In this document: in pieces, positions 1-64,000 of the stretch
How positions within the stretch are numbered: position 1 is the first letter of the stretch
Layout: the number at the start of each line of letters is the position of its first letter
NCBI RefSeq assembly: GCF_018406645.1
Contig: NZ_AP024546.1
Span: 2,108,001-2,172,000, forward strand
Reading direction: 5' to 3'
Source of the DNA: Lysobacter helvus
GTDB taxonomy: Bacteria; Pseudomonadota; Gammaproteobacteria; Xanthomonadales; Xanthomonadaceae
DNA: 64,000 nucleotides
The notes under the pieces: generated by a model
Database searches by the model: none
Told to the model about the DNA's origin: nothing
What the model saw: the letters and a program-made list of their open reading frames with translations, nothing else
Translations under genes and position numbers: made by a program

Positions 1-1401
<1,401 letters not shown>

Positions 1402-1411
1402 GGGTCCAAGG

Positions 1412-3808
1412 ATGAAGTTCCCCGAGAATTGGCTCCGCCAGCACGTGCGCACCGACGCCACGCGCGAGCAACTGTCCGCCACGCTCACCGCCATCGGCCT
1501 CGAGGTCGAGGAGATGGAAGCGCTCGGCGACAACCTCGACGGCGTGATCGTCGCGCGCATCGTCGAATGCGCGAAGCATCCCGAAGCCGACAAGCTGCAG
1601 GTCTGCAAGGTCGACACCGGCAGCGAGATGCTGCAGATCGTGTGCGGCGCGCCCAACGCGCGCCCCGGTCTGGTCGCGCCGCTGGCCACCATCGGCACGC
1701 AGGTGGGCACGCTGGTGATCAAGGCCGCCAAGCTGCGCGGCGTGGATTCCAACGGCATGTTGTGTTCGGCGAAGGAACTCGGCCTGGACGCCGATGCGTC
1801 CGGTTTGCTCGAACTCCCCGACGACGCGCCGATCGGCACGCCGCTCGCCGATTACCTCGGCCTGCCGGACGCGCGCTTCGAACTCAAGCTCACGCCCAAT
1901 CGCGCCGATTGCTTCAGCGTGCGCGGCATCGCGTATGACGTGGCCGCCGCGTTCGGCAGCGAAGTCGTGCCGTTCGACGCCACGCCGATGCCCGCGCTCA
2001 ACGACGCCGCGCTCAAGATCACGCTCGGCGCCGGCAGCGACGTGCCGCGGTTCGTCGGCCGCGTGATCGAAGGCGTGGACGCGACGAAGCGCACGCCGAT
2101 CTGGATGGCCGAGCGTTTGCGCCGCAGCGGCATCCGCCCGATCAGCCTGCTCGTCGACGTCACGCAATACGTGATGCTGGAAATCGGGCAGCCGATGCAT
2201 GCGTTCGATCGCGATCTGCTGAAGGGCGACATCGGTGTGCGCCGTGCGCGCGCCAATGAATCGCTGAAGTTGCTCGATGGCCGCGATGTCGCGCTGGACG
2301 ACCAGTTTCTCGTCGTCACCGACAACGACCGCGCCGTCGCCCTCGGCGGCATCATGGGCGGCGCCGACACCAAGGTGACCGACGCGACGCGCAACGTGTT
2401 CCTCGAAGCCGCGCACTGGGTGCCGAGCGCGATCATCGGGCGCGGGCGTCGCCTTGGGTTGCACACCGATGCGGGGCATCGGTTCGAACGCGGCGTGGAT
2501 CCGGAATTGCCGCGCCAGGCCATCGAGATTGCGACGCGGTTGATCGTTGAAATCGCCGGCGGCGCGCCGGGCCCGGTGACCGAAGCCGTGTTGCCGGAAC
2601 ACCTGCCGCAGCCGAAGCCGGTGACGTTGCGTCGCGCACGCCTCGCACGTGTGCTTGGCATGCAAGTCGCGGACGCCGATGTCGAACGCATCCTCCGCGC
2701 GCTGGGCCTCGACGTTGCAAAGTCCAACGACGGCTGGACCGTCACGCCCCCGACGCGCCGCTTCGACCTCGCGATCGAAGAAGACCTGATCGAAGAGATC
2801 GCGCGCATCGTCGGCTACGACAACATCCCCGCCACGCTCCCCGGCGGCGGCACGCGCCTGGCCGCGCCGACGGAAACGCGCGTCGAAGCCTCCACCGTGC
2901 GTCGCCACCTGGCCTCGCGCGATTACCTCGAAGCCGTCAACTACGCCTTCGTCGACGAAGCGCTGCTCACCAAGTGGCACGCGATGGAGCTCGCCGTCCG
3001 CCTTGCCAACCCGCTCAGCGCCGAACTCGGCGTGATGCGCACGGCGTTGCTGCCCGGCCTGGTGTCCGCCCTCGGGCGCAACCTCGCGCGCCAGCAGAAG
3101 CGCGTGCGCCTGTTCGAGCTCGGCAAGATCTTCATGCAGCCGTTCAAGGCCGGGGACGCGCCGATCGAAGCGACGTTCGTCGCCGGCGTGGCGTGCGGCC
3201 CCGTGGCGGACGAGCACTGGGGCGGCAAGGCGCGCGACGTCGACTTCCACGACCTGAAGGGCGACATCGAAAGCCTGGCCGCGCTGTCGGGCGCGAAGCT
3301 CGAGTTCCGTCGCCCCGCCGAGCACACGCCTTCGCTGCACCCGGGCCGCTCGGCGGATGTGTATCGCCGCAACGACGATGGCACCGAGGTCCGGATCGGC
3401 GAGATCGGGCAACTCCATCCGGCCCTGCAGCGCGCCCTGGACCTGGAACATCCGGTGGTGGTCTTCGAGCTGCTGCTGGGGCCCTTGCTGTCGCGGCCGA
3501 TCGCGCGCGCCAGGCCGCTGTCGAAGTACCCGTCCGTCCGCCGCGACCTCGCGTTCGTCGTCCCCGAAACCGTCTCCTGGGCCGACCTGCGCGCCACCGT
3601 GGAAGCGGCCGCGGGCGCGTCGTTGCGCGATCTGGTGCTGTTCGATCGGTACGCCGGCGCGGGGGTCGAATCGGGATTCAAGAGTCTCGCTATGGGCTTG
3701 ATTCTCCAAGATGAATCACGCACCCTGACCGACCGCGACGTGGATGCCGTGGTGACCGACGTGGTGTCGGCGCTGCAGCACTCCCACCACGCCGCGTTGC
3801 GGGTCTGA
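1412..3808 (+). CDS. pheT: Phenylalanine--tRNA ligase beta subunit
   Basis: Second subunit of PheRS, 798 residues, full length. It starts with the conserved MKFPENWLR-type segment, has an N-terminal tRNA-binding OB fold (about 40-150), central B3/B4 editing and B5 domains, and a C-terminal ferredoxin-fold anticodon-binding domain seen as LSKYPSVRRDLAFVV. Known role: tRNA binding and hydrolysis of mischarged Tyr-tRNA-Phe. Followed 17 bases later by ihfA, a conserved order in which IHF alpha rides on the pheST transcript. Confidence 0.97.
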   Translation: MKFPENWLRQHVRTDATREQLSATLTAIGLEVEEMEALGDNLDGVIVARIVECAKHPEADKLQVCKVDTGSEMLQIVCGAPNARPGLVAPLATIGTQVGTLVIKAAKLRGVDSNGMLCSAKELGLDADASGLLELPDDAPIGTPLADYLGLPDARFELKLTPNRADCFSVRGIAYDVAAAFGSEVVPFDATPMPALNDAALKITLGAGSDVPRFVGRVIEGVDATKRTPIWMAERLRRSGIRPISLLVDVTQYVMLEIGQPMHAFDRDLLKGDIGVRRARANESLKLLDGRDVALDDQFLVVTDNDRAVALGGIMGGADTKVTDATRNVFLEAAHWVPSAIIGRGRRLGLHTDAGHRFERGVDPELPRQAIEIATRLIVEIAGGAPGPVTEAVLPEHLPQPKPVTLRRARLARVLGMQVADADVERILRALGLDVAKSNDGWTVTPPTRRFDLAIEEDLIEEIARIVGYDNIPATLPGGGTRLAAPTETRVEASTVRRHLASRDYLEAVNYAFVDEALLTKWHAMELAVRLANPLSAELGVMRTALLPGLVSALGRNLARQQKRVRLFELGKIFMQPFKAGDAPIEATFVAGVACGPVADEHWGGKARDVDFHDLKGDIESLAALSGAKLEFRRPAEHTPSLHPGRSADVYRRNDDGTEVRIGEIGQLHPALQRALDLEHPVVVFELLLGPLLSRPIARARPLSKYPSVRRDLAFVVPETVSWADLRATVEAAAGASLRDLVLFDRYAGAGVESGFKSLAMGLILQDESRTLTDRDVDAVVTDVVSALQHSHHAALRV

Positions 3809-3825
3809 TCGTCTAGGGGGACGAG

Positions 3826-4128
3826 ATGGCACTGACCAAAGCAGAGATGGCCGAGCGGTTGTTCGACGAGGTCGGCCTCAACAAGCGCGAGGCGAAGGAA
3901 TTCGTCGACGCGTTCTTCGATGCCCTGCGCGAGGCCCTCGAGGCCGGCCGCCAGGTGAAGCTGTCCGGCTTCGGCAACTTCGACCTGCGTCGCAAGAACC
4001 AGCGCCCGGGCCGCAACCCCAAGACCGGCGAAGAGATCCCGATCTCCGCGCGCACCGTGGTCACGTTCCGGCCGGGCCAGAAGCTCAAGGAACGCGTCGA
4101 GGCTTACACGGGAGCGGGGAATGCTTGA
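3826..4128 (+). CDS. ihfA: Integration host factor subunit alpha
   Basis: Small DNA-bending protein of the HU/IHF family, 100 residues. [26 protein letters not shown] is summarised here by its start; the beta-arm region contains [12 protein letters not shown], the family signature with the intercalating proline. The heterodimer with IhfB bends DNA in transcription, replication and recombination. Good ribosome site (AGGGGGACGAG) just upstream. Its last 8 bases overlap the start of the MerR gene, implying translational coupling. Confidence 0.97.
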
Positions 4129-4477
4129 CCCCGGCAGCAACAAGGAATTGCCGGCCATCCCGGCCAAGCGCTACTTCACCATCGGTGAGGTGAGCGAGCT
4201 GTGCGACGTGAAGCCGCACGTGCTGCGTTACTGGGAGACCGAATTCCCGAGCCTGAAGCCCGTCAAGCGCCGCGGCAACCGCCGCTACTACCAGCGCCAC
4301 GACGTCCTGATGGTCCGCCAGATCCGCGGCCTGCTGTACGAGCAGGGCTACACGATCGGCGGCGCCAGGCTGCGGCTGGAAGGCGAGGGGGCCAAGCAGG
4401 AGAGTGCGCTGAGCACGCAGATCATCAAGCAGGTGCGGATGGAGCTCGAGGAAATCCTCGTGCTGCTGCGCCGATGA
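4121..4477 (+). CDS. MerR family transcriptional regulator
   Basis: 118-residue protein with an N-terminal MerR winged helix-turn-helix ([20 protein letters not shown], about residues 17-40) and the [20 protein letters not shown] wing, then a short coiled coil. No C-terminal effector domain and no obvious metal-binding cysteines beyond the HTH, so a ligand cannot be proposed. In Xanthomonadaceae this MerR protein is constantly found between ihfA and a proline tRNA. Overlaps the ihfA stop by 8 bases. Confidence 0.9.
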
Positions 4478-4489
4478 GTTCGAAGCCGC

Positions 4490-4495
4490 TATAAT
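4490..4495 (+). promoter_or_regulatory. -10 box of the tRNA-Pro promoter
   Basis: Perfect TATAAT 13 bases before the first tRNA base, just after the MerR stop codon. The -35 region (about 4466-4472) is a poor match, so this could also only supplement read-through from the pheST-ihfA-merR operon. Confidence 0.6.
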
Positions 4496-4507
4496 CCGCG
4501 GCCTACC

Positions 4508-4584
4508 CGGGGTATAGCGCAGCCTGGTAGCGCACCAGTCTGGGGGACTGGTGGTCGTCGGTTCGAATCCGGCTACCCCGACCA
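4508..4584 (+). tRNA. tRNA-Pro (anticodon GGG)
   Basis: 77-nt cloverleaf. Acceptor CGGGGTA (4508-4514) pairs with TACCCCG (4574-4580); discriminator A and encoded CCA at 4582-4584. Anticodon stem CCAGT/ACTGG encloses loop CTGGGGG, with anticodon GGG at 4542-4544. T arm GTCGGTTCGAATCCGGC. Reads CCC/CCU codons. The 3' end is a classical type of integration site, but no integrase or duplicated 3' end is seen nearby. Confidence 0.97.
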
Positions 4585-4600
4585 AATCTGTAATCGAAAA

Positions 4601-4626
4601 GCCTCGCCTTGCGGCGGGGCTTTTTT
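4601..4626 (+). terminator. Intrinsic terminator after tRNA-Pro
   Basis: Stem GCCTCGCC (4601-4608) and GGCGGGGC (4613-4620) with loop TTGC and a run of six T at 4621-4626. Ends the pheST-ihfA-merR-tRNA-Pro unit. Confidence 0.92.
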
Positions 4627-4777
4627 ATTGTGTTCGTGGGCGTGATCGGCGTTACGAACGGATCAACGGCGGACACCCGTCGCCGCTGCGGATTGCTAAT
4701 AGGGACATTTCCCAATTGTTCGCACGTCGTTTCGGCAGAAAACTCCGACACGAAGTTTCCCGTGTTGGAGTACGCAA

Positions 4778-5281
4778 ATGCAGCAGCAGACCCTCGCTTC
4801 GATGACCGTCACCCAGGACCAGGAAGATGCCGTCCTCGCGGCCGTCCGGCAGATCGAGGCGCAGCTGCGCGGGTTGGTGTCGTTGGAGGCGGGCGACCGC
4901 AAAACACTCCCGGTGATGGGCCCGGAGTGCGAGCGGTTCGCCCGCTGTGTCATCCGCCAGTTGCAGCACAACGCGCACCTCGTGCCGCCCGGCCTCGACC
5001 TCGCCGGCGCACTCGCCGACCTGGCGGCGCTGGACCGCATGCGCCGGATCGACATCGTGCTGCAGCAACTCGCCTTGCGCGTGGCGGACACGATGGCCGC
5101 GCTGTGCAGCGATGTCATGGATGTCGCGCACGCAGGCCATGGGCTGCTGAAGCTCTTCGGCGACCAGGACGGGCTGCAGGGGATCCGCAAGGAATGCGGT
5201 TATCGCCATCTGCGTGCGCCGAGGACGCCGCAGGCGTTGTGGGGCAATCGCGACATGCGTGCGCGCGGGAGTGCGCATTGA
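4778..5281 (+). CDS. Conserved-looking hypothetical protein, helical
   Basis: 167 residues, not recognised. ATG chosen because GGAG lies 7 bases upstream (4767-4770). No signal peptide or membrane segment. The sequence is predicted mostly alpha-helical, with long amphipathic stretches (for example RQIEAQLRGLVSLEAG and LVPPGLDLAGALADLAALDR). Four cysteines, among them the pair in ECERFARCVIRQ, show no metal-site spacing. It stands alone between the tRNA-Pro terminator and the structured non-coding region, probably as its own transcription unit. Confidence 0.7.
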   Translation: MQQQTLASMTVTQDQEDAVLAAVRQIEAQLRGLVSLEAGDRKTLPVMGPECERFARCVIRQLQHNAHLVPPGLDLAGALADLAALDRMRRIDIVLQQLALRVADTMAALCSDVMDVAHAGHGLLKLFGDQDGLQGIRKECGYRHLRAPRTPQALWGNRDMRARGSAH

Positions 5282-5370
5282 TTGCCGGAATGCAGCAGGT
5301 TCTCCCGATTGGGTGAAGCGATGTAGCGATGTGTCGTTCCGTTGCTGCGTTGTTGTCTGATTGGGGTGGA

Positions 5371-5562
5371 GTGGGGCGCAAGACATGATTTGCGCACGGA
5401 GTTTGAAAGCTCCGCTCAACCATGTGTCGCGACACGGAAGCGCATCGCTCCGCGTCGGGAGGGGACTAATACAAGACCTCGCAAGAGGGAATAAGCCCAG
5501 CCGTAGTTGAGCGGTCTTTCAACCTCCCGACACCTTGCGTCGCACCCGCGACGCAAGGTTTT
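5371..5562 (+). ncRNA. Candidate structured small RNA or 5' leader with intrinsic terminator
   Basis: The gap between 5281 and 5588 holds no gene but a chain of hairpins: GCGCAA/TTGCGC (5376-5381, 5390-5395); CGGAG/CTCCG (5397-5401, 5410-5414); a 12-base palindrome GTGTCGCGACAC (5424-5435); then a branched domain closed by GTCGGGAGG (5454-5462) with CCTCCCGAC (5523-5531) and containing a GCAA-capped hairpin (5477-5488) and a GTTGA/TCAAC hairpin (5506-5523). It ends in a perfect 11-bp stem CCTTGCGTCGC (5533-5543, 5548-5558) followed by TTTTCCTT. The terminator does not overlap the closing stem, so an independent sRNA is more likely than a termination riboswitch. No known family was recognised. 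See findings. Confidence 0.55.
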
Positions 5563-5587
5563 CCTTCCCGGAAACACGGAGGTCCCC

Positions 5588-5851
5588 ATGCACGACATGC
5601 CCCGCGCGCACGAAACGCCCACCGTCTTCGTCATCCCCGACCACGCGCACCTGGAACTGGTCCAGATCCGCGATCACTTGCGCCTGCTGACGCGCCTCAC
5701 CGAACCCGGCACCGCCGCCAGCGACCACGACATGGCCCTGCGCCCCCACGCGATGTCGTGGTGGTTCTCGCGTCTCTCGCGCGACATCGACCACATCCTT
5801 GAAGAGACGTATTGGTCCGCGGCTGCGGCGAGCGGCACTGCAGAACACTGA
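5588..5851 (+). CDS. Small protein, XAC0095-like
   Basis: 87 residues from ATG 5588, preceded by GGAGG at 5578-5582. The part VFVIPDHAHLELVQIRDHLR resembles, from memory, a Xanthomonadaceae-restricted small-protein family (XAC0095-like) with a short N-terminal strand, LxLxQIRDHL helix and a tryptophan-containing C-terminal helix. No signal peptide, no membrane segment; role unknown. It lies 26 bases after the terminator of the candidate RNA, so it may be expressed through read-through of that leader. Confidence 0.65.
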   Translation: MHDMPRAHETPTVFVIPDHAHLELVQIRDHLRLLTRLTEPGTAASDHDMALRPHAMSWWFSRLSRDIDHILEETYWSAAAASGTAEH

Positions 5852-5971
5852 CTGCGACGTTTCGCAATGTGTGTACGACGAAGGAAGCGCGCCTAGATTT
5901 GCCGAGGCGCGCTCAAGTTCGAAACGTGCCCGCACGGATAGGCTTGGCTCGGCGAAGACAAGGACGTTTGC

Positions 5972-6640
5972 GTGGATGCAATAGCCCCGCTTGCCGCGAT
6001 TCCCAAGCCACTCCGGCACGAGCTGGATCGCTGTCCGTGGCGCAACCCTTCGCTGTGGGCGACGTGGCGCGACCGTGTCATCGACGATGTGCCGACTTCC
6101 TTCGCGCACCTGTGGCCCTTCGACATGCAATTGACCAGGCCGGCACGCACCGGCCTGCCCGAAATGTGCGTCGACATTCGCGTGGTCTTCGACTGCCATG
6201 TGGTGACCGAGCGATACGACCCGGCGAAGCACGGCTTCCCCAAGGGCGGTCTTCTCGACGCATCGGCGCACCTCTGGTTCGACGCCGGTGGCGCCATGCG
6301 CCTCTTTCATGCCGACCGTTACGCGCTGTCGAAGGCATTGCCCGCGTTGATCCTTGGACTAGTGACGGGGGCGACCCGTTGCTTCGCTGCACGCAGGCAC
6401 AACTACATGGTCTGGCGCCCGCACGGCACCGGGCCTGGCGGGCCGCACTACCAGGTCTTCTTCGATCTCTACCGCACCAACGAACCGAAACCGCGCCTCG
6501 TGCTGTACGTGCAAAGTGCGTACCTCAAGGATCGCCCGCTCGGTGTGCAGCGCGAAAAGGTGTTGGTCTTCGCCACTGTCTGCGCAGCTACCATGGGGCT
6601 CATCGGCCCGAAGACCCGCAAACGAGCGCACAAGCGTTGA
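5972..6640 (+). CDS. Hypothetical protein
   Basis: 222 residues from GTG 5972 with AAGGA at 5960-5964. Not recognised. The sequence is rich in aromatic and charged residues (WRNPSLWATWRDRVIDDVP; FDMQLTRPARTGLPEMCVD; HRTHNYMVW-like segment), and a modest hydrophobic stretch (ALPALILGLVTGATRCF, about residues 125-141) is too short to be a clear membrane span. C-terminus basic (KTRKRAHKR). Single-gene unit ended by a strong bidirectional terminator. Confidence 0.65.
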   Translation: MDAIAPLAAIPKPLRHELDRCPWRNPSLWATWRDRVIDDVPTSFAHLWPFDMQLTRPARTGLPEMCVDIRVVFDCHVVTERYDPAKHGFPKGGLLDASAHLWFDAGGAMRLFHADRYALSKALPALILGLVTGATRCFAARRHNYMVWRPHGTGPGGPHYQVFFDLYRTNEPKPRLVLYVQSAYLKDRPLGVQREKVLVFATVCAATMGLIGPKTRKRAHKR

Positions 6641-6645
6641 AAAGC

Positions 6646-6670
6646 AAAAGCCCCGCAATGCGGGGCTTTT
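6646..6670. terminator. Bidirectional intrinsic terminator
   Basis: AAAAGCCCCGC (6646-6656) and GCGGGGCTTTT (6660-6670) form an 11-bp stem with loop AAT; A and T runs on either side let it serve both strands. It separates the plus-strand gene ending at 6640 from the minus-strand SDR ending at 6854. Confidence 0.9.
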
Positions 6671-6853
6671 GTTGTCGCGGACCGGATCCTCTTATCAGCG
6701 CTTGCTGGACCATCCTTCGATGGCGGGCGGTTCCTTGCACCGGCTAGGGAACGTGCGGGAGAGGCTAGCGGCCGACTGGTCTTCAGTCAACGCCTCCCAC
6801 CCGATTGCGGACGCTTCCATCAATCTTCGCGAACACATCCGATGGACCCGGTG

Positions 6854-7615
6854 TTACGCCGCCACACCCCCGAACTTTGCCTCCGCCAACGCCACCGCAT
6901 CCGGCCCCGCCGCAAACCGCAGCCGGCGCGTCGTGTCATGCGCCGCGCGCCAAACGCCTTCCGCCACATCCAGCTCGTTCGTCGTGACCGTCGTCTTCCC
7001 GAACCCTTGGAAGATCGGCTCCGCAAACGCCGCGTACTCCTGCGGAATCAACCCTTCCAACCGCTGCCCGGTGTTGCTGATGAACTTCGTCGTCGGCCCA
7101 TACCCGGGTTCCACCAACTTCGCCCGCACCCCAAACGCCCCCAGCTCCAGCGCCAGCGATTCGGTAAACCCTTCGATCGCATGCTTGCTGGCCGCATACA
7201 CCGCCACCAGCGGCATCGGCGCCAGGGTCACGCTCGACGTCACGTTGACCACCACGCCGGCGCCGCGCGCGCGGAACTGCGGCACCACGGCCTGCGTCAT
7301 CGCCATCGTGCCGAAGGTGTTGGTTTCGAAGATTTCGCGCGCGGTCGCCATCGGCGTGGCTTCGAACGCGCCCATCACGCCGATGCCGGCGTTGTTGACC
7401 AGCACGTCGATCGGGCCGGCCGCTGCGATCGCGGCCTGGATGCTCTCGGGCCGCGTCACGTCCAGCGCCAGCACGCGCATGCGTTCGGACTTGGGCAGCA
7501 CGTCTTCGCGCGGGGTGCGCATCGTGGCGATGACGTTCCAGCCGGCCCAGTGGAAATGGCGGGCGGTTTCCAGGCCGTAGCCCGAGGAACAGCCGGTGAT
7601 CAGGACGGTTTTCAT
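6854..7615 (-). CDS. SDR family oxidoreductase
   Basis: 253-residue NAD(P)-dependent short-chain dehydrogenase. N-terminal Rossmann motif TGCSSGYG (residues 7-14), NNAG motif in VLVNNAGIGVMG, catalytic serine in NVTSSVT and the YAASK motif (YxxxK) all present. The pattern (ATMRTP, GFTESLALEL, PGYGPT) fits the classical SDR group with broad aldehyde/ketone substrates. Start at ATG 7615 with GAGG upstream. Transcribed divergently from an AraC-type regulator starting 100 bases away, which is therefore a likely regulator. Substrate cannot be inferred. Confidence 0.93.
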   Translation of the reverse strand: MKTVLITGCSSGYGLETARHFHWAGWNVIATMRTPREDVLPKSERMRVLALDVTRPESIQAAIAAAGPIDVLVNNAGIGVMGAFEATPMATAREIFETNTFGTMAMTQAVVPQFRARGAGVVVNVTSSVTLAPMPLVAVYAASKHAIEGFTESLALELGAFGVRAKLVEPGYGPTTKFISNTGQRLEGLIPQEYAAFAEPIFQGFGKTTVTTNELDVAEGVWRAAHDTTRRLRFAAGPDAVALAEAKFGGVAA

Positions 7616-7714
7616 GGTGTGGACCTCGGGGTCGTGGGGGAGGGGCCACGATGACGCCCGGGCGCCGGACGATCTACGATGCGGCGTCCACCTTTCATTG
7701 GCGAGCGTCCAGCC

Positions 7715-8629
7715 ATGGGTGATCCGCTGTCCGAGGCCATCGCGCTGCTCCAGCCGCGCACCGTGTTCGCCAAGCGCATCAGCGGCGCCGGGCGCTGGGG
7801 CGTGCGCTATGCGCCGTTCGGCCAGCCGAGTTTCTGCGCGGTGCTCGAAGGCGCGTGCCGCCTGGCCGTCGACGGGCACGCACCGCTGCGGCTTGCAGCC
7901 GGCGACTTCGTGCTGCTGCCCGCCACGCCGGGCTTCACGCTCGTGGGCTTCGACGACGTCGCGCCGCAGCACCTCGATCCGTTCGTCGCGGCCGCCTCGC
8001 AATCAGGCGAAGTGCGCCACGGCACGCGCGGCGGCAAGCCGGACGTGCGCCTGCTCGGGGGCTACTTCGATTTCGAATCGCCGGACGCGGGATTGCTGGT
8101 GTCGCTGCTGCCCGCCGTGATCCACGTGCGCGGCGTGGCGCGTTTGTCGGAACTCGTGCGCATGGTCGGCGCCGAGTCGATGTCGCAACGCCCCGGCCGC
8201 GAGCTCGTGCTCACGCGCCTCGTCGAAGTGCTGCTGATCGAAGCGTTGCGCGCCACGACCGGGGACGATGCACCGCCCGGTTTGCTGCGTGGCCTGGCCG
8301 ACGCGCGTCTTGCGCCCGCGATCCGCCAGATGCACGAACACGTCGCGCGCCCGTGGACGATGGCGCAACTCGCCGCGAAGGCCGCGCTCTCTCGCTCTGC
8401 GTTCTTCGAACGCTTCACGCGCACCGTGGGCCTGCCGCCGATGGAATACCTGCTCGCCTGGCGCATGGCGGTCGCAAAGGATCTGTTGCGCCGGCAAGGC
8501 GTCGCGCTGGCGGAAGTCGCCGAACGCGTGGGCTATGGATCGGCGAGTACGTTCAGCGCGGCCTTCAGCCGGCACGTAGGGCAACCGCCGGGACGCTTTG
8601 CACGGACACCGGCGAAGGCGCAGGCCTGA
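7715..8629 (+). CDS. AraC family transcriptional regulator with cupin-type sensor domain
   Basis: 304 residues from ATG 7715 (an in-frame ATG at 7679 is possible, no clear ribosome site at either). N-terminal half is the AraC-type cupin ligand domain (RYAPFGQPSFCAVLEGACRL; LAAGDFVLLP). C-terminal half is a double helix-turn-helix: PWTMAQLAAKAALSRSAFFE and VALAEVAERVGYGSASTFSA, ending in the AraC-type GxxPGRF segment. Divergent from the SDR gene, a typical pairing for this AraC subgroup. Confidence 0.92.
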   Translation: MGDPLSEAIALLQPRTVFAKRISGAGRWGVRYAPFGQPSFCAVLEGACRLAVDGHAPLRLAAGDFVLLPATPGFTLVGFDDVAPQHLDPFVAAASQSGEVRHGTRGGKPDVRLLGGYFDFESPDAGLLVSLLPAVIHVRGVARLSELVRMVGAESMSQRPGRELVLTRLVEVLLIEALRATTGDDAPPGLLRGLADARLAPAIRQMHEHVARPWTMAQLAAKAALSRSAFFERFTRTVGLPPMEYLLAWRMAVAKDLLRRQGVALAEVAERVGYGSASTFSAAFSRHVGQPPGRFARTPAKAQA

Positions 8630-8650
8630 CGGGCCTGCGCCTGCGATGTC

Positions 8651-9997
8651 TTACCGCTCCACCGCCCCGATATCCGTCCCGACGCCCTTCGTCCGCGGGA
8701 ATCCCGCCCCGCGTTGATCCGTCGCGAAGTTCTGCACATTGTTCCCCGCATCAATCGCCTGGCTATCCGCCAGCGGCAACTGCGTCAACGTCAACCCGCC
8801 GTTATCAGCCAGCGCACCCAACCGCGGATTGTTGGTCGTGATCGTATTCGTCGCGGACACCGGCACGGTCGACACGCCGATGATGTTGTCCTGGCCATTG
8901 ATCCCGTCGCCGCCGACTTCCGAATCCTCCAGCCCGATGTCGTTCGCCAGCCCCGCGCAGGTGTTGCCGGAGACGATCGCGCTGTTGAGCAGCACCGTGC
9001 TCCCGGTACCGAACCCGCCCCCGCGGCAACCCCGCGTCCCCGCGGCCAGCGCGCGGTTCTGCGTGATCGTGCTGTTGAGGATTTCGCGGATCGCGTTCTC
9101 GTGCGGCATCGACACGCCGCCCACGCTCTCGTCGGCGACGTTGCCGGACACCGTGCTCTGGATGATGCGCGTCGAGCCACCCGGCAGCAGTTGCCCGCCG
9201 GCGGAATCGTGCGCGTGGTTGTTCGCGATCGTCGAGCGGATGATCGAAATCAACCCGCCGCCCATCGCGAATCCGCCCGCGAAACCCCCGGCCGTGTTCC
9301 CGTTGACGTTGCTCATCTCGATGCGCCCGCCGGAGACGGACACCACGCCGCCGCCATCACCGGACGCGAAGTTGTTGAGGACGTTGCTGGTCTGCAACGT
9401 GAGCCCGCTGCCCGACCAGAGGCCACCACCGTCGCCGCCTTCGGCGCGGCTGGTGTGGATGCGCGAATAGAACACGCTGGCGCCCATCAACGCGAACACC
9501 GCGCCGCCGTAACCGCCATCGCCGCCGCTGCGCGTTTCGCGCGCAACGCAGTGGTGGATCTGCATGTTCTGCAGTTGCACGCGGCCACCGCCATGGATGC
9601 AGCCGCCGAACGCATCGGCATCCAGCGCGCGGCCCCACGACACCGTGAAGCCTTGCAGGACCAGCACCGGCAACGCTTCGAACGGAATCGGCGCCGGCGG
9701 CGTGTGCACGAACACCGGGCCGCGGCTGTCGCCGTTCACGGTCAGGTGCGTCCAGCCCGGGCCGAGGAACGCGATGGTGTATTGCGACAGGCGGATCGGC
9801 CCGGTCTTCAGCACGATCTGGTTGCACGGCAGGCCGCGCAGGTCCACCTGGGTGTTGTTTGGCGCGGACTGCGCAACCGCGCGCAGGCTCCCGGGCCCGG
9901 CATCGTTGCAGTTGGTGACGCGCGCTTGCGCGTGGACGGTGCCCGCTGACAACCACAGCGCGGCGGCGATGACGAAGAGCGACAGCGGTCCACGCAT
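8651..9997 (-). CDS. Secreted right-handed beta-helix protein with choice-of-anchor Q tail
   Basis: 448 residues from ATG 9997 (GAGGAA upstream; a GTG at 10015 is less likely). Signal peptide MRGPLSLFVIAAALWLSAG cleaved after HAQA. The body consists of Asn/Gly/Ser-rich rungs such as NVLNNFASGDGGG, STIANNHAHDSAGG and STVSGNVADESVGG, the pattern of a pectate-lyase-like parallel beta helix. The C-terminus (DNGGLTLTQLPLADSQAID; TDIGAVE) matches the choice-of-anchor Q type. Exported or surface protein; no catalytic residues can be named. Confidence 0.85.
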   Translation of the reverse strand: MRGPLSLFVIAAALWLSAGTVHAQARVTNCNDAGPGSLRAVAQSAPNNTQVDLRGLPCNQIVLKTGPIRLSQYTIAFLGPGWTHLTVNGDSRGPVFVHTPPAPIPFEALPVLVLQGFTVSWGRALDADAFGGCIHGGGRVQLQNMQIHHCVARETRSGGDGGYGGAVFALMGASVFYSRIHTSRAEGGDGGGLWSGSGLTLQTSNVLNNFASGDGGGVVSVSGGRIEMSNVNGNTAGGFAGGFAMGGGLISIIRSTIANNHAHDSAGGQLLPGGSTRIIQSTVSGNVADESVGGVSMPHENAIREILNSTITQNRALAAGTRGCRGGGFGTGSTVLLNSAIVSGNTCAGLANDIGLEDSEVGGDGINGQDNIIGVSTVPVSATNTITTNNPRLGALADNGGLTLTQLPLADSQAIDAGNNVQNFATDQRGAGFPRTKGVGTDIGAVER

Positions 9998-10147
9998 GGC
10001 AGGTTCCTCACGCACGGGTGGGCGAGCGTCTCCCGGCGCGTGTCAACGTGATGTGTGAGTGAAGCTCTGCCGTGCATCGTTTCGCGTTGCCTGAACGCTT
10101 CATCTGCCGTCTCACGGACTGAGACCCGCCACGCGCACGCTCTGCAG

Positions 10148-11398
10148 GTGGACACGCTCACCAAACTCGCCATCCTCGCCGACGCCGCCAAGTACGACGC
10201 CTCCTGCGCATCGTCCGGCGCCGGCAAGCGCGACTCATCGAAGACCGGTGGCATCGGCAGCACCGAAGGCATGGGCATCTGCCATTCGTACACGCCCGAC
10301 GGGCGCTGCGTGTCCTTGCTGAAGATCCTGCTCACCAACTTCTGCATCTTCGATTGCGCCTACTGCGTCAATCGCGTCTCCAGCAACGTGCGGCGTGCGC
10401 GGTTCACCCCCGACGAAGTGGTGCGCCTCACGCTCGACTTCTACCGGCGCAACTACATCGAAGGCCTGTTCCTCTCCAGCGGCATCATCCGCGACAGCGA
10501 CTACACGATGGAGCGCCTGGTCGAGGTCGCGCGCTGCCTGCGCGAGGACCATCTGTTCGCCGGTTACATCCATCTCAAGACCATCCCGGATGCATCGCCC
10601 GAGTTGCTCGCCGCCGCGGGCCGCTACGCCGATCGCCTCAGCATCAATGTAGAGCTACCCACAGAGACGGGCCTGTCCACGCTCGCACCGGAGAAGAGCC
10701 TGCCGCGCATCCGCACCGCGATGGGCGACCTGCGCTGGCGCATCGAGGAAGGCAAGGAAGCGCGCAGGGCGACGAAGGTGCGCAAGCCGCCGAAGTTCGC
10801 GCCGGCGGGGCAGAGCACGCAGATGATCGTGGGCGCCGACGGCGCGGACGATCGCGCGATCCTGCTCGCCAGCGACAACCTCTACGGCAATTACAAACTG
10901 CGCCGCGTGTACTACTCGGGCTTCAGCCCAATCCCCGACGCGTCGTCGAAGCTGCCGCTGCAACCGCCGCCGCTGCAGCGCGAGCATCGCCTCTACCAGG
11001 CCGATTGGCTGCTGCGCTTCTACGGGTTCGGCGTCGAGGAAATCGTGCCGCCCAACGCCGACTCGAGCGGCACGATGCTGGACCTCGACATCGATCCGAA
11101 ACTCGCGTGGGCGCTGCGCCACCCCGATCGCTTCCCGGTGGACCTCAACACCGCGCCGAAGGAACTCCTGCTGCGCGTGCCGGGCCTGGGCACGCGCAAC
11201 GTCGCGCGCATCGTGCAGTCGCGGCGCCACGGACGCCTGCGCGTCGCCGATCTCTCGCGCCTGCGCGCGCCGCTCGCGAAGGTGCTGCCGTTCGTGGCGT
11301 TGCTCGACCACCATCCGCATCGCAGGCTCGACGATCCCGCTGCGTTGCGCGCGCAACTCGCGCCGAAGCCGCGGCAGGCGGACCTGTTCGCCGCATGA
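10148..11398 (+). CDS. Putative DNA modification/repair radical SAM protein
   Basis: 416 residues from GTG 10148, where the sequence MDTLTKLAILADAAKYDASC gives the family's N-terminus; the longer upstream frame is unlikely. Radical SAM CX3CX2C motif is CIFDCAYC (about residue 72). A helix-hairpin-helix follows near the C-terminus (LLRVPGLGTRNVARIV), suggesting DNA contact. This family is known to occur next to UDG-type proteins, as here: the stop overlaps the next start by 4 bases (ATGA). The chemistry is not established for the family. Confidence 0.92.
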   Translation: MDTLTKLAILADAAKYDASCASSGAGKRDSSKTGGIGSTEGMGICHSYTPDGRCVSLLKILLTNFCIFDCAYCVNRVSSNVRRARFTPDEVVRLTLDFYRRNYIEGLFLSSGIIRDSDYTMERLVEVARCLREDHLFAGYIHLKTIPDASPELLAAAGRYADRLSINVELPTETGLSTLAPEKSLPRIRTAMGDLRWRIEEGKEARRATKVRKPPKFAPAGQSTQMIVGADGADDRAILLASDNLYGNYKLRRVYYSGFSPIPDASSKLPLQPPPLQREHRLYQADWLLRFYGFGVEEIVPPNADSSGTMLDLDIDPKLAWALRHPDRFPVDLNTAPKELLLRVPGLGTRNVARIVQSRRHGRLRVADLSRLRAPLAKVLPFVALLDHHPHRRLDDPAALRAQLAPKPRQADLFAA

Positions 11399-12810
11399 GC
11401 GAACGCTGGTCCGCGACGGTCGATCCTCCGTGGGACTTCGATGCGTGGCGCGCGCAAGCGAGGGCGGCATTGCGTGCGGACATTGCGCAGGAGGCGCTGG
11501 ACTGGCGCGGCGACGCCCAGGGCGCGCTGCTCGTAGGCAATGCCATCACCACCGCACCGCCCGTGCGCGACGTCCCCACCATGCCGCGCGACTTCTTCGA
11601 CCTCGCCGCGCGCGTCGCCTGCCATCGCGACCCCGACGCGCACGCGCTGCTCTACCGCATGGCCTGGCGCATCGCGCACGGCGAACGCCACCTGTGCACG
11701 CTCGCCACCGACATCGACACGCACCGCGCGCAGAAACTCGACCAGGCCGTCCGCCGCGACCTGCACAAGATGAAAGCCTTCGTGCGTTTCCGCGCCGTGC
11801 CCGGGGTCGACGACGCCTTCATCGCCTGGTTCGAACCCGACCACCACATCGTCGATCGCGTCTCGCCGTTCTTCGCGCGCCGGTTCGCGGGCATGCGCTG
11901 GTCCATCCTCACGCCCGACCGCAGCGCGCACTGGAATGGCGAAGCGCTCGTGTTCGCACCCGGTGCGTTGCGCAGCGATACACCGGCGGACGATGCGCAG
12001 GAATCGATGTGGCGCACGTACTACGCGCACATCTTCAATCCCGCGCGCCTCAACCCGCGGATGATGCGCCAGGAGATGCCGCAGAAATACTGGAAGCATT
12101 TGCCGGAAACGCACACGTTGCCCACGCTGCTGCGCGACGCCGGCGCGCGCGTGGAAGCGATGGCCGATCGCGCACCGCAGGCCCCGCGTCGCCGCATCCC
12201 GGCGCCCGCGCCGGTCATCGACAGCCCCGCAAGCGATCTCGACACGCTGCGCACGCGCGCCCGAGATTGCCGCGCCTGCCCGCTGTGGGAACCCGCCACG
12301 CAGACCGTCTTCGGCGAAGGCCCGCGCAATGCCCGCATCGCGCTCGTCGGCGAACAACCCGGCGACGAAGAAGACCTGAGCGGCCATCCCTTCGTCGGTC
12401 CCGCCGGCCGCCTGCTGCAACGCGCGCTCGACGAGCTCGGCATCGCGCGCGACACGCTCTACCTCACCAACGCGGTGAAGCACTTCCGCTTCGAACAACG
12501 CGGCAAGCATCGCCTGCACAAGACCCCGGATCCGGCGCACGTGCGCGCGTGCCGCCAATGGCTGGTGCGGGAACTGGGACTGCTGAAGCCCGAAGTCATC
12601 GTCTGCCTCGGCGCCACCGCCGCCGGCAGCGTGCTCGGGAAAGACTTCCGCTTGATGGAGATGCGCGGCCAGTGGGAGCGCCTGGCCAACGGCACGCGCG
12701 CCTTCGCCACCGTGCATCCGGCGTGGGTGCTGCGCCAACCGCCGGCCGATCGCGACAACGCCTACCGCGGCTTCGTGGACGACCTGCGCCTGCTGCTCGA
12801 CGGTCACTGA
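11395..12810 (+). CDS. DUF4130 - UdgX-type uracil-DNA binding fusion protein
   Basis: 471 residues. Residues 1 to about 245 form the DUF4130 domain (MPRDFFDLAARVACHRDPDA; MWRTYYAHIFNPARLNPRMM). Residues about 275-471 are a UDG superfamily domain with 4Fe-4S cysteines (CRACPLW, ACRQW, VCLGAT), GEQPGDEED, PFVGPAGRLL and HPAWVLR. The loop VKHFRFEQRGKHRLHKTP carries the UdgX-specific insertion; canonical KRRIH is here KHRLH, with the covalently reacting histidine kept (His375). UdgX is known to crosslink to uracil-containing DNA. Translationally coupled to the radical SAM gene. Confidence 0.92.
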   Translation: MSERWSATVDPPWDFDAWRAQARAALRADIAQEALDWRGDAQGALLVGNAITTAPPVRDVPTMPRDFFDLAARVACHRDPDAHALLYRMAWRIAHGERHLCTLATDIDTHRAQKLDQAVRRDLHKMKAFVRFRAVPGVDDAFIAWFEPDHHIVDRVSPFFARRFAGMRWSILTPDRSAHWNGEALVFAPGALRSDTPADDAQESMWRTYYAHIFNPARLNPRMMRQEMPQKYWKHLPETHTLPTLLRDAGARVEAMADRAPQAPRRRIPAPAPVIDSPASDLDTLRTRARDCRACPLWEPATQTVFGEGPRNARIALVGEQPGDEEDLSGHPFVGPAGRLLQRALDELGIARDTLYLTNAVKHFRFEQRGKHRLHKTPDPAHVRACRQWLVRELGLLKPEVIVCLGATAAGSVLGKDFRLMEMRGQWERLANGTRAFATVHPAWVLRQPPADRDNAYRGFVDDLRLLLDGH

Positions 12811-12891
12811 ATCGCCCTAACCGGGCGAGGAATCCCGCAACTGCGGGGCGCTTCGCACTTCCTGCCCGCCATCCGTGCCATTGATACGGGC

Positions 12892-12987
12892 ATGTCCGTG
12901 CTGCCCGCCATCGCCTGCTTCCTCGTCCTCGCGGTGTGCATCCTCGTCATCGCGCGCACCGCGCGACGCGCCGACGCCCCGCCATGA
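12892..12987 (+). CDS. Possible 31-residue single-span membrane peptide
   Basis: Short frame MSVLPAIACFLVLAVCILVI plus a basic tail (ARTARRADAPP). One hydrophobic span of about 18 residues followed by positive charges, the layout of a small inner-membrane peptide. Its stop overlaps the next start by 4 bases (ATGA), typical of coupled genes here. No clear ribosome site, so coding status is uncertain. Confidence 0.4.
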   Translation: MSVLPAIACFLVLAVCILVIARTARRADAPP

Positions 12988-13229
12988 ACGCCCGCGCCGT
13001 CGTCACCTTCGTCGGCGGTCCGCTGCACGGGACGGTGCGCGCCTGCGATGCGGTGGAAGGCCCCGTGTGGCACACGCTGCCGGATGGCCAGGTGGCGGTA
13101 TACGGGCCGCGCTGCAGCGGCAGTGAACCCGCACTGGCGCGGCGCATCCTGTATGCGCCGATCGGGATGTCCGATTCGGTGTACGTGCGGATGGCGGCGT
13201 TGCTATTCCCGCGCGCGGGCAGGCACTAG
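12984..13229 (+). CDS. Small protein of a VGGP-H family
   Basis: 81 residues from ATG 12984. Unknown function. Core FVGGPLHGTVR and C-terminal YAPIGMSDSVYVRM recur in the protein at 22819-23091 (FVGGPHHAQR; YAPVGTSDDEFAR), so the window holds two members of one small family. No signal peptide or membrane span. Convergent with the histidine kinase gene, overlapping its stop region by 4 bases. Confidence 0.7.
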   Translation: MNARAVVTFVGGPLHGTVRACDAVEGPVWHTLPDGQVAVYGPRCSGSEPALARRILYAPIGMSDSVYVRMAALLFPRAGRH

Positions 13230-14407
13230 GCCACTTCGTCCGGAAACAGGCGGGACTCGGATTCGATCCGTGTGCGCGGCAATTCATGGCGCGGCAGGTC
13301 GATGGTGAACACGCAGCCCACGCCGGGCACATCGCGCACGCCGAGCGTCCCGCCGTTGGCTTCCACGCCGCGCCGCGAGATCGACAACCCCAAGCCCAGT
13401 CCACGATTGTCGTCGCTGCTTTGCACGAAAGGCTGGAACAGCGTGTCCGCGCTGCCGGCGGGGAGCCCGCCGCAATTGTCTTCGACGTCGATCAGGATGC
13501 GATCGGCGACGGCGTACACGTTCAAGGTGACTTCGGTACCCGGGTGCGTGAACTTGAACGCGTTCTGCAGCAGGTTGCCCACCGCGGAAAACAGCAGGTC
13601 GCGATCGGCGTCGACGGCCAGGCGCACATCGACTTTCGAGACGAACAGCACGCAGCCGCGCACGCGCGCTTCCAGGTCGCCCGCCAGCTTCACTTCGGCG
13701 ACGAAATCGGACAGCGAGAACAACGCGTGCTGCACGGACATGCCCGCCGTCATCCGCACTTCGGCGAGCGAACGGTCGATGAGCGTGCGCAGGTTGACCA
13801 GGCTGCGGTCGAGGATGCCGCCGGTCGCGCCCGTCAGGCCCACCGAGCCGTCCTTGATGACGGCCAGTGCGAGCGTGGCGGTGCTGAGGTGGTTGCGCAG
13901 TTCGTGCGCGAAATACCCGAGCCGCTCGTTCATGGCGTCGGCCTGCTGGCCCGCCACCTGCGAATCGCGCAGGTAGCCGAACTCGGTGACGGCCGTGGCG
14001 ATCGCGTTGTCGAGGCACCGGTTGAGCGTGCGGAACTCGTCGACCGTGATCGGGGTTTGCGTTTCCACCGCGAGGTCGGTGATCGCCTGGCACAGGTCGC
14101 CGTAGTCGTGGACCAGTTCTTCGGCGGTGTAGCCGTGTTTCAGCAACTCGCTGCCGTGCGCAGCGGCCGACGCGCTCATTTCCGACAACGACTGTTGTCC
14201 GCCGCCGGCGGGGCCCGACACCTTGCGGCTGCGCATCGGCGTGGCCGTCTGCTCGATCTGCAGCGTGCGGATCAGCTGGTCGAGGAACACCGTGATGCCG
14301 AATTCCAGCTCACGCTCCCGCATGCCCGGCATGGCGCGCAGGGCGACCTTCGTGCGGCAGCGGGAGATGAGTTCCGCCCGGTGCGCGATGAGGAACGCGT
14401 ACATCAT
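13226..14407 (-). CDS. Sensor histidine kinase with RsbRD-type N-terminal domain
   Basis: About 393 residues. The N-terminal 160 residues (FLIAHRAELISRCRTKVALR; GYTAEELVHDYGDLCQAI) match the RsbRD-N sensor domain. H-box YFAHELRNHLS (His about 167), N-box NLLQNAFKFT, G1 DNCGGLP and G2 GLGLGLSIS are all present, so it should be active. No membrane span, so a cytosolic sensor. No response regulator is adjacent, making it an orphan kinase. Start uncertain: two consecutive ATGs (14407, 14404) follow GGGGAG with almost no spacing; an upstream start is possible. Confidence 0.88.
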   Translation of the reverse strand: MMYAFLIAHRAELISRCRTKVALRAMPGMRERELEFGITVFLDQLIRTLQIEQTATPMRSRKVSGPAGGGQQSLSEMSASAAAHGSELLKHGYTAEELVHDYGDLCQAITDLAVETQTPITVDEFRTLNRCLDNAIATAVTEFGYLRDSQVAGQQADAMNERLGYFAHELRNHLSTATLALAVIKDGSVGLTGATGGILDRSLVNLRTLIDRSLAEVRMTAGMSVQHALFSLSDFVAEVKLAGDLEARVRGCVLFVSKVDVRLAVDADRDLLFSAVGNLLQNAFKFTHPGTEVTLNVYAVADRILIDVEDNCGGLPAGSADTLFQPFVQSSDDNRGLGLGLSISRRGVEANGGTLGVRDVPGVGCVFTIDLPRHELPRTRIESESRLFPDEVA

Positions 14408-14548
14408 CTCCCCACCATACGCGCAAGCCTCCCCGCGTGCGGTCTGGCCCGTTGGGGGCGTACAGGAAAGTCGCAAGTGGCTGAGAACGCTCGCGATTCC
14501 TTCGCATCGCTGGCGCTAGCGTAGGCCCTCCCGCCCGGAGAAGCCTCG

Positions 14549-15154
14549 ATGCGCAAGCTCGTCGTCGCCGCGTTCGTCAGTCTCGATGGTGTGATGCAGG
14601 CCCCCGGTGGCCCGGACGAAGACACCAGCGGCGGGTTTCGCTACGGCGGCTGGACCGTGCCGCTGTCCGACGATGCCACCAACCAGGCGATCGCGGACAT
14701 GTTCGCCACGCCCTTCGAATTGCTGCTGGGGCGCAGGACGTACGACATCTTCGCCTCGTACTGGCCGAAGGTGAAAGACAACTACATCGCGGACCTGTTC
14801 AACAAGGTGCCGAAGCACGTGGCGACGCACCGTCCCGATTCGCTGAAATGGAAAGGCAGCGTGGCGTTGTCGGGCGACGTGGTCGCCGCGGTGCGCACGC
14901 TGAAGCAGCAGGACGGCGACGCGCTGTTGACGCAAGGCAGCGCGCACCTGGTGCGGCAGTTGCTGGCTGCCGGATTGGTCGACGAATTGCGGCTGCAGAC
15001 TTTCCCGGTGCTGCTTGGGCCCGGGAAGCGGTTGTTCGACGACAAGGCAAGCGCGTCGTCCTTCAAGGTGACGAGTTCGGTGACTTCGCCCGGCGGCGTG
15101 CTGCTGGCGCACTACGTGCGCAGTGGGGAAGTGCAGACGGGTGCGTTCGATTAG
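14549..15154 (+). CDS. RibD C-terminal/dihydrofolate reductase-like family protein
   Basis: 201 residues, ATG 14549 with GGAGAAG 5 bases before. N-terminus RKLVVAAFVSLDGVMQAPGG, LLLGRRTYDIFASYW and LLTQGSAHLVRQLLAAGLVDELRL are the marks of the DHFR-like RibD C-terminal family. Such proteins are usually stand-alone NADPH-dependent reductases of unknown substrate. A second, more distant member lies at 60189-60719. No riboflavin genes are nearby. Confidence 0.92.
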   Translation: MRKLVVAAFVSLDGVMQAPGGPDEDTSGGFRYGGWTVPLSDDATNQAIADMFATPFELLLGRRTYDIFASYWPKVKDNYIADLFNKVPKHVATHRPDSLKWKGSVALSGDVVAAVRTLKQQDGDALLTQGSAHLVRQLLAAGLVDELRLQTFPVLLGPGKRLFDDKASASSFKVTSSVTSPGGVLLAHYVRSGEVQTGAFD

Positions 15155-15232
15155 CCAGGATCGCGATCGGCGTTCGACTTGACGCTACCCCGGGACACCC
15201 CGAACATCCGGCGGACTTCCAGGGGAAACCAC

Positions 15233-15646
15233 ATGGCCCGGCAATCCCTGCTCGTGCTCGTCGCGGCGATCGTCCAGGTCCTGTTCTCATGGGGCCTGTC
15301 GGCGGTAGACACCCGGCTGGATCCGGGCTTCGGCGACGCACCCACGTGGTACGTGCTGCTGCAGGGGCCGCTCAACGGCATCGTCTGCGTGCTGCCCGCG
15401 CTTGTCCTCGGTTTCCTGGCCAGGCGCGACGGATTGCTGCTGGGCGCGCTGAGCGGCCTGCTCGCAGGGCCCGTGCAGGTGGCGCTCGTGCTTTCCGAAT
15501 TCGACACCTTGTCGGCCTCCACGGCCACCGTCGCGTTGCTGGGGTCGGCGGCGTTCGGAACCGCCCTCATCGCAGGGGTCGCGGGGGGCTCGGGTGAGTT
15601 GCTTGCGCGCAGGCACACGGTCGGCGTTGTTGCGCGCCATGGATGA
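15233..15646 (+). CDS. Small integral membrane protein
   Basis: 137 residues from ATG 15233 (AGGGGA 6 bases upstream). About four hydrophobic segments: SLLVLVAAIVQVLFSWGLSA, LNGIVCVLPALVLGFLA, LLLGALSGLLAGPVQVALVL and VALLGSAAFGTALIAGVAGG. No recognised family. Stop overlaps the next gene's start by 8 bases, so the two membrane proteins are probably made together. Confidence 0.7.
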   Translation: MARQSLLVLVAAIVQVLFSWGLSAVDTRLDPGFGDAPTWYVLLQGPLNGIVCVLPALVLGFLARRDGLLLGALSGLLAGPVQVALVLSEFDTLSASTATVALLGSAAFGTALIAGVAGGSGELLARRHTVGVVARHG

Positions 15647-16109
15647 TGACTTGCAGCCTCGACGTCCCGTGAGCCGCAGGCGCGCGCTGCAACTCGCCAT
15701 CGCAGCCGTGTGCGGCATCCTCGTGTTGCATCTCATCTACAGTTTTTGCGCCGGTGGCGAGCAGTGGCTCCGCGCATTGCTCATAGGGTTCGGCATTTTC
15801 GTGCTGCCGCCCCTGGTCCCGGCGATCGTATCGATGGCGACTGCCAATCCACTGCGGGCCGTAGGCGCCGTGCTGTTCCTTGCGCCATGGATGCTGCTGG
15901 CCATCTACGTCGATTGCATCGCGCCCTACACGGGTGGTGGCGCGTCGATGATCTACGTGGTCGTCCAGTTCTGGGGCACGCCAAGCGCGATCCTGGGGGC
16001 GCTCATCACCGGGCCGATCCTGCGATGGTGTGGCGTCACGATTGTTGCGCGTGAACCGGCGCGTTGCCGGATCAGCGAAGCGCGCCCGACAACCAGTGGA
16101 AGACGTTGA
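15639..16109 (+). CDS. Small integral membrane protein
   Basis: 156 residues from ATG 15639; start overlaps the preceding stop by 8 bases. Basic cytosolic N-terminus (RRPVSRRRALQ), then four likely spans: LAIAAVCGILVLHLIYSFC, ALLIGFGIFVLPPLVPAIV, AVGAVLFLAPWMLLAIYVDC and FWGTPSAILGALITGPIL. No recognised family. Its 3' end overlaps the convergent gene at 16072 by 38 bases, so the final 12 residues are encoded opposite another coding sequence. Confidence 0.68.
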   Translation: MDDDLQPRRPVSRRRALQLAIAAVCGILVLHLIYSFCAGGEQWLRALLIGFGIFVLPPLVPAIVSMATANPLRAVGAVLFLAPWMLLAIYVDCIAPYTGGGASMIYVVVQFWGTPSAILGALITGPILRWCGVTIVAREPARCRISEARPTTSGRR

Positions 16110-16983
16110 GCGCGAACTGACGGTTGTCGTTCCCGTCGGTATTCATGCCCATCTTGAAACCGAGTGGATCCACCTGCGCCGACAACATGCCGGCCTCGCC
16201 GAGCACGACCACGCGGCCAGCGCCCACCTGCATCGCGATGCCTTGCGCATGCCCCTTCGCCGGCGTGCGGACGCTGCGCGATTCCCAGTCGTAGGCGACA
16301 TCGCTCATGCGCAACAGCACGGTCGCACCCGCAGGCACCGACAGCGATTGCCCGGTGAACGTCACGACGCTGGACACCTGCTCGTCCTTCGTTCGCCCGC
16401 GCGTGATCGCGGAATCCGGCAGCAACCCGTTCGCACGACTGAACAACAAGCGCTCGTTGTCCCAGCCGGAATGATGATCGTCGTCGCGCGCGTAGGTGAG
16501 GTACATCGTGACGCCGAAGTGTTTCGCCAATGGCGCGGCGGCCGCGCCGAACGGCGAGTGGTCGGCGATCAGCAGCAGCGCGCCACCGTCGTGCACCCAC
16601 TGCTGCAACGCGATCCCTTCCGCATCGGTGAAAGCAGGCTGCGTCTCGTGCCCGTCCGGCCCCATCGCGTTCGCGATCACCAGGATATCGACATCGCGCA
16701 ATGCTTCCGCGCTCAGCGGCGTGGCGAGCGCGTCGACCCGGTAACCATCCTTGCGCAGCAAGTCGGCGAGGGGACGGTAACGCTCCGTCGGCGTGTGCCA
16801 GTTGCGATGCGCGACGTCGAACGCCACCCGCGGCGCCGTCGTCCCCGCATACGCCGGGTGCGCGACCGCGACGACGAAGCCGGGATCCGCCTTCTGCCCC
16901 ACGCTGTCGTACCAGTACGCGAACACTAGGAACGCGACCACCAGCCCCACCAGCACCCCAAGCACCTTCAACGTGCGTCGCAT
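16072..16983 (-). CDS. DUF4350-like protein, membrane-anchored
   Basis: 303 residues from ATG 16983 with GGGGGAG upstream. One N-terminal span (LKVLGVLVGLVVAFLVFAYW), then a periplasmic domain. Segments VAFDVAHRNWHTPTERYRPL, DVDILVIANAMGP and VHDGGALLLIADHSPFGAAA suggest a glutamine-amidotransferase-like (DUF4350/IFT52-like) Rossmann fold, usually non-enzymatic. It lies alone, ending within the convergent membrane-protein gene. Confidence 0.7.
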   Translation of the reverse strand: MRRTLKVLGVLVGLVVAFLVFAYWYDSVGQKADPGFVVAVAHPAYAGTTAPRVAFDVAHRNWHTPTERYRPLADLLRKDGYRVDALATPLSAEALRDVDILVIANAMGPDGHETQPAFTDAEGIALQQWVHDGGALLLIADHSPFGAAAAPLAKHFGVTMYLTYARDDDHHSGWDNERLLFSRANGLLPDSAITRGRTKDEQVSSVVTFTGQSLSVPAGATVLLRMSDVAYDWESRSVRTPAKGHAQGIAMQVGAGRVVVLGEAGMLSAQVDPLGFKMGMNTDGNDNRQFALNVFHWLSGALR

Positions 16984-17040
16984 GCGCTCCCCCGGTGGTT
17001 CGCGGCCCGTCCGTGATGCTAGCGTGGATCGGGCATCCCC

Positions 17041-17046
17041 TAGAAT
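17041..17046 (+). promoter_or_regulatory. Possible -10 element
   Basis: TAGAAT 31 bases before the GTG start at 17077. The same hexamer appears before the gene at 32098. No convincing -35 hexamer. Confidence 0.35.
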
Positions 17047-17076
17047 CCTGCCCTCGTCCCCAGGCAGGCCCGCCCC

Positions 17077-17466
17077 GTGGCGCATCGCATCATCGTCGGC
17101 CCCGAGTTCGTCGAGGTCTTGCATACCGGACCGGTCCGCTACGAGGATCGGCTCATCGCGCTGGAAGGGCTGCAGGCGACCAGGGGCGTCAACGCACACC
17201 TGCCGGTCCTGATCGATTTCTCGAATGCGTCGCTCGTGCTGCACAACGACGACCTGCACGCGTCGGAAGAGGAACGCGTCAACTACATGGCCCGGACCAT
17301 CAATAGCCAGTTCTTCGTCGGCCGGCGCGTCGCCATGGTGGGCATCTCCAACGACGACGCGAAGCCGGCCCGGGTCACTTCGATCGTGCAGCAGATTCCC
17401 TTCCAGGTCTTCGACGACCGCGACCGCGCGATCGCGTGGCTCGCATCGAGCCACGCCGTCCGGTAG
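17077..17466 (+). CDS. Hypothetical protein, paralogue 1 (STAS/SpoIIAA-like?)
   Basis: 129 residues from GTG 17077. Begins AHRIIVGPEFVEVLHTGPVR; the alternation of strands and helices (HLPVLIDFSNAS; RRVAMVGISNDDAKPARV) suggests a STAS or SpoIIAA-like fold, by inference only. About half of its residues match the protein at 18931-19311, including VRYxDRL, EExRVxYMARxI and FFxxRRxAMVGIS. 32 bases separate it from the SPFH lipoprotein gene, indicating a shared transcript. No signal peptide. Confidence 0.72.
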   Translation: MAHRIIVGPEFVEVLHTGPVRYEDRLIALEGLQATRGVNAHLPVLIDFSNASLVLHNDDLHASEEERVNYMARTINSQFFVGRRVAMVGISNDDAKPARVTSIVQQIPFQVFDDRDRAIAWLASSHAVR

Positions 17467-17498
17467 CCTGCCCCCCAGCATTTCCAGGGGAAGTACCA

Positions 17499-18308
17499 GT
17501 GTCGGTTTTCGTTCGTCGTTCCGCGATGCTCGCCATCGCCGCGTGCATCACTTTGTCCACCGTGGGCTGCACCGTCGCCCAGCCCGAACCCGGCGACGTC
17601 GCCGTCTACCAGGACCGCCCATATTTCGTCGGCCACGAAGGCATCCGCCCCGAGGTGTTGAAGGAGGGGCGCGACGTGACCTGGCCGTCCACCACGATCA
17701 TCTACGTCACCACCGCGCCGCAGACGCTGCACGTGCCGTTCCAGGACCTGTCGTCGATGGACAACATCCTGCTGGACTTCGACACCAGCGTGCAGTTGCG
17801 CGTGGTGGATGCGGCCGACACGCTGAAGCGCTTCGGCCCGAACTGGTGGGACAACAACGTCGTCTCGCCCTACAACTCCATCGTCCGCAAGGCGGTGAAG
17901 TCCGAGAAGATGGCGCAGATGATGTCCGACCCTGTCGCCGCCGAAAAAGTGGACCAGGAAGTCACCGAACAACTGCGCGCGCTGATCAAGGCCTCCGGCA
18001 TCCGCGTGGAAGTGATGGCGGTGAACCTCGGCAAGGCCAAGCCGAACGAAAACGTCCTGACGCAGATGAACAACACCGCCGCCGAGCAGCAGCGCAACCT
18101 CACGCTGGTCGCCGCGACGATCGCCGAGCAGCAGCGCAAGTTGGAACAGGAAGCCAAGGCCGACGCCGACAACGCCTATCGCAACAAGATGGGCCTGTCG
18201 CCCGAGCAGTACCTGGCGCGCCAGCTCGCCGAGATCCAGGCCGACGCATGCAAGAAGGCGACCGCGTGTTACATGGTGCCGCAGGGGACGAATGTCGTCT
18301 CGAGGTAA
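17499..18308 (+). CDS. SPFH/Band 7 domain lipoprotein
   Basis: 269 residues from GTG 17499, with AGGGGAAG upstream. Lipobox STVGC (Cys24) predicts a lipid anchor. An SPFH domain follows (TVPFQDLSS-like region, NILLDFDTSVQLRVVDA, NSIVRKAVKSEKMAQMM), then a long Glu/Lys/Ala coiled coil (AEQQRNLTLVAATIAEQQRK). SPFH proteins usually assemble membrane-bound oligomeric rings; here the anchor places it in the periplasm, which is unusual. The C-terminal tail CYMVPQGTNVVSR recurs as a remnant at 19333-19375. Confidence 0.87.
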   Translation: MSVFVRRSAMLAIAACITLSTVGCTVAQPEPGDVAVYQDRPYFVGHEGIRPEVLKEGRDVTWPSTTIIYVTTAPQTLHVPFQDLSSMDNILLDFDTSVQLRVVDAADTLKRFGPNWWDNNVVSPYNSIVRKAVKSEKMAQMMSDPVAAEKVDQEVTEQLRALIKASGIRVEVMAVNLGKAKPNENVLTQMNNTAAEQQRNLTLVAATIAEQQRKLEQEAKADADNAYRNKMGLSPEQYLARQLAEIQADACKKATACYMVPQGTNVVSR

Positions 18309-18320
18309 GGAGCGGATGGC

Positions 18321-18848
18321 ATGAAGGCGATCGGCGCCATGGCGGTGTTGGTGGTGTTCGCGTTCGCCAGTCCGTTGGCCGCGAAGGACCGCGGCATGAC
18401 CGCGGTGCCGGAGGGGACCGGCTATTGCGCTGGCAAGGACGGCATCTGCCACGAGTGGATGTTGCGTTCGGACCCGAGCCTGCGCTTCATCGCCATCGGG
18501 CATGAGGCCGGCATCGAATACGCCTTCCATCGCAAGCAGGCGAACGGGGGCTATCGGTATCTCGTGCGCGTCCATCCCGTGCTGCGGGACGCCTCGAAAC
18601 ACCAGACCGACTTCTGGGGCTATCCCTGGGACATCCACGACATCGCCGTCGGCGCGGATGGCGCGGTGCTCGCCACGTTCAGCCACGCGCTGGTCGACGA
18701 CGGCGAGGTCTACTCGGAGGCTTGGCAGAAGCGCATCCCGGCCGTGCTGTTCACGGGCCACACGACGCAACCGCACATGACGGTGCCGAAGCTGCGCTAC
18801 CAGGCGCTGTCCATTCCTGCGTTGCAGAAGCAGGCAGCGTCGCCCTGA
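18321..18848 (+). CDS. Exported hypothetical protein
   Basis: 175 residues from ATG 18321 (AAGGAG at 18307-18312). Signal peptide KAIGAMAVLVVFAFASPLAA. The mature part contains two cysteines (YCAGKDGIC) likely forming a disulphide, and a strand-rich region (YRYLVRVHPVLRDASKHQTD; DIHDIAVGADGAVLATFSHA). Not recognised. It begins 12 bases after the SPFH gene, so it probably belongs to that operon and acts in the periplasm. Confidence 0.7.
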   Translation: MKAIGAMAVLVVFAFASPLAAKDRGMTAVPEGTGYCAGKDGICHEWMLRSDPSLRFIAIGHEAGIEYAFHRKQANGGYRYLVRVHPVLRDASKHQTDFWGYPWDIHDIAVGADGAVLATFSHALVDDGEVYSEAWQKRIPAVLFTGHTTQPHMTVPKLRYQALSIPALQKQAASP

Positions 18849-18930
18849 AACGCGCTGCCGGCACGAAAACTTCATCGAAACCACACCCCGCAACGCGCCT
18901 ACTGGATCGCTTGTTCCGGAGGCGCGGCAC

Positions 18931-19311
18931 GTGACACATCACATCGTGGTTGGACCGGGGTTCGTGGAAGTGGTCCACACGGGCGAGGTGCGTTATGCCG
19001 ACCGCCTGGCCGCGCTGCAATCGGTGCAGGCCACCGACGGCCTGCAGGCGCGGTTGCCGGTCCTGATCAACTTCCTCGACGCGTCGGTGCTGACGGGCAC
19101 CCCCGGCGTCGATGCCGACGAGGAAGCGCGCGTGGACTACATGGCCCGCGCCATCACCGACGGGTTTTTCACCAACCGGCGCATCGCGATGGTCGGCATC
19201 TCGGCGCGCGACGCCAGGCCCGCCTTGATCGCAGCGACCGTCCGGCAGATCGCCTTCGAAGTGTTCGAGGCGCGCGAGCCGGCCATCGCGTGGCTGGTGG
19301 CGAAAACGTAG
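18931..19311 (+). CDS. Hypothetical protein, paralogue 2 (STAS/SpoIIAA-like?)
   Basis: 126 residues from GTG 18931, GGAGG 8 bases upstream. Begins THHIVVGPGFVEVVHTGEVR and follows paralogue 1 almost end to end, with a small indel around LTGTPGVDADEEAR. Followed at 19333 by a relic of an SPFH C-terminus, which suggests that the unit paralogue-SPFH was duplicated and the second SPFH lost. Cytosolic; function unknown. Confidence 0.72.
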   Translation: MTHHIVVGPGFVEVVHTGEVRYADRLAALQSVQATDGLQARLPVLINFLDASVLTGTPGVDADEEARVDYMARAITDGFFTNRRIAMVGISARDARPALIAATVRQIAFEVFEAREPAIAWLVAKT

Positions 19312-19332
19312 CCACTGGCCGTCGAAGGGGGC

Positions 19333-19375
19333 GGCGTGCTATTTCGTGCCGCAGGGGACGACCGTCGTCGCGACG
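19333..19375 (+). pseudogene. Relic of a second SPFH gene (C-terminal tail only)
   Basis: Reads CYFVPQGTTVVATQ, matching the SPFH tail CYMVPQGTNVVSR; a 16-base block GTGCCGCAGGGGACGA is identical to that at the end of the SPFH gene (about 18280-18295). It sits 22 bases after paralogue 2, the same relative place as the SPFH gene after paralogue 1. No start or ribosome site: a remnant, not a gene. Confidence 0.7.
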
Positions 19376-19412
19376 CAGACAGGAAGCCCACCCATCACCG
19401 GAAGGAGCCGTC

Positions 19413-19922
19413 GTGAGCAGAGAAGACTACGTCGCCATCGCTGCGCGCCTGTTCGCCGTGTACGTCGGCATCAAGACCGTGCTGCAGATCCCGACGGCGG
19501 CGCGGATCCTGTCGACGCAACCGGACACCATGGCCTACGTCGCGGTCTATGCGCTGATGCTGTTGCTGACCCTGGCGTTCTGCGCATTCCTCTGGTTCTT
19601 CCCGCTGACCATCGCGCGGAAGCTCATGCCCGTCATGAAGGAGCCGCGGTCCGAGCAGGCGATCGACGCGTCGGTCGGCCTCTCCCTCGGCCTCACGCTG
19701 ATCGGCTTCTGGCTGTTCGCGCAGGGCGTCGTCGACGCGGTCTACTGGCTCGCGTTGATCCTGCGCACCAGGCAGGAAGCCCCGGTGGAATTCTCGTGGC
19801 GGCCCGAGCAGATCGCCTCGATGGTCATGGCCGCGTTCCAGCTCGGCTTCGGGGCCTTCCTGGTGCTGGGCAGTGCGGGCATCAAGCGCTTCATCGACAG
19901 GGCGCGCTACGCCGGAAGCTGA
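19413..19922 (+). CDS. Integral membrane protein, four spans
   Basis: 169 residues from GTG 19413, with GAAGGAG 5 bases before. Four hydrophobic segments: AIAARLFAVYVGIKTVLQI, VAVYALMLLLTLAFCAFLWF, SLGLTLIGFWLFAQGVVDAVY and MVMAAFQLGFGAFLVLGSAG. Ends in a basic tail. No family recognised. It follows the SPFH relic directly, so it may originally have been part of the duplicated operon. Confidence 0.7.
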   Translation: MSREDYVAIAARLFAVYVGIKTVLQIPTAARILSTQPDTMAYVAVYALMLLLTLAFCAFLWFFPLTIARKLMPVMKEPRSEQAIDASVGLSLGLTLIGFWLFAQGVVDAVYWLALILRTRQEAPVEFSWRPEQIASMVMAAFQLGFGAFLVLGSAGIKRFIDRARYAGS

Positions 19923-20005
19923 GCGCGGAAAGCGCCCCGCGTCGTACTGGCCGACACCGCATGCGCGCCGCGTTCCTGCGTAAGCCAGCACTCCGCGAAG
20001 CCACC

Positions 20006-20428
20006 ATGCGCGTCACGCACCTCACCCCGATCCTGAACGTCTCCGACATCCAGCAGTCCTTCCGGTGGTTCGAAACACTCGGCTGGAAGAAGGGATGGGA
20101 TTGGGGCACGCCGCCCACGTTCGGCGGCGTGTGTTCCGGGCATTGCGAAATCTTCCTGTGCGAAGGCGGGCAGGGCGGCAAGGGCGCAAGCGGTTATCCG
20201 ACCACCTTCGGACCGGACGCCAACCAGGCGGCGGAGAAAGGCGTGTGGATGTCGCTGTGGGTCGAGGACGTCGACGCGGTGCATCGACATTGCCTGGAGC
20301 ACGGCATCGAAGTGACGTGGCCGCCGACGGACATGCCATGGAATGTCCGCGAGATGCACGTGCGCCATCCGGATGGGCATGTGTTCCGCGTGAGTCGCGG
20401 CATCGGCGCGCCCGACGAAGAGGACTGA
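20006..20428 (+). CDS. VOC family (glyoxalase/bleomycin-resistance type) protein
   Basis: 140 residues from ATG 20006. Typical VOC start VTHLTPILNVSDIQQSFRWF, then ETLGWKKGWD, a metal-site region CSGHCEIFLCEGGQGGKGAS and second module VWMSLWVEDVDAVHRHCLEH; ends with HVRHPDGHVFRV. The His/Glu metal ligands are plausible but cannot be assigned for certain. Substrate unknown; stands alone, convergent with the transporter gene, 13 bases apart. Confidence 0.9.
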   Translation: MRVTHLTPILNVSDIQQSFRWFETLGWKKGWDWGTPPTFGGVCSGHCEIFLCEGGQGGKGASGYPTTFGPDANQAAEKGVWMSLWVEDVDAVHRHCLEHGIEVTWPPTDMPWNVREMHVRHPDGHVFRVSRGIGAPDEED

Positions 20429-20441
20429 TCGCGCATCCGGT

Positions 20442-21752
20442 CTACCCCGGCGTGACCGTACCGATCCAGCTCCATGCGAGCGCAGCGATGCATCCGAGGA
20501 TCAGCACGATGCTTGTCCAGCCAGCGATCACCGAGCCTCCGCCCGATCGCGCATCGCCCATGATCTGCGGATCGCGCGCCAGCAGCTGGAGTGCGATGAC
20601 GTGCAGCGGCAGCATCACCGCGTTCACCACCTGGCTGCTGTAGATCAGCGGGACGAGGGGCAAGTCGGGCAGGGACACGATGCTGGCCGCGGCCGCCGTC
20701 AGCACCACGAACGCGACGTAGAAGATCCGGAAATGGCGTGCGTCCAGGTCCAGCGACGCCGGGGAGCCGACACCTTCGGCAATCGAGTACGCCGTCGCGA
20801 GCGGCACGATGGCCGCGGCCAGGAGCGCTGCGCCCAGCAATCCGACGCCGAACAACACCGTCGCGAACGAACCGGCGAGCGGGCGCAATGCGGCGGCGGC
20901 ATCGCTCGCCTCGTTGATGTGCACGCCCGCACGATGCAACGTCGCGGCGCAGGCAACGGCGATGGCAATGCCGATCAGGCCGGTCAGCAGGGAACCGATG
21001 ACGACGTCGACGCGTTCCCAGCGCAGGTTGGCGAGCGTGATCTTCTTGTCGACGGCGTAGGACTGGATGAAGGCCAGGCCCCAGGGCGCAAGCGTCGTGC
21101 CCAGGGTGGCGGCGACCGCGATCCATCCGATCGCATCGCGCGGAAGATGCGGCACGAGCGCGTGATGGAAGACCTGCGACCAGTCCGGCTTCGCGAGGAT
21201 GCCATCGACCAGGTACAGGCCCAGCGTCGCCGAGATGACCAGCAGGACGCGTTCCACGCGATGGAACGAACCGAGGACGACGACCAGGCAGATCAGCACC
21301 GCGGCCAGCGGCGTACTGATCCATGGCGGGATCCCGACGAGCGAACACGCGGCGGAAATGCCCGCGTACTCCGCGCAGATGGTCCCGAAGTTCGCAAACA
21401 CGAGACCGACCACCGCGGCATAGCCCCATCGGTGTCCCCAGCGATCGCGAATGACGCCGACGAATCCCTTGCCCGTCGCTGCACCGATCCGCATCGCCAT
21501 CATGTGGAACTGCACGAGCAGCACCGTCGATGCGGGAATGATCCATAACAGCAGATAGCCGTGGTCGGTCCCCAGGACGGAATACGTGGTGATGCCGGCC
21601 GGGTCGTCGTCCGAAAGGCCTGCCAGCAAACCCGGTCCGAGCACGGCGAGGAAGGCAGCAAACGCACCCACCCCCTCGGCGCGAAGCCGGGCGAAGCGGC
21701 GCGCGACGCCACGTCGATGGTGCGCGACCACGTGCGGCGGTCGGTCCGTCAC
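20442..21752 (-). CDS. NRAMP family divalent metal transporter (variant metal-site motifs)
   Basis: 436 residues from GTG 21752, overlapping the K+ channel stop by 4 bases (GTGA). Eleven or so spans of the NRAMP/MntH fold: GPGLLAGLSDDDPAGITTYS in TM1, and LGTTLAPWGLAFIQSYAVDK in TM6. In MntH the corresponding motifs are DPGN and MPH; here they read DPAG and APW, so the metal-coordinating methionine is missing. The protein may therefore carry another ion such as Mg2+. Inner membrane, proton-coupled by family. Confidence 0.85.
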   Translation of the reverse strand: MTDRPPHVVAHHRRGVARRFARLRAEGVGAFAAFLAVLGPGLLAGLSDDDPAGITTYSVLGTDHGYLLLWIIPASTVLLVQFHMMAMRIGAATGKGFVGVIRDRWGHRWGYAAVVGLVFANFGTICAEYAGISAACSLVGIPPWISTPLAAVLICLVVVLGSFHRVERVLLVISATLGLYLVDGILAKPDWSQVFHHALVPHLPRDAIGWIAVAATLGTTLAPWGLAFIQSYAVDKKITLANLRWERVDVVIGSLLTGLIGIAIAVACAATLHRAGVHINEASDAAAALRPLAGSFATVLFGVGLLGAALLAAAIVPLATAYSIAEGVGSPASLDLDARHFRIFYVAFVVLTAAAASIVSLPDLPLVPLIYSSQVVNAVMLPLHVIALQLLARDPQIMGDARSGGGSVIAGWTSIVLILGCIAALAWSWIGTVTPG

Positions 21753-22195
21753 CGATCCTTCCAGTTCTGCGACATCTCGTAATAGGTGAACGTGGCCGAC
21801 CAGGCAATCAGGAACAACCCGAGCACGGCCTCCGTCCCGGCGATGAAGCGGATGGCGCCGTGCGGGGCGACGTCCCCGAACCCGACGGTGGAGAACGTCA
21901 TCGCCGACAGGTAGACGTTCTCGAGCAGCCCGCCGTCGGCGGCGCCCGTGACGCCGCCTGCGCCCGGCAGGGCGAGGCATGCCCAGTACGCGGCGCCGAA
22001 CATCCAGATTTCGGTGATGTGCAGCAGCAGCGCACCGACCACGGCGTACAGCACGCGGCGACGTCGCGCATGGGGTTGCGTCGACAGGCGTCGCGCAAGC
22101 CAGTTGAGTCCCTCGTAGTGCAATCCCACGGCCATGCCGACCGTCAGCACCGTCACCAGCACCACGATCACATTGACATGGACATCAGGCGCCAT
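21749..22195 (-). CDS. Two-TM potassium channel protein
   Basis: 148 residues from ATG 22195 with GGGAAG upstream. Spans VNVIVVLVTVLTVGMAVGL, VLYAVVGALLLHITEIWMFG and AVLGLFLIAWSATFTYY; the pore loop has the K+ selectivity filter in AMTFSTVGFGDVAPHG. No RCK/TrkA-N regulatory domain. Coupled by a 4-base overlap to the NRAMP-like gene, suggesting that ion uptake and membrane potential are co-ordinated. By family, a tetrameric inner-membrane channel. Confidence 0.87.
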   Translation of the reverse strand: MAPDVHVNVIVVLVTVLTVGMAVGLHYEGLNWLARRLSTQPHARRRRVLYAVVGALLLHITEIWMFGAAYWACLALPGAGGVTGAADGGLLENVYLSAMTFSTVGFGDVAPHGAIRFIAGTEAVLGLFLIAWSATFTYYEMSQNWKDR

Positions 22196-22381
22196 TGGGG
22201 GCTTCCCGGCATTGATGCGCGAGCTTAGCGCGCCGCGGCGCATGCGGGCGTTCGCCGGAATTATTCTGATTGGGACGGGGTCGCGTCCCGGCTACTGTCA
22301 GGTGGCCGCCCCTCGACGCGCGTACATGACCCGACGACATCACCCAGGCTGGTGCGACGCACAGGACCGAGGCGCAACACG

Positions 22382-22813
22382 ATGATGCGATTCGACGTTC
22401 GCGTGCCCGCCTGGCTGGCCGCAACGGCCTCGACCCTGTTGCTCGTCGCATGCACGGGCAACGATGCGGCGGTGAAGCGCATCGGACACCTCACGCAAGC
22501 CCAGCTCGCCCATGCGTTCTGCACGGTCGATGCGCTTCCCGACGACAGCAGGCTCCAGGATGCGCAGATGCCGGCCGAGTTTGGCGCGTTGGGCGCAACG
22601 CGCTTGCGGCGTCGCGGTCACGTGGCGTCGCTGCGCGTGTCCGGTGCGGTCGACGACCTCGTGTGGTTGGAATTCATCAACGTCGGCCGCGCCGATGCGA
22701 AAAAAACGATCCAGTTGATCCCGGGCGAGGGGAAGACCGCCCGGACGTTGTGGGAAGCGCCAGCGGATTTCACTTGCGCGTCGACCACCAATGCGTTCGC
22801 GGGCAAGCGCTGA
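22382..22813 (+). CDS. Hypothetical lipoprotein
   Basis: 143 residues from ATG 22382 (a second ATG follows at 22385); GAGGCG lies about 7 bases upstream. Lipobox LVAC, Cys24. The mature part has two further cysteines (FCTVDALPDD and DFTCAST) and no recognised domain. Divergent from the K+ channel gene. Confidence 0.68.
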   Translation: MMRFDVRVPAWLAATASTLLLVACTGNDAAVKRIGHLTQAQLAHAFCTVDALPDDSRLQDAQMPAEFGALGATRLRRRGHVASLRVSGAVDDLVWLEFINVGRADAKKTIQLIPGEGKTARTLWEAPADFTCASTTNAFAGKR

Positions 22814-22818
22814 GGCGG

Positions 22819-23091
22819 TCAGCGAAGTCGGGCGACGTCCATGACCAGGCGTGCGAATTCATCGTCCGAAGTGCCGACGGGCGCGTAGGTGGCGATGTTC
22901 ATCCAGCGACCATCGCGCAGCGCGGCTTCGAGCATGTGCCGGCAGTAGGTGACGCGTTCGCCGGAAGGCTGCTCCAGCGCCATCTGGAACTCGGGGCGGC
23001 CCATCAGCACGCGTTGCGCATGGTGGGGCCCACCCACGAACAGCACCTCGACCAATCCGGAGAGGGACCCGCCATGTCGATCGTCTGCCAT
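22819..23091 (-). CDS. Small protein of the VGGP-H family, second member
   Basis: 90 residues from ATG 23091. Core VEVLFVGGPHHAQRVLMG, then VTYCRHML and ATYAPVGTSDDEFARLVMD. Weakly but clearly similar to the 81-residue protein at 12984. No signal peptide or membrane span. Convergent with the lipoprotein gene, 5 bases apart. Function unknown. Confidence 0.68.
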   Translation of the reverse strand: MADDRHGGSLSGLVEVLFVGGPHHAQRVLMGRPEFQMALEQPSGERVTYCRHMLEAALRDGRWMNIATYAPVGTSDDEFARLVMDVARLR

Positions 23092-23168
23092 GGGGCGTTG
23101 TCGCACATGGTCAGACCGTCGCCGTGAATTCGTCCGGCGAAACATTCAGCATGCTGAGCGATGGCCGA

Positions 23169-23199
23169 AAAAAAGCCCGCAACCAGTGCGGGCTTTTTC
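23169..23199 (-). terminator. Intrinsic terminator after tRNA-Phe
   Basis: Stem AAAGCCCGC/GCGGGCTTT with loop AACCAGT, flanked by A and T runs, directly downstream of tRNA-Phe on the minus strand. The symmetric A/T runs would let it work both ways. Confidence 0.9.
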
Positions 23200-23216
23200 C
23201 AATCGATTTGAACCGC

Positions 23217-23292
23217 TGGTGGCCGGGGAGGGAATCGAACCCCCGACACGGGGATTTTCAATCCCCTGCTCTACCAACTGAGCTACCCGGCC
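23217..23292 (-). tRNA. tRNA-Phe (anticodon GAA)
   Basis: 76-nt tRNA on the minus strand. Acceptor GGCCGGG pairs with CCCGGCC; CCA is encoded (TGG at 23217-23219 on the plus strand). Anticodon stem GGGGA/TCCCC encloses TTGAAAA, anticodon GAA. D arm GCTCAGTTGGTAGAGC and T arm CGGGGGTTCGATTCCCT are typical. Confidence 0.97.
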
Positions 23293-23304
23293 AGCGAGCC
23301 CGGC

Positions 23305-23333
23305 ATGATACGGATGCGACCCGGCCCGGGCAA
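23305..23333 (-). promoter_or_regulatory. tRNA-Phe promoter
   Basis: On the minus strand TTGCCC (23333-23328) and TATCAT (23310-23305) are separated by exactly 17 bases, the latter 13 bases before the tRNA. A good sigma-70 type match. Confidence 0.7.
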
Positions 23334-23442
23334 GCCGGATGTTGGCTGAATGCTCGTGCGGATCACCCCTTCCGCGATGCGATGGCAGGCGCATGATCCG
23401 GCCAGCGGCCTCGAGCGAGGCCGCCACCACAGGGAGGACGCC

Positions 23443-23841
23443 ATGAAAGGGATCCATTGGACACTGGCCGCGGGCATCGCCGCGGCGGCGCTGCTCGCAG
23501 GCTGCGCTTCCAGCCAGACGAAGGCCGAGAAACTCGCGATGTACCAGGCGCATGCCAGCGCGCCCGTCAAGCAGGTGCCGTTCTTCAGCCCGCAGGGCTG
23601 GGAGGAAATCGACCGCGACCACGTCCTCGTGACGATGCGGCCGACCGAGGTGTACCTGATGCGCTTGAACGGCCCGTGCCTGGATTACGACAACGGTGCG
23701 GCCGCGATGCTGATCAGCAACACCGCCGGCGTCATCCAGCCGAAGTTCGACCGGGTGAGTTTCCCCAACTCGTCGATGAGCTGCCGCATCGAGGAAATCC
23801 GCCAGGTCGACATGACGGCGGTGCGCGACACCAAGGCCTGA
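23443..23841 (+). CDS. DUF6491-type lipoprotein
   Basis: 132 residues from ATG 23443 (GGGAGGA at 23432-23438). Lipobox LLAGC, Cys21. The body WEEIDRDHVLVTMRPTEVYL, LNGPCLDYDNGAAAMLI and the closing MSCRIEEIRQVD match the DUF6491 family as remembered; the two cysteines probably pair in the periplasm. Function unknown. Convergent with the yggX end, 9 bases apart. Confidence 0.78.
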   Translation: MKGIHWTLAAGIAAAALLAGCASSQTKAEKLAMYQAHASAPVKQVPFFSPQGWEEIDRDHVLVTMRPTEVYLMRLNGPCLDYDNGAAAMLISNTAGVIQPKFDRVSFPNSSMSCRIEEIRQVDMTAVRDTKA

Positions 23842-23850
23842 CGATCGGCC

Positions 23851-24123
23851 TCAGGCGTCCGGCGCGACGTAACCCTCGGGTTTCGTCGCGCCGCCGCCGA
23901 ACAGGAATTTCTCCATCTCGGCCTCCAGCTGCGCGCGATGCTTCGGGTCCAGCGGCGACAGGCGGTTTTCGTTGATCACCATCGTCTGGTGCGCGAGCCA
24001 CCGCTGCCAGGCCGGCTTGCCGACGTGTTCGAACACGCGCTTGCCCAACGCGCCGGGCCACGGCACGAAATCCAGGCCTTCGGTTTCCACCTGGTCGACG
24101 TCGCAGAACACGGTACGGGGCAT
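23851..24123 (-). CDS. yggX: Oxidative damage protection protein (Fe(II)-trafficking)
   Basis: 90 residues, ATG 24123. Begins [18 protein letters not shown] and contains [20 protein letters not shown] and [17 protein letters not shown], the complete YggX pattern with its single conserved cysteine (Cys7). Known to protect Fe-S clusters and to limit oxidative mutagenesis. Last gene of the ftsY-asmA-mutY-yggX unit, one base after mutY; mutY-yggX pairing is widely conserved and MutY itself carries a 4Fe-4S cluster. Confidence 0.96.
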
Positions 24124-24124
24124 G

Positions 24125-25162
24125 TCATGGCTCCAATAGTTTGCGGACCGGCGCGGGCAGGCCCAGCGCGGGCAGGGCGTCGCGCGCGATCCAGCGGAAG
24201 TGCTCGCCGGGATTATCGCGCGCCGTGGCGTTGCGCCAGCGCAACGGCTGGATCTGCAACCGGTAATGGGTGAAGCCGTGCGCGACGGGGGCCAGCGTTT
24301 CGGCCGCGTCGTAATCCGCATCCACGTGCGCGCCGAGCCATTCGCGCGCGGGCGCGTGGTCGGCGTGTTCGGGGAAGGACCACAGGGAGCCCCAGATACC
24401 GGCGGGCGGGCGGCGCTGCAGCAGCACGCGGCCTTCGGCATCCTCGATCCACAACATCAACGCGCGCCGCTCGGGCAGCGGCTTGCCGGGCTTGGGCGTC
24501 GGCAATTCGGCGACGCGGCCGGTGCGCAGCGCGACGCAATCGTGCTGCAGCGGACACAACACGCACGCCGGGTCCGCGCGCGTGCACAGCGTCGCACCGA
24601 AATCCATCTGCGCCTGCGTGTAGTCGGCCAGGCGCGCGTGCGGGAGCTGCGCGTCGGCAATCGCCCACATCGCCTTTTCGACCGCGGGCAAGCCCGGCCA
24701 CCCCTCGATGCCATGCGCGCGCGCGAGCAGGCGTTTGACGTTGCCATCGAGGATCGGGAAACGATCGCCCCACGCCTGCGACAGGATCGCGCCTGCGGTG
24801 CTGCGGCCGATGCCGGGCAGGGCGTGCAGCGCATCGAAATCGCGCGGCAGCTCGCCGCCGTGTCGTTCGACGCAGATGCGCGCCGCGGCATGCAGGTTGC
24901 GCGCGCGGGCGTAGTAACCCAGGCCCGCCCAGAGCGCGATCACGTCGTCGAGCGGCGCGGCGGCGAGCGCGCGCACGTCGGGCAGGGCGGCGACGAAGCG
25001 TTCGAAATACGGGATGACGACGCGCACCTGCGTCTGCTGCAGCATCACTTCCGACAACCACACGCGATACGGCGCGCGCGGATGCTGCCAGGGCAAATCG
25101 TGGCGGCCCGAGACGTCGAACCACGCAAGCAACAAGTCGGCGAAACGCGCCTCGATGGTCAC
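24125..25162 (-). CDS. mutY: A/G-specific adenine DNA glycosylase
   Basis: 345 residues from GTG 25162. Removes adenine mispaired with 8-oxoG or G. Catalytic HhH-GPD domain with [15 protein letters not shown], helix-hairpin-helix [13 protein letters not shown] and following [10 protein letters not shown]; 4Fe-4S loop C-x6-C-x2-C-x5-C in [18 protein letters not shown]-terminal NUDIX-like 8-oxoG recognition domain ([14 protein letters not shown]). Normal length. Start overlaps the asmA-type gene's stop by 4 bases (GTGA). Confidence 0.97.
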
Positions 25163-26406
25163 GGCGCGGCGGTATCCAGTGCGGGATCGTCGATGCGCAC
25201 GTCCACGCCTTCCAGCGTTGCGCCGCCGATCTCGAGCGTCGGCGTGTGCGCGGTGCCGGACAGCGGCGGCAACGGCGACGTCGCATCCGCATCGATCCAG
25301 GCGAGCACTTCCGGCAAGCGGAAACGCGCGTCGACGGCGGTGGCATCGCGCTTCAATTGCAAGCGCGCGATGTCGGAGAAATCGAACGGGCCGGCGTAAT
25401 CGAGCACGAACGGCAGCGGCGACGTCGACTGCCCGATCGGCGGCGGCAACACGGGCCAGGCGTCGGGCCACGTGGCGAGCGTGCCATCGAGGTGCAGCGA
25501 CGCGGCGTTCGTCCACGCGAACGCGGCACGTGCGTCGAAATCCGGCACGACATCGTCACCGCGCAACGCGACACCGGCCGGCGACAACGCCACCGTGCCA
25601 TTGCGAACGCGCAGCGGGCCATTCATTGCGAACACGAAGGGCAGGTCCGTCTTGTCCTGCGTGTAGCGCGATACGAGCGACAGCCGCAGCGGCACGATCC
25701 GGAGGCCGTCGCCCAGTTGCAACGGACCACGCGCATTCAAGCGCGCGACCAGCTTGCGTTGCGGCTGTTCCAGCGACACATCGCCGCGCACCGTGACCTG
25801 CGCGCCACTCGCCGGCCGCGTGGCATCCACGCGCAGCGCGAACGGCACGCGCGTGGTGCCTTGCACGAAGCGGCCCTTCGTTGTCGCTTCCAGCGCACGC
25901 TCCGGCATCCAGCGCGGGACGTCGAGCGCATCGATGTCCACGGACCACCCCGCACCGACGACGCGCCCATCGCGCACCTGCAGGCCATCGGAGAGCGTCG
26001 GCATCTTCGTTTCGCTCGGCGGCAGCGACGCGAGCCACTGCTGCATCGCCACCACGTCGATCACCGGCGCATCGAGTTCGACGCGGGTGAACGCGAGCGT
26101 TGCGCCACGGCTGCGCACCGTCGACCACGGCACGGCCACGCTCACGCGCTTCGCATGCAGCACCGCGGTCTTCGCGCCCGGCACGCGCGCATCCACTTCA
26201 CGCAGCACGAGTTGCGGGCCACCGCGCAAGCGATATTCGGCGGTGCCGTCCGACGTGATCTGCAGCCCCAGCGCGGAGCCGATTTGCGACAACACCAGCG
26301 AGGCCACGCGTTGCGGCCGCGATATCCAATGGAGCGCGACGACGGCGAGCAGCAACAGCGCCGCCGACACCAGCAGCCAGCGGCGTGCGCGCAGGGAGAT
26401 CGTCAC
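25159..26406 (-). CDS. AsmA family protein
   Basis: 415 residues from GTG 26406, which overlaps the ftsY stop by 4 bases. One N-terminal inner-membrane span (WLLVSAALLLLAVVALHW) then a large periplasmic beta-rich part with AsmA-like repeats (ITSDGTAEYRLRGGPQLVLR; DGLQVRDGRVVGAGWSVDI). AsmA-like proteins are linked to outer-membrane lipid transport; this short member lacks the full-length bridge of TamB/YhdP. In the ftsY-mutY interval of Xanthomonadaceae. Confidence 0.82.
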   Translation of the reverse strand: MTISLRARRWLLVSAALLLLAVVALHWISRPQRVASLVLSQIGSALGLQITSDGTAEYRLRGGPQLVLREVDARVPGAKTAVLHAKRVSVAVPWSTVRSRGATLAFTRVELDAPVIDVVAMQQWLASLPPSETKMPTLSDGLQVRDGRVVGAGWSVDIDALDVPRWMPERALEATTKGRFVQGTTRVPFALRVDATRPASGAQVTVRGDVSLEQPQRKLVARLNARGPLQLGDGLRIVPLRLSLVSRYTQDKTDLPFVFAMNGPLRVRNGTVALSPAGVALRGDDVVPDFDARAAFAWTNAASLHLDGTLATWPDAWPVLPPPIGQSTSPLPFVLDYAGPFDFSDIARLQLKRDATAVDARFRLPEVLAWIDADATSPLPPLSGTAHTPTLEIGGATLEGVDVRIDDPALDTAAP

Positions 26407-27557
26407 GCGCCGCCGAGGGCTTCCGGCAACAGCGCGTCCACGAAGGATTCCGCGTCGAACACGCGCAGGTCCTCCGGGCGTTCGCCGATGCCCGCATAGC
26501 GGATCGGGATGCCGAATTCGCGTGCGAGCGCGAACACCACGCCACCCTTCGCCGTGCCGTCGAGCTTGGTGACGACGAGCCCCGTCACCGTGACCGCGGC
26601 ATTGAACTGGCGCAGCTGCGACAAGGCGTTCTGCCCGGTCGTGCCGTCGATCACCATCAGCACTTCATGCGGCGCGGTGGGATCGATCTTGCCGAGCACG
26701 CGGCGGATCTTGCCCAGTTCCGCCATCAGGCCCTGCTGCGTGTGCAGGCGGCCGGCGGTGTCGGCGATCAGGACTTCGACGCCCCGCGCCTTCGCGGCCT
26801 GCAGCGCATCGAATGCGACGGATGCCGCATCCGCGTTCTGGCCCTGCGCGATCACCGGCACGTCGTTGCGTTCGCCCCAGGCCTGCAACTGCGCGACCGC
26901 GGCGGCGCGGAACGTATCGCCGGCGGCGAGCATCAGGCTGCGCTTCTCGTCGCGGAAGCGGCGCGCGAGCTTGCCGATGGTGGTGGTCTTGCCCACGCCG
27001 TTGACGCCGACGGTGAGCACCACGAAGGGCTTGGCATCGCGATCGATCACCAGCGGCACGGCGACCGGCGCGAGCATCGCGATCAGTTCGTGGCGCAGCG
27101 CGCGCAGCATCGCGGTCGCGTCTTCGAACTCGCGGCGCTTCATGCGCTGGCGCAGGCCTTCGAGCAGCTGCGTCGTCGCGGCCACGCCGACATCGGCGGT
27201 GAGCAGCGCGGTTTCCACTTCATCGAGCAGGTCGTCGTCGAGCTTCGGGTTGCGCGAGAACAAGCCGCCGAGGCTCTTCGCGAAGGCGCTGCCGCGCAGG
27301 CGTTCGCGCCAGCCGGTTTTCCCGGCGGCGGCCGCGGGCAATGCGTTGGCGTCGATCGGGTCGGGCGCGCGGGCCGGCGCTTCGGGCGGCGCGACGTCGG
27401 GCACGACATCGGGCGCCACGTCGGTGGCGACGGGCGTGGCCTGGAAAGGATCGTCGACGGGCGCGCCTTCGAACGGCGAAGGTGCGGGCGCCTCGGTCGG
27501 CGCGGGCACGGCGGCGTCGGCGGGGGCGTCGGGTTTGTTGCGGCGGAACCAACGCAT
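26403..27557 (-). CDS. ftsY: Signal recognition particle receptor FtsY
   Basis: 384 residues from ATG 27557. N-terminal Ala/Pro/Asp-rich acidic region (about 1-75) typical of the membrane-associating A domain, then the N helical bundle (LDDDLLDEVETALLTADVGV) and the GTPase G domain: G1 GVNGVGKTTTIGKL, GDTFRAAA, DTAGR, TKLDG. Docks SRP-ribosome complexes at the membrane. First gene of the minus-strand unit; rsmD starts divergently 65 bases away. Confidence 0.97.
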   Translation of the reverse strand: MRWFRRNKPDAPADAAVPAPTEAPAPSPFEGAPVDDPFQATPVATDVAPDVVPDVAPPEAPARAPDPIDANALPAAAAGKTGWRERLRGSAFAKSLGGLFSRNPKLDDDLLDEVETALLTADVGVAATTQLLEGLRQRMKRREFEDATAMLRALRHELIAMLAPVAVPLVIDRDAKPFVVLTVGVNGVGKTTTIGKLARRFRDEKRSLMLAAGDTFRAAAVAQLQAWGERNDVPVIAQGQNADAASVAFDALQAAKARGVEVLIADTAGRLHTQQGLMAELGKIRRVLGKIDPTAPHEVLMVIDGTTGQNALSQLRQFNAAVTVTGLVVTKLDGTAKGGVVFALAREFGIPIRYAGIGERPEDLRVFDAESFVDALLPEALGGA

Positions 27558-27622
27558 CTGGCCGGGGCACGTCGATGGTGGAGAATGGCCGGCATGGTAG
27601 CACCGGCCCCCGAGCGTCCCCG

Positions 27623-28772
<1,150 letters not shown>

Positions 28773-28809
28773 TCGATTCGCTTACTTGCGTCCTATGGGG
28801 GACACACCG

Positions 28810-29319
28810 ATGCGCAACCTGACCACCACGCTCCACCGCACCGCCACCATCGCGCTGCTCGCGCTGTTCGCCTTCGGCCTTGCGGCCTGCAAGAAGGAAG
28901 AAGCGCCGAAGGCTGCCGCCGCCGCGCCGGTCACCGCGCCGAAGGACGGCAACGAGAACGCCTGGCAGGCCTACGCCAGCGATGTCGTCAAGCGCAACAT
29001 GGACGGCGTCACCAACAGCCCGTACGTGTACTTCCTGCCGGAAGAAAGCTCCGCCGACTTCCAGGGCCAGTACGACGCGCAGCTGGACAAGGTCAAGACC
29101 GACATCACCCGCGGCATCCTCGAAGGCAACATGCTCGCCTTCGTGTCGCCGGCCTCGGCCAAGATGGCCGACCTGGTCACCGCCGCGTTCACCGGCATCG
29201 AGCCCAACACGATGAAGGGCGTCAAGGTCCTTTTCATCGGCCAGGCCGCCGACAGCGAGCGCGTCAAGGCCGCCGTCGCACCGGCCGGCGTCACCTACGT
29301 GTTCGTCGAAGCCAAGTGA
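28810..29319 (+). CDS. Hypothetical lipoprotein
   Basis: 169 residues from ATG 28810; the GGGGGA 8 bases upstream decides against the in-frame ATG 28795. Lipobox LAAC at Cys27, followed by KKEEAPKAAAAAP linker. The domain (NAWQAYASDVVKRNMDGVTN; YVYFLPEESSADFQGQYDAQ; VKVLFIGQAADSERVKAAVA) contains a Rossmann-like tail but no family is recognised. Ends at a very strong hairpin. Confidence 0.75.
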   Translation: MRNLTTTLHRTATIALLALFAFGLAACKKEEAPKAAAAAPVTAPKDGNENAWQAYASDVVKRNMDGVTNSPYVYFLPEESSADFQGQYDAQLDKVKTDITRGILEGNMLAFVSPASAKMADLVTAAFTGIEPNTMKGVKVLFIGQAADSERVKAAVAPAGVTYVFVEAK

Positions 29320-29320
29320 C

Positions 29321-29437
29321 GGATCGGCGCGTCGCCGCATCGCGGCGACGCCCTTGCCGATCCGTCATCCCCGCGAAGGCGGGGATCCAGACGGTTGCGA
29401 CGCCACCTTCTGGATTCCCGCCTTCGCGGGAATGACG
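29321..29437. repeat. Long hairpin plus REP-like inverted repeat
   Basis: Two palindromic elements side by side. First, GGATCGGC (29321-29328) pairs with GCCGATCC (29356-29363) around the inner stem GCGTCGCCGC/GCGGCGACGC (29329-29351): an 18-bp two-part hairpin, probably a terminator of the lipoprotein gene without a T run. Second, a REP-like pair: GTCATCCCCGCGAAGGCGGG start (29364-29391) and its inverted copy TTCCCGCCTTCGCGGGAATG (29409-29437), a type of dispersed proteobacterial repeat. Confidence 0.8.
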
Positions 29438-29457
29438 AGCAAAGAGCACCAACGATC

Positions 29458-29715
29458 ATGTCCCTCCGCATCACCGAAACCTGCGTCAACTGCGACGTCT
29501 GCGAGCCGGTGTGCCCGAACAAGGCGATCACGCAGGGCGAGTCGATCTACGTGATCGATCCGATGCGCTGCACCGAATGCGTGGGCCATTACGACGAACC
29601 GCAATGCGTCGTCGTCTGCCCGGTCGAATGCATCGACCCCGATCCGTCCCATCCCGAATCCAACGAGCAGTTGCTGTCCAAGCTGCTGCGACTCCAACAG
29701 GAAGACGCCCGATGA
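29458..29715 (+). CDS. YfhL family 2[4Fe-4S] ferredoxin
   Basis: 85 residues from ATG 29458. Cluster motifs CVNCDVCEPVCPNKAI and CTECVGHYDEPQCVVVCP, the second with the insertion typical of YfhL/Allochromatium-type ferredoxins of low potential. Small cytosolic electron carrier. It follows coaD by one lipoprotein gene and overlaps the ggt start by 4 bases. CoaD-ferredoxin neighbourhood is common in Gammaproteobacteria. Confidence 0.95.
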   Translation: MSLRITETCVNCDVCEPVCPNKAITQGESIYVIDPMRCTECVGHYDEPQCVVVCPVECIDPDPSHPESNEQLLSKLLRLQQEDAR

Positions 29716-31415
29716 TGTTGCGTTCCGCCTTGACCGGCCTGCTGCTGTGCGTCGGCTTCACCGCACTTCCCGCACCGGCCGCCGAGGCGAAGCAGGCAGC
29801 CCATCCGCCGGGCGCGGCGATCGCCAGCGGGCATGCGCTCGCCACCGAAGCCGGGTTCGAAGCGCTGCGCCAGGGCGGCAATGCGTTCGACGCCGCGGTG
29901 GCCACGTCGGCCGCCTTGTCGGTCGTCGAGCCGATTTCTTCCGGCATCGGCGGCGGCGGCTTCTTCCTGCTGCACGACGCGAAGACCAACCGCGACGTCT
30001 TCATCGACGCACGCGAGACCGCGCCCGAATCCGCGACGATGCAGGCCTTCCTTGATCCGAAGGGCGAGCTCGACCGCGACCGCGCCGAAAACGGCCCGTG
30101 GTCCGCCGGCATCCCCGGCCTGCCGGCCGCGCTGGTGCACATCGCGTCGAAGTACGGAAAGCTGCCGCTGCGCACCACGCTCGCCCCGGCGATCCGCCTC
30201 GCGCGCGAAGGCTTCCCCGTCTACGACCGCCTCGCGCGCGGCTATCGCAGCCGCAGCGACGTGATGGAACGCTACGCCGGTACGCGCGCGGTGTACCTGG
30301 CCGACGGCGATCCGCCGGAAGTCGGCGAAATCCTCAAGCAGCCCGAACTCGCGCACACGCTCGAACTGCTCGCGCAGAAGGGCTTCGACGGCTTCTATCG
30401 CGGCGAAACGGCGGACAAGCTCGTCGCGGGCGTCAAGGCCGAAGGCGGCCACTGGACCGCGAAGGAACTCGCCGCCTACCAGGTGCGCGAACGCGAACCG
30501 CTGCGCTTCAAGTACCGCGACTGGGACATCGTCACCGCGCCGCCGCCGTCGTCGGGCGGCATCGCGCTGGCGGAAATCCTGCAGATGGTGTCCGGCTGGG
30601 ACCTGCGCAAACTCGACGACGCGCATCGCACGCACATCGTCGTGGAAGCGATGCGCCGCGCGTTCCGCGATCGCACGATCTACCTGGGCGATCCGGACTT
30701 CGTCACCGTGCCGCTGTCGCGCCTGATGGATCCGAACTACGCCGCGGGCCTGCGCGCGTCCATCCATCCGGAGAAGGCGACGCCGAGCGACCTGTTCGAC
30801 GCCAAGCCCGCGCCGCTGGAAGACGACGAGACCACGCACTTCGCGATCATCGACCGCGACGGCAACCGCGTCAGCACCACGCAGACCGTCAATCTGCTGT
30901 ACGGCTCGGGCATGGTCGTGCCGGGCACGGGCGTGCTGCTCAACGACGAGATGGATGATTTCGCGCTGCGCCCGGGCACGCCGAATGCGTTCGGCGTGAT
31001 GGGCTTCGACAAGAACGCGCCGAAGCCGGGCAAGCGCATGCTCAGCTCGATGACGCCGACGTTCCTGCAATCGAAGGACAAGGTGATCGCCGTCGGCGCG
31101 CCGGGCGGCAGCCGCATCATCACCGAGGTGCTGCTGGCGATCCTCGGGTACGACGATGGCCTCACGCCGCAGCAGGTGGCCGCTTTGCCGCGCTATCACC
31201 ACCAGTGGTATCCCGATGTCATCTCGGCGGAGAAGGGCGCCCTGAAGCCCGACGTCGTCGAGGCGTTGAGGAAGATGGGCCACACCGTCAACGACGCCGA
31301 ACCGATCTGGGGCAACGTGCAGACGGTGGAATGGAACCGCGCGACCAACACGCTGTCCGGCGCAAGCGATCCGCGCCATCCCGAAGGCAAGGGCGAGGCG
31401 AGGGCGCAGCCGTGA
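29712..31415 (+). CDS. ggt: Gamma-glutamyltransferase
   Basis: 567 residues from ATG 29712 (ATGA overlap with ferredoxin; a second ATG at 29715). Signal peptide LTGLLLCVGFTALPAPAAEA, so periplasmic. Ntn-hydrolase: self-cleavage site before the first Thr of ETTHFAIIDRDG (Thr374), the new N-terminal nucleophile of the small subunit. Further motifs SSGIGGGGFFLLHD, PPSSGGIALAEIL, MSSMTPT-like LSSMTPTFL and GAPGGSRIITEV. Cleaves glutathione and other gamma-glutamyl compounds. Confidence 0.96.
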   Translation: MMLRSALTGLLLCVGFTALPAPAAEAKQAAHPPGAAIASGHALATEAGFEALRQGGNAFDAAVATSAALSVVEPISSGIGGGGFFLLHDAKTNRDVFIDARETAPESATMQAFLDPKGELDRDRAENGPWSAGIPGLPAALVHIASKYGKLPLRTTLAPAIRLAREGFPVYDRLARGYRSRSDVMERYAGTRAVYLADGDPPEVGEILKQPELAHTLELLAQKGFDGFYRGETADKLVAGVKAEGGHWTAKELAAYQVREREPLRFKYRDWDIVTAPPPSSGGIALAEILQMVSGWDLRKLDDAHRTHIVVEAMRRAFRDRTIYLGDPDFVTVPLSRLMDPNYAAGLRASIHPEKATPSDLFDAKPAPLEDDETTHFAIIDRDGNRVSTTQTVNLLYGSGMVVPGTGVLLNDEMDDFALRPGTPNAFGVMGFDKNAPKPGKRMLSSMTPTFLQSKDKVIAVGAPGGSRIITEVLLAILGYDDGLTPQQVAALPRYHHQWYPDVISAEKGALKPDVVEALRKMGHTVNDAEPIWGNVQTVEWNRATNTLSGASDPRHPEGKGEARAQP

Positions 31416-32032
31416 CCGACGATCCGTCGAAGCGTCCCGAGCGCAAGCCTGCGCTGCACACGGTGCCGGCGATCCTCACGGGCGCCGCGGCGTTGATCGC
31501 GTCGCTCACCGCGGTGTACGTGAACGTGCGCGGCGATCGCGCACCGCAACCCGTCGTGCAACAGGCGCAAGCCGTCGCGCCCGCCGCGCCCGCGAAAACC
31601 ACCGAAGCCCAGCCCGCGCCGGCGAAGGCGATCGACAAGTTCACGTTGCGCGTGGATCGCATCGCGGTCGAGCACGACGGTTCGCCCGGCACCACCGACT
31701 GGCGTTTCGTCGTGGAAGCCGACGACGAACCGCTGTTCGCCTTCGCGCAGCCCGGCCTGGACGACACCGGCGGCATGAACGTCGCGCGCCCGAAGGAAGC
31801 CGACGGCACGCTGCGCCTGGCAGGCAAGCCCGGCGCGCGCATCGTGGTGAAGGGCTGGCGCGGCCGGATGATCTTCGGCGGTGGCGGCGCACCGGACGTC
31901 TCCGGTGAAGGCCGGCTCTCCGCCAGCGGCACCATCGGCCCGATCCGGGTGGATGCGCCGCACGCCAACCCCAAGGCCTTGCCCCAGGCCGGCGCGTTCG
32001 TGTTCTTCCTGTCCGCCGATCCGGCCGAATAA
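31412..32032 (+). CDS. Membrane-anchored hypothetical protein
   Basis: 206 residues from GTG 31412, overlapping the ggt stop by 4 bases. One N-terminal span (VPAILTGAAALIASLTAVYV), an Ala/Pro/Gln linker, and a beta-rich domain (KFTLRVDRIAVEHDGSPGTT; EADDEPLFAFAQPGLDDTGG). Not recognised. Coupling to ggt suggests a periplasmic role, otherwise nothing can be assigned. Confidence 0.7.
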   Translation: MTDDPSKRPERKPALHTVPAILTGAAALIASLTAVYVNVRGDRAPQPVVQQAQAVAPAAPAKTTEAQPAPAKAIDKFTLRVDRIAVEHDGSPGTTDWRFVVEADDEPLFAFAQPGLDDTGGMNVARPKEADGTLRLAGKPGARIVVKGWRGRMIFGGGGAPDVSGEGRLSASGTIGPIRVDAPHANPKALPQAGAFVFFLSADPAE

Positions 32033-32065
32033 CGCTTCGCTAGCAGCGCGTCGCGCCCACGGCGC

Positions 32066-32071
32066 TAGAAT
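32066..32071 (+). promoter_or_regulatory. Possible -10 element
   Basis: TAGAAT 27 bases before the start at 32098, the same hexamer as before 17077; no clear -35. Confidence 0.35.
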
Positions 32072-32097
32072 CGCCGCACTCCGCAAGGCGCGTGGCG

Positions 32098-32988
32098 ATG
32101 AAACTCTGGTCGATCCTCGGCAACTCGCAAAAACTGGACGGCGGCGCGATGTTCGGCAATGCGCCGCGCGCGCTCTGGTCGCGCTGGTCCGCGCCCGACG
32201 ACGCCAACCGCATCGCGCTGGCCTGCCGCGCGCTGCTCGCCAGCCCGCTCAACGGCAAGACCGTGTTGTTCGAAACGGGCATCGGCGCGTTCTTCGAACC
32301 GAAACTGCGCGAACGCTACGGCGTGGTGGAAGACCGCCACGTGCTGCTCGAGTCGCTGCGCGCGGCGGGCTTCGAACATGACGACATCGACGTGGTCGTG
32401 TTGTCGCACCTGCACTTCGATCATGCGGGCGGCTTGCTTGCACCGTGGGTGGAAGGCCGTTCGCCGGAACTGTTGTTCCCGAACGCGACGTACCTGGTGA
32501 GCCGCGATTGCTGGGACCGCGCGCGCGATCCGCATCCGCGCGACCGCGCGAGCTTCATCCCGGAATTGCAGGGGCTGCTGGAAGCAAGCGGTCGGCTGGA
32601 GATCGTCGAAGGCGAGTACGCGAAAGCACTCGGCAAGACGGTGCGATTCCATTACAGCGACGGGCACACGCCGGGCTTGATGCTCGGCGAGATCGTCGGG
32701 CCCGACATGGTCAACGGCGAACCGCATGGCGGCGTGGTGTTCTGCGCCGACCTGATTCCCGGTCGCCCGTGGGTGCACGTGCCGATCACGATGGGCTACG
32801 ACCGCAACGCGGAATTGCTGATCGACGAGAAGCGCGCGTTCCTGGAGGACAAGCTCGCGCGGAACGTCCATCTGTTCTTCACCCACGACCCGGCGTGCGC
32901 GCTGGCGCAGGTGACGCGCGACGCGGCCGGCAAGTTCGGCACCACGCACGAAGTCGCAGCCCTGCACGCGCGGGCGCTCGCGGCATGA
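32098..32988 (+). CDS. MBL fold metallo-hydrolase
   Basis: 296 residues; ATG 32098 has AAGG 9 bases upstream (GTG 32092 is possible). Metallo-beta-lactamase fold with HxHxDH in [13 protein letters not shown], a further ligand region HTPGLMLGE and [13 protein letters not shown]. The ending [20 protein letters not shown] resembles the aryl-sulfatase/lactonase-like clade of the family. Cytosolic, substrate unknown. Overlaps the next gene's ATG by 4 bases. Confidence 0.9.
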
Positions 32989-34049
32989 CGCCAACATCGA
33001 TCTCCTCCCCCTGCGGGGGAGGCCGGGAGGGGGCAGCCCGGTCGCGTCGCACCTGGACGTGGCTCTTCGCGCTCCTCGTCGCGCTGCTCCCGCTCCTCGC
33101 ATTCGCGCAGGAAAACGACCCCGTCACCGATGCCGTCGCGCGCGACCGCGAGTTCGGCGTCACCGCGCGGCACTTCGGCCTCGAACGCCGCGTGTCGATG
33201 TACCAGTGGCGCGCGAAGGGCGCGGGCTACGAACGCGTCTGGAGCGAAGCCCCCATCGACTCGACGGGCTATGCGCCGGGCCACGACAACCCCGAGTTCC
33301 CGCTGCGCAGCCGCCGCTGGCTCGCCGAGCGCGTGACGCTCGACGACAAGCCGCTCGATCGCAGCGTGATCGAACAGTTCGGCCAGTGGCGCACGTTCCG
33401 CCCGAATTTCTCGGCGTTGCCCGGCAACCTCGCCGCCACGTTCCAGCCGGAAGGCGATGGCCTCGGCAGCGCGGAGAATCCGCTGGATCCGCAAGTCGGC
33501 GACCTGCGCATCGGCTGGCGCGAACTGACGCTACCGCCGTTGCAGGGCCGCGTGGAGTTGTCGCGCGGCACGTGGTTCCCGATCGCGGGCGATCCGATCA
33601 ACGATCCCGCGCCGTTGGCTGCGCCGGAATCGAATCCCTCGATGATTCGCATGACAGTCATCGCGACGAAAACGACGCTGCTGTTCGCAGGCCTGCATGC
33701 CTTGCTGCTGCTCGGCCTCACCGCGCAGGTCGTGCGTTGGCGCGTGCGTTCCCGCGTCGGCATCGGGCTCGGCGACAACACCGACCTGGCACGCTGGGTC
33801 CGCGTGCATGGCAACTTCACCGAATACGTCCCGCTGACGCTGCTGCTGATGGCGTTGCTGGAACTCAGTGGGTTCCCGCGTCAATGGCTGTTTGCCGGCG
33901 GCTGCACGTTGCTGCTGGGCCGCGTGCTGCACGCGTTTGGCCTGTCGCGTTACCAGGGCACGTCGTTCGGCCGCCTGGTCGGCATGGTGCTGACGTTGAC
34001 GGCGTTGGGGAGCGCGGCCATCGCCGCGCTCTGGATGTCCATGCAGTAA
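32985..34049 (+). CDS. TMEM43-like domain fused to a MAPEG domain
   Basis: 354 residues. N-terminal signal/anchor [17 protein letters not shown] (about 27-43). Residues about 45-190 look like the middle of TMEM43 family proteins ([40 protein letters not shown]) but lack that family's N-terminal and three C-terminal spans. Residues about 225-354 are a complete MAPEG domain with four spans ([40 protein letters not shown]). The codons for residues 4-20 lie in a repeat-like GC element (33000-33032). ATGA coupling to the upstream gene supports the start. Confidence 0.78.
33000..33032. repeat. CCCCCTGCGGGGG-type palindromic repeat inside the coding start
   Basis: CTCCTCCCCCTGCGGGGGAG followed by GCCGGGAGGGGG resembles intergenic repeats frequent in Xanthomonadaceae. 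Here it encodes [10 protein letters not shown] near the N-terminus of the TMEM43-MAPEG protein, suggesting that the repeat inserted at the gene's 5' end or that the true start is shifted. Confidence 0.5.
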
Positions 34050-34053
34050 AGGG

Positions 34054-35559
34054 TTACGCCGCAGCTTGCTGCTGCTGCTTCGGCCCTTCCAGCAACGCGC
34101 GCTTGACCATCGCGATCAGCAGGTCGATCTCTTCGCTCGTCACGCCGAAGTGCGGCGTGAAGCGCAGCGAGTTCAGGCCACCATGGATCACGCCGAGGCC
34201 GCGCTCGCGCAACCATTCTTCGGTCGAACCCACGCCGTAGCCCTTGAACTGCGGCGCCAGTTCGCACGAGAACAGCAGGCCCGTGCCCTGGACCTTGGTG
34301 ATCAGGCCACCGAGTTCGACCTTCAGCGCTTCCAGCTTCGCGATCGCTTCCTTGCCGCGCTCGCGGATGTTGGTGCGCAGCGCGGGCGTGAACTCGTGGA
34401 GCACCGCCACGGCGACTTCGAGCGCGCGCGGGTTGCTGGTCATCGTGTTGCCGTAGGTGCCGGCGCGATACAACTTTTCCGCGCGCTCGGTGACGGCCAC
34501 GACCGACAGCGGGTACTGGGCGGCGTTGAGCGCCTTCGAGTAGGTTTCCATGTCCGGCGCTTCCAGGCCTTCGAAGCCCGGGTAGTCGACGATCGACAGC
34601 ACGCCGTTGGCGCGCAGGCCGGCCTGGATGGAGTCGACGAGGAACATCGAACCATGCGACTTGGTGAGCTCGCGCGCGGCGGCGTAGAACGCCGGCGGCA
34701 CGCTGCGGCCCGGGTCGCCTTCGCCCATCACCGGTTCCAGGAACATCGCTTCGATGAACCAGTTGTTGGCGTCGGCATCGGCGAACACTTGCTTGAGCGC
34801 GTCGATGTCGTACGGCTCCACCGTGAGCACGGAGTCTTCGCCGCGGAAGCTGGCGAGGTGCTGCAGGTAGTTCTTGCGCGAGGAATCCGAATACAGCGCC
34901 GGGCGCTCGGTGCGGCCGTGGAAGCTGCCCTTGACGACGACGCGCTTGATCGCGCGGCCGGCGTACTTGGCGCCCGGATCGGTCATCAGCTTGCTGTTGA
35001 CGTCGGCGATGCGCGCGGCGAGCGAGACGGATTCGGACCCCGAGTTGAGGCACAGGAACTTGGTGTACGGCGAACCACCGCGCGTATGGCCGATCTCCTT
35101 GCGCATGGCGCGGTCGAAGCGCAGCTGCGCCACGTTGGGCGTCATGATGTTGGCCATCGCCTGCGGGCGCGCCATCGCTTCCAGCACGGCCTTCGGCGTG
35201 TGGCCCAGGCCCAGCATCCCGTAGCCGCCGGAGTCGTGCAGCACGGCGCCCTTCAGCGTGACCACCCACGGGCCGCGCGCGGCGAGGGCGATGTACGGGT
35301 TCACCGCATCCATCGAATAGAAATTGACGAAGCCGGCCTGCACGGTGCGCAGCTGCGCGTCTTCGTCCATGTCCAGCAGTTCGGGGAACTCGGCACGGAC
35401 GCGCGCGTATTCCTCGGCGGCGGCGGCGATGGCGTCCACGAGGTCCGGGTGGGTCGGCGCGAAGCGCTGCAGCGTCGCTTCGTCCAGGCCCTGCGTGCGT
35501 CGCGCACCGGCATGGGCGCGAAGGGGGGCGAGGGGGGCGAGCAGGGCGGTGGCGGTCAT
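34054..35559 (-). CDS. Class III aminotransferase, PLP-dependent
   Basis: 501 residues from ATG 35559 with GAGG 5 bases upstream. Fold type I PLP enzyme: LNSGSESVSLAARIADVNSK, GSFHGRTERPALYSD, and FLVDSIQAGLRANG (the Asp binding PLP N1 in the VDSIQ region), then the probable Schiff-base lysine in METYSKALNAAQYPLSVVAV. Longer than ornithine/GABA aminotransferases (400-450). C-terminus Gln/Ala tail. Substrate cannot be read; stands alone, convergent with the TMEM43-MAPEG gene. Confidence 0.88.
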   Translation of the reverse strand: MTATALLAPLAPLRAHAGARRTQGLDEATLQRFAPTHPDLVDAIAAAAEEYARVRAEFPELLDMDEDAQLRTVQAGFVNFYSMDAVNPYIALAARGPWVVTLKGAVLHDSGGYGMLGLGHTPKAVLEAMARPQAMANIMTPNVAQLRFDRAMRKEIGHTRGGSPYTKFLCLNSGSESVSLAARIADVNSKLMTDPGAKYAGRAIKRVVVKGSFHGRTERPALYSDSSRKNYLQHLASFRGEDSVLTVEPYDIDALKQVFADADANNWFIEAMFLEPVMGEGDPGRSVPPAFYAAARELTKSHGSMFLVDSIQAGLRANGVLSIVDYPGFEGLEAPDMETYSKALNAAQYPLSVVAVTERAEKLYRAGTYGNTMTSNPRALEVAVAVLHEFTPALRTNIRERGKEAIAKLEALKVELGGLITKVQGTGLLFSCELAPQFKGYGVGSTEEWLRERGLGVIHGGLNSLRFTPHFGVTSEEIDLLIAMVKRALLEGPKQQQQAAA

Positions 35560-35794
35560 GGCGGCCTCACTTGGGACAGGCTGGAAATGAAAACTGCGCG
35601 GTGTGCGCCGCGCAGCGTGGGAAATCCCGGGATGAACCAACAATGGGTTGATTTAACGAGCAATTTCAAAAACTTGCGCGATTCTACCACCCCGATTCCG
35701 GCGATATAACCCCCAAAAACCCCGCAAGAACCGACAAAGCGACGCGCGGCTACACTGTGCGGCCTCGAAAACCCGGGCCCCCGCGGCCACCCCC

Positions 35795-37941
<2,147 letters not shown>

Positions 37942-37979
37942 ACCCGGGCCCCGGCCCCGGCCGGGCCGCCCCCGCGTGG

Positions 37980-37985
37980 CATAAT
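37980..37985 (+). promoter_or_regulatory. Possible -10 box before yajC
   Basis: CATAAT 35 bases upstream of ATG 38020, in the only A/T-rich spot of a GC-rich gap after tgt. May allow separate transcription of yajC-secD-secF. No clear -35. Confidence 0.4.
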
Positions 37986-38019
37986 CCCCCGCCTTTTCAC
38001 GCCCAACCGGATGCACCGC

Positions 38020-38364
38020 ATGGACCTGCTCGACCTGCTGATCCCCTCCGCCCATGCCCAGTCGGCCGCGCCCGCCGCCACCGGCACCAGCATGCTGTCC
38101 ACGCTGGCCCTGCCGATCATCTTCATCGCGGTGATGTACTTCCTCATGATCCGCCCGCAGATGAAGCGGCAGAAGGACCATCGCGCGATGCTCGACAAGC
38201 TGCAGCGCGGCGACGAGGTGATCACCAGCGGCGGCATCGCCGGCACCGTCACCGAGATGGGCGACAACTTCGTTTCCGTGGAAGTGGCCAACGGCGTGCA
38301 GCTGCGCGTGCAGCGCGGCGCCATCGCCAACGTCCTGCCCAAGGGCACGCTCAAGTCCGCGTAA
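38020..38364 (+). CDS. yajC: Preprotein translocase subunit YajC
   Basis: 114 residues from ATG 38020 (ATG 38011 is an alternative). Starts DLLDLLIPSAHAQ, one span LALPIIFIAVMYFLMIRPQM followed by KRQKDHRAMLDKLQRGDEVI and the beta-domain TSGGIAGTVTEMGDNFVSV. Inner-membrane protein that associates with SecDF. Same operon as secD and secF. Confidence 0.95.
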   Translation: MDLLDLLIPSAHAQSAAPAATGTSMLSTLALPIIFIAVMYFLMIRPQMKRQKDHRAMLDKLQRGDEVITSGGIAGTVTEMGDNFVSVEVANGVQLRVQRGAIANVLPKGTLKSA

Positions 38365-38446
38365 GCACCGGACACGTTCCAAAGACCGACACGTAGTCAA
38401 CAACTTGCTGTAGTCGGCGGCCGCCTCGGCCGCCGCGGGGAATTCG

Positions 38447-40312
38447 ATGCTCACCTTTCCGCGCTGGAAATATTTCGCCATCCTGCTGGTGCTGATCCTC
38501 AGCACCCTGTACGCGTTGCCCAACGCGTACCCGCTGGACCCGTCCGTGCAGGTCACCGCGGCGCGCGCCGGGGGCGTGGCGATCGACAAGGCGCTGCGCG
38601 ACCGCGTGGCGGCCGAGCTGACGAAGGCCCACATCACCGCCGATTCGGTGGCGATCGAGAGCAAGGACAACCTGCTGGTGCGCCTGCCGGACCCGAACGT
38701 GCAGACGCGCGCGGCCGACATGCTGCGCCCGCTGCTGGGCGGCGACTACGTCGTCGCGCTGAGCCTGGCGCCCACCGCGCCGAAGTGGCTCGACTGGTTC
38801 GGCGCCAAGCCCATGCCGCGCGGCCTCGACCTGCAGGGCGGCGTGCACTTCGCGATGGAAGTGGACCAGAAGGCGGCGATCGACAAGCGCATGGATGCCT
38901 TCCAGGAAGACATCCGCGCCACGTTCCGCGAAAAGCGCATCCTCTATTCGTCGGTGAGCCGCACCGGCCCGGCGACCATCGGCATCACGCTCAAGGAAGG
39001 CGCCGACAACGACAAGGCGCAGAACGAATTGCGCCGCATGTTCCCGACCTACCAGGTGGGCGGCGAAGCCACGCGCCTGGCGATCACCGTGCCCGACGCC
39101 GGCCTGCGCCAGCTCGCCACCGAGGCGATCGAGCAGAACCTCACCACGCTGCGCAACCGCGTCAACAACCTGGGCGTCGCCGAGCCGGTGATCCAGCGCC
39201 AGGGCACCGACCGCGTCGTGATCCAGCTGCCCGGCCTGCAGGACACCGCCGAAGCCAAGCGCCAGATCGGCGCGACCGCCACGCTGGAATTCCGCGCCGT
39301 CGTCGGCGACGAAGCGCAGGCCGCCGCCGCGCTGGCCGACAACCGCGTCCCGCCGGACGCGCGCATCTACTACGACCAGTTCCACCGTCCGCTGCTGCTC
39401 TCCAAGCGCCTGCTCGTGTCCGGCGACCAGCTGGTCAACGCGGTGCCCGGCATCGACGCGCAGCGCGGCGTGCCCAACGTCAGCATCACGCTCGACAGCA
39501 CGGGTGGCCAGCGCATGCTGGACCACACGATCGACAACGTCGGCAACCGCCTCGGCATCGTGTACGTCGAGCGCATCCCGGAGACGAAGATCGTCGACGG
39601 CAAGGAAGTGCATTCCTCGCGCATCGACGAGCGCGTGATCAGCTCTTCGACGATCCAGGGCGTGTTCGGCAAGGACTTCCAGACCACCGGCCTGTCGCGC
39701 GAAGAAGCGCAGAGCCTGGCCAAGCAGCTGAAGGCCGGTGCGCTCGCCGCGCCCATGAGCTTCGTCGAAGAACGCGTCGTCGGCCCGAGCCTCGGCGCCG
39801 AGAACGTCAAGCGCGGCACCACCGCGGTGCTGTACTCGTTCCTCTTCGCGCTGGGCTTCTTCCTGCTGTACTACCGCATGTTCGGCCTGATCACCTGCCT
39901 CTCGCTGCTGCTCAACCTGCTGATGGTGATCGCGGTGATGTCGTTGCCCTTCATCGGCGCGACGATGAGCCTGCCGGGCTTCGCAGGTTTGGCATTGACC
40001 GTCGGCATGTCGGTCGACGCGAACGTGCTGATCAACGAACGTATCCGAGAGGAGTTGCGGGCGGGCATGCCACCACAGGCCGCCATCGCCACCGGTTACG
40101 ACCGCGCCTCCGGCACGATCTTCGACTCCAACATGACGGCGCTGCTCGCCGGCCTGGCGCTGCTGCTGTTCGGCACCGGCCCGCTGAAGGGCTTCGCGCT
40201 GACCATGATCATCGGCATCCTGACCTCGGTGTTCACGGCCGTGACGGTGTCGCGCGCCATGGCGACGCTGGTGTACGGCGGCCGCCGCAAGCCCAAGTCC
40301 ATCGCGATCTGA
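38447..40312 (+). CDS. secD: Protein translocase subunit SecD
   Basis: 621 residues. Six spans: N-terminal FAILLVLILSTLYALPNAY, then a large periplasmic P1 region (DLQGGVHFAMEVD; TTLRNRVNNLGVAEPVIQRQ), and five clustered C-terminal spans with the proton-path aspartate in GMSVDANVLINERIREEL. Uses the proton gradient to pull proteins released from SecYEG. Followed 16 bases later by secF. Confidence 0.97.
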   Translation: MLTFPRWKYFAILLVLILSTLYALPNAYPLDPSVQVTAARAGGVAIDKALRDRVAAELTKAHITADSVAIESKDNLLVRLPDPNVQTRAADMLRPLLGGDYVVALSLAPTAPKWLDWFGAKPMPRGLDLQGGVHFAMEVDQKAAIDKRMDAFQEDIRATFREKRILYSSVSRTGPATIGITLKEGADNDKAQNELRRMFPTYQVGGEATRLAITVPDAGLRQLATEAIEQNLTTLRNRVNNLGVAEPVIQRQGTDRVVIQLPGLQDTAEAKRQIGATATLEFRAVVGDEAQAAAALADNRVPPDARIYYDQFHRPLLLSKRLLVSGDQLVNAVPGIDAQRGVPNVSITLDSTGGQRMLDHTIDNVGNRLGIVYVERIPETKIVDGKEVHSSRIDERVISSSTIQGVFGKDFQTTGLSREEAQSLAKQLKAGALAAPMSFVEERVVGPSLGAENVKRGTTAVLYSFLFALGFFLLYYRMFGLITCLSLLLNLLMVIAVMSLPFIGATMSLPGFAGLALTVGMSVDANVLINERIREELRAGMPPQAAIATGYDRASGTIFDSNMTALLAGLALLLFGTGPLKGFALTMIIGILTSVFTAVTVSRAMATLVYGGRRKPKSIAI

Positions 40313-40328
40313 CGGGAAGAACCAGAAC

Positions 40329-41291
40329 ATGAAGATTTTCCCGCTGACGCTGTTGCCGAACGACGCCAACATCAATTTCATGCGGCTGCGCTGGGCGTCC
40401 ATCACCCTCGCGGCGCTGCTGATGTTCGGTGCGATCGGCGCCATGGCCTTCAAGGGCTTCAACTACGCCCTCGACTTCACCGGCGGTGCGCTGGTGGAAG
40501 TGCGCACCGACCAGCCGGTCGACATCGACGACATCCGCAAGGACCTGGGCAAGCAGGGCTACGACAGCGCGCAGGTGCAGACCTACGGCTCCGGCAACGA
40601 ACTGCTGGTCCGCCTGCAGCCGCGCGAAGGCGAGTCGAGCACGCAGGCCACCACGCACGCCAAGGAAGCGGTGACGCGCGCGCTGACCACCGCGGGGGCG
40701 ACCAACCCGCACATCCTGCGCAGCGAATTCGTCGGCCCGCAGATCGGCCGCGAGCTGGCCCGAAACGGTGCGTACGCGCTCGCGTTCGTCGTGATCGGCT
40801 TCCTGTTCTACATCGCGTTCCGCTTCCAGCGGAAGTTCGCACTGGCCGCGATCATCGCCACGCTGCACGACGTGGTCGTCGTGGCGGGCTGGTTCGCGAT
40901 CACCGGGCACGAGTTCGACCTCACGGTGCTCGCCGGCGTGCTGTCGGTGATGGGCTACTCGATCAACGACACGATCGTGGTGTTCGACCGCGTGCGCGAG
41001 AACTTCCGCGGCATGCGCGCCTCGCCGTACGAAGTGCTGAACAAGTCGGTCAACCAGACGCTCTCGCGTACGGTGATCACCTCGTTCGTCGCCTTCCTCA
41101 CGGTGCTCGCGCTGTACATCTACGGCGGCGGTTCGCTGCGCGGCATGGCCGAGTCGCAGATCATCGGCATCATCGTCGGCACGCTGTCGTCGATCTTCGT
41201 CGCGTGCCCGCTGCTGCTGTGGTTCGGCGTGACGAAGCAGGACCTGTTGCCGAAGGCGCAGGACGAGGCGGCGTTGGCGCGTCGCCCGTAA
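40329..41291 (+). CDS. secF: Protein translocase subunit SecF
   Basis: 320 residues. Pairs with SecD. N-terminal span ASITLAALLMFGAIGAMAF then GFNYALDFTGGALVEVRT, the SecF signature; C-terminal five spans with SINDTIVVFDRVRENFRG and NQTLSRTVITSFVAFLTVL. Last gene of the yajC-secD-secF unit; ends in a hairpin array with terminator. Confidence 0.97.
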   Translation: MKIFPLTLLPNDANINFMRLRWASITLAALLMFGAIGAMAFKGFNYALDFTGGALVEVRTDQPVDIDDIRKDLGKQGYDSAQVQTYGSGNELLVRLQPREGESSTQATTHAKEAVTRALTTAGATNPHILRSEFVGPQIGRELARNGAYALAFVVIGFLFYIAFRFQRKFALAAIIATLHDVVVVAGWFAITGHEFDLTVLAGVLSVMGYSINDTIVVFDRVRENFRGMRASPYEVLNKSVNQTLSRTVITSFVAFLTVLALYIYGGGSLRGMAESQIIGIIVGTLSSIFVACPLLLWFGVTKQDLLPKAQDEAALARRP

Positions 41292-41294
41292 CAG

Positions 41295-41405
41295 CGGGAC
41301 CGGGGACCCGGGACCGGGGACCAGGGAAAGCAAAAAGCCGCGCATTTGCGCGGCTTTTTGTTGGGCTGTTGCGTTTGGTCCCTGGTCCCTGGTCCCCGGT
41401 CCCCG
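41295..41405. repeat. Tandem GGGACC heptamers in opposing arms around a terminator
   Basis: Left arm (about 41295-41326) consists of GGGACC(G/C/A) units; the right arm (about 41377-41405) is the same unit in reverse (GGTCCCTGGTCCCTGGTCCC), so the arms can form one long hairpin. At its centre lies a terminator: AAAAAGCCGCGC (41332-41343), loop ATTT, GCGCGGCTTTTT (41348-41359). It ends secF and the convergent IMPase gene. Confidence 0.82.
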
Positions 41406-41409
41406 TCTT

Positions 41410-42225
41410 TCAAAAGGCTTTCGCGTATCCCGAATTGACGATGCCCTTCTGCAGCGACTCGCTCAGCTTCAAGCCACCGGCCACGATCTGGCGACCCAGC
41501 ACGCCGCGATGATCCATCGGTCCCGTGCCCGCGCCGCGGAAATCGGTGACGCGGCCACCGGCTTCGCGCACCAGCAACACGCCGGCGGCGATGTCCCACG
41601 GCTTCACGCCGGCTTCGAAGTACCCATCGGCGCGGCCGCAAGCGACGTACGCCAGGTCCAGCGCGGCCGAACCCGTGCGGCGGATGTCTTCGGCGTCCTT
41701 CAGCAGTTCGCCGATGCACGCCAGGTGTGGGGCGAGGCGTTCGCGTTCGCGCGGCGGGAAGCCGGTGATCAGCATCGCGCCGGTGAGGTCCTTGCGCTCG
41801 GACACGCGGATCTTCTTGTCGTTGAGCACCGCGCCGCTGCCGCGGCTGGCGGTGAACAGCTCGTTGCGCAGCGGATCGAAGATCACGCCGTGCTGCGGTT
41901 CGCCGTTTTCCACCAGCGCGATCGACACGCACCAGTGCGGGATGCCGTGCAGGTAATTACTGGTGCCATCGAGCGGATCGATGACGAAGGTCTGGCGGCC
42001 CTTGCCGCTGCTGCCGGTCTCCTCGCCGAGGATCGCGCAGTCGGGCATCGCGCGCTTGAGCTCGCGGATGATCTCGGCCTCGGCCAGGCCATCGACCTCG
42101 CTCGCGTAGTCCATGCGGTCCTTTTCGACCACGTTGAGCGCATCGAGCTTGTTGAGGTGGCGGAGCAGGACATTGCCTGCCGCGCGGGCGGCCTTGACCA
42201 TGACGGTGACTGCGGGTTTCTGCAT
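41410..42225 (-). CDS. suhB: Inositol monophosphatase family protein (SuhB-like)
   Basis: 271 residues from ATG 42225. Mg2+-dependent phosphatase motifs: [20 protein letters not shown] (metal-binding D-P-L-D-G-T) and [20 protein letters not shown]. Length and sequence fit the SuhB/IMPase family; SuhB also acts in ribosomal RNA antitermination in E. coli, which cannot be inferred here. Divergent from trmJ, 52 bases apart, a known pairing. Confidence 0.9.
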
Positions 42226-42277
42226 GGCGAAGGGGGAAGGGCCGGCGGCGAGGGGCGCGGAGTTTAACATTCGCGCC

Positions 42278-43081
42278 ATGAGCGAACCGGCCCCGAGCAT
42301 CACCCCCACGCCCGACCTGCGCATCGTGCTCGTCGGCACCCAGCATCCCGGCAACATCGGCGCCGCCGCGCGCGCGATGAAAACGATGGGATTGCACCAC
42401 CTGGTGCTGGTCGCCCCCGAAAAGGCGCCCAACCACGACACCGAGGCCATGGCCGCGGGCGCCGACGACCTCGTCGCGGCCGCTCCCGTCCACGCCACGC
42501 TGGCCGAGGCCGTCGCCGATTGCGCGCTGGTCCTGGGCTGCACGGCGCGCAGCCGGCGGGTCCAGCTGGAACAGCTCGATCCGCGCGAAGCGGCCGCGCG
42601 GGCCCTCGGGTTCGCCGCGAACGGCCCGGTCGCCCTGGTCTTCGGCCGCGAACGCACGGGCCTGGACAACAACGAACTCCAGCTGTGCCACGCCGCGGTC
42701 CACATCCCGTCGGATCCCGCATTCAGTTCACTCAACCTGGCCGCGGCGGTGCAGGTCATGAGCTACGAGGTCCGCATGGGCCTGCTCGGCGCGCCGGCCC
42801 CGCGGGCCGCGGTGGCCGAATCGGCCCCCGTCCGCGAACAGCTCGCCCCGCACGCCGAACTCGAAGGCTTCTTCGCCCAACTGGCCGAAGCCCTGGATGC
42901 CATCGACTTCCACAAGGGGCGCACGCCCGATTCGGCCATGCGCAAGTTGCGCCGCCTGTACCTGCGGGCCGCGCTGGACAGCGCCGAGGTGCGGCTGCTG
43001 CGCGGCATCCTTGCCGACACCCAGCGCATGGCGATGCTCGCGGGGCGGGGGCAGGGGACCGGCAAACCGGGTGACGCGTAA
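42278..43081 (+). CDS. trmJ: tRNA (cytidine/uridine-2'-O)-methyltransferase TrmJ
   Basis: 267 residues from ATG 42278. SPOUT-class methyltransferase: [20 protein letters not shown] at the start, [19 protein letters not shown] and [21 protein letters not shown] forming the trefoil knot. Methylates ribose of nucleotide 32 in several tRNAs. C-terminal helical extension ([20 protein letters not shown]) is typical. Confidence 0.95.
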
Positions 43082-43172
43082 GCGTTTCACTCGCAGTTAC
43101 AGGGAATCTGCGCTTCTTTGGTAGCGGCAATTCGGCTAGGCTTGCCGCTGGGGTCTCGCAGGACTACACGCT

Positions 43173-44105
43173 TTGGTTGCGCTCCGTCGCTGTCTCGCCG
43201 CGTTGCTGGTCATTTTCGCCGCGGCAGGCTCCCCATCCCCGACCCGTGCCGCGACCGCAGACGATGCGCACGTGCTCGTGCTCGGCCGCATCAGCGACGA
43301 CCCCAAGGCGCACTACGAGCAGCTGAAGCCCTTGCTGGATTACGTCGTGCCGCGCATGGCCAACGTCGGCATCCGCGAAGGGCGGATCCTGATGGCGCAC
43401 GACGTGCAACAAATGAATTCCTACCTGCGCCGCGGCCGCGTCGACTGGGTCACCGAGACCGCCGGCACCGGCATGCTGCTGCAGCAGGGCTCGGGCGCCA
43501 AGCCGCTGCTGATCACCGAACGCGACGGCGTGAGCCAGTACACGACGGTGTTCTTCGCGCGCCGCGACAGCGGCATCCGCTCGATCGACGACCTGCGCGG
43601 CCGCAGCGTCGCATTCCAGAATCCGTATTCCACCAGCGCCTATTACGTGCCCGCGGCGGACGTGCTCGATCGCGGCCTGCCGCTGGAAATCCTTCTGTCG
43701 CCGATGGACCGGCCCGCGCCCGATGGCGTCGGTTACCTCTTCGCGCGCACCGAACTCAACATCGCCACCTGGGTGCACAAGCGCCTGGTCGACGTCGGCG
43801 TGATGAGCAACCTGGACTGGCAGAACCCGCAGCGCGTGCCGCTCGCGTTCCGCGCGGACCTGGTGATCGTGCATGAAACGCCGTCCTATCCCCGCGCGCT
43901 GGAGATGGTGCGCGGCGGCATGGATCCGAAGGTGGAAGCGCGCCTGCGCGAAGTGCTGGTCGAGGCCTCGAAGGACCCCGACGCCCGCGAAGCGCTGCTG
44001 CAGTTCTTCAAGACCACGCGCTTCCTGCCGATCGACGCCAACAGCGAACACGCGCTGGAACGCATCGGCAGCGGCGTCAAGCGCATCCGCGCGGAGGTCG
44101 AATGA
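43173..44105 (+). CDS. PhnD-like periplasmic substrate-binding protein
   Basis: 310 residues from TTG 43173 (AGGA 9 bases upstream). Signal peptide LAALLVIFAAAGSPSPTRAA. Mature part follows PhnD/phosphite-type periplasmic binding proteins: LVLGRISDDPKAHYEQLKPL, YLRRGRVDWVTETAGTG, FFARRDSGIRSIDDLRGRSV and AFQNPYSTSAYYVPAADVL. No permease or ATPase is adjacent; the gene overlaps the following GGDEF-EAL gene by 4 bases. More likely a sensory partner than a transport component. Confidence 0.88.
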   Translation: MVALRRCLAALLVIFAAAGSPSPTRAATADDAHVLVLGRISDDPKAHYEQLKPLLDYVVPRMANVGIREGRILMAHDVQQMNSYLRRGRVDWVTETAGTGMLLQQGSGAKPLLITERDGVSQYTTVFFARRDSGIRSIDDLRGRSVAFQNPYSTSAYYVPAADVLDRGLPLEILLSPMDRPAPDGVGYLFARTELNIATWVHKRLVDVGVMSNLDWQNPQRVPLAFRADLVIVHETPSYPRALEMVRGGMDPKVEARLREVLVEASKDPDAREALLQFFKTTRFLPIDANSEHALERIGSGVKRIRAEVE

Positions 44106-46243
44106 GCGTGCGGTTCGGCCTGCAGGCGAAGTTCCTCGCCGGCATGGCCATCGTGTTCGTCGGCGTGCTCGCGCTGATCGGCCTGATGTGGCAGCGGCAG
44201 ACCTCGATGCAGGAAGAGGTGTCGAGCCTCGGCCGCGAATCCATGCGCGAGCTGGTGTCCGACCGCCTCAAGCGCCGCGGCGAAAGCGCGGTGGCGCAGC
44301 TTGCCGATTCGCTGACCAACCCGATGTACTACTCGGACCTGGACGCGATCGGCAACATCGCGCGCGCCGCGATGCGCCAGCCGGACGTGGCGTACGTGAT
44401 CGTGTTCGATCCGCAGGGCCGCATCGTGCACGACGGTTCCGGCGACATCCCCGCGTACGGCCAGCCGATGAACGACCCCTTCGCGTTCGAAGTGGTGTCC
44501 GCGCGCTCGCCGCACACGCAGAGTTCCGATCGCATCGTCGACATCGCCAGCCCGATCATGATCGGCGACCAGCGCCTGGGCGGCGTGCGCGTGGGCTATT
44601 CGCTCGCGGCGATGCGCAGCGACGAAGACCGCGCGACGCAGGCGATGCGCACGCGGCTGGACGAGATCGCGCGCCGGCACCTCGGCTGGATCGCCTTGCT
44701 CGGTGCGGCGTTGCTCGCGCTCGGCGCGATCGTGGTCGGCCTGGTGCAGCGCACGCTGGTGCGCCCGATCCGGCAGCTGGCCGACGTCGCGCACGAAATC
44801 GAAAGCGGCAACTTCGAAGCCGACGCGCCGGTGACCACGCGCGGCGATGAAGTCGGCGACCTCGTGCGCGCGTTCGGCCGCATGAGCAGCAGCGTGGCGC
44901 GCCACGACCGCGACATCCGCCGCATGGCCTACAGCGATGCGCTGACGGGCCTGGCCAATCGCCTCGCATTCCGCGAAAGCCTGGACCGCCGCCTGCTGCA
45001 GTTGCGCGGCGCGGGCCGGCAGCTCGCGCTGCTGTTCGCCGACATCGACGACTTCAAGCGCGTCAACGACACGCTGGGCCACGACGCGGGCGACGAAGTA
45101 CTGGTGCAGTTCGCCAACCGCATCCGCGAAACCGTCGAACGCATGGGCGGCGAAGGCGCGATGCTCGCGCGCTTCGGCGGCGACGAGTTCGTGATCCTGA
45201 TCGAGAGCGTGCTCTCGCCCACCGGCAACCACGGCGACGTGCGCACCGCGGCGAGCCGCCTGGCCGAAGCGCTGGTCGCCGAATTGAGCCGGCCGATCGT
45301 GGTGCACGACCGCCAGGTGTTCCTCGGCACGTCCATCGGCATCACGTTGTTCCCGGAAGACGCGTCGGGTTCGACGATGCTGATGAAGAACGGCGACATC
45401 GCGATGTACCAGGCGAAGGTCGCCGGCAAGAATTGCCACCGCTTCTACTCGCGCGCGATGGACCAGGCGGTCGAACGCCGCGTGCGCATGGAGCAGGATT
45501 TGCGCGGTGCGTGGGAACGCGGCGAGCTGAGCCTGGCGTACCAGCCCGTCTACAGCCTCGCCGACGGCCAGTTGCGCGGCGCCGAAGCGCTGCTGCGCTG
45601 GCAGCATCCCGAACATGGTGCGATCGCGCCGTCGGTGTTCATCGACGTGGCGGAGCAGAGCGGCCTGATCGAAGTCATCGGGCCGCAGGTGTTGCGCCTG
45701 GCGTGCGAAGACACGATGCGCTGGCAGCAGGCGCATCCGTCGGCGGACCAGATGTTCGTGTCGGTGAATGTGTCGCCGCGCCAGTTGCGCAGCGGGGATT
45801 TGCCGCGGCAGGTGGCGACGACGTTGCGCGATACGGGGCTGGAAGCCGCGCGCCTGCATCTCGAACTCACCGAGACTGCGGTCATCGGCGACGAGATCCA
45901 CGCGAGCGGGTTGCTGGCGCGACTGCGCGCGTCGGGCGTGAAGATCTGGCTCGACGATTTCGGCACGGGGTTCTCGGGGCTGAGCCATCTGCGCCGGGTG
46001 CCGGTGGATGGGGTGAAGATCGATCGCAGCTTCATCGCGGATGTGTTGCGCGATCCGGACGATCTGGCGCTGACGACGGCCATCATTGCGATGGCGCATT
46101 CGCTCGGCATCACGGTGGTGGCGGAGGGCGTGGAGAAGGAGGGGCAGTACGCGATCCTGCGCGAGCGCGGGTGCGATCTGGCGCAGGGGTATTGGCTGGG
46201 GCATCCGGTGAGTGCTTCGGATTTCTCTTTGTTGCTGGCCTGA
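44102..46243 (+). CDS. Membrane GGDEF-EAL protein (cyclic di-GMP turnover)
   Basis: 713 residues. Span 1 FLAGMAIVFVGVLALIGLMW, a periplasmic sensor region of about 150 residues (GNIARAAMRQPDVAYVIVFD), span 2 LGWIALLGAALLALGAIVVG, HAMP linker (RPIRQLADVAHEIESGNFEA), GGDEF domain with intact RFGGDEF (359-363) and EAL domain with intact EALLRW (EAL 495-497), DDFGTGFSGLSHLR and EGVE. Both enzyme motifs look active. Coupled (ATGA) to the PhnD-like gene, which probably modulates its periplasmic domain. Confidence 0.95.
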   Translation: MSVRFGLQAKFLAGMAIVFVGVLALIGLMWQRQTSMQEEVSSLGRESMRELVSDRLKRRGESAVAQLADSLTNPMYYSDLDAIGNIARAAMRQPDVAYVIVFDPQGRIVHDGSGDIPAYGQPMNDPFAFEVVSARSPHTQSSDRIVDIASPIMIGDQRLGGVRVGYSLAAMRSDEDRATQAMRTRLDEIARRHLGWIALLGAALLALGAIVVGLVQRTLVRPIRQLADVAHEIESGNFEADAPVTTRGDEVGDLVRAFGRMSSSVARHDRDIRRMAYSDALTGLANRLAFRESLDRRLLQLRGAGRQLALLFADIDDFKRVNDTLGHDAGDEVLVQFANRIRETVERMGGEGAMLARFGGDEFVILIESVLSPTGNHGDVRTAASRLAEALVAELSRPIVVHDRQVFLGTSIGITLFPEDASGSTMLMKNGDIAMYQAKVAGKNCHRFYSRAMDQAVERRVRMEQDLRGAWERGELSLAYQPVYSLADGQLRGAEALLRWQHPEHGAIAPSVFIDVAEQSGLIEVIGPQVLRLACEDTMRWQQAHPSADQMFVSVNVSPRQLRSGDLPRQVATTLRDTGLEAARLHLELTETAVIGDEIHASGLLARLRASGVKIWLDDFGTGFSGLSHLRRVPVDGVKIDRSFIADVLRDPDDLALTTAIIAMAHSLGITVVAEGVEKEGQYAILRERGCDLAQGYWLGHPVSASDFSLLLA

Positions 46244-46501
46244 CTTCAAAAGCGGGAACCCAGGGTTGCTGCAGAAGCCCGCTTGAAGTGAAGACCGCGT
46301 CGCCCGAACCCGCGGCGTGGTAAGAATTTCTCGCCGACGTGGCGGCGAAAATTCTCACCCCACCACGGGCTGGGGCATCACCTTGCGAGCCTTTTCGATC
46401 AAGGGGCCGACCTTGATTCGAGGTCGCTGGCGTGCGTGGTGACGCACGCGCAACCCAATCACTTCTTTCGCGACGAGCAAGAGCGCAGGCGCGGATTCCT
46501 G
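46244..46501. repeat. Palindromic intergenic element
   Basis: No gene seen in these 258 bases. A large imperfect hairpin lies at 46317-46369: GTGG, AGAATTTCTCGCCG, loop, CGGCGAAAATTCT, CCAC. A second perfect hairpin GCGTGCGT/ACGCACGC is at 46430-46449. Minus-strand frame-like stretches here recall dispersed Lysobacter repeats, from memory only. Possibly also acts as a terminator for the convergent genes. Confidence 0.5.
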
Positions 46502-47149
46502 TCAGATCAGGTAGTCGATCCACTTGGTGGCCTGTGCCACGAGGGCGCCGGACAGCACGCCGAAGACGACGACTGCGATCGCGCCTGCGATCCACGCGGC
46601 CAGCATCAGTGCGCCGTCGCGTTCCAGCAGCGCGAGTGCGTATGCGAGCAGCAGGACGCCGAACAGGTAGTTCGTGAGCGGGATCGGCAGGGAGAGGAGG
46701 ATGCCGAGAAGCACGAGCAACACGCCTGTCACTGCGGAGGCGATGCGCAGGTCGAGGATCTGCGGCATGCGGGGTTTGATCAGGTGTTCGAGTTTCGCCA
46801 GCCAAGGGGACATCTTGGCGTCGAACTTCTGCAATGCATGACGATGCGGGCCGCGCTTGGCGAGGAATTCCGGGAGCCAGGGCTTGCGCATGCCGATGCA
46901 CAACTGCAGGCCGATCAGGATGGTCAGCGGGCCGCTGATCGCGCCGCCGATCGGGATCGGGATGAAGGCGGGCAGCACGCACGCGAACAGGAGCATGCCG
47001 AAGGCGCGGCGGCCGAGGCCCGACAGGAGATCGCGCAGGCTCAGCAGGTCGTTCGGGTCGCCGACCGCCAGGTCGTCGAGGATCGCGCGGATGCCGCGTT
47101 CGCGGACGTGCGCTTCGTCGTCGCCTTGCGTGTCGTGGGGATCAACCAT
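46502..47149 (-). CDS. ExoD family exopolysaccharide synthesis protein
   Basis: 215 residues from ATG 47149, overlapping the preceding CorC/HlyC-type stop by 8 bases. ExoD family pattern: NDLLSLRDLLSGLGRRAFGM, LPAFIPIPIGGAISGPLTIL (about 60-80), GMRKPWLPEFLAKR and SLPIPLTNYLFGVLLLAYAL. Four or so membrane spans. Named for exopolysaccharide defects in rhizobia; mechanism unknown. Confidence 0.9.
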   Translation of the reverse strand: MVDPHDTQGDDEAHVRERGIRAILDDLAVGDPNDLLSLRDLLSGLGRRAFGMLLFACVLPAFIPIPIGGAISGPLTILIGLQLCIGMRKPWLPEFLAKRGPHRHALQKFDAKMSPWLAKLEHLIKPRMPQILDLRIASAVTGVLLVLLGILLSLPIPLTNYLFGVLLLAYALALLERDGALMLAAWIAGAIAVVVFGVLSGALVAQATKWIDYLI

Positions 47150-48446
47150 CGTGGCCCACGTCCTGGATCCGCTGCAGCAGCAGCTTGTCGACGCGCGGGC
47201 CGTCGAGGTCGATCACTTCGATGCGCCAGCCTTCCCACTCGAAGTGTTCGCCGACGTTCGGGATGCGGCCGTAGTGCGCGATCGCCATGCCCGCGGCGGT
47301 GTGGTAGTCCAGCGAGTCGAGGTCGGGCAGCGGGCCGCCGCCGAGCAATTCGCGCAGGTCATCGACGGGCAACGCGCCGTCGACGAGCAGCGAGCCGTCC
47401 TCGCGCGCGATCACCATCGGTTCGCCATCCTCGGCGGCTTCGCCGGATTGCAGGCGGCCGATGATCGCGCCCATCAGGTCGGTCACGGTGACCATGCCCT
47501 GGATCTCGCCGTATTCGTCCACGACCAGCGCGATGGATTGCTGTTCTTCGCGGAAGATCTCCAGCAGCTTCAACGCGTGCGTGGATTCGGAGACGAACAG
47601 TGCGGGGCGGATGTCGCGGAACAGTTCCGGCGCGGGGTTGCCGAGTTCGTCGAGCAGCGTCTTCACTTCCAGCACGCCGATCACGTCCGAATCGTTGCCG
47701 CGATACACCGGATAGCGCGAGTAGGGCGTCTCGCGCATCGTCTGCAGGTTGGTTTCGCGGTCGGCGGCGGCGTCCAGCCAGTCGATGCGCATGCGCGGCG
47801 TCATCAGGCTGGCCGCGGTGCGGTCGCCCAGGCGCAGCACGCGATTCATCATGTTGCGTTCGTCCACGTCGATCACGCCTTGCTCGTGGCCTTCGCTCAC
47901 CAGCATGCGGATCTCGTCTTCGGTGACGCCCGATTCGTTCGGCGCGCCCAGGCCCACGATGCGCATGCACAGGCGCGTGGCCGCCGACAGCGCCAGCACG
48001 AACGGCTTGGCGATGGTCGCGAAGAAATCCATCGGGTAGGCCACCACCGAAGCGATCTGCTCCGGTCGCAACGTGCCGATGCGCTTGGGCACCAGTTCGC
48101 CCAGCAGCCCGAACACGAACAGCATCACCAGGAAGCCGGTGACGAAGCCGATGTTGTCGGCGTAGGGCGCGAGCAACGGGATCTTCGCCAGCGGGACGGC
48201 GATCTTCTCGCCCATCGATTCGCCGCCGAAGTAGCCGAGCGCCAGGGTCAGCAAGCTGATCCATAGCTGCACCGCGGACAGGAAGCTCTCGGGATGCTCG
48301 GCCAGCAACAACGCCTTGGCCGCGCCGCGGCTGGTCACCGCCATGTGCTTCAGGCGCGACTTGCGGGACGTGAGCACGGCCATCTCCGACATCGCGAAGA
48401 AGCCGTTGAACAGGACGAGGACGAGGACGATCAGCAGGGCAAGCAC
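47142..48446 (-). CDS. Hemolysin family/CorC-HlyC type membrane protein (DUF21-CBS)
   Basis: 434 residues from ATG 48446. N-terminal DUF21 (CNNM) membrane domain (LLIVLVLVLFNGFFAMSEMA; four spans to about 190), two CBS domains (MTPRMRIDWLDAAADRETNL; ALVVDEYGEIQGMVTVTDLM) and a C-terminal CorC_HlyC domain (DDLRELLGGGPLPDLDSLDY; GWRIEVIDLDGPRVDKLLLQ). Such proteins are linked to Mg2+/Co2+ efflux; a haemolysin role is a historical name. Confidence 0.93.
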   Translation of the reverse strand: MLALLIVLVLVLFNGFFAMSEMAVLTSRKSRLKHMAVTSRGAAKALLLAEHPESFLSAVQLWISLLTLALGYFGGESMGEKIAVPLAKIPLLAPYADNIGFVTGFLVMLFVFGLLGELVPKRIGTLRPEQIASVVAYPMDFFATIAKPFVLALSAATRLCMRIVGLGAPNESGVTEDEIRMLVSEGHEQGVIDVDERNMMNRVLRLGDRTAASLMTPRMRIDWLDAAADRETNLQTMRETPYSRYPVYRGNDSDVIGVLEVKTLLDELGNPAPELFRDIRPALFVSESTHALKLLEIFREEQQSIALVVDEYGEIQGMVTVTDLMGAIIGRLQSGEAAEDGEPMVIAREDGSLLVDGALPVDDLRELLGGGPLPDLDSLDYHTAAGMAIAHYGRIPNVGEHFEWEGWRIEVIDLDGPRVDKLLLQRIQDVGHDG

Positions 48447-48582
48447 GCGGGCGGTTCCATCCGGGGGGCGCCCGTGGGGGTCGGCGAGGCCGTGGGGCGA
48501 TCGGCGGCGGCGGGTCTGGGTTCGTCCATGGGCGTGCGCAGGAGCGCGGGGCGGATCATAGCAGCCGGTCCCGTGACGTCCC

Positions 48583-48615
48583 GATGGCGTCCGGATGGCG
48601 TCCGGATGGCGCCCC
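48583..48615. repeat. Three tandem 11-base repeats
   Basis: GATGGCGTCCG at 48583-48593 and 48594-48604, then GATGGCGCCCC at 48605-48615. Directly upstream of the Pho box; the period of 11 matches that box's spacing. Too short and degenerate for a CRISPR. Confidence 0.75.
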
Positions 48616-48626
48616 CGGGGCGGCGA

Positions 48627-48661
48627 CTGTCATAACCCTGTCATATGACGGACTGTCATAA
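48627..48661 (+). promoter_or_regulatory. Pho box (PhoB site) with -10 element
   Basis: CTGTCATAACCCTGTCAT (48627-48644) has two exact CTGTCAT repeats 11 bases apart, the PhoB consensus arrangement. A third CTGTCAT is at 48653-48659, overlapping CATAAT (48656-48661), a likely -10. The start codon at 48704 lies 42 bases downstream. Predicts phosphate-starvation control of the DUF47-pit pair. Confidence 0.82.
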
Positions 48662-48703
48662 TGCGCGCCGCCCAGCCACCCCGCGACCGACGAGGCCTCC
48701 CGC

Positions 48704-49330
48704 ATGTTCTCCCTGCAGACGATCTTCGGCCAGGGCAAGCAGTTCTACTCGCTGCTCAACGACGCGGCCGTCGCCGCGCACGACAGCACCCTTGCGCTCC
48801 ACGAGATGCTCAAGTCCCCCGAGCGCACCCCGGGCCTGGAAGCCTTCAAGCTGGCCCGCCAGCGCGAGCGCGAGGCCTCGGACAAGATCAGCCAGGCGCT
48901 GGTCGACAGCTTCATCACCCCGATCGAGCGAGAGGACATCGAGTCGCTGGCCTCGGCGCTGTACAAGATCCCCAAGCAGGTCGAGCGCTTCGCCGACCGC
49001 TACGCGCTCGCCCGCCACCGGCTGGCCGGCATCGACTTCGCGCCGCGCGCGGCGATGCTGGAGCAGGCCGCCGGCGTGGTGGTGCAGATGGTCAAGGAAC
49101 TCCCGCACCTGCGCCTTGAGCCCATGAAGGAACTCAACGATCGCCTGCGCGTGCTGGAAGCCGAAGCCGATCGCCTGATCCTCGAGCTGCACCGCGAAAT
49201 CTATTCCGGCCGCCTGGACGCGAGCGAGATGTTCCTGCTCAAGGAATTCTTCGAGATCCTGGAGAAGGCGATCGACCGCTGCCGCGAAGCCGGCGTGGTC
49301 GCCTATTCGATCGCGCTCAAGAACAGCTGA
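48704..49330 (+). CDS. DUF47 family (PhoU-like) protein
   Basis: 208 residues from ATG 48704. All-helical PhoU-like repeat: FYSLLNDAAVAAHDSTLALH, EREASDKISQALVDSFITPI and EREDIESLASALYKIPKQVE, the last being typical of DUF47. Members sit beside Pit transporters and probably gate them. First gene after the Pho box; 14 bases before the pit gene. Confidence 0.93.
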   Translation: MFSLQTIFGQGKQFYSLLNDAAVAAHDSTLALHEMLKSPERTPGLEAFKLARQREREASDKISQALVDSFITPIEREDIESLASALYKIPKQVERFADRYALARHRLAGIDFAPRAAMLEQAAGVVVQMVKELPHLRLEPMKELNDRLRVLEAEADRLILELHREIYSGRLDASEMFLLKEFFEILEKAIDRCREAGVVAYSIALKNS

Positions 49331-49344
49331 CGAAGGCCGCCCCG

Positions 49345-50466
49345 ATGCTGACCCTCGTGCTGCTGGTGGTGCTGTTCGCGCTCGTGTTCGAGTTCATCAA
49401 CGGCTTCCACGACACCGCCAACTCGATCGCGACCGTGGTTGCGACGAAGGTGCTGTCGCCGGGGCAGGCGGTGATCCTGGCCGCGGCGATGAACCTCCTC
49501 GGCGCGTTCTGGGGCACGGCGGTCGCCAAGACGATCTCGTCGGGGCTGGTGGATACCGACGTCGTGCACGTGTCCTCGCAGGTGCTGATCTGCGCGCTGC
49601 TCGGCGCGATCGCCTGGAACCTGATCACCTGGTGGCGCGGCCTGCCGTCCTCGTCGTCGCACGCGCTGATCGGCGGCCTGTGCGGCGCGGCATTGTCGGC
49701 GGCGCACAACAACTGGGGCGCGCTGATCTGGTCCAAGCTCGGCGACGGCGACTGGTCCACCAACAAGGGCCTGCTCTGGAAAGTGTTCCTGCCGATGGTG
49801 ACCTCGCCGTTCTTCGGCTTCATCCTCGGCGCGCTGATCCTGGCCATCCTCTACGCGATCATCGCCGGCATGTTCGCCGCCGGCGGTCCGCTGCGCCGCG
49901 CCTCGCGCCCGCGCTGGGTCAACGCGTTCTTCGGCAAGGCGCAGCTCGCGTCCGCCGCGTACATGGGCTTCGCGCACGGCAGCAACGATGCGCAGAAGAC
50001 GATGGGCATCATCGCGCTCGCGATCTTCGGCGCGCAGGCCACCGGCGTGCTCGACACGCTGCCGGGCTGGCTGCACTTCCTGCATCCCGATGGCGGCGAG
50101 AAGGACATCGACACCTGGATCGTCGCCACGTGCGCGCTCGTCATGGCGGCCGGCACGGCGGCGGGCGGCTGGCGCATCATCAAGACGCTGGGCCACAAGA
50201 TGGTGAAGCTGCATCCCATCGACGGCTTCGCGGCGGAAACGGCGAGCGCCACCATCCTGCTCACGGCCGCGCACTTCGGCATGCCGGTGTCGACGACGCA
50301 TTCGATCTCGACGTCGATCATGGGCGTGGGCTTCGCCAAGAACCCGCGCGCGCTGAAGATCACGGTGATCGAGCGCATCGTGTGGGCGTGGATCCTGACG
50401 ATCCCCGCGGCGGGCGGCCTGGCTTACGTGTTGTTCCGCATCGTGGAGATGCTGGGCTGGAGCTGA
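49345..50466 (+). CDS. pit: Inorganic phosphate transporter (Pit family)
   Basis: 373 residues from ATG 49345. Ten or so spans. Both PiT signature regions occur: FEFINGFHDTANSIATVVAT in the first half and GMPVSTTHSISTSIMGVGFA in the second; also SSSHALIGGLCGAAL and FAHGSNDAQKTMGIIALAIF. Low-affinity phosphate (metal-phosphate) symport with H+ by family. In one unit with the DUF47 gene. Confidence 0.94.
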   Translation: MLTLVLLVVLFALVFEFINGFHDTANSIATVVATKVLSPGQAVILAAAMNLLGAFWGTAVAKTISSGLVDTDVVHVSSQVLICALLGAIAWNLITWWRGLPSSSSHALIGGLCGAALSAAHNNWGALIWSKLGDGDWSTNKGLLWKVFLPMVTSPFFGFILGALILAILYAIIAGMFAAGGPLRRASRPRWVNAFFGKAQLASAAYMGFAHGSNDAQKTMGIIALAIFGAQATGVLDTLPGWLHFLHPDGGEKDIDTWIVATCALVMAAGTAAGGWRIIKTLGHKMVKLHPIDGFAAETASATILLTAAHFGMPVSTTHSISTSIMGVGFAKNPRALKITVIERIVWAWILTIPAAGGLAYVLFRIVEMLGWS

Positions 50467-50478
50467 CGCGGCGCTGCG

Positions 50479-50889
50479 TTACAGCAGGTCGCCGCCCGCG
50501 GACAACGCACGTTCCATCTCGTCGCCCATGCCGCCGATCTCCAGGATCAGGCGGTCCACTTCCGACGGCGACACGCAGTCGTAGGGGCGGTTCTCGCACA
50601 GTTGCAGGTAGGGCACGCCGTCGAGTTCGCCGATGGCGAGATACCCGACGCGGCTTTCCCAGTTGAACGCGAGCGCGCGGCGCGCATCCAGGCCCGTCGT
50701 CGGCGCCACCGCGGTGCTGACTCGCAGGTAGTCGCGGCCGTCGTCGTCCTGCATTTCCGACAGGAAGATCGCCTGGTGGCGCGTGCCCTGTTCCAGCGAC
50801 AACTCCACGCACATCACGTACGGCTCCGTCATCAGGATGCGGTAATCGCCACCGGCGATGTGCGTGCGGATCTGTTCGAAGTTCTGCAT
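50479..50889 (-). CDS. Hypothetical protein (YbjN-like or secretion-chaperone-like fold?)
   Basis: 136 residues from ATG 50889. Alternating strands and helices (YVMCVELSLEQGTRHQAIFL; RALAFNWESRVGYLAIGELD; LQLCENRPYDCVSPSEVDRL) suggest a YbjN/type III chaperone-like fold, by inference only. No signal or span. Divergent from the ATL gene 48 bases away. Confidence 0.68.
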   Translation of the reverse strand: MQNFEQIRTHIAGGDYRILMTEPYVMCVELSLEQGTRHQAIFLSEMQDDDGRDYLRVSTAVAPTTGLDARRALAFNWESRVGYLAIGELDGVPYLQLCENRPYDCVSPSEVDRLILEIGGMGDEMERALSAGGDLL

Positions 50890-50937
50890 TGGGGGATGTT
50901 CCGGACAGCGTAGGCCGGCGGCTATGCTAGCCCCGCC

Positions 50938-51282
50938 ATGGCCGACCTGTCTCCCGTTGATCGCATCCTTGCCGCCATCCGGGCCATTCCGCGCGGGGAA
51001 GTGGCCGGTTACGGGCACGTCGCGCGCCGCGCCGGACTGCCGGGTCGCGCGCGCATGGTCGCGCGCGTGCTGCGCGACAACACGGACCCCAAACTGCCGT
51101 GGCACCGCGTGCTGCGCTCGGATGGGCACATCGCGTTCCCACCGGATTCGGAAGGCTTCGCCGAGCAGACGCAGCGATTGCGCGCCGAAGGCGTGGACGT
51201 GCGCGATGGCCGCGTGCGCATCAGCGATTCGGTGAAGGACCTCGACGGCGACCTCGACGCGGCGCTCTGGCGCCCGCGTTAG
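50938..51282 (+). CDS. Alkyltransferase-like (ATL) protein
   Basis: 114 residues from ATG 50938. MGMT-fold DNA-binding domain: VDRILAAIRAIPRGEVAGYG, ARRAGLPGRARMVARVLRDN, then PWHRVLRSDGHIAFP. The catalytic cysteine of O6-alkylguanine methyltransferase (PCHRV) is replaced by Trp55 (PWHRV), the hallmark of ATL proteins. These bind O6-alkylguanine and recruit nucleotide excision repair. The gene overlaps the convergent oxygenase gene by 4 bases. Confidence 0.93.
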   Translation: MADLSPVDRILAAIRAIPRGEVAGYGHVARRAGLPGRARMVARVLRDNTDPKLPWHRVLRSDGHIAFPPDSEGFAEQTQRLRAEGVDVRDGRVRISDSVKDLDGDLDAALWRPR

Positions 51283-51899
51283 TTGCGGGCAGGCCTGCGG
51301 CGCAGCCACGCGGCGATGCTGTAGCGCGCGTGCGTGGACGGCAGCACTTCGTGCTCGAGTTCGCTGAGGAAGCACACGCTGCCGCTGGTGGGCGCCACGT
51401 CGACGTCGCCGGCGTCGAGCGCGAGGCGCAACGCACCGCCATCGTCGAGGCCCCATCCGGGGTTGAGGTAGGTGACGAGCGAGACCACGCGCGCGTCGTC
51501 GTCGCGGAAGCGATCGCGATGCCGCGTGTAACGCGCGCCGGCCGGATAGGCGGCGTAGTGCGCTTCCACGTGGTCCAGGCCCTGGAACAGGCGCCGGTTC
51601 AGCGCGACGCACAACGCGCCGAGCGCGCCGAGATAATCGGCCGCGGCCAGGCCCGCGCGCGGATCGTCGAGCCAGAGCGTCGCATCGCCGCGCGTGGCCG
51701 CATGGTGGGCCAGCCCGGTGCCGCGGCCGACCGAGGCGGGCACGAACGGGAGATCTTCACGCAGGCGCAGCAGGTCGGTGCGCAGGGCGGCGCTGGCGGC
51801 GTCGCCGGGGAAGCCTTGCAACCGACAGGCACCGTGCGTCCGCAATGCATCGGCGAGGGCATCGGGATCGCGGACGTCGACATCGGGCAGCAGGGACAT
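51279..51899 (-). CDS. 2OG-Fe(II) oxygenase
   Basis: 206 residues from ATG 51899. Iron ligands HxD in YTRHRDRF and distal His in ELEHEVLP; the 2-oxoglutarate arginine is in HARYSIAAWLRRR. Prolyl-4-hydroxylase (SM-20)-like pattern (VSLVTYLNPGWGLDDGGALR). Substrate cannot be read. Convergent with the ATL gene; divergent from the first rhomboid gene, 20 bases apart. Confidence 0.9.
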   Translation of the reverse strand: MSLLPDVDVRDPDALADALRTHGACRLQGFPGDAASAALRTDLLRLREDLPFVPASVGRGTGLAHHAATRGDATLWLDDPRAGLAAADYLGALGALCVALNRRLFQGLDHVEAHYAAYPAGARYTRHRDRFRDDDARVVSLVTYLNPGWGLDDGGALRLALDAGDVDVAPTSGSVCFLSELEHEVLPSTHARYSIAAWLRRRPARN

Positions 51900-51919
51900 G
51901 TCGCTATCATAGGCCCCGC

Positions 51920-52600
51920 ATGGTCCCCCGCCTGATTGCCAGCATCCCGCGCGCCGTGAAGGCGCTGCTGATCGCGAACGCCCTCGTGTTCGTGCTGCAG
52001 CTGTTCGCCAACGCGGCGTTGATGAACGTGTTCGCGTTGTGGCCGCTGCCGTTCGGCGTCGGCGGCCGTGTCGACTATCCGCCGTTCATGCCGTGGCAGC
52101 TGGTGAGCTACGCCTTCCTGCACGGCGACTTCGGGCACCTGTTCTTCAACATGCTCGCGGTGCTGATGTTCGGCGCGCAGCTGGAATACGAGTGGCGCGA
52201 GAAGCGCTTCATCACCTACTGGATGCTCTGCATCATCGGCGCGGGCGTGTGCCAGCTGCTGATGCAGACGTTCGTGTCGCCGGGCGCGGCGATCGGTGCA
52301 TCGGGCGGCGTGTATGGCCTCATCCTCGCCTTCGCGGTGAAGTACCCGCACCAGCGCGTGATGATGTTCCCGCTGCCGATCCAGATGAGCGCGCGCACGA
52401 TGGCGATCGGTTACGCCGTCGCCGCGCTGCTGTACGGCGTGTTCGGTTCGCAGGAAGGCGTGGCGCACTTCGCGCACCTGGGCGGCATGCTCACGGGCTG
52501 GATCGTGCTGCGCTACTGGCGGCAGGAGCCGCCGTTCGGGAAGTGGCGCCGGAAGAAAGTGGTGCCGAAGAAGAAATCGCACCTGCGCGTCGTGCACTGA
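51920..52600 (+). CDS. Rhomboid family intramembrane serine protease (copy 1)
   Basis: 226 residues from ATG 51920. Six spans. Catalytic serine in GASGGVYGLILAF, histidine in HFAHLGGMLTGW; FMPWQLVSYAFLHGDFGHLF gives the L1 region. Ends with a basic Lys-rich tail. Overlaps no gene but lies 12 bases before copy 2, implying an operon. A possible -10 (TATCAT) is at 51905-51910. Confidence 0.94.
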   Translation: MVPRLIASIPRAVKALLIANALVFVLQLFANAALMNVFALWPLPFGVGGRVDYPPFMPWQLVSYAFLHGDFGHLFFNMLAVLMFGAQLEYEWREKRFITYWMLCIIGAGVCQLLMQTFVSPGAAIGASGGVYGLILAFAVKYPHQRVMMFPLPIQMSARTMAIGYAVAALLYGVFGSQEGVAHFAHLGGMLTGWIVLRYWRQEPPFGKWRRKKVVPKKKSHLRVVH

Positions 52601-52612
52601 GCAAGGATCGGC

Positions 52613-53263
52613 ATGGCCTCGCGGTTTCCGCCCGTCACCAAACTCCTGCTGATCGCCAACATCGCGATCTACGCGCTGGAGTGGTTCCTGCGCGATTCGC
52701 CGATCCTGGATTCGCTTGCGCTGTGGCCGATCGGCGCGGAGCAACTCGGCGCGCCGCCGTTCATGCCGTGGCAGCTGGTGACGTATGCGTTCCTGCACGA
52801 TCCGTCGAGTCCGACGCACCTGTTGTTCAACATGTTCGCGCTGTGGATGTTCGGCGCGCCGCTGGAAGAAACGTGGGGCAGCCGGCGCCATGCGGCGTAC
52901 TACGCGATCTGCATCGTCGGGGCAGGCGTGCTGCAACTGGTCGTGGGCTGGTGGCAGCTGCAGCACGGCGCGCAGATCGGGCCGGCGATCGGTGCCTCGG
53001 GCGGCGTGTTCGGCCTGTTGCTGGCCTACGGGATGCTGTTCCCGAACAACCGCGTGATGTTGATCATTCCGCCGATCCCGATGAAGGCGCGCACGTTCGT
53101 CGTGCTGTACGGCCTCGGCGAGTTGTTCCTCGGCGTGTCGGGCTTCCAGCCCGGCGTCGCGCACTTCGCGCACCTGGGCGGCATGTTGTTCGGGTGGCTG
53201 ACGATCCGCTACTGGCGCGGCCAACCGCCGTTCGGCAGACCGAAGCCGCGCATCAACGGGTGA
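52613..53263 (+). CDS. Rhomboid family intramembrane serine protease (copy 2)
   Basis: 216 residues from ATG 52613. Same build as copy 1: PFMPWQLVTYAFLHDPSSPT, catalytic serine GASGGVFGLLLAYGML, histidine HFAHLGGMLFGW. About half identical by eye to copy 1, with an insert HGAQIGP before GASGG. Either duplicate proteases with different substrates or a heteromeric pair. Confidence 0.94.
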   Translation: MASRFPPVTKLLLIANIAIYALEWFLRDSPILDSLALWPIGAEQLGAPPFMPWQLVTYAFLHDPSSPTHLLFNMFALWMFGAPLEETWGSRRHAAYYAICIVGAGVLQLVVGWWQLQHGAQIGPAIGASGGVFGLLLAYGMLFPNNRVMLIIPPIPMKARTFVVLYGLGELFLGVSGFQPGVAHFAHLGGMLFGWLTIRYWRGQPPFGRPKPRING

Positions 53264-53278
53264 TGCGCGGCGGGTGCA

Positions 53279-55309
53279 TCACGGCCAGATCCGCACCGGA
53301 TCCTTCGACACCATCGCGCTGCCGGCCTTGCATGCATACGCTTCGCCGAAGGCGGGCAGGTTCATCAGCGGACCGTTGACGCGCCACTGGCCCGGGGCGT
53401 GCACCGTGGTGGCGGCGCGCGCCGTCGCGGCCTGCAGGCTTTCGCTCTGCGCCCAGAGGCTGGCCCAGCCTTCGAAGAAGGATTTCTGCGTGGCCGCATC
53501 GGCGGCGCTGTTGGCGTTGCGCCACGCATCCCACGCGAGTTCGAGGCCCGACAAATCGCCGAGGTTCGCATCGCGCGTCTGCGTGCCGTTGACCTTCATG
53601 CCCTTGATCGCCGGTTCGTCGAACGCGCCGTACTGCGCGACCACGCGCTGGCCGAGTGCATTCCACGCATCGTTCTCGGCGGGCGTCCACCAGTCGCGGA
53701 TCTTGCCGGAGGCATCGATCAGGCGGCCCTTGTTGTCGACCGCGTGCCCGAGTTCCATGCCGACGAGCGCACCGAACGCGCCGTACTGCGACGGGCTCGG
53801 ATCGTTGGCGTCGAACACCGGGTCCTGCAGCATCGCGGCGGTGACGATCAATCGGTTCTGCGCGATGTCGTAGGCGAGCGTTGGCTGCTGCGGCAACACA
53901 TCCCAGCGACGATCCGCGTTGCCGCGGCCGATGCGCTTCATTTCCTCGCGATGGCGCCAGGTGGAGGCGATCAGCATGTTGCCGCCGAAGCTGCCACGGC
54001 CCATCGGTTGCACGGTGTAGTCGAGGTCGCGATGCGGCGTGCCGATCTCGATCGACAGCTTGGCGAGCTTGGCCTTCGCTTCGGTCTTCGCCGACGCGCC
54101 CATCCACGGGCTGCGATCCACGGCGCGGCCAAGCGCATCGCGCACTTCACCGGCGATCTTTTCCGCGGATTGCTTCGTCGCCGCCGGCATGTAGCGCGCC
54201 GCGTATTCCTTGCCGACCATCGGGCCGGCCGCGGTGTTCATCGCGTCGAGCACCTGGCGCCAGCGTTCCGGTGGCGTGGATTGCCCGCGCAGCACGCGGC
54301 CGCGGAAGTCGAATTCCGCATCGCGCCACGCCTTGCTGAGGTAAGGCGCCATCGCGTCGCCGACATGGAAGCGCAGGTACGCCTGCCATTGCGCCGGCGG
54401 CAACGTCGCGGCCATCGCATCGAGTTGCGCGAACAGCTGCGGGTTGGCGATCGACACCGTGTCGTCGTTGATGCCCTGCGCCTTCAGGAATTCCGCGAGC
54501 TGCAGGCGCTTGTAGGTCTTGCCGAGATCCTTGCTGGCCTGTGGCGCGTAGTTGGCGCCGTAATCGCGCAACGATACGAGCGGCTTGCTGGCCTGCGCGA
54601 TGCGCGTTTCCAGGTCGATGACGAGCTTCGCATCCGCGGCCAGGCGCGCCTGCGGCGTGCCGGACAGCAACAGGATCTTCTGCACGTACGCGTCGTAGCG
54701 CGTCATCACCGCGCGCGTGTCGGCGTCGGTGCGCGTGTAGAACGCCGGATCGACGAGGCCGAGGCCGCCCTGGCTCAAATATCCGATGTGGCGGTTGAGG
54801 TCGCGCAGGTCGATGTCGGCGCCGAAGTTGAACGCGACCGGGATGCCCACCTGGTGCAGCGCGGCGATCGCCGGCGGGATGTCCTTCGCGCGCTTGATGC
54901 CGTCGATGCGCGAGAGCAGCGGTGCGACGGGATTGGCGCCGTCGCGTTCCACCGCGGCTTCGTCCAGGCCGCTGGCCCAGAAATCACCGAGCAACTTCTG
55001 CACGTTGCCCTGCGGCATGCGCATCGCGTTGTCCAGCAAATCGCGCTGCTGCTGCACGCTCTTCTCGACCAGTTCGCCCATGGCGGACGTCGCGCCCGTG
55101 GCGGGCGCGGGATGCGCCGTCAGCCACGCCGCATCGGCGACGCTGTAGAAATCGGAACAGACGGTGGCGGCGGGCGGGGCCTTCGGTTTCGCGGCGGCCT
55201 TTTTCTTCTTCGCGGCGAGCGCGTCGGAAGCGCCGGTGCCGGCGAGCAAGGCCACGACCAGGGCCATCGACAAGGGACGCAGGGAAAGGGTCTGAAGGCC
55301 TCGGGACAT
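53279..55309 (-). CDS. M13 metallopeptidase homologue lacking zinc ligands
   Basis: 676 residues from ATG 55309 (GGAAG 6 bases upstream). Signal peptide LSMALVVALLAGTGASDALA. Full M13 (neprilysin/PepO) architecture. The zinc motif, HEMIH in the downstream-located paralogue, reads MELGH here: the first His is Met518, Glu519 and His522 remain. The second motif ENIADLGG is ANLGDLSG, so the Glu ligand is Ala. Both zinc ligands lost, so probably inactive. No frameshift; the gene is maintained. Confidence 0.9.
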   Translation of the reverse strand: MSRGLQTLSLRPLSMALVVALLAGTGASDALAAKKKKAAAKPKAPPAATVCSDFYSVADAAWLTAHPAPATGATSAMGELVEKSVQQQRDLLDNAMRMPQGNVQKLLGDFWASGLDEAAVERDGANPVAPLLSRIDGIKRAKDIPPAIAALHQVGIPVAFNFGADIDLRDLNRHIGYLSQGGLGLVDPAFYTRTDADTRAVMTRYDAYVQKILLLSGTPQARLAADAKLVIDLETRIAQASKPLVSLRDYGANYAPQASKDLGKTYKRLQLAEFLKAQGINDDTVSIANPQLFAQLDAMAATLPPAQWQAYLRFHVGDAMAPYLSKAWRDAEFDFRGRVLRGQSTPPERWRQVLDAMNTAAGPMVGKEYAARYMPAATKQSAEKIAGEVRDALGRAVDRSPWMGASAKTEAKAKLAKLSIEIGTPHRDLDYTVQPMGRGSFGGNMLIASTWRHREEMKRIGRGNADRRWDVLPQQPTLAYDIAQNRLIVTAAMLQDPVFDANDPSPSQYGAFGALVGMELGHAVDNKGRLIDASGKIRDWWTPAENDAWNALGQRVVAQYGAFDEPAIKGMKVNGTQTRDANLGDLSGLELAWDAWRNANSAADAATQKSFFEGWASLWAQSESLQAATARAATTVHAPGQWRVNGPLMNLPAFGEAYACKAGSAMVSKDPVRIWP

Positions 55310-55416
55310 CGCGTACTTCCTGTCGGAAAAGTGTCGCGAGTGTAGCAAGGGGGGTGGGGCGGGCCGGATGAATGGCCGGGGCGGGGGTCACGGAATCGGA
55401 ACACGGATGGTGGCCC

Positions 55417-55446
55417 CAAAAAGAAAGCCCGGATTTCTCCGGGCTT
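55417..55446 (-). terminator. Intrinsic terminator for the M13 lipoprotein gene
   Basis: On the minus strand AAGCCCGGA, loop GAAA, TCCGGGCTT, followed by a T-rich tract (A run at 55417-55426 on the plus strand). Lies 26 bases after the stop at 55472. Confidence 0.88.
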
Positions 55447-55471
55447 CCTCCTGCATCCAGATCGACGCGAC

Positions 55472-57577
55472 TTACCAGATGACGATTTTCTTCCCGTCGC
55501 CGCGCACCATCGAATCGCCGGCCTTGCACGAGAACGCCGCGGCGAACTCCGGCATGTTCGACGGCGCCGCGATTGCGCGGAAGTTCGCCGGTGCGTGTTC
55601 GTCGGTCGCGATGCGCGACTTGAGCTCCTTGTCCGTGAAGCTGCGGCGCCACACGGTGCCGAAGTTCAGGAAGAAGCGCTGGTCGCGCGAGAGGCCGTCG
55701 GTCATCGGGTCCGGCGTGCCTTCGGTGGCCTTCTTCATCGCCGAATAGGCGACGTTGAGGCCGCCGAGGTCGGCGATGTTCTCGCCCAGCGTCAGGTTGC
55801 CGTTGACGTGCATGCCCGGGGCGGCTTCGTACGCGTTGAACTGGTCGACGATCATGCCGGTCAGGTTCTTGAAGCCCTTCGCGTCGGCGTCGGTCCACCA
55901 GTTCTCGAAGTTGCCCGTCGGCCCGAAGCGGCTGCCCTGGTCGTCGTAGCCGTGGATCATTTCGTGGCCGATCACCGCGCCGATGCCGCCGTAGTTGGTG
56001 GCGTCGTCGGCCTTGGCGTCGAAGAACGGCGGCTGCAGGATCGCGGCCGGGAAGACGATCTCGTTGCGCTGCGAGCTGTAGTACGCGTTGACCGTCTGCG
56101 GGCTCATGCCCCACTCGGTCTTGTCGACCGGCTTGCCGATCTTGCCCAGCTGCCACTTGTAGTTGAACTCGTTGGCGGCCAGCACGTTGCCGATGTAGCT
56201 GTCGCGCGAGGTCTCCAGGCCCGTCCAGTCGCGCCACTTGTCGGGGTAACCGATCTTCGGCGTGAACGCGGCCCACTTCTCCAGTGCCTTCTTCTTCGTC
56301 TCCGGGCTCATCCACGCCAGGTTCTCGATGCGGCCCTTGAGCGAGTCGCGCAGGTTCTGCACGAGCTTCTCCATGCGCGCCTTCGATTCGGCGGGGAAGG
56401 CCACCTTCACGTACATCTGGCCCAGCGCTTCGCCGGCCTGGCCGTTGAGGGTGCGCAGCACGCGCTTCCAGCGCGCCTTCATTTCCTTCTGGCCCTTGAG
56501 CTTGGCGTTGTAGAAGTCGAAGTTCTCCTGCACGAAGGCCTTCGACAGGTACGGCGAGGCCTCGTCGATCGTGTGGAAGCGCAGGTAGCTCTTCCACTGG
56601 TCGACCGGCGTGTCGGCCAGCATCTTGTCGACTTCCTTGTGGAACTCCGGCATCGCCAGCGAGAACATCTTCTGCGGCGCGACGCCCTGCGATTCGAAGA
56701 ACTTCGTCCACGGGAAGTGCGGCGTCATCTTGTCGGCGTCGGCCATCGACACCGGGTTGTAGAAGATCGACACGTCGCGCTGCATCTGCTCGCTCGACTT
56801 GGAGACCTTCGCCAGGCGCGTCTCGAACGCCATCACGTCCTTCGCCTGCTTGGCGGCGGTGGTGGCGTCGGTGCCGGACAGCTCCAGCACCTTGGCGATG
56901 TGCGCTTCGTAATCGGCGCGCTCGCCCTTGTACTTGGGATCGAAGTAGTACTCGCGATCCGGCAGGCCCAGGCCGCCCTGCGTCGCGTAGGCGATGTTGT
57001 TCGCCGAATCCTTGAAGTCCGCGTCCGAGCCGAAGCCGAACACGTAGCCTTCGCCCTTCGCAGCCGACGTGCGCAGGTAATCGGCGACGGCATCGCCGTT
57101 GGCCAGCGCGTCGATCTCCGACAGGCGGCCGGCGAGCGGCTTGATGCCCTGGGCTTCGATCTTGGCTTCGTCCATGCCGGTCGACCAGATGTCGCCGACG
57201 ATCTTCTCGACGCCGGTCGCCTTCGCATCGGCGGCGGCCTGTTCGGCCAGCTGCTGCTGCACGGCGGTGGAGCGCTCGTCGATCATCTCGAACGCGCCCC
57301 ACGAGGTGCGGTCGCCCGGGATCGCGTTGGCGGCGAGCCACTTGCCGTTGACGTAACCGTTGAAGTCGGTGCACGCGTTCTTCGACGCGTCGATTTCGTT
57401 CTTGTTGAACGACACCAGCGCCGGCAGCTTGGATTCGTCGAGGGTCAGCGCGGGCGCGGCGGCGGCGGAAGCCGGGGCGGCAGGCGCATCGGTATTGGCG
57501 GCGCCTTCTTTCTTGCACGCCGCGAGCGCGGCGACGACGGACAGGGACAGCAGCAGGACGCGGGGTGTACGGGTCAC
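55472..57577 (-). CDS. M13 family metallopeptidase, lipoprotein
   Basis: 701 residues from GTG 57577 (GGAG 6 bases upstream; a TTG at 57583 has no spacing). Lipobox LAALAAC at Cys21. M13 peptidase_N region then catalytic HEMIH (His538, Glu539, His542 in GHEMIHGYDDQGSRF) and GENIADLGGLNVAY with the third ligand. Ends CKAGDSMVRGDGKKIVIW, the usual M13 tail. Periplasmic/outer-membrane oligopeptidase by family. Active relative of the gene at 53279. Confidence 0.95.
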   Translation of the reverse strand: MTRTPRVLLLSLSVVAALAACKKEGAANTDAPAAPASAAAAPALTLDESKLPALVSFNKNEIDASKNACTDFNGYVNGKWLAANAIPGDRTSWGAFEMIDERSTAVQQQLAEQAAADAKATGVEKIVGDIWSTGMDEAKIEAQGIKPLAGRLSEIDALANGDAVADYLRTSAAKGEGYVFGFGSDADFKDSANNIAYATQGGLGLPDREYYFDPKYKGERADYEAHIAKVLELSGTDATTAAKQAKDVMAFETRLAKVSKSSEQMQRDVSIFYNPVSMADADKMTPHFPWTKFFESQGVAPQKMFSLAMPEFHKEVDKMLADTPVDQWKSYLRFHTIDEASPYLSKAFVQENFDFYNAKLKGQKEMKARWKRVLRTLNGQAGEALGQMYVKVAFPAESKARMEKLVQNLRDSLKGRIENLAWMSPETKKKALEKWAAFTPKIGYPDKWRDWTGLETSRDSYIGNVLAANEFNYKWQLGKIGKPVDKTEWGMSPQTVNAYYSSQRNEIVFPAAILQPPFFDAKADDATNYGGIGAVIGHEMIHGYDDQGSRFGPTGNFENWWTDADAKGFKNLTGMIVDQFNAYEAAPGMHVNGNLTLGENIADLGGLNVAYSAMKKATEGTPDPMTDGLSRDQRFFLNFGTVWRRSFTDKELKSRIATDEHAPANFRAIAAPSNMPEFAAAFSCKAGDSMVRGDGKKIVIW

Positions 57578-57721
57578 GGGCAACTCCGTTGGATGGGTTC
57601 GGACGGCGGAAAGGCAGCGGCCGACTCTACCGGCTGCCGGGGGGTCACAGGGGTGTCGAAGGTCATGGCCGTCACGGGGGGCCGTGTTAAGTTTTCGACA
57701 CCTTCACGAGGGGTGATCGGC

Positions 57722-59095
57722 ATGCGCGTGCATTTCCATGGAGCGGCCGGCGAGGTGACCGGCTCGATGCACGAGGTCGAAGCGGCCGGGCACCGGATCC
57801 TGCTGGACTGCGGCCTCATCCAGGGCAGCCGGGAGGCCGAGGCGCGCAACGTCGCGCCCTTCGGGTTCGATGCGACGGCGCAGGACGCCCTCGTGGTGAG
57901 CCACGCGCACATCGACCACATCGGGCGCATCCCGCTGCTGGTGAAGCGGGGGTTCCGCGGGCCGATCTACGCGCAAGGGGCCACGGCGGACCTGATGCCG
58001 ATCATGTTGCTCGACGCCGCGTCGCTGCAGGAGGGCGAAGCCGAGCGCGCGAACCGCCACCGGCCCGCCGGCATGCCGCCGATCGTGCCGCTGTATTCCA
58101 AGGACGATGTCGTCGCGGCGATGAAGCAGGTGAAGCCGCTGCCGTACGACACGTGCACCACGATCGCGCCGGGCGTCGACATTGCCTTCCGCGATGCGGG
58201 GCACATCCTCGGCTCGAGCATCGTCGAGCTGTGGGCCGACGGAAAGAAGCTGGTGTTCTCCGGCGACCTCGGTCCGGTCGGCACGCCGATCCTGCGCGAC
58301 CCCACGCAGATCAGGCAGGCGGACGTCGTGCTGATGGAATCGACGTACGGCGACCGCAACCATCGCGAACGCATGGGCACCGTGCACGAGCTTGGCGAAA
58401 TCTTTGCCACCGCCGCGCGCGAGAAGGGCAACGTGCTGATCCCCGCGTTCGCGGTGGGGCGCTCGCAGGAATTGCTGTACTGGTTCGCGCAGTACTGGGA
58501 CGAGTGGCAGCTGTCGAAGTGGCAGGTGTTCCTCGACAGCCCGATGGCCGCCAAGGTCATGCGCGTGTACGACCAGCATTCGGAATTGTTCGACGACGCC
58601 GCGCGGCGCGTGTGGCAGGACAAGCCGCATCCGTTCAAGTTGCCGAACCTGCACGTCAGCGAATCGATCGAGGATTCGATGGCGATCAACCGCCTCGAAG
58701 GCGGCGCGATCATCATCGCCGGCAGCGGCATGGCCAACGGCGGCCGCATCGTGCACCACCTCAAGCACAACCTCGGGCGGCGCAACGCGCACGTGGTGTT
58801 CGTTGGTTACCAGGCGCAGGGGACGATGGGGCGCAAGCTCGTCGATGGTGCGCAGTGGGTGCGCATCCACGGCAAGGACTATCGGGTGAATGCGCAGCGG
58901 CACACGGTGGGTGGCTTGTCGGCGCATGCGGACCAGAGCGGGTTGCTGGCGTGGTATGGCGCGTTCGAGAACGCACCGCCGCTGGTGCTGGTGCATGGCG
59001 AAGACAAGGCGCGCGAGACGCTGGCGGGGGAGATCTTCGAACGCTCGGGGCGCAAGGTGCAGCTGGCGCGGCCGGGGGAGTGGATCGATGCGTGA
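57722..59095 (+). CDS. Beta-CASP metallo-beta-lactamase RNase-like protein
   Basis: 457 residues from ATG 57722. Metallo-beta-lactamase motifs HAHIDHIGRIP, DAGHILGSS and SGDLG; beta-CASP motifs FAVGRSQELLYWF, IIIAGSGMANGGRIVHHLKH and GLSAHADQSGLLAW. Such proteins are RNA endo/exonucleases or mRNA processing factors. Cytosolic, stand-alone. The reading frame continues upstream into a spurious open frame opposite the M13 gene. Confidence 0.93.
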   Translation: MRVHFHGAAGEVTGSMHEVEAAGHRILLDCGLIQGSREAEARNVAPFGFDATAQDALVVSHAHIDHIGRIPLLVKRGFRGPIYAQGATADLMPIMLLDAASLQEGEAERANRHRPAGMPPIVPLYSKDDVVAAMKQVKPLPYDTCTTIAPGVDIAFRDAGHILGSSIVELWADGKKLVFSGDLGPVGTPILRDPTQIRQADVVLMESTYGDRNHRERMGTVHELGEIFATAAREKGNVLIPAFAVGRSQELLYWFAQYWDEWQLSKWQVFLDSPMAAKVMRVYDQHSELFDDAARRVWQDKPHPFKLPNLHVSESIEDSMAINRLEGGAIIIAGSGMANGGRIVHHLKHNLGRRNAHVVFVGYQAQGTMGRKLVDGAQWVRIHGKDYRVNAQRHTVGGLSAHADQSGLLAWYGAFENAPPLVLVHGEDKARETLAGEIFERSGRKVQLARPGEWIDA

Positions 59096-59171
59096 GGCGC
59101 TGTTGCGAAGCCGGCGCCGTCCTGGCCCCGCGCTCGCGGACCAATGAATCCATTTTGATCAAGGAGCTTCG

Positions 59172-59669
59172 ATGCGCCCGCACCTGCTCTCCGCCTTCCT
59201 TGCGATTTCGGTCGCCGCCTGCGCGACGTCATCGGCAGGGGTCTCCGCGGACTGGAAGCCCGACCCCGGCGTCACCGACATCGTGGGAAGGAATGCCGCC
59301 ATCGCGATGTCCGAGAATCTGCAGGTCCAGCGGTTGATCCGGCAGGGGAAGACCCAGGAAGCGCTGGAGGTGCTGGACGCGGGCTTGTCCCTCGAGCTCG
59401 TCATGATGCTCAACGCCGACCCCGTGATGCCGAAGGGCGACCGGTATTTCGACCTTCGCGACCGTGACCTGCGCCAGTTGAAACAGCACTGGCTGGAACA
59501 TCGCCCGATGTACGTCCACGAAGACATGCTCGCGTACATCGAAGCCGCCTGCACGCGCATGGGCGATTGCGAGAAAGGCACGATCGCGCCGTCGCTCACG
59601 AGCGAGCAGGTGCGCGAACAGGTCGAGCAGGGCGTCTGCTGCGCGCTGCCGGAAACCGAAGAGCGATAA
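59172..59669 (+). CDS. Hypothetical lipoprotein
   Basis: 165 residues from ATG 59172, AAGGAG 6 bases upstream. Lipobox VAAC, Cys17. Helical mature domain (VQRLIRQGKTQEALEVLDAG resembling a TPR-like helix pair) and cysteines in EAACTRMGDC and GVCCALP. Not recognised. Confidence 0.72.
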   Translation: MRPHLLSAFLAISVAACATSSAGVSADWKPDPGVTDIVGRNAAIAMSENLQVQRLIRQGKTQEALEVLDAGLSLELVMMLNADPVMPKGDRYFDLRDRDLRQLKQHWLEHRPMYVHEDMLAYIEAACTRMGDCEKGTIAPSLTSEQVREQVEQGVCCALPETEER

Positions 59670-59717
59670 GGGGCGCCACTGCGGCCCAAGCGCGTCGACA
59701 CCCGTTGAAGGAACGTC

Positions 59718-60089
59718 ATGCAGCGCACCTGGCGGCACCTCTACGCCGCGATCCCCTTGTTGATCATCGTGGCGTTGATCGTAGTTTCGTGCTGGCGATC
59801 GCCGCAGGCCAGCCAGGCCGGCGCGATTGCGCGCGGCGAGACGATCGTGCGGGCGATCGATGCGTACGCAGGGGACAACGATCGATACCCGGCGCAGCTC
59901 CTGGACCTCGTACCGAAATATCTGCCGGAAGCGCCAGGGAGCGGGGCCGGTGCGTATCGCGTGGACTACACGCGCCAGGACTACGGCACCTATCAGCTGG
60001 ACATCGGTTACGACGGGCCTGGTGTCAACAACTGCACGTACGACCCCGCGCGAGCGCCGGAAGGGTGGAAGTGCGGCGGACATTTTTGA
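59718..60089 (+). CDS. Small anchored protein with pseudopilin-like domain
   Basis: 123 residues from ATG 59718. N-terminal span AIPLLIIVALIVVSCW. The remainder resembles the C-terminal part of type II secretion pseudopilins (GETIVRAIDAYAGDNDRYPA; DLVPKYLPEAPGSGAGAYRV) and ends with a cysteine pair (NNCTYDP, WKCGGHF). No prepilin peptidase motif at the N-terminus and no T2SS genes near. Function unknown. Confidence 0.7.
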   Translation: MQRTWRHLYAAIPLLIIVALIVVSCWRSPQASQAGAIARGETIVRAIDAYAGDNDRYPAQLLDLVPKYLPEAPGSGAGAYRVDYTRQDYGTYQLDIGYDGPGVNNCTYDPARAPEGWKCGGHF

Positions 60090-60188
60090 AGCCGTTGCAC
60101 CGAACGGTGCAGCCGCAATGTCCGGTTCGATTCGGGAAGACTGCAAACCATCTGTTCTTGCTCAACCACCCCGGCGAGGAGAATGCCC

Positions 60189-60719
60189 ATGGCGAAGATC
60201 ATCTTCGGTTTGAACCAATCCCTCGACGGCTACGTCGACCACGAGGCCTTTCGGCCCAGTCCCGTACTCTTTCGCCACTTCATCGAACTGGTGCGTGGGA
60301 TGACGGCCAGCGTTTACGGCCGACGCACCTACGAGGTGATGCGCTATTGGGACGAAAACCAGCCGGATTGGGGCGCGGAGGAACGCGAGTTCGCGGCGGT
60401 GTGGCGAAGCCATCCCAAGTGGGTCGTGTCGCGCTCGCTGAAGTCGGTCGGCCCCAATGCCACCCTGGTCGCCGATGATCTGGAGCCAGTGATTCGCAAG
60501 CTGAAGGCCGATCTCGCCGGGGACATCGAAGTCGCCGGCCCCGACCTGGCGCGCAGCCTGACCGACCTGGGCCTCATCGACGAATACCGGCTCTACCTCC
60601 ACCCCGTCGTGCTGGGCCACGGCAAACCGTTCTTTGCGGGCGCTCGCCCGCCGCTCCGCCTGCTGGCCAGCACGTTGATCGACGACGTCGTGATTCGGTT
60701 GACGTACGTGCCTGCCTGA
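60189..60719 (+). CDS. Dihydrofolate reductase-like (RibD C-terminal) protein
   Basis: 176 residues; ATG 60189 has the GAGGAG (60174-60179) 9 bases before, ATG 60183 is too close. KIIFGLNQSLDGYVDHEAF, ASVYGRRTYEVMRYWDENQP, and GLIDEYRLYLHPVVLGHGKP are the family marks. Second and more distant member relative to 14549. Presumably NADPH-dependent reductase, substrate unknown. Confidence 0.92.
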   Translation: MAKIIFGLNQSLDGYVDHEAFRPSPVLFRHFIELVRGMTASVYGRRTYEVMRYWDENQPDWGAEEREFAAVWRSHPKWVVSRSLKSVGPNATLVADDLEPVIRKLKADLAGDIEVAGPDLARSLTDLGLIDEYRLYLHPVVLGHGKPFFAGARPPLRLLASTLIDDVVIRLTYVPA

Positions 60720-60941
60720 CTCAACGCGCTACTGCGTTCTGAACCCCGGTGTTTCTTCTGACGACCGGTATCGGCCCGGAGCGCACATTCGCCCCCTCAC
60801 TGAATCCTGCGTCAGAGCGCGTGCCACACGAGTTAAAGTTCCCGATCCGTATGCGGTGTCTCCCACTTGGAGATCCAGCAAAACGAAACACCTGCGCGCT
60901 CCGCGGTCTTCTTGAAGCCCTCGACCTCCGCCTGCGTCGCC

Positions 60942-61916
60942 TCAACGCACGCAGGACACGAGTGCCTGCCGGACTTTTTCGCCGCGCGTGACCCAGGTTT
61001 CGTCCGCGAGATTGTCCGGCCAGAGCTGCAAGTGCTGGACGTAGGAACCCGCGGGCCGTTCGTGCGACGACCAGTGTTGTGCGTTCACCCAGCCGAGGCG
61101 TTCCAGCGAGGCGCCGCCCTTCGATGCCGCCGTGGGCTGCCAGGCATTCAGGAACACGGTGAACTCGGTCTTCGTCGGCAGGCGCCAGTTCGCGAGGCCC
61201 TGCACGACCAGGCGCTCGCACAGGTTGGCGCCCACGTCGCGCTCGTGGAGCACGAAGGGCTTGTAATAACCGGTCTCGTAGGAACGCACGCCCGCGATGC
61301 CGAACCGGTCGGCTTCCTGCGGCGTGAGCGGGCGCGCGAAGAGGAGCGATCCCGCCCCCGTGCGCGTGTCCGCCGTGGTGACGCGGCCGGGTACATCGCC
61401 GATGGCGACGATGGCGTCCTTGCGTTCCCATGTCCAATCCTGGTTGGCGCCGCCGTTGCACGCCCACGTGCCCACCTTCGGCCCGTATTGCCAGTTGGCA
61501 TACAGCACGTCGAGGCACTTCCACTGGCTGTTCGCGGACAGGCCCTGGATGCGCGCGCCGTTGAACAACCACAGCTGGTTGACCTGCGGGGTGGGGATGC
61601 GCGGGTAGGTGATGACGTTCGTCTGCGCGCCCTCCACGTCCAGCACGCGACCCCCGACATAGTTGCGGATGTAATGCAGGCCGGCCGCTCCGTGCCATCC
61701 CGGTGCGCGTTCGACGTACCACAGCTGGTTCTTCGCGCCGGTGGCCGGGCGCATCGCGACGGGAGACACGTGGTAGCGCTGGCTGGCGGCGTCGCCCTCG
61801 GCCGTGAGCACGTGGCCGTTGATCTTCGACTTGATGACGTAGAAGTGGCCCGGTTCGTAGGCGAAGGCAGCGACGGGCGCGGCGAGCAGCGACAGTGCAA
61901 GCATCGATCGTTTCAT
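60942..61916 (-). CDS. Secreted ricin-type lectin with DUF1566 domain
   Basis: 324 residues from ATG 61916. Signal peptide LALSLLAAPVAAFA. Residues about 20-190: beta-trefoil ricin-B-like repeats with QLWYV/QLWLF/NQDWTW (QxW-type) motifs and GGRVLDVEGAQT. Residues about 195-324: DUF1566/Lcl C-terminal domain (RLVVQGLANWRLPTKTEFTV; EKVRQALVSCVR). Probably an exported carbohydrate-binding protein. Confidence 0.88.
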   Translation of the reverse strand: MKRSMLALSLLAAPVAAFAYEPGHFYVIKSKINGHVLTAEGDAASQRYHVSPVAMRPATGAKNQLWYVERAPGWHGAAGLHYIRNYVGGRVLDVEGAQTNVITYPRIPTPQVNQLWLFNGARIQGLSANSQWKCLDVLYANWQYGPKVGTWACNGGANQDWTWERKDAIVAIGDVPGRVTTADTRTGAGSLLFARPLTPQEADRFGIAGVRSYETGYYKPFVLHERDVGANLCERLVVQGLANWRLPTKTEFTVFLNAWQPTAASKGGASLERLGWVNAQHWSSHERPAGSYVQHLQLWPDNLADETWVTRGEKVRQALVSCVR

Positions 61917-62084
61917 GGGAGCTCCGGCACGGAATCGTGCGATGGAGTGTCCGCCTGCGCGCAACGCGCGTCGTGTCGACTTCGCAGCGACGTGCGCGCG
62001 ATTGCTCTGCGATGTCGCGGTGAAGTCAGTCGCAGCGCTGCAATTTCGCCAAGGCCGCGATGTCGACGATTCGCATCGCGCGCA

Positions 62085-62915
62085 TCAAGCCGCGGCCGCG
62101 GCCTCGCGCAACGCGTCCGCCCGCGCTTCACCGAGGTACCGGACGATCGCGCCCTTCGCGATGTAGATCAGCGGGATCAGCACGATCGCCGCCAGCATCT
62201 TGTACGCGTAGTTCACGGTGCTCACCGCGAGGAACAGCGAGATCGGCCAGTGCTGCGGGCCAATCACGAAGGCGATGTACAACACGACGAAGCTGTCCAC
62301 CAGTTGCGACACCGCAGTGGAGCCCGTCGCGCGCAACCACACGTGGCGGCCACCGGTGCGCCTGCGGATGTGGTGGAACACGGAGACGTCGATCAGCTGG
62401 CCTATCAGGAACGCGATCACCGAGCCGCCGATCGTCCACAGGCCCTGCCCGAACACCGCGGCGAACGCGGCCTGGTAATCCGGCACGCCCTGCGATTGCG
62501 CGGCGCTCACCCACCAGCCGGCGGGCGCGAGCGAGATGGCGGCGAACGCGAACGCGAAGCCGTACACGATCAGCACCACCGCGATCCACGAAATCATCCG
62601 CACGCCGCGGCGCCCGAAGAATTCATTGATGACGTCGGTGAAGATGAAGACCATCGGCCACAGCAGCGTGCCGGCGGTGAAACTCAGCGAGCCTTGCTGC
62701 CCGAACAGGTTCCACTGGAACGGGTTGATCCCGAGCGTGTCTTCGAGCGCGAAGATCTTGACGCCGATGAACTCGGCGAGCACCGCGTTGACGCAGAAGA
62801 ACGCGGCGAGCGCGATGAACAATTTCGTCGCGCGATCGGCGAGCGGGTGGGTGGCGGCGAACTTGGCCGCGGTTTCGAGACGCTGGACTTCGACTTCCGC
62901 TGCCGGCGTGCTCAT
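62085..62915 (-). CDS. Queuosine precursor transporter (VUT/YhhQ family)
   Basis: 276 residues from ATG 62915, overlapping the DUF502 stop by 4 bases. Six or seven spans: FIALAAFFCVNAVLAEFIGV, ISWIAVVLIVYGFAFAFAAI and AVSTVNYAYKMLAAIVLIPL. Family motifs WPMVFIFTDVINEFFGRRGV and the LVDSFVVLYIAF region are present. Imports preQ1/preQ0. queA and tgt are elsewhere in this window. Confidence 0.93.
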   Translation of the reverse strand: MSTPAAEVEVQRLETAAKFAATHPLADRATKLFIALAAFFCVNAVLAEFIGVKIFALEDTLGINPFQWNLFGQQGSLSFTAGTLLWPMVFIFTDVINEFFGRRGVRMISWIAVVLIVYGFAFAFAAISLAPAGWWVSAAQSQGVPDYQAAFAAVFGQGLWTIGGSVIAFLIGQLIDVSVFHHIRRRTGGRHVWLRATGSTAVSQLVDSFVVLYIAFVIGPQHWPISLFLAVSTVNYAYKMLAAIVLIPLIYIAKGAIVRYLGEARADALREAAAAA

Positions 62916-63595
62916 GCGCGCGGCAAGGCGTCTTGCTGCGTCGCGCCCGAGGGCGTGAACGGAATCGTGTCCGGCGACACCGCGCCACCGGAAATGATGA
63001 AGCTCATCGCCTGGTCCACCGTCCAGTCGGTGGGCGTCATCTTCTCCACGGGCACGATCTCCAGGTAACCGGATGTCGGGTTGGGCGTGGTGGGCACGTA
63101 CACCGCGGCCAGTTCGCGCCCGGTGCCTTCCTCGCGCATCACCTTGGTGACGAAGCCGAGCGTCTTCATTTCCTTGTGCGGGAAATCGATCAGCACCACG
63201 CGCTGCGTGCCGTCGGGCTTGGTTTGCAGGATGTCGAGCAGCTGGCGCGCGCTGCCGTAGATCGTGTTGGCCAGCGGGATGCGCTTGACCAGGCCTTCGA
63301 ACCACCCGAGCAGCGTCTGGCCGACGACGCGTTGCGCCATGAAGCCGGAGAGCAGGATCACAGCGAGCGTAGCAACCAGCGCGATGGCGGTGATCACCCA
63401 CGGATCGGCGAGCCAGGCCATGCGCGGATCACCCGCGGCGGCGTTGGCGAGCAACGGACCGATCAGCGGCCGGCTCGTATCCGACAACAGCACGAACACG
63501 AACTTGACCACCACCCACGTCAGCCAGATCGGCAACAGGGTGAGCAGGCCGGCGAGAAACAGGCGTTTGAGGCTGGGGCGGGGGGCTTTGCGCAT
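62912..63595 (-). CDS. DUF502 family membrane protein
   Basis: 227 residues from ATG 63595 (ATG 63604 is possible; no ribosome site at either). Two spans: LFLAGLLTLLPIWLTWVVVK and VITAIALVATLAVILLSGFM, then VGQTLLGWFEGLVKRIPLAN, IYGSARQLLD and PTTPNPTSGYLEIVP, all DUF502 marks. Function unknown; widespread in Gram-negatives. Upstream of the transporter gene with ATGA overlap. Confidence 0.92.
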   Translation of the reverse strand: MRKAPRPSLKRLFLAGLLTLLPIWLTWVVVKFVFVLLSDTSRPLIGPLLANAAAGDPRMAWLADPWVITAIALVATLAVILLSGFMAQRVVGQTLLGWFEGLVKRIPLANTIYGSARQLLDILQTKPDGTQRVVLIDFPHKEMKTLGFVTKVMREEGTGRELAAVYVPTTPNPTSGYLEIVPVEKMTPTDWTVDQAMSFIISGGAVSPDTIPFTPSGATQQDALPRA

Positions 63596-63633
63596 GCGGC
63601 GCATTGTAGAGCCGCGATGCGGAGTGCAGGACC

Positions 63634-64000
63634 TCAGTCGCGCACGAGGCGCAAGCCGACGTCGTCGTACCCGCGCGACCGCTCGATCGTGCGCGGGCGC
63701 GGGCCCCGCCAGCCGGTGCCGGCGATGGAGCCGTCGCGCAGCCAGGCGGCCACGTTGCGACCGCCCGCGGGCGAAGGCGGCATCGACTGCAGTTCGCTGC
63801 TGCTCGGCAGGCGCATGTGCTGGCCGTTGCGCGCGGCCCAGTGCACGTAGGCGGTGGCGTCGTCGTACGAGATGCAGACGACCGGTTGCGCGTCGGTCTG
63901 TTCGAAGCCCGGCGTCTTCCAGTCGCGCGGCTTGACCAGGCGCAGCAGCGACAGCTTTTCGCGGCACAACGCGGACGGGCGACCGGTGGCGGCGGCGAAG
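63634..64000 (-). CDS. Formylglycine-generating-enzyme-like (SUMF1/FGE-sulfatase) protein, C-terminal part
   Basis: The gene runs off the right edge; about 121 C-terminal residues are visible. FEQTDAQPVVCISYDDATAY, MRLPSSSELQ and the final GYDDVGLRLVRD match the FGE-sulfatase domain. Whether copper-binding Cys residues are present cannot be told; one cysteine (VVCIS) is visible. The domain also occurs in kinase-associated and iron-enzyme proteins. Confidence 0.8.
   Translation of the reverse strand, partial: FAAATGRPSALCREKLSLLRLVKPRDWKTPGFEQTDAQPVVCISYDDATAYVHWAARNGQHMRLPSSSELQSMPPSPAGGRNVAAWLRDGSIAGTGWRGPRPRTIERSRGYDDVGLRLVRD

Follow-up and report, generated by a model that had tools for sequence, protein, structure and literature searches.

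A c4-type build in the sRNA-Xcc1 element of Lysobacter helvus and its probable role as the leader of an XAC0095-family gene

Introduction

Among phage antisense RNAs, the closest counterparts in design of the element described here are the C4 RNAs of phages P1 and P7 (RF01695), which Rfam groups with c4-a1b1 (RF03163) in clan CL00128, a clan that leaves sRNA-Xcc1 outside. The c4 RNA is described as being cut out of its transcript by RNase P (PMC5320573). In the phage form of such a module, an upstream decoy a1-b1, consisting of a hairpin (A) and its tail, precedes an antisense RNA of three stems (P1-P2-P3) in which the complements a'-b' lie, and a second target copy, a2-b2, is placed where ribosomes bind the following gene, in many cases one for an antirepressor. 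Two alternative folds are a point of likeness with IsrK of the Salmonella prophage Gifsy-1 (RF01394), whose locus is reported to produce both a read-through mRNA and a short, terminated RNA made from the beginning of the leader, and to alternate between a silent fold of -85.66 kcal/mol (wild type) and an active one of -84.21 kcal/mol (mutated RNA) (PMC4825925). The CI RNA of satellite phage P4, which we liken by description, has complementary sequence upstream in its own leader; it pairs with the upstream seqA and the downstream seqC, causing termination (PMC4825925). C4-derived RNAs are also found on bacterial chromosomes, where the Group 1 sRNAs of Acinetobacter baumannii form a multi-copy set of c4-type RNAs with a variable a' loop (PMC5320573); these match the C4 motif, whereas sRNA-Xcc1 is another family, often linked to XAC0095 or SymE.

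The sRNA-Xcc1 family itself (RF02221) is known to Rfam and is cited as integron-borne and virulence-regulated, with a mechanism that, in the portions of the literature consulted, extends only to predicted targets. In one published paper sRNA-Xcc1 and C4 antisense RNA stand as separate Rfam hits, and one published table that includes RF02221 also names a family c4-2. A 2025 paper on Xanthomonas integrons, which places sRNA-Xcc1 ahead of symE, suggests that regulation there follows a divergent mechanism (PMC12444791). A search that left subscription papers and the 2011 sRNA-Xcc1 paper outside its reach found no text connecting the family to a c4-type switch or to an antirepressor. Here we describe an sRNA-Xcc1 element in a stretch of 64,000 nucleotides of Lysobacter helvus (NZ_AP024546.1, positions 2,108,001 to 2,172,000; hereafter the window), set it beside its bacterial and viral relatives, and discuss how it may act on the small gene that follows it.

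Scope of the comparison

The source genome holds three sRNA-Xcc1 matches, two of them above the family cut-off. With the source genome included, matches occurred in 23 of 100 genomes of its taxonomic neighbourhood, at one to nine per genome, and in 26 of 369 genomes drawn from across the class. The resulting 114 loci comprise 74 order-level matches and 40 class-level matches from genomes other than the source; our own sRNA-Xcc1 alignment model (R1) was built from 63 of them. A motif scan of viral contigs returned at least 120 stretches, and the 80 loci analysed among those listed contain 86 model copies, or 76 distinct modules. Scans of downstream open reading frames (ORFs) covered 71 of the 74 order-level, 34 of the 40 class-level and 61 of the 76 viral loci. 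DNA similarity searches gave no match for the window element among plasmids, nor for one class-level copy among phages.

The window element is a structured RNA of the sRNA-Xcc1 family

The preliminary description of the window, made from the sequence alone, had marked 5371-5562 as a structured RNA of about 190 nt, and this is borne out by a predicted folding energy of -90.6 kcal/mol, which none of 200 shuffles equalled (mean -63.6, sd 4.9; z -5.54). Its remark that no known family could be recognised was mistaken, as the element matches RF02221 along the entire model (positions 1-87 of 87) and above the gathering score (Table 1). The Rfam model nevertheless does not cover the whole unit discussed below: it lacks the partner hairpin on the upstream side, the greater part of the 3' hairpin, and the ORF. 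No match to the C4 model RF01695 was obtained in 5200-5700 of the window, and the element is therefore not filed as C4, though it is C4-like in build.

Table 1. Features of the sRNA-Xcc1 unit and its downstream gene, in window coordinates
Feature	Position	Strand	Evidence
Hairpin A, GGAG/CTCC stem with 8-nt loop, bearing the a1-like sequence	5398..5413	+	Window sequence; position and shape the same in relatives
a1-like TTGAAAG, complementary to 5516-5522	5403..5409	+	7/7 paired; compensatory change U-A to C-G in L067
b1-like CCGCTCAAC, complementary to 5506-5514	5412..5420	+	9/9 paired; genus relatives complementary with other letters
Palindrome GTGTCGCGACAC	5424..5435	+	Window sequence; approximate site of the post-b1 T-run terminator in many copies outside the genus
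sRNA-Xcc1 (RF02221) match, three-stem RNA P1/P2/P3	5454..5539	+	62.4 bits, gathering cut-off 53
P1 5' strand, pairs with 5523-5531	5454..5462	+	P1 pairs changed on both sides among relatives
P3 hairpin; loop and 3' strand contain b'-like GTTGAGCGG (5506-5514)	5500..5515	+	Model alignment, folding
a'-like junction segment CTTTCAA, P3-P1 junction	5516..5522	+	Pairing score, folding
P1 3' strand, then ACC	5523..5531	+	Window sequence, folding
12-bp hairpin and T run, terminator- or attenuator-like, separating RNA from ORF	5532..5562	+	Terminator scan
Shine-Dalgarno GGAGG of the ORF	5578..5582	+	Window sequence
87-aa ORF, XAC0095 family	5588..5851	+	NCBIfam NF047335, 77.9 bits, cut-off 34

Much of the structure first proposed for this interval is upheld. 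The 9-bp stem is present, its two strands separated by 60 bases as described, and corresponds to P1, and the final stem with its T run is there too, at a length of 12 bp rather than 11 (5532-5543 with 5548-5559, then TTTCC). The picture of five hairpins in a row needs correction at its 5' end, where conservation of the first hairpin (~5376-5395) finds no support, and it overlooked the strongest helix of the region. Comparison of the 23 genus copies showed that the arms of that hairpin, GCGCAA/TTGCGC, occur in the window copy alone, and for this reason it is left out of the unit; in 18 of the 23, the 32 nt ahead of the following hairpin reach a folding energy of at least -4 kcal/mol in strength.

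The hairpin at 5532-5559 is the sole terminator-like site detected in 5270-5620. By our rule, a hairpin with a T-rich tail is found in 9/23 genus, 18/51 other order-level and 14/40 class-level copies. A run of at least five T between b1 and P1 is distributed otherwise: it is present in 38/51 of the other order-level and 25/40 of the class-level copies and in none of the 23 genus copies. The intrinsic terminator directly after the a1b1 part, a point of difference from IsrK, is thus absent here, and this genus probably does not make a short decoy RNA like that of the related isrK locus. An R-C-C sequence follows P1 in 26/40 class-level and 30/74 order-level copies, as ACC does in the window, which is suggestive only as regards an RNase P 5' end. 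A sigma-70 promoter scan returned no site.

An upstream partner is complementary to the P3 loop and junction

The strongest helix in the region joins 5398-5420 to 5506-5527, with a duplex energy of -33.2 kcal/mol that none of 2000 shuffles matched (mean -17.7, sd 3.0). Scored over two segments, the window's a1b1 pairs with its a'b' at all 14 of 14 positions. The same arrangement recurs in most copies: upstream stands a small hairpin whose loop has 7-8 nt, and a tail of some 7 nt comes next. Together, this loop and its tail are the reverse complement of the copy's own junction and P3 loop; the letters vary between copies and the complementarity is kept. A two-segment score of at least 12/14 was reached by 103 of 114 loci with their own partner against 137 of 1140 mismatched combinations, and two of the 11 loci below it (L027 and L048) lie beside an N. 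Because the background of this score is high, as both the 137 of 1140 mismatched combinations and the averages of 10.8-12.0 for other partners in the C4 yardstick make plain, the weight rests on permutation and covariation. A measure of the longest perfect match proved weak (own mean 8.3 against 6.2 for other partners, own strictly best in only 8 of 74), and duplex energies and the two-segment score were used in its stead.

When duplex partners were permuted 10000 times, the observed mean duplex energy was never reached, be it among order-level (n=64, z -21.0), class-level (n=40, z -12.3) or genus copies (n=23, z -10.8). Scanning about 600 nt on each side of the match gave a single upstream peak in order-level copies; class-level copies showed also a second, just past the match.

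Compensatory base changes in relatives, the test named in the preliminary description, were found in six genus sequences, and their absence is thereby excluded. In the 17-pair long-range helix of the window and five genus copies, 94.9% of cells are paired and 13 cells are changed on both sides; none of 500 shuffles reached the percentage paired, the 13 cells or the covariation score, while 14 of the 500 equalled the observed count of seven pairs with both sides changed, in a test that takes six sequences and draws its structure from one of them. Sliding the strands against each other lowered pairing to 26-52%. Predicted nested folds of the window RNA compete, the form with the long-range a1b1:a'b' helix at -95.8 kcal/mol and the P1-P3 form, with its 9-bp stem, at -87.6 kcal/mol. 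By sequence and predicted structure, the two pairings exclude one another, and compensatory changes have kept the long-range helix intact.

A small gene follows at a set distance

The preliminary description had offered a leader for the small gene at 5588 as one of two options, and it is the one that we favour, since 94 of 114 loci have, beginning 25-55 nt past the family match, an ATG ORF of 45 codons or more that is preceded by a Shine-Dalgarno match; of 1811 random points, 37 do. The order-level ORFs belong to XAC0095 in 49 and to SymE in 6 of 71 cases; among the 34 class-level ORFs scanned, Pfam recognised six SymE, one Bro-N and one KilA-N. PADLOC found no match among 71 ORFs. XAC0095 of Xanthomonas citri is reported to be expressed only in the plant, and its mutant is listed among those with altered virulence (PMC2653504). 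In one genome (G087), four ORFs (at L042, L043, L044 and L047) begin about 88-98 nt downstream, beyond the usual distance, and appear by eye to be neither XAC0095 nor SymE; the cargo there may be different or lost. Immediately 5' of the window element, a 167-aa ORF (4778-5281) gave no hit in either Pfam or NCBIfam at E up to 0.01.

The second copy is kept in viral relatives and missing in the window type

Viral members of the family carry the fuller arrangement. Among the matches listed, the upstream partner a1b1 was found in 65 of 76 distinct viral modules (mismatched combinations, 114/608), a second copy of loop plus tail, a2b2, no more than 75 nt downstream in 62 of 76 (mismatched, 99/608), and both together in 57 of 76. 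By our rule, 56 of the 62 viral modules with a2b2 among the matches listed have an ORF, and in 54 of these 56 the end of b2 lies 0-14 nt 5' of the start codon (median 9). Among the same listed matches, 37 of the 61 viral ORFs scanned matched PHROG 245, 'anti-repressor Ant'; the domains found include P22_AR, Bro-N, KilA-N, Rha and AntA. On one viral contig (L159, 2422-3753), an isrK and a C4 element, an sRNA-Xcc1 element, and again an isrK and a C4 element stand in tandem, a stack of switches from both families.

Class-level copies have a locus-specific downstream match (z -8.1; 21 of 40 at 12 or above), as do ten 'SymE-type' loci, a group picked by eye of which some have no SymE model match (z -3.9; 8 of 10000 permutations as low), two of them, L004 and L005, with a2b2 at 14/14. 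In order-level copies outside the SymE group, the window included, matching at the ribosome-binding site was not locus-specific (z +0.3; z +0.5 for the genus copies by themselves). Permutation, the ~600-nt scan and the two-segment score all failed to find an a2b2-like copy near the Shine-Dalgarno sequence of the window's ORF, and an exact-letter search of the whole genome found no second copy of its a1b1. The c4 step with an obvious translational effect is therefore lacking in the window type.

Comparison with C4 and IsrK

As in C4, the window element follows the P1-P2-P3 plan, with a'/b' in the P3 loop and junction, and has upstream an a1b1 complementary to a'b' (14/14, with covariation); its viral relatives, moreover, have a2b2 at a ribosome-binding site, often that of an antirepressor gene. 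It differs in that the ribosome-binding site of its downstream gene carries no a2b2, in preceding an XAC0095 ORF in place of an antirepressor, and in the P2 of its family, where a conserved AAUACAA/GGGRAAUA part takes the place of the C4 P2. Applied to 13 C4 loci as a yardstick, the same script scored a1b1 at 12/14 or above in 12 and found a2b2 in 10; in phage P1, a1b1 scored 14/14 and both a2 and b2 could be read in the sequence.

Sequence models join neither family to the other: at E up to 1, neither RF01695 nor c4-a1b1 was matched at 20 sRNA-Xcc1 loci, and a search with R1 at E up to 10 recovered none of the 13 C4 loci. The models thus leave shared ancestry with c4 unsupported. A shared structure model for C4 and sRNA-Xcc1 was considered and rejected, as R1 yields no C4 match. 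The isrK model, whose matches overlap the a1b1 region of C4 loci, had no match in 5200-5700 of the window at E up to 1; against the 20 sRNA-Xcc1 loci it gave one weak match, upstream of L085 (24.5 bits, E 0.33).

Discussion

In layout, locus-specific complementarity, compensatory changes, downstream ORF and the association of its viral relatives with antirepressors, all of which can be read from the DNA itself, the sRNA-Xcc1 family is built and placed like the phage c4 antisense RNAs. We consider it probable, if far from certain, that the window element is a domesticated c4-type sRNA-Xcc1 module acting as the leader of its XAC0095-family gene. In this lineage the module, which keeps a1-b1 and a'-b', would form the 5' leader of the small gene and would be transcribed from a start upstream of 5398. 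Capture of a'b' by a1b1 would disturb P1; conversely, formation of P1-P3, or a cut at 5454 of the kind that RNase P makes in c4, would leave a'b' free, and an 87-nt RNA may be excised from the leader transcript in the same manner. The RNA would thus flip between the a1b1:a'b' form and the P1-P3 form, and the flip, by way of the hairpin at 5532-5559, would decide between termination and read-through into XAC0095, setting the amount of mRNA or protein. That this hairpin makes the decision is the weakest step of the proposal. The 5' flank of P1 may conceivably compete with the 3' strand of the hairpin. Predicted pairing of the Shine-Dalgarno sequence changes little between the two competing folds, and we therefore consider a transcriptional effect likelier than direct masking.

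Other readings give the same parts different work. The pairing could act between molecules, as in P4, with the excised 87-nt RNA binding the nascent a1b1 leader of its own locus and stopping transcription before the ORF, a negative autoregulation in place of a fold switch in cis. The terminator-like hairpin at 5532-5559 lends itself to this, as does a1b1 being the sole target left in the window type; P4 CI RNA pairs with seqA and seqC and causes termination (PMC4825925), and outside the genus 38 of 51 order-level copies have a T run that separates b1 from P1. That run is nevertheless missing from all 23 genus copies, and the leader's own a1b1 would compete in cis for the incoming RNA, so that we regard this account as possible but unlikely. 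Less probable still is an RNA acting in trans on unlinked mRNAs through P3 and the junction, as proposed for sRNA-Xcc1 of Xanthomonas, with XAC0095 a mere neighbour. The X. campestris RNA was reported as a single band of ~100 nt, with ends mapped to 88 nt and many predicted targets (PMC2996969), and the window type has no adjacent target copy. A mere neighbour is nonetheless hard to square with a small ORF at a set distance in 94 of 114 loci, unlinked targets would leave unexplained why the P3 loop co-varies with its own upstream partner, and the genome has no second a1b1 sequence in a search of exact letters.

Two further explanations we consider very improbable. The preliminary description correctly placed ACGGA at 5396-5400 and 5434-5438 and AGGGA at 5486-5490, and the presence of three GGA motifs led it to suggest an RNA that titrates RsmA/CsrA. 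It saw these motifs in or next to loops, but the first GGA belongs to a stem, on the 5' side of the hairpin at 5398-5413; what is conserved is the three-stem fold and the locus-specific pairing, the latter not predicted by a sponge, and viral members of the family often precede antirepressors. Titration is accordingly not supported. The inverted complementarity might also be a feature of DNA, an integron attC-like site or the end of a mobile element, with no part in RNA regulation. The window's b1/b' fits GCTCAAC...GTTGAGC, which we take to be the attC core rule; those letters are not kept in many other copies, on which account an attC site was rejected, and the viral second copy ends 0-14 nt 5' of the start codon in 54 of the 56 modules with an ORF among the matches listed. 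In favour of such a feature stands the presence of sRNA-Xcc1 on Xanthomonas integron cassettes together with symE (PMC12444791).

Returning to the leader reading, a wider claim can be attached to it, which we offer tentatively and hold to be somewhat less likely than not to survive in full. The whole sRNA-Xcc1 family may be a second, hitherto unrecognised branch of phage c4-type antisense switches, domesticated by bacteria, whose genomes hold as many as nine copies, each with an address sequence of its own and each wired to its own small gene (XAC0095, SymE or others); in this genus it may have changed from an antisense RNA on a ribosome-binding site to a self-contained leader switch that needs neither target copy nor short decoy RNA. 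Viewed as a c4-type switch, sRNA-Xcc1 would gain a testable mechanism with a defined partner in the upstream hairpin, in many copies a defined target where ribosomes bind the following gene, a likely link to phages and a predicted enzyme for its processing, and the small-protein families XAC0095 and SymE would be connected to phage antirepressor circuitry. For SymE-type loci, the a2b2 of L004 and L005 would supply a mechanism for the divergent regulation suggested for Xanthomonas integrons (PMC12444791). The family may also serve as a natural collection of many distinct RNA address pairs, several per cell, in which to test how parallel RNA switches avoid cross-talk.

Genomic setting

At L027 and L048, both in one genome (G021), the N joins what appear to be two sRNA-Xcc1 copies just 5' of the match, and is probably an assembly gap between near-identical repeats. 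In all five genus genomes compared (the window, L061, L062, L067 and L071), a copy of the element follows, on the same strand, a block that contains a tRNA and two ORFs classed by eye as IHF-like and MerR-like. The distance from block to element ranges from ~0.85 kb in the window (3826-5600) to ~10.6 kb, and this tRNA flank looks like a variable island site.
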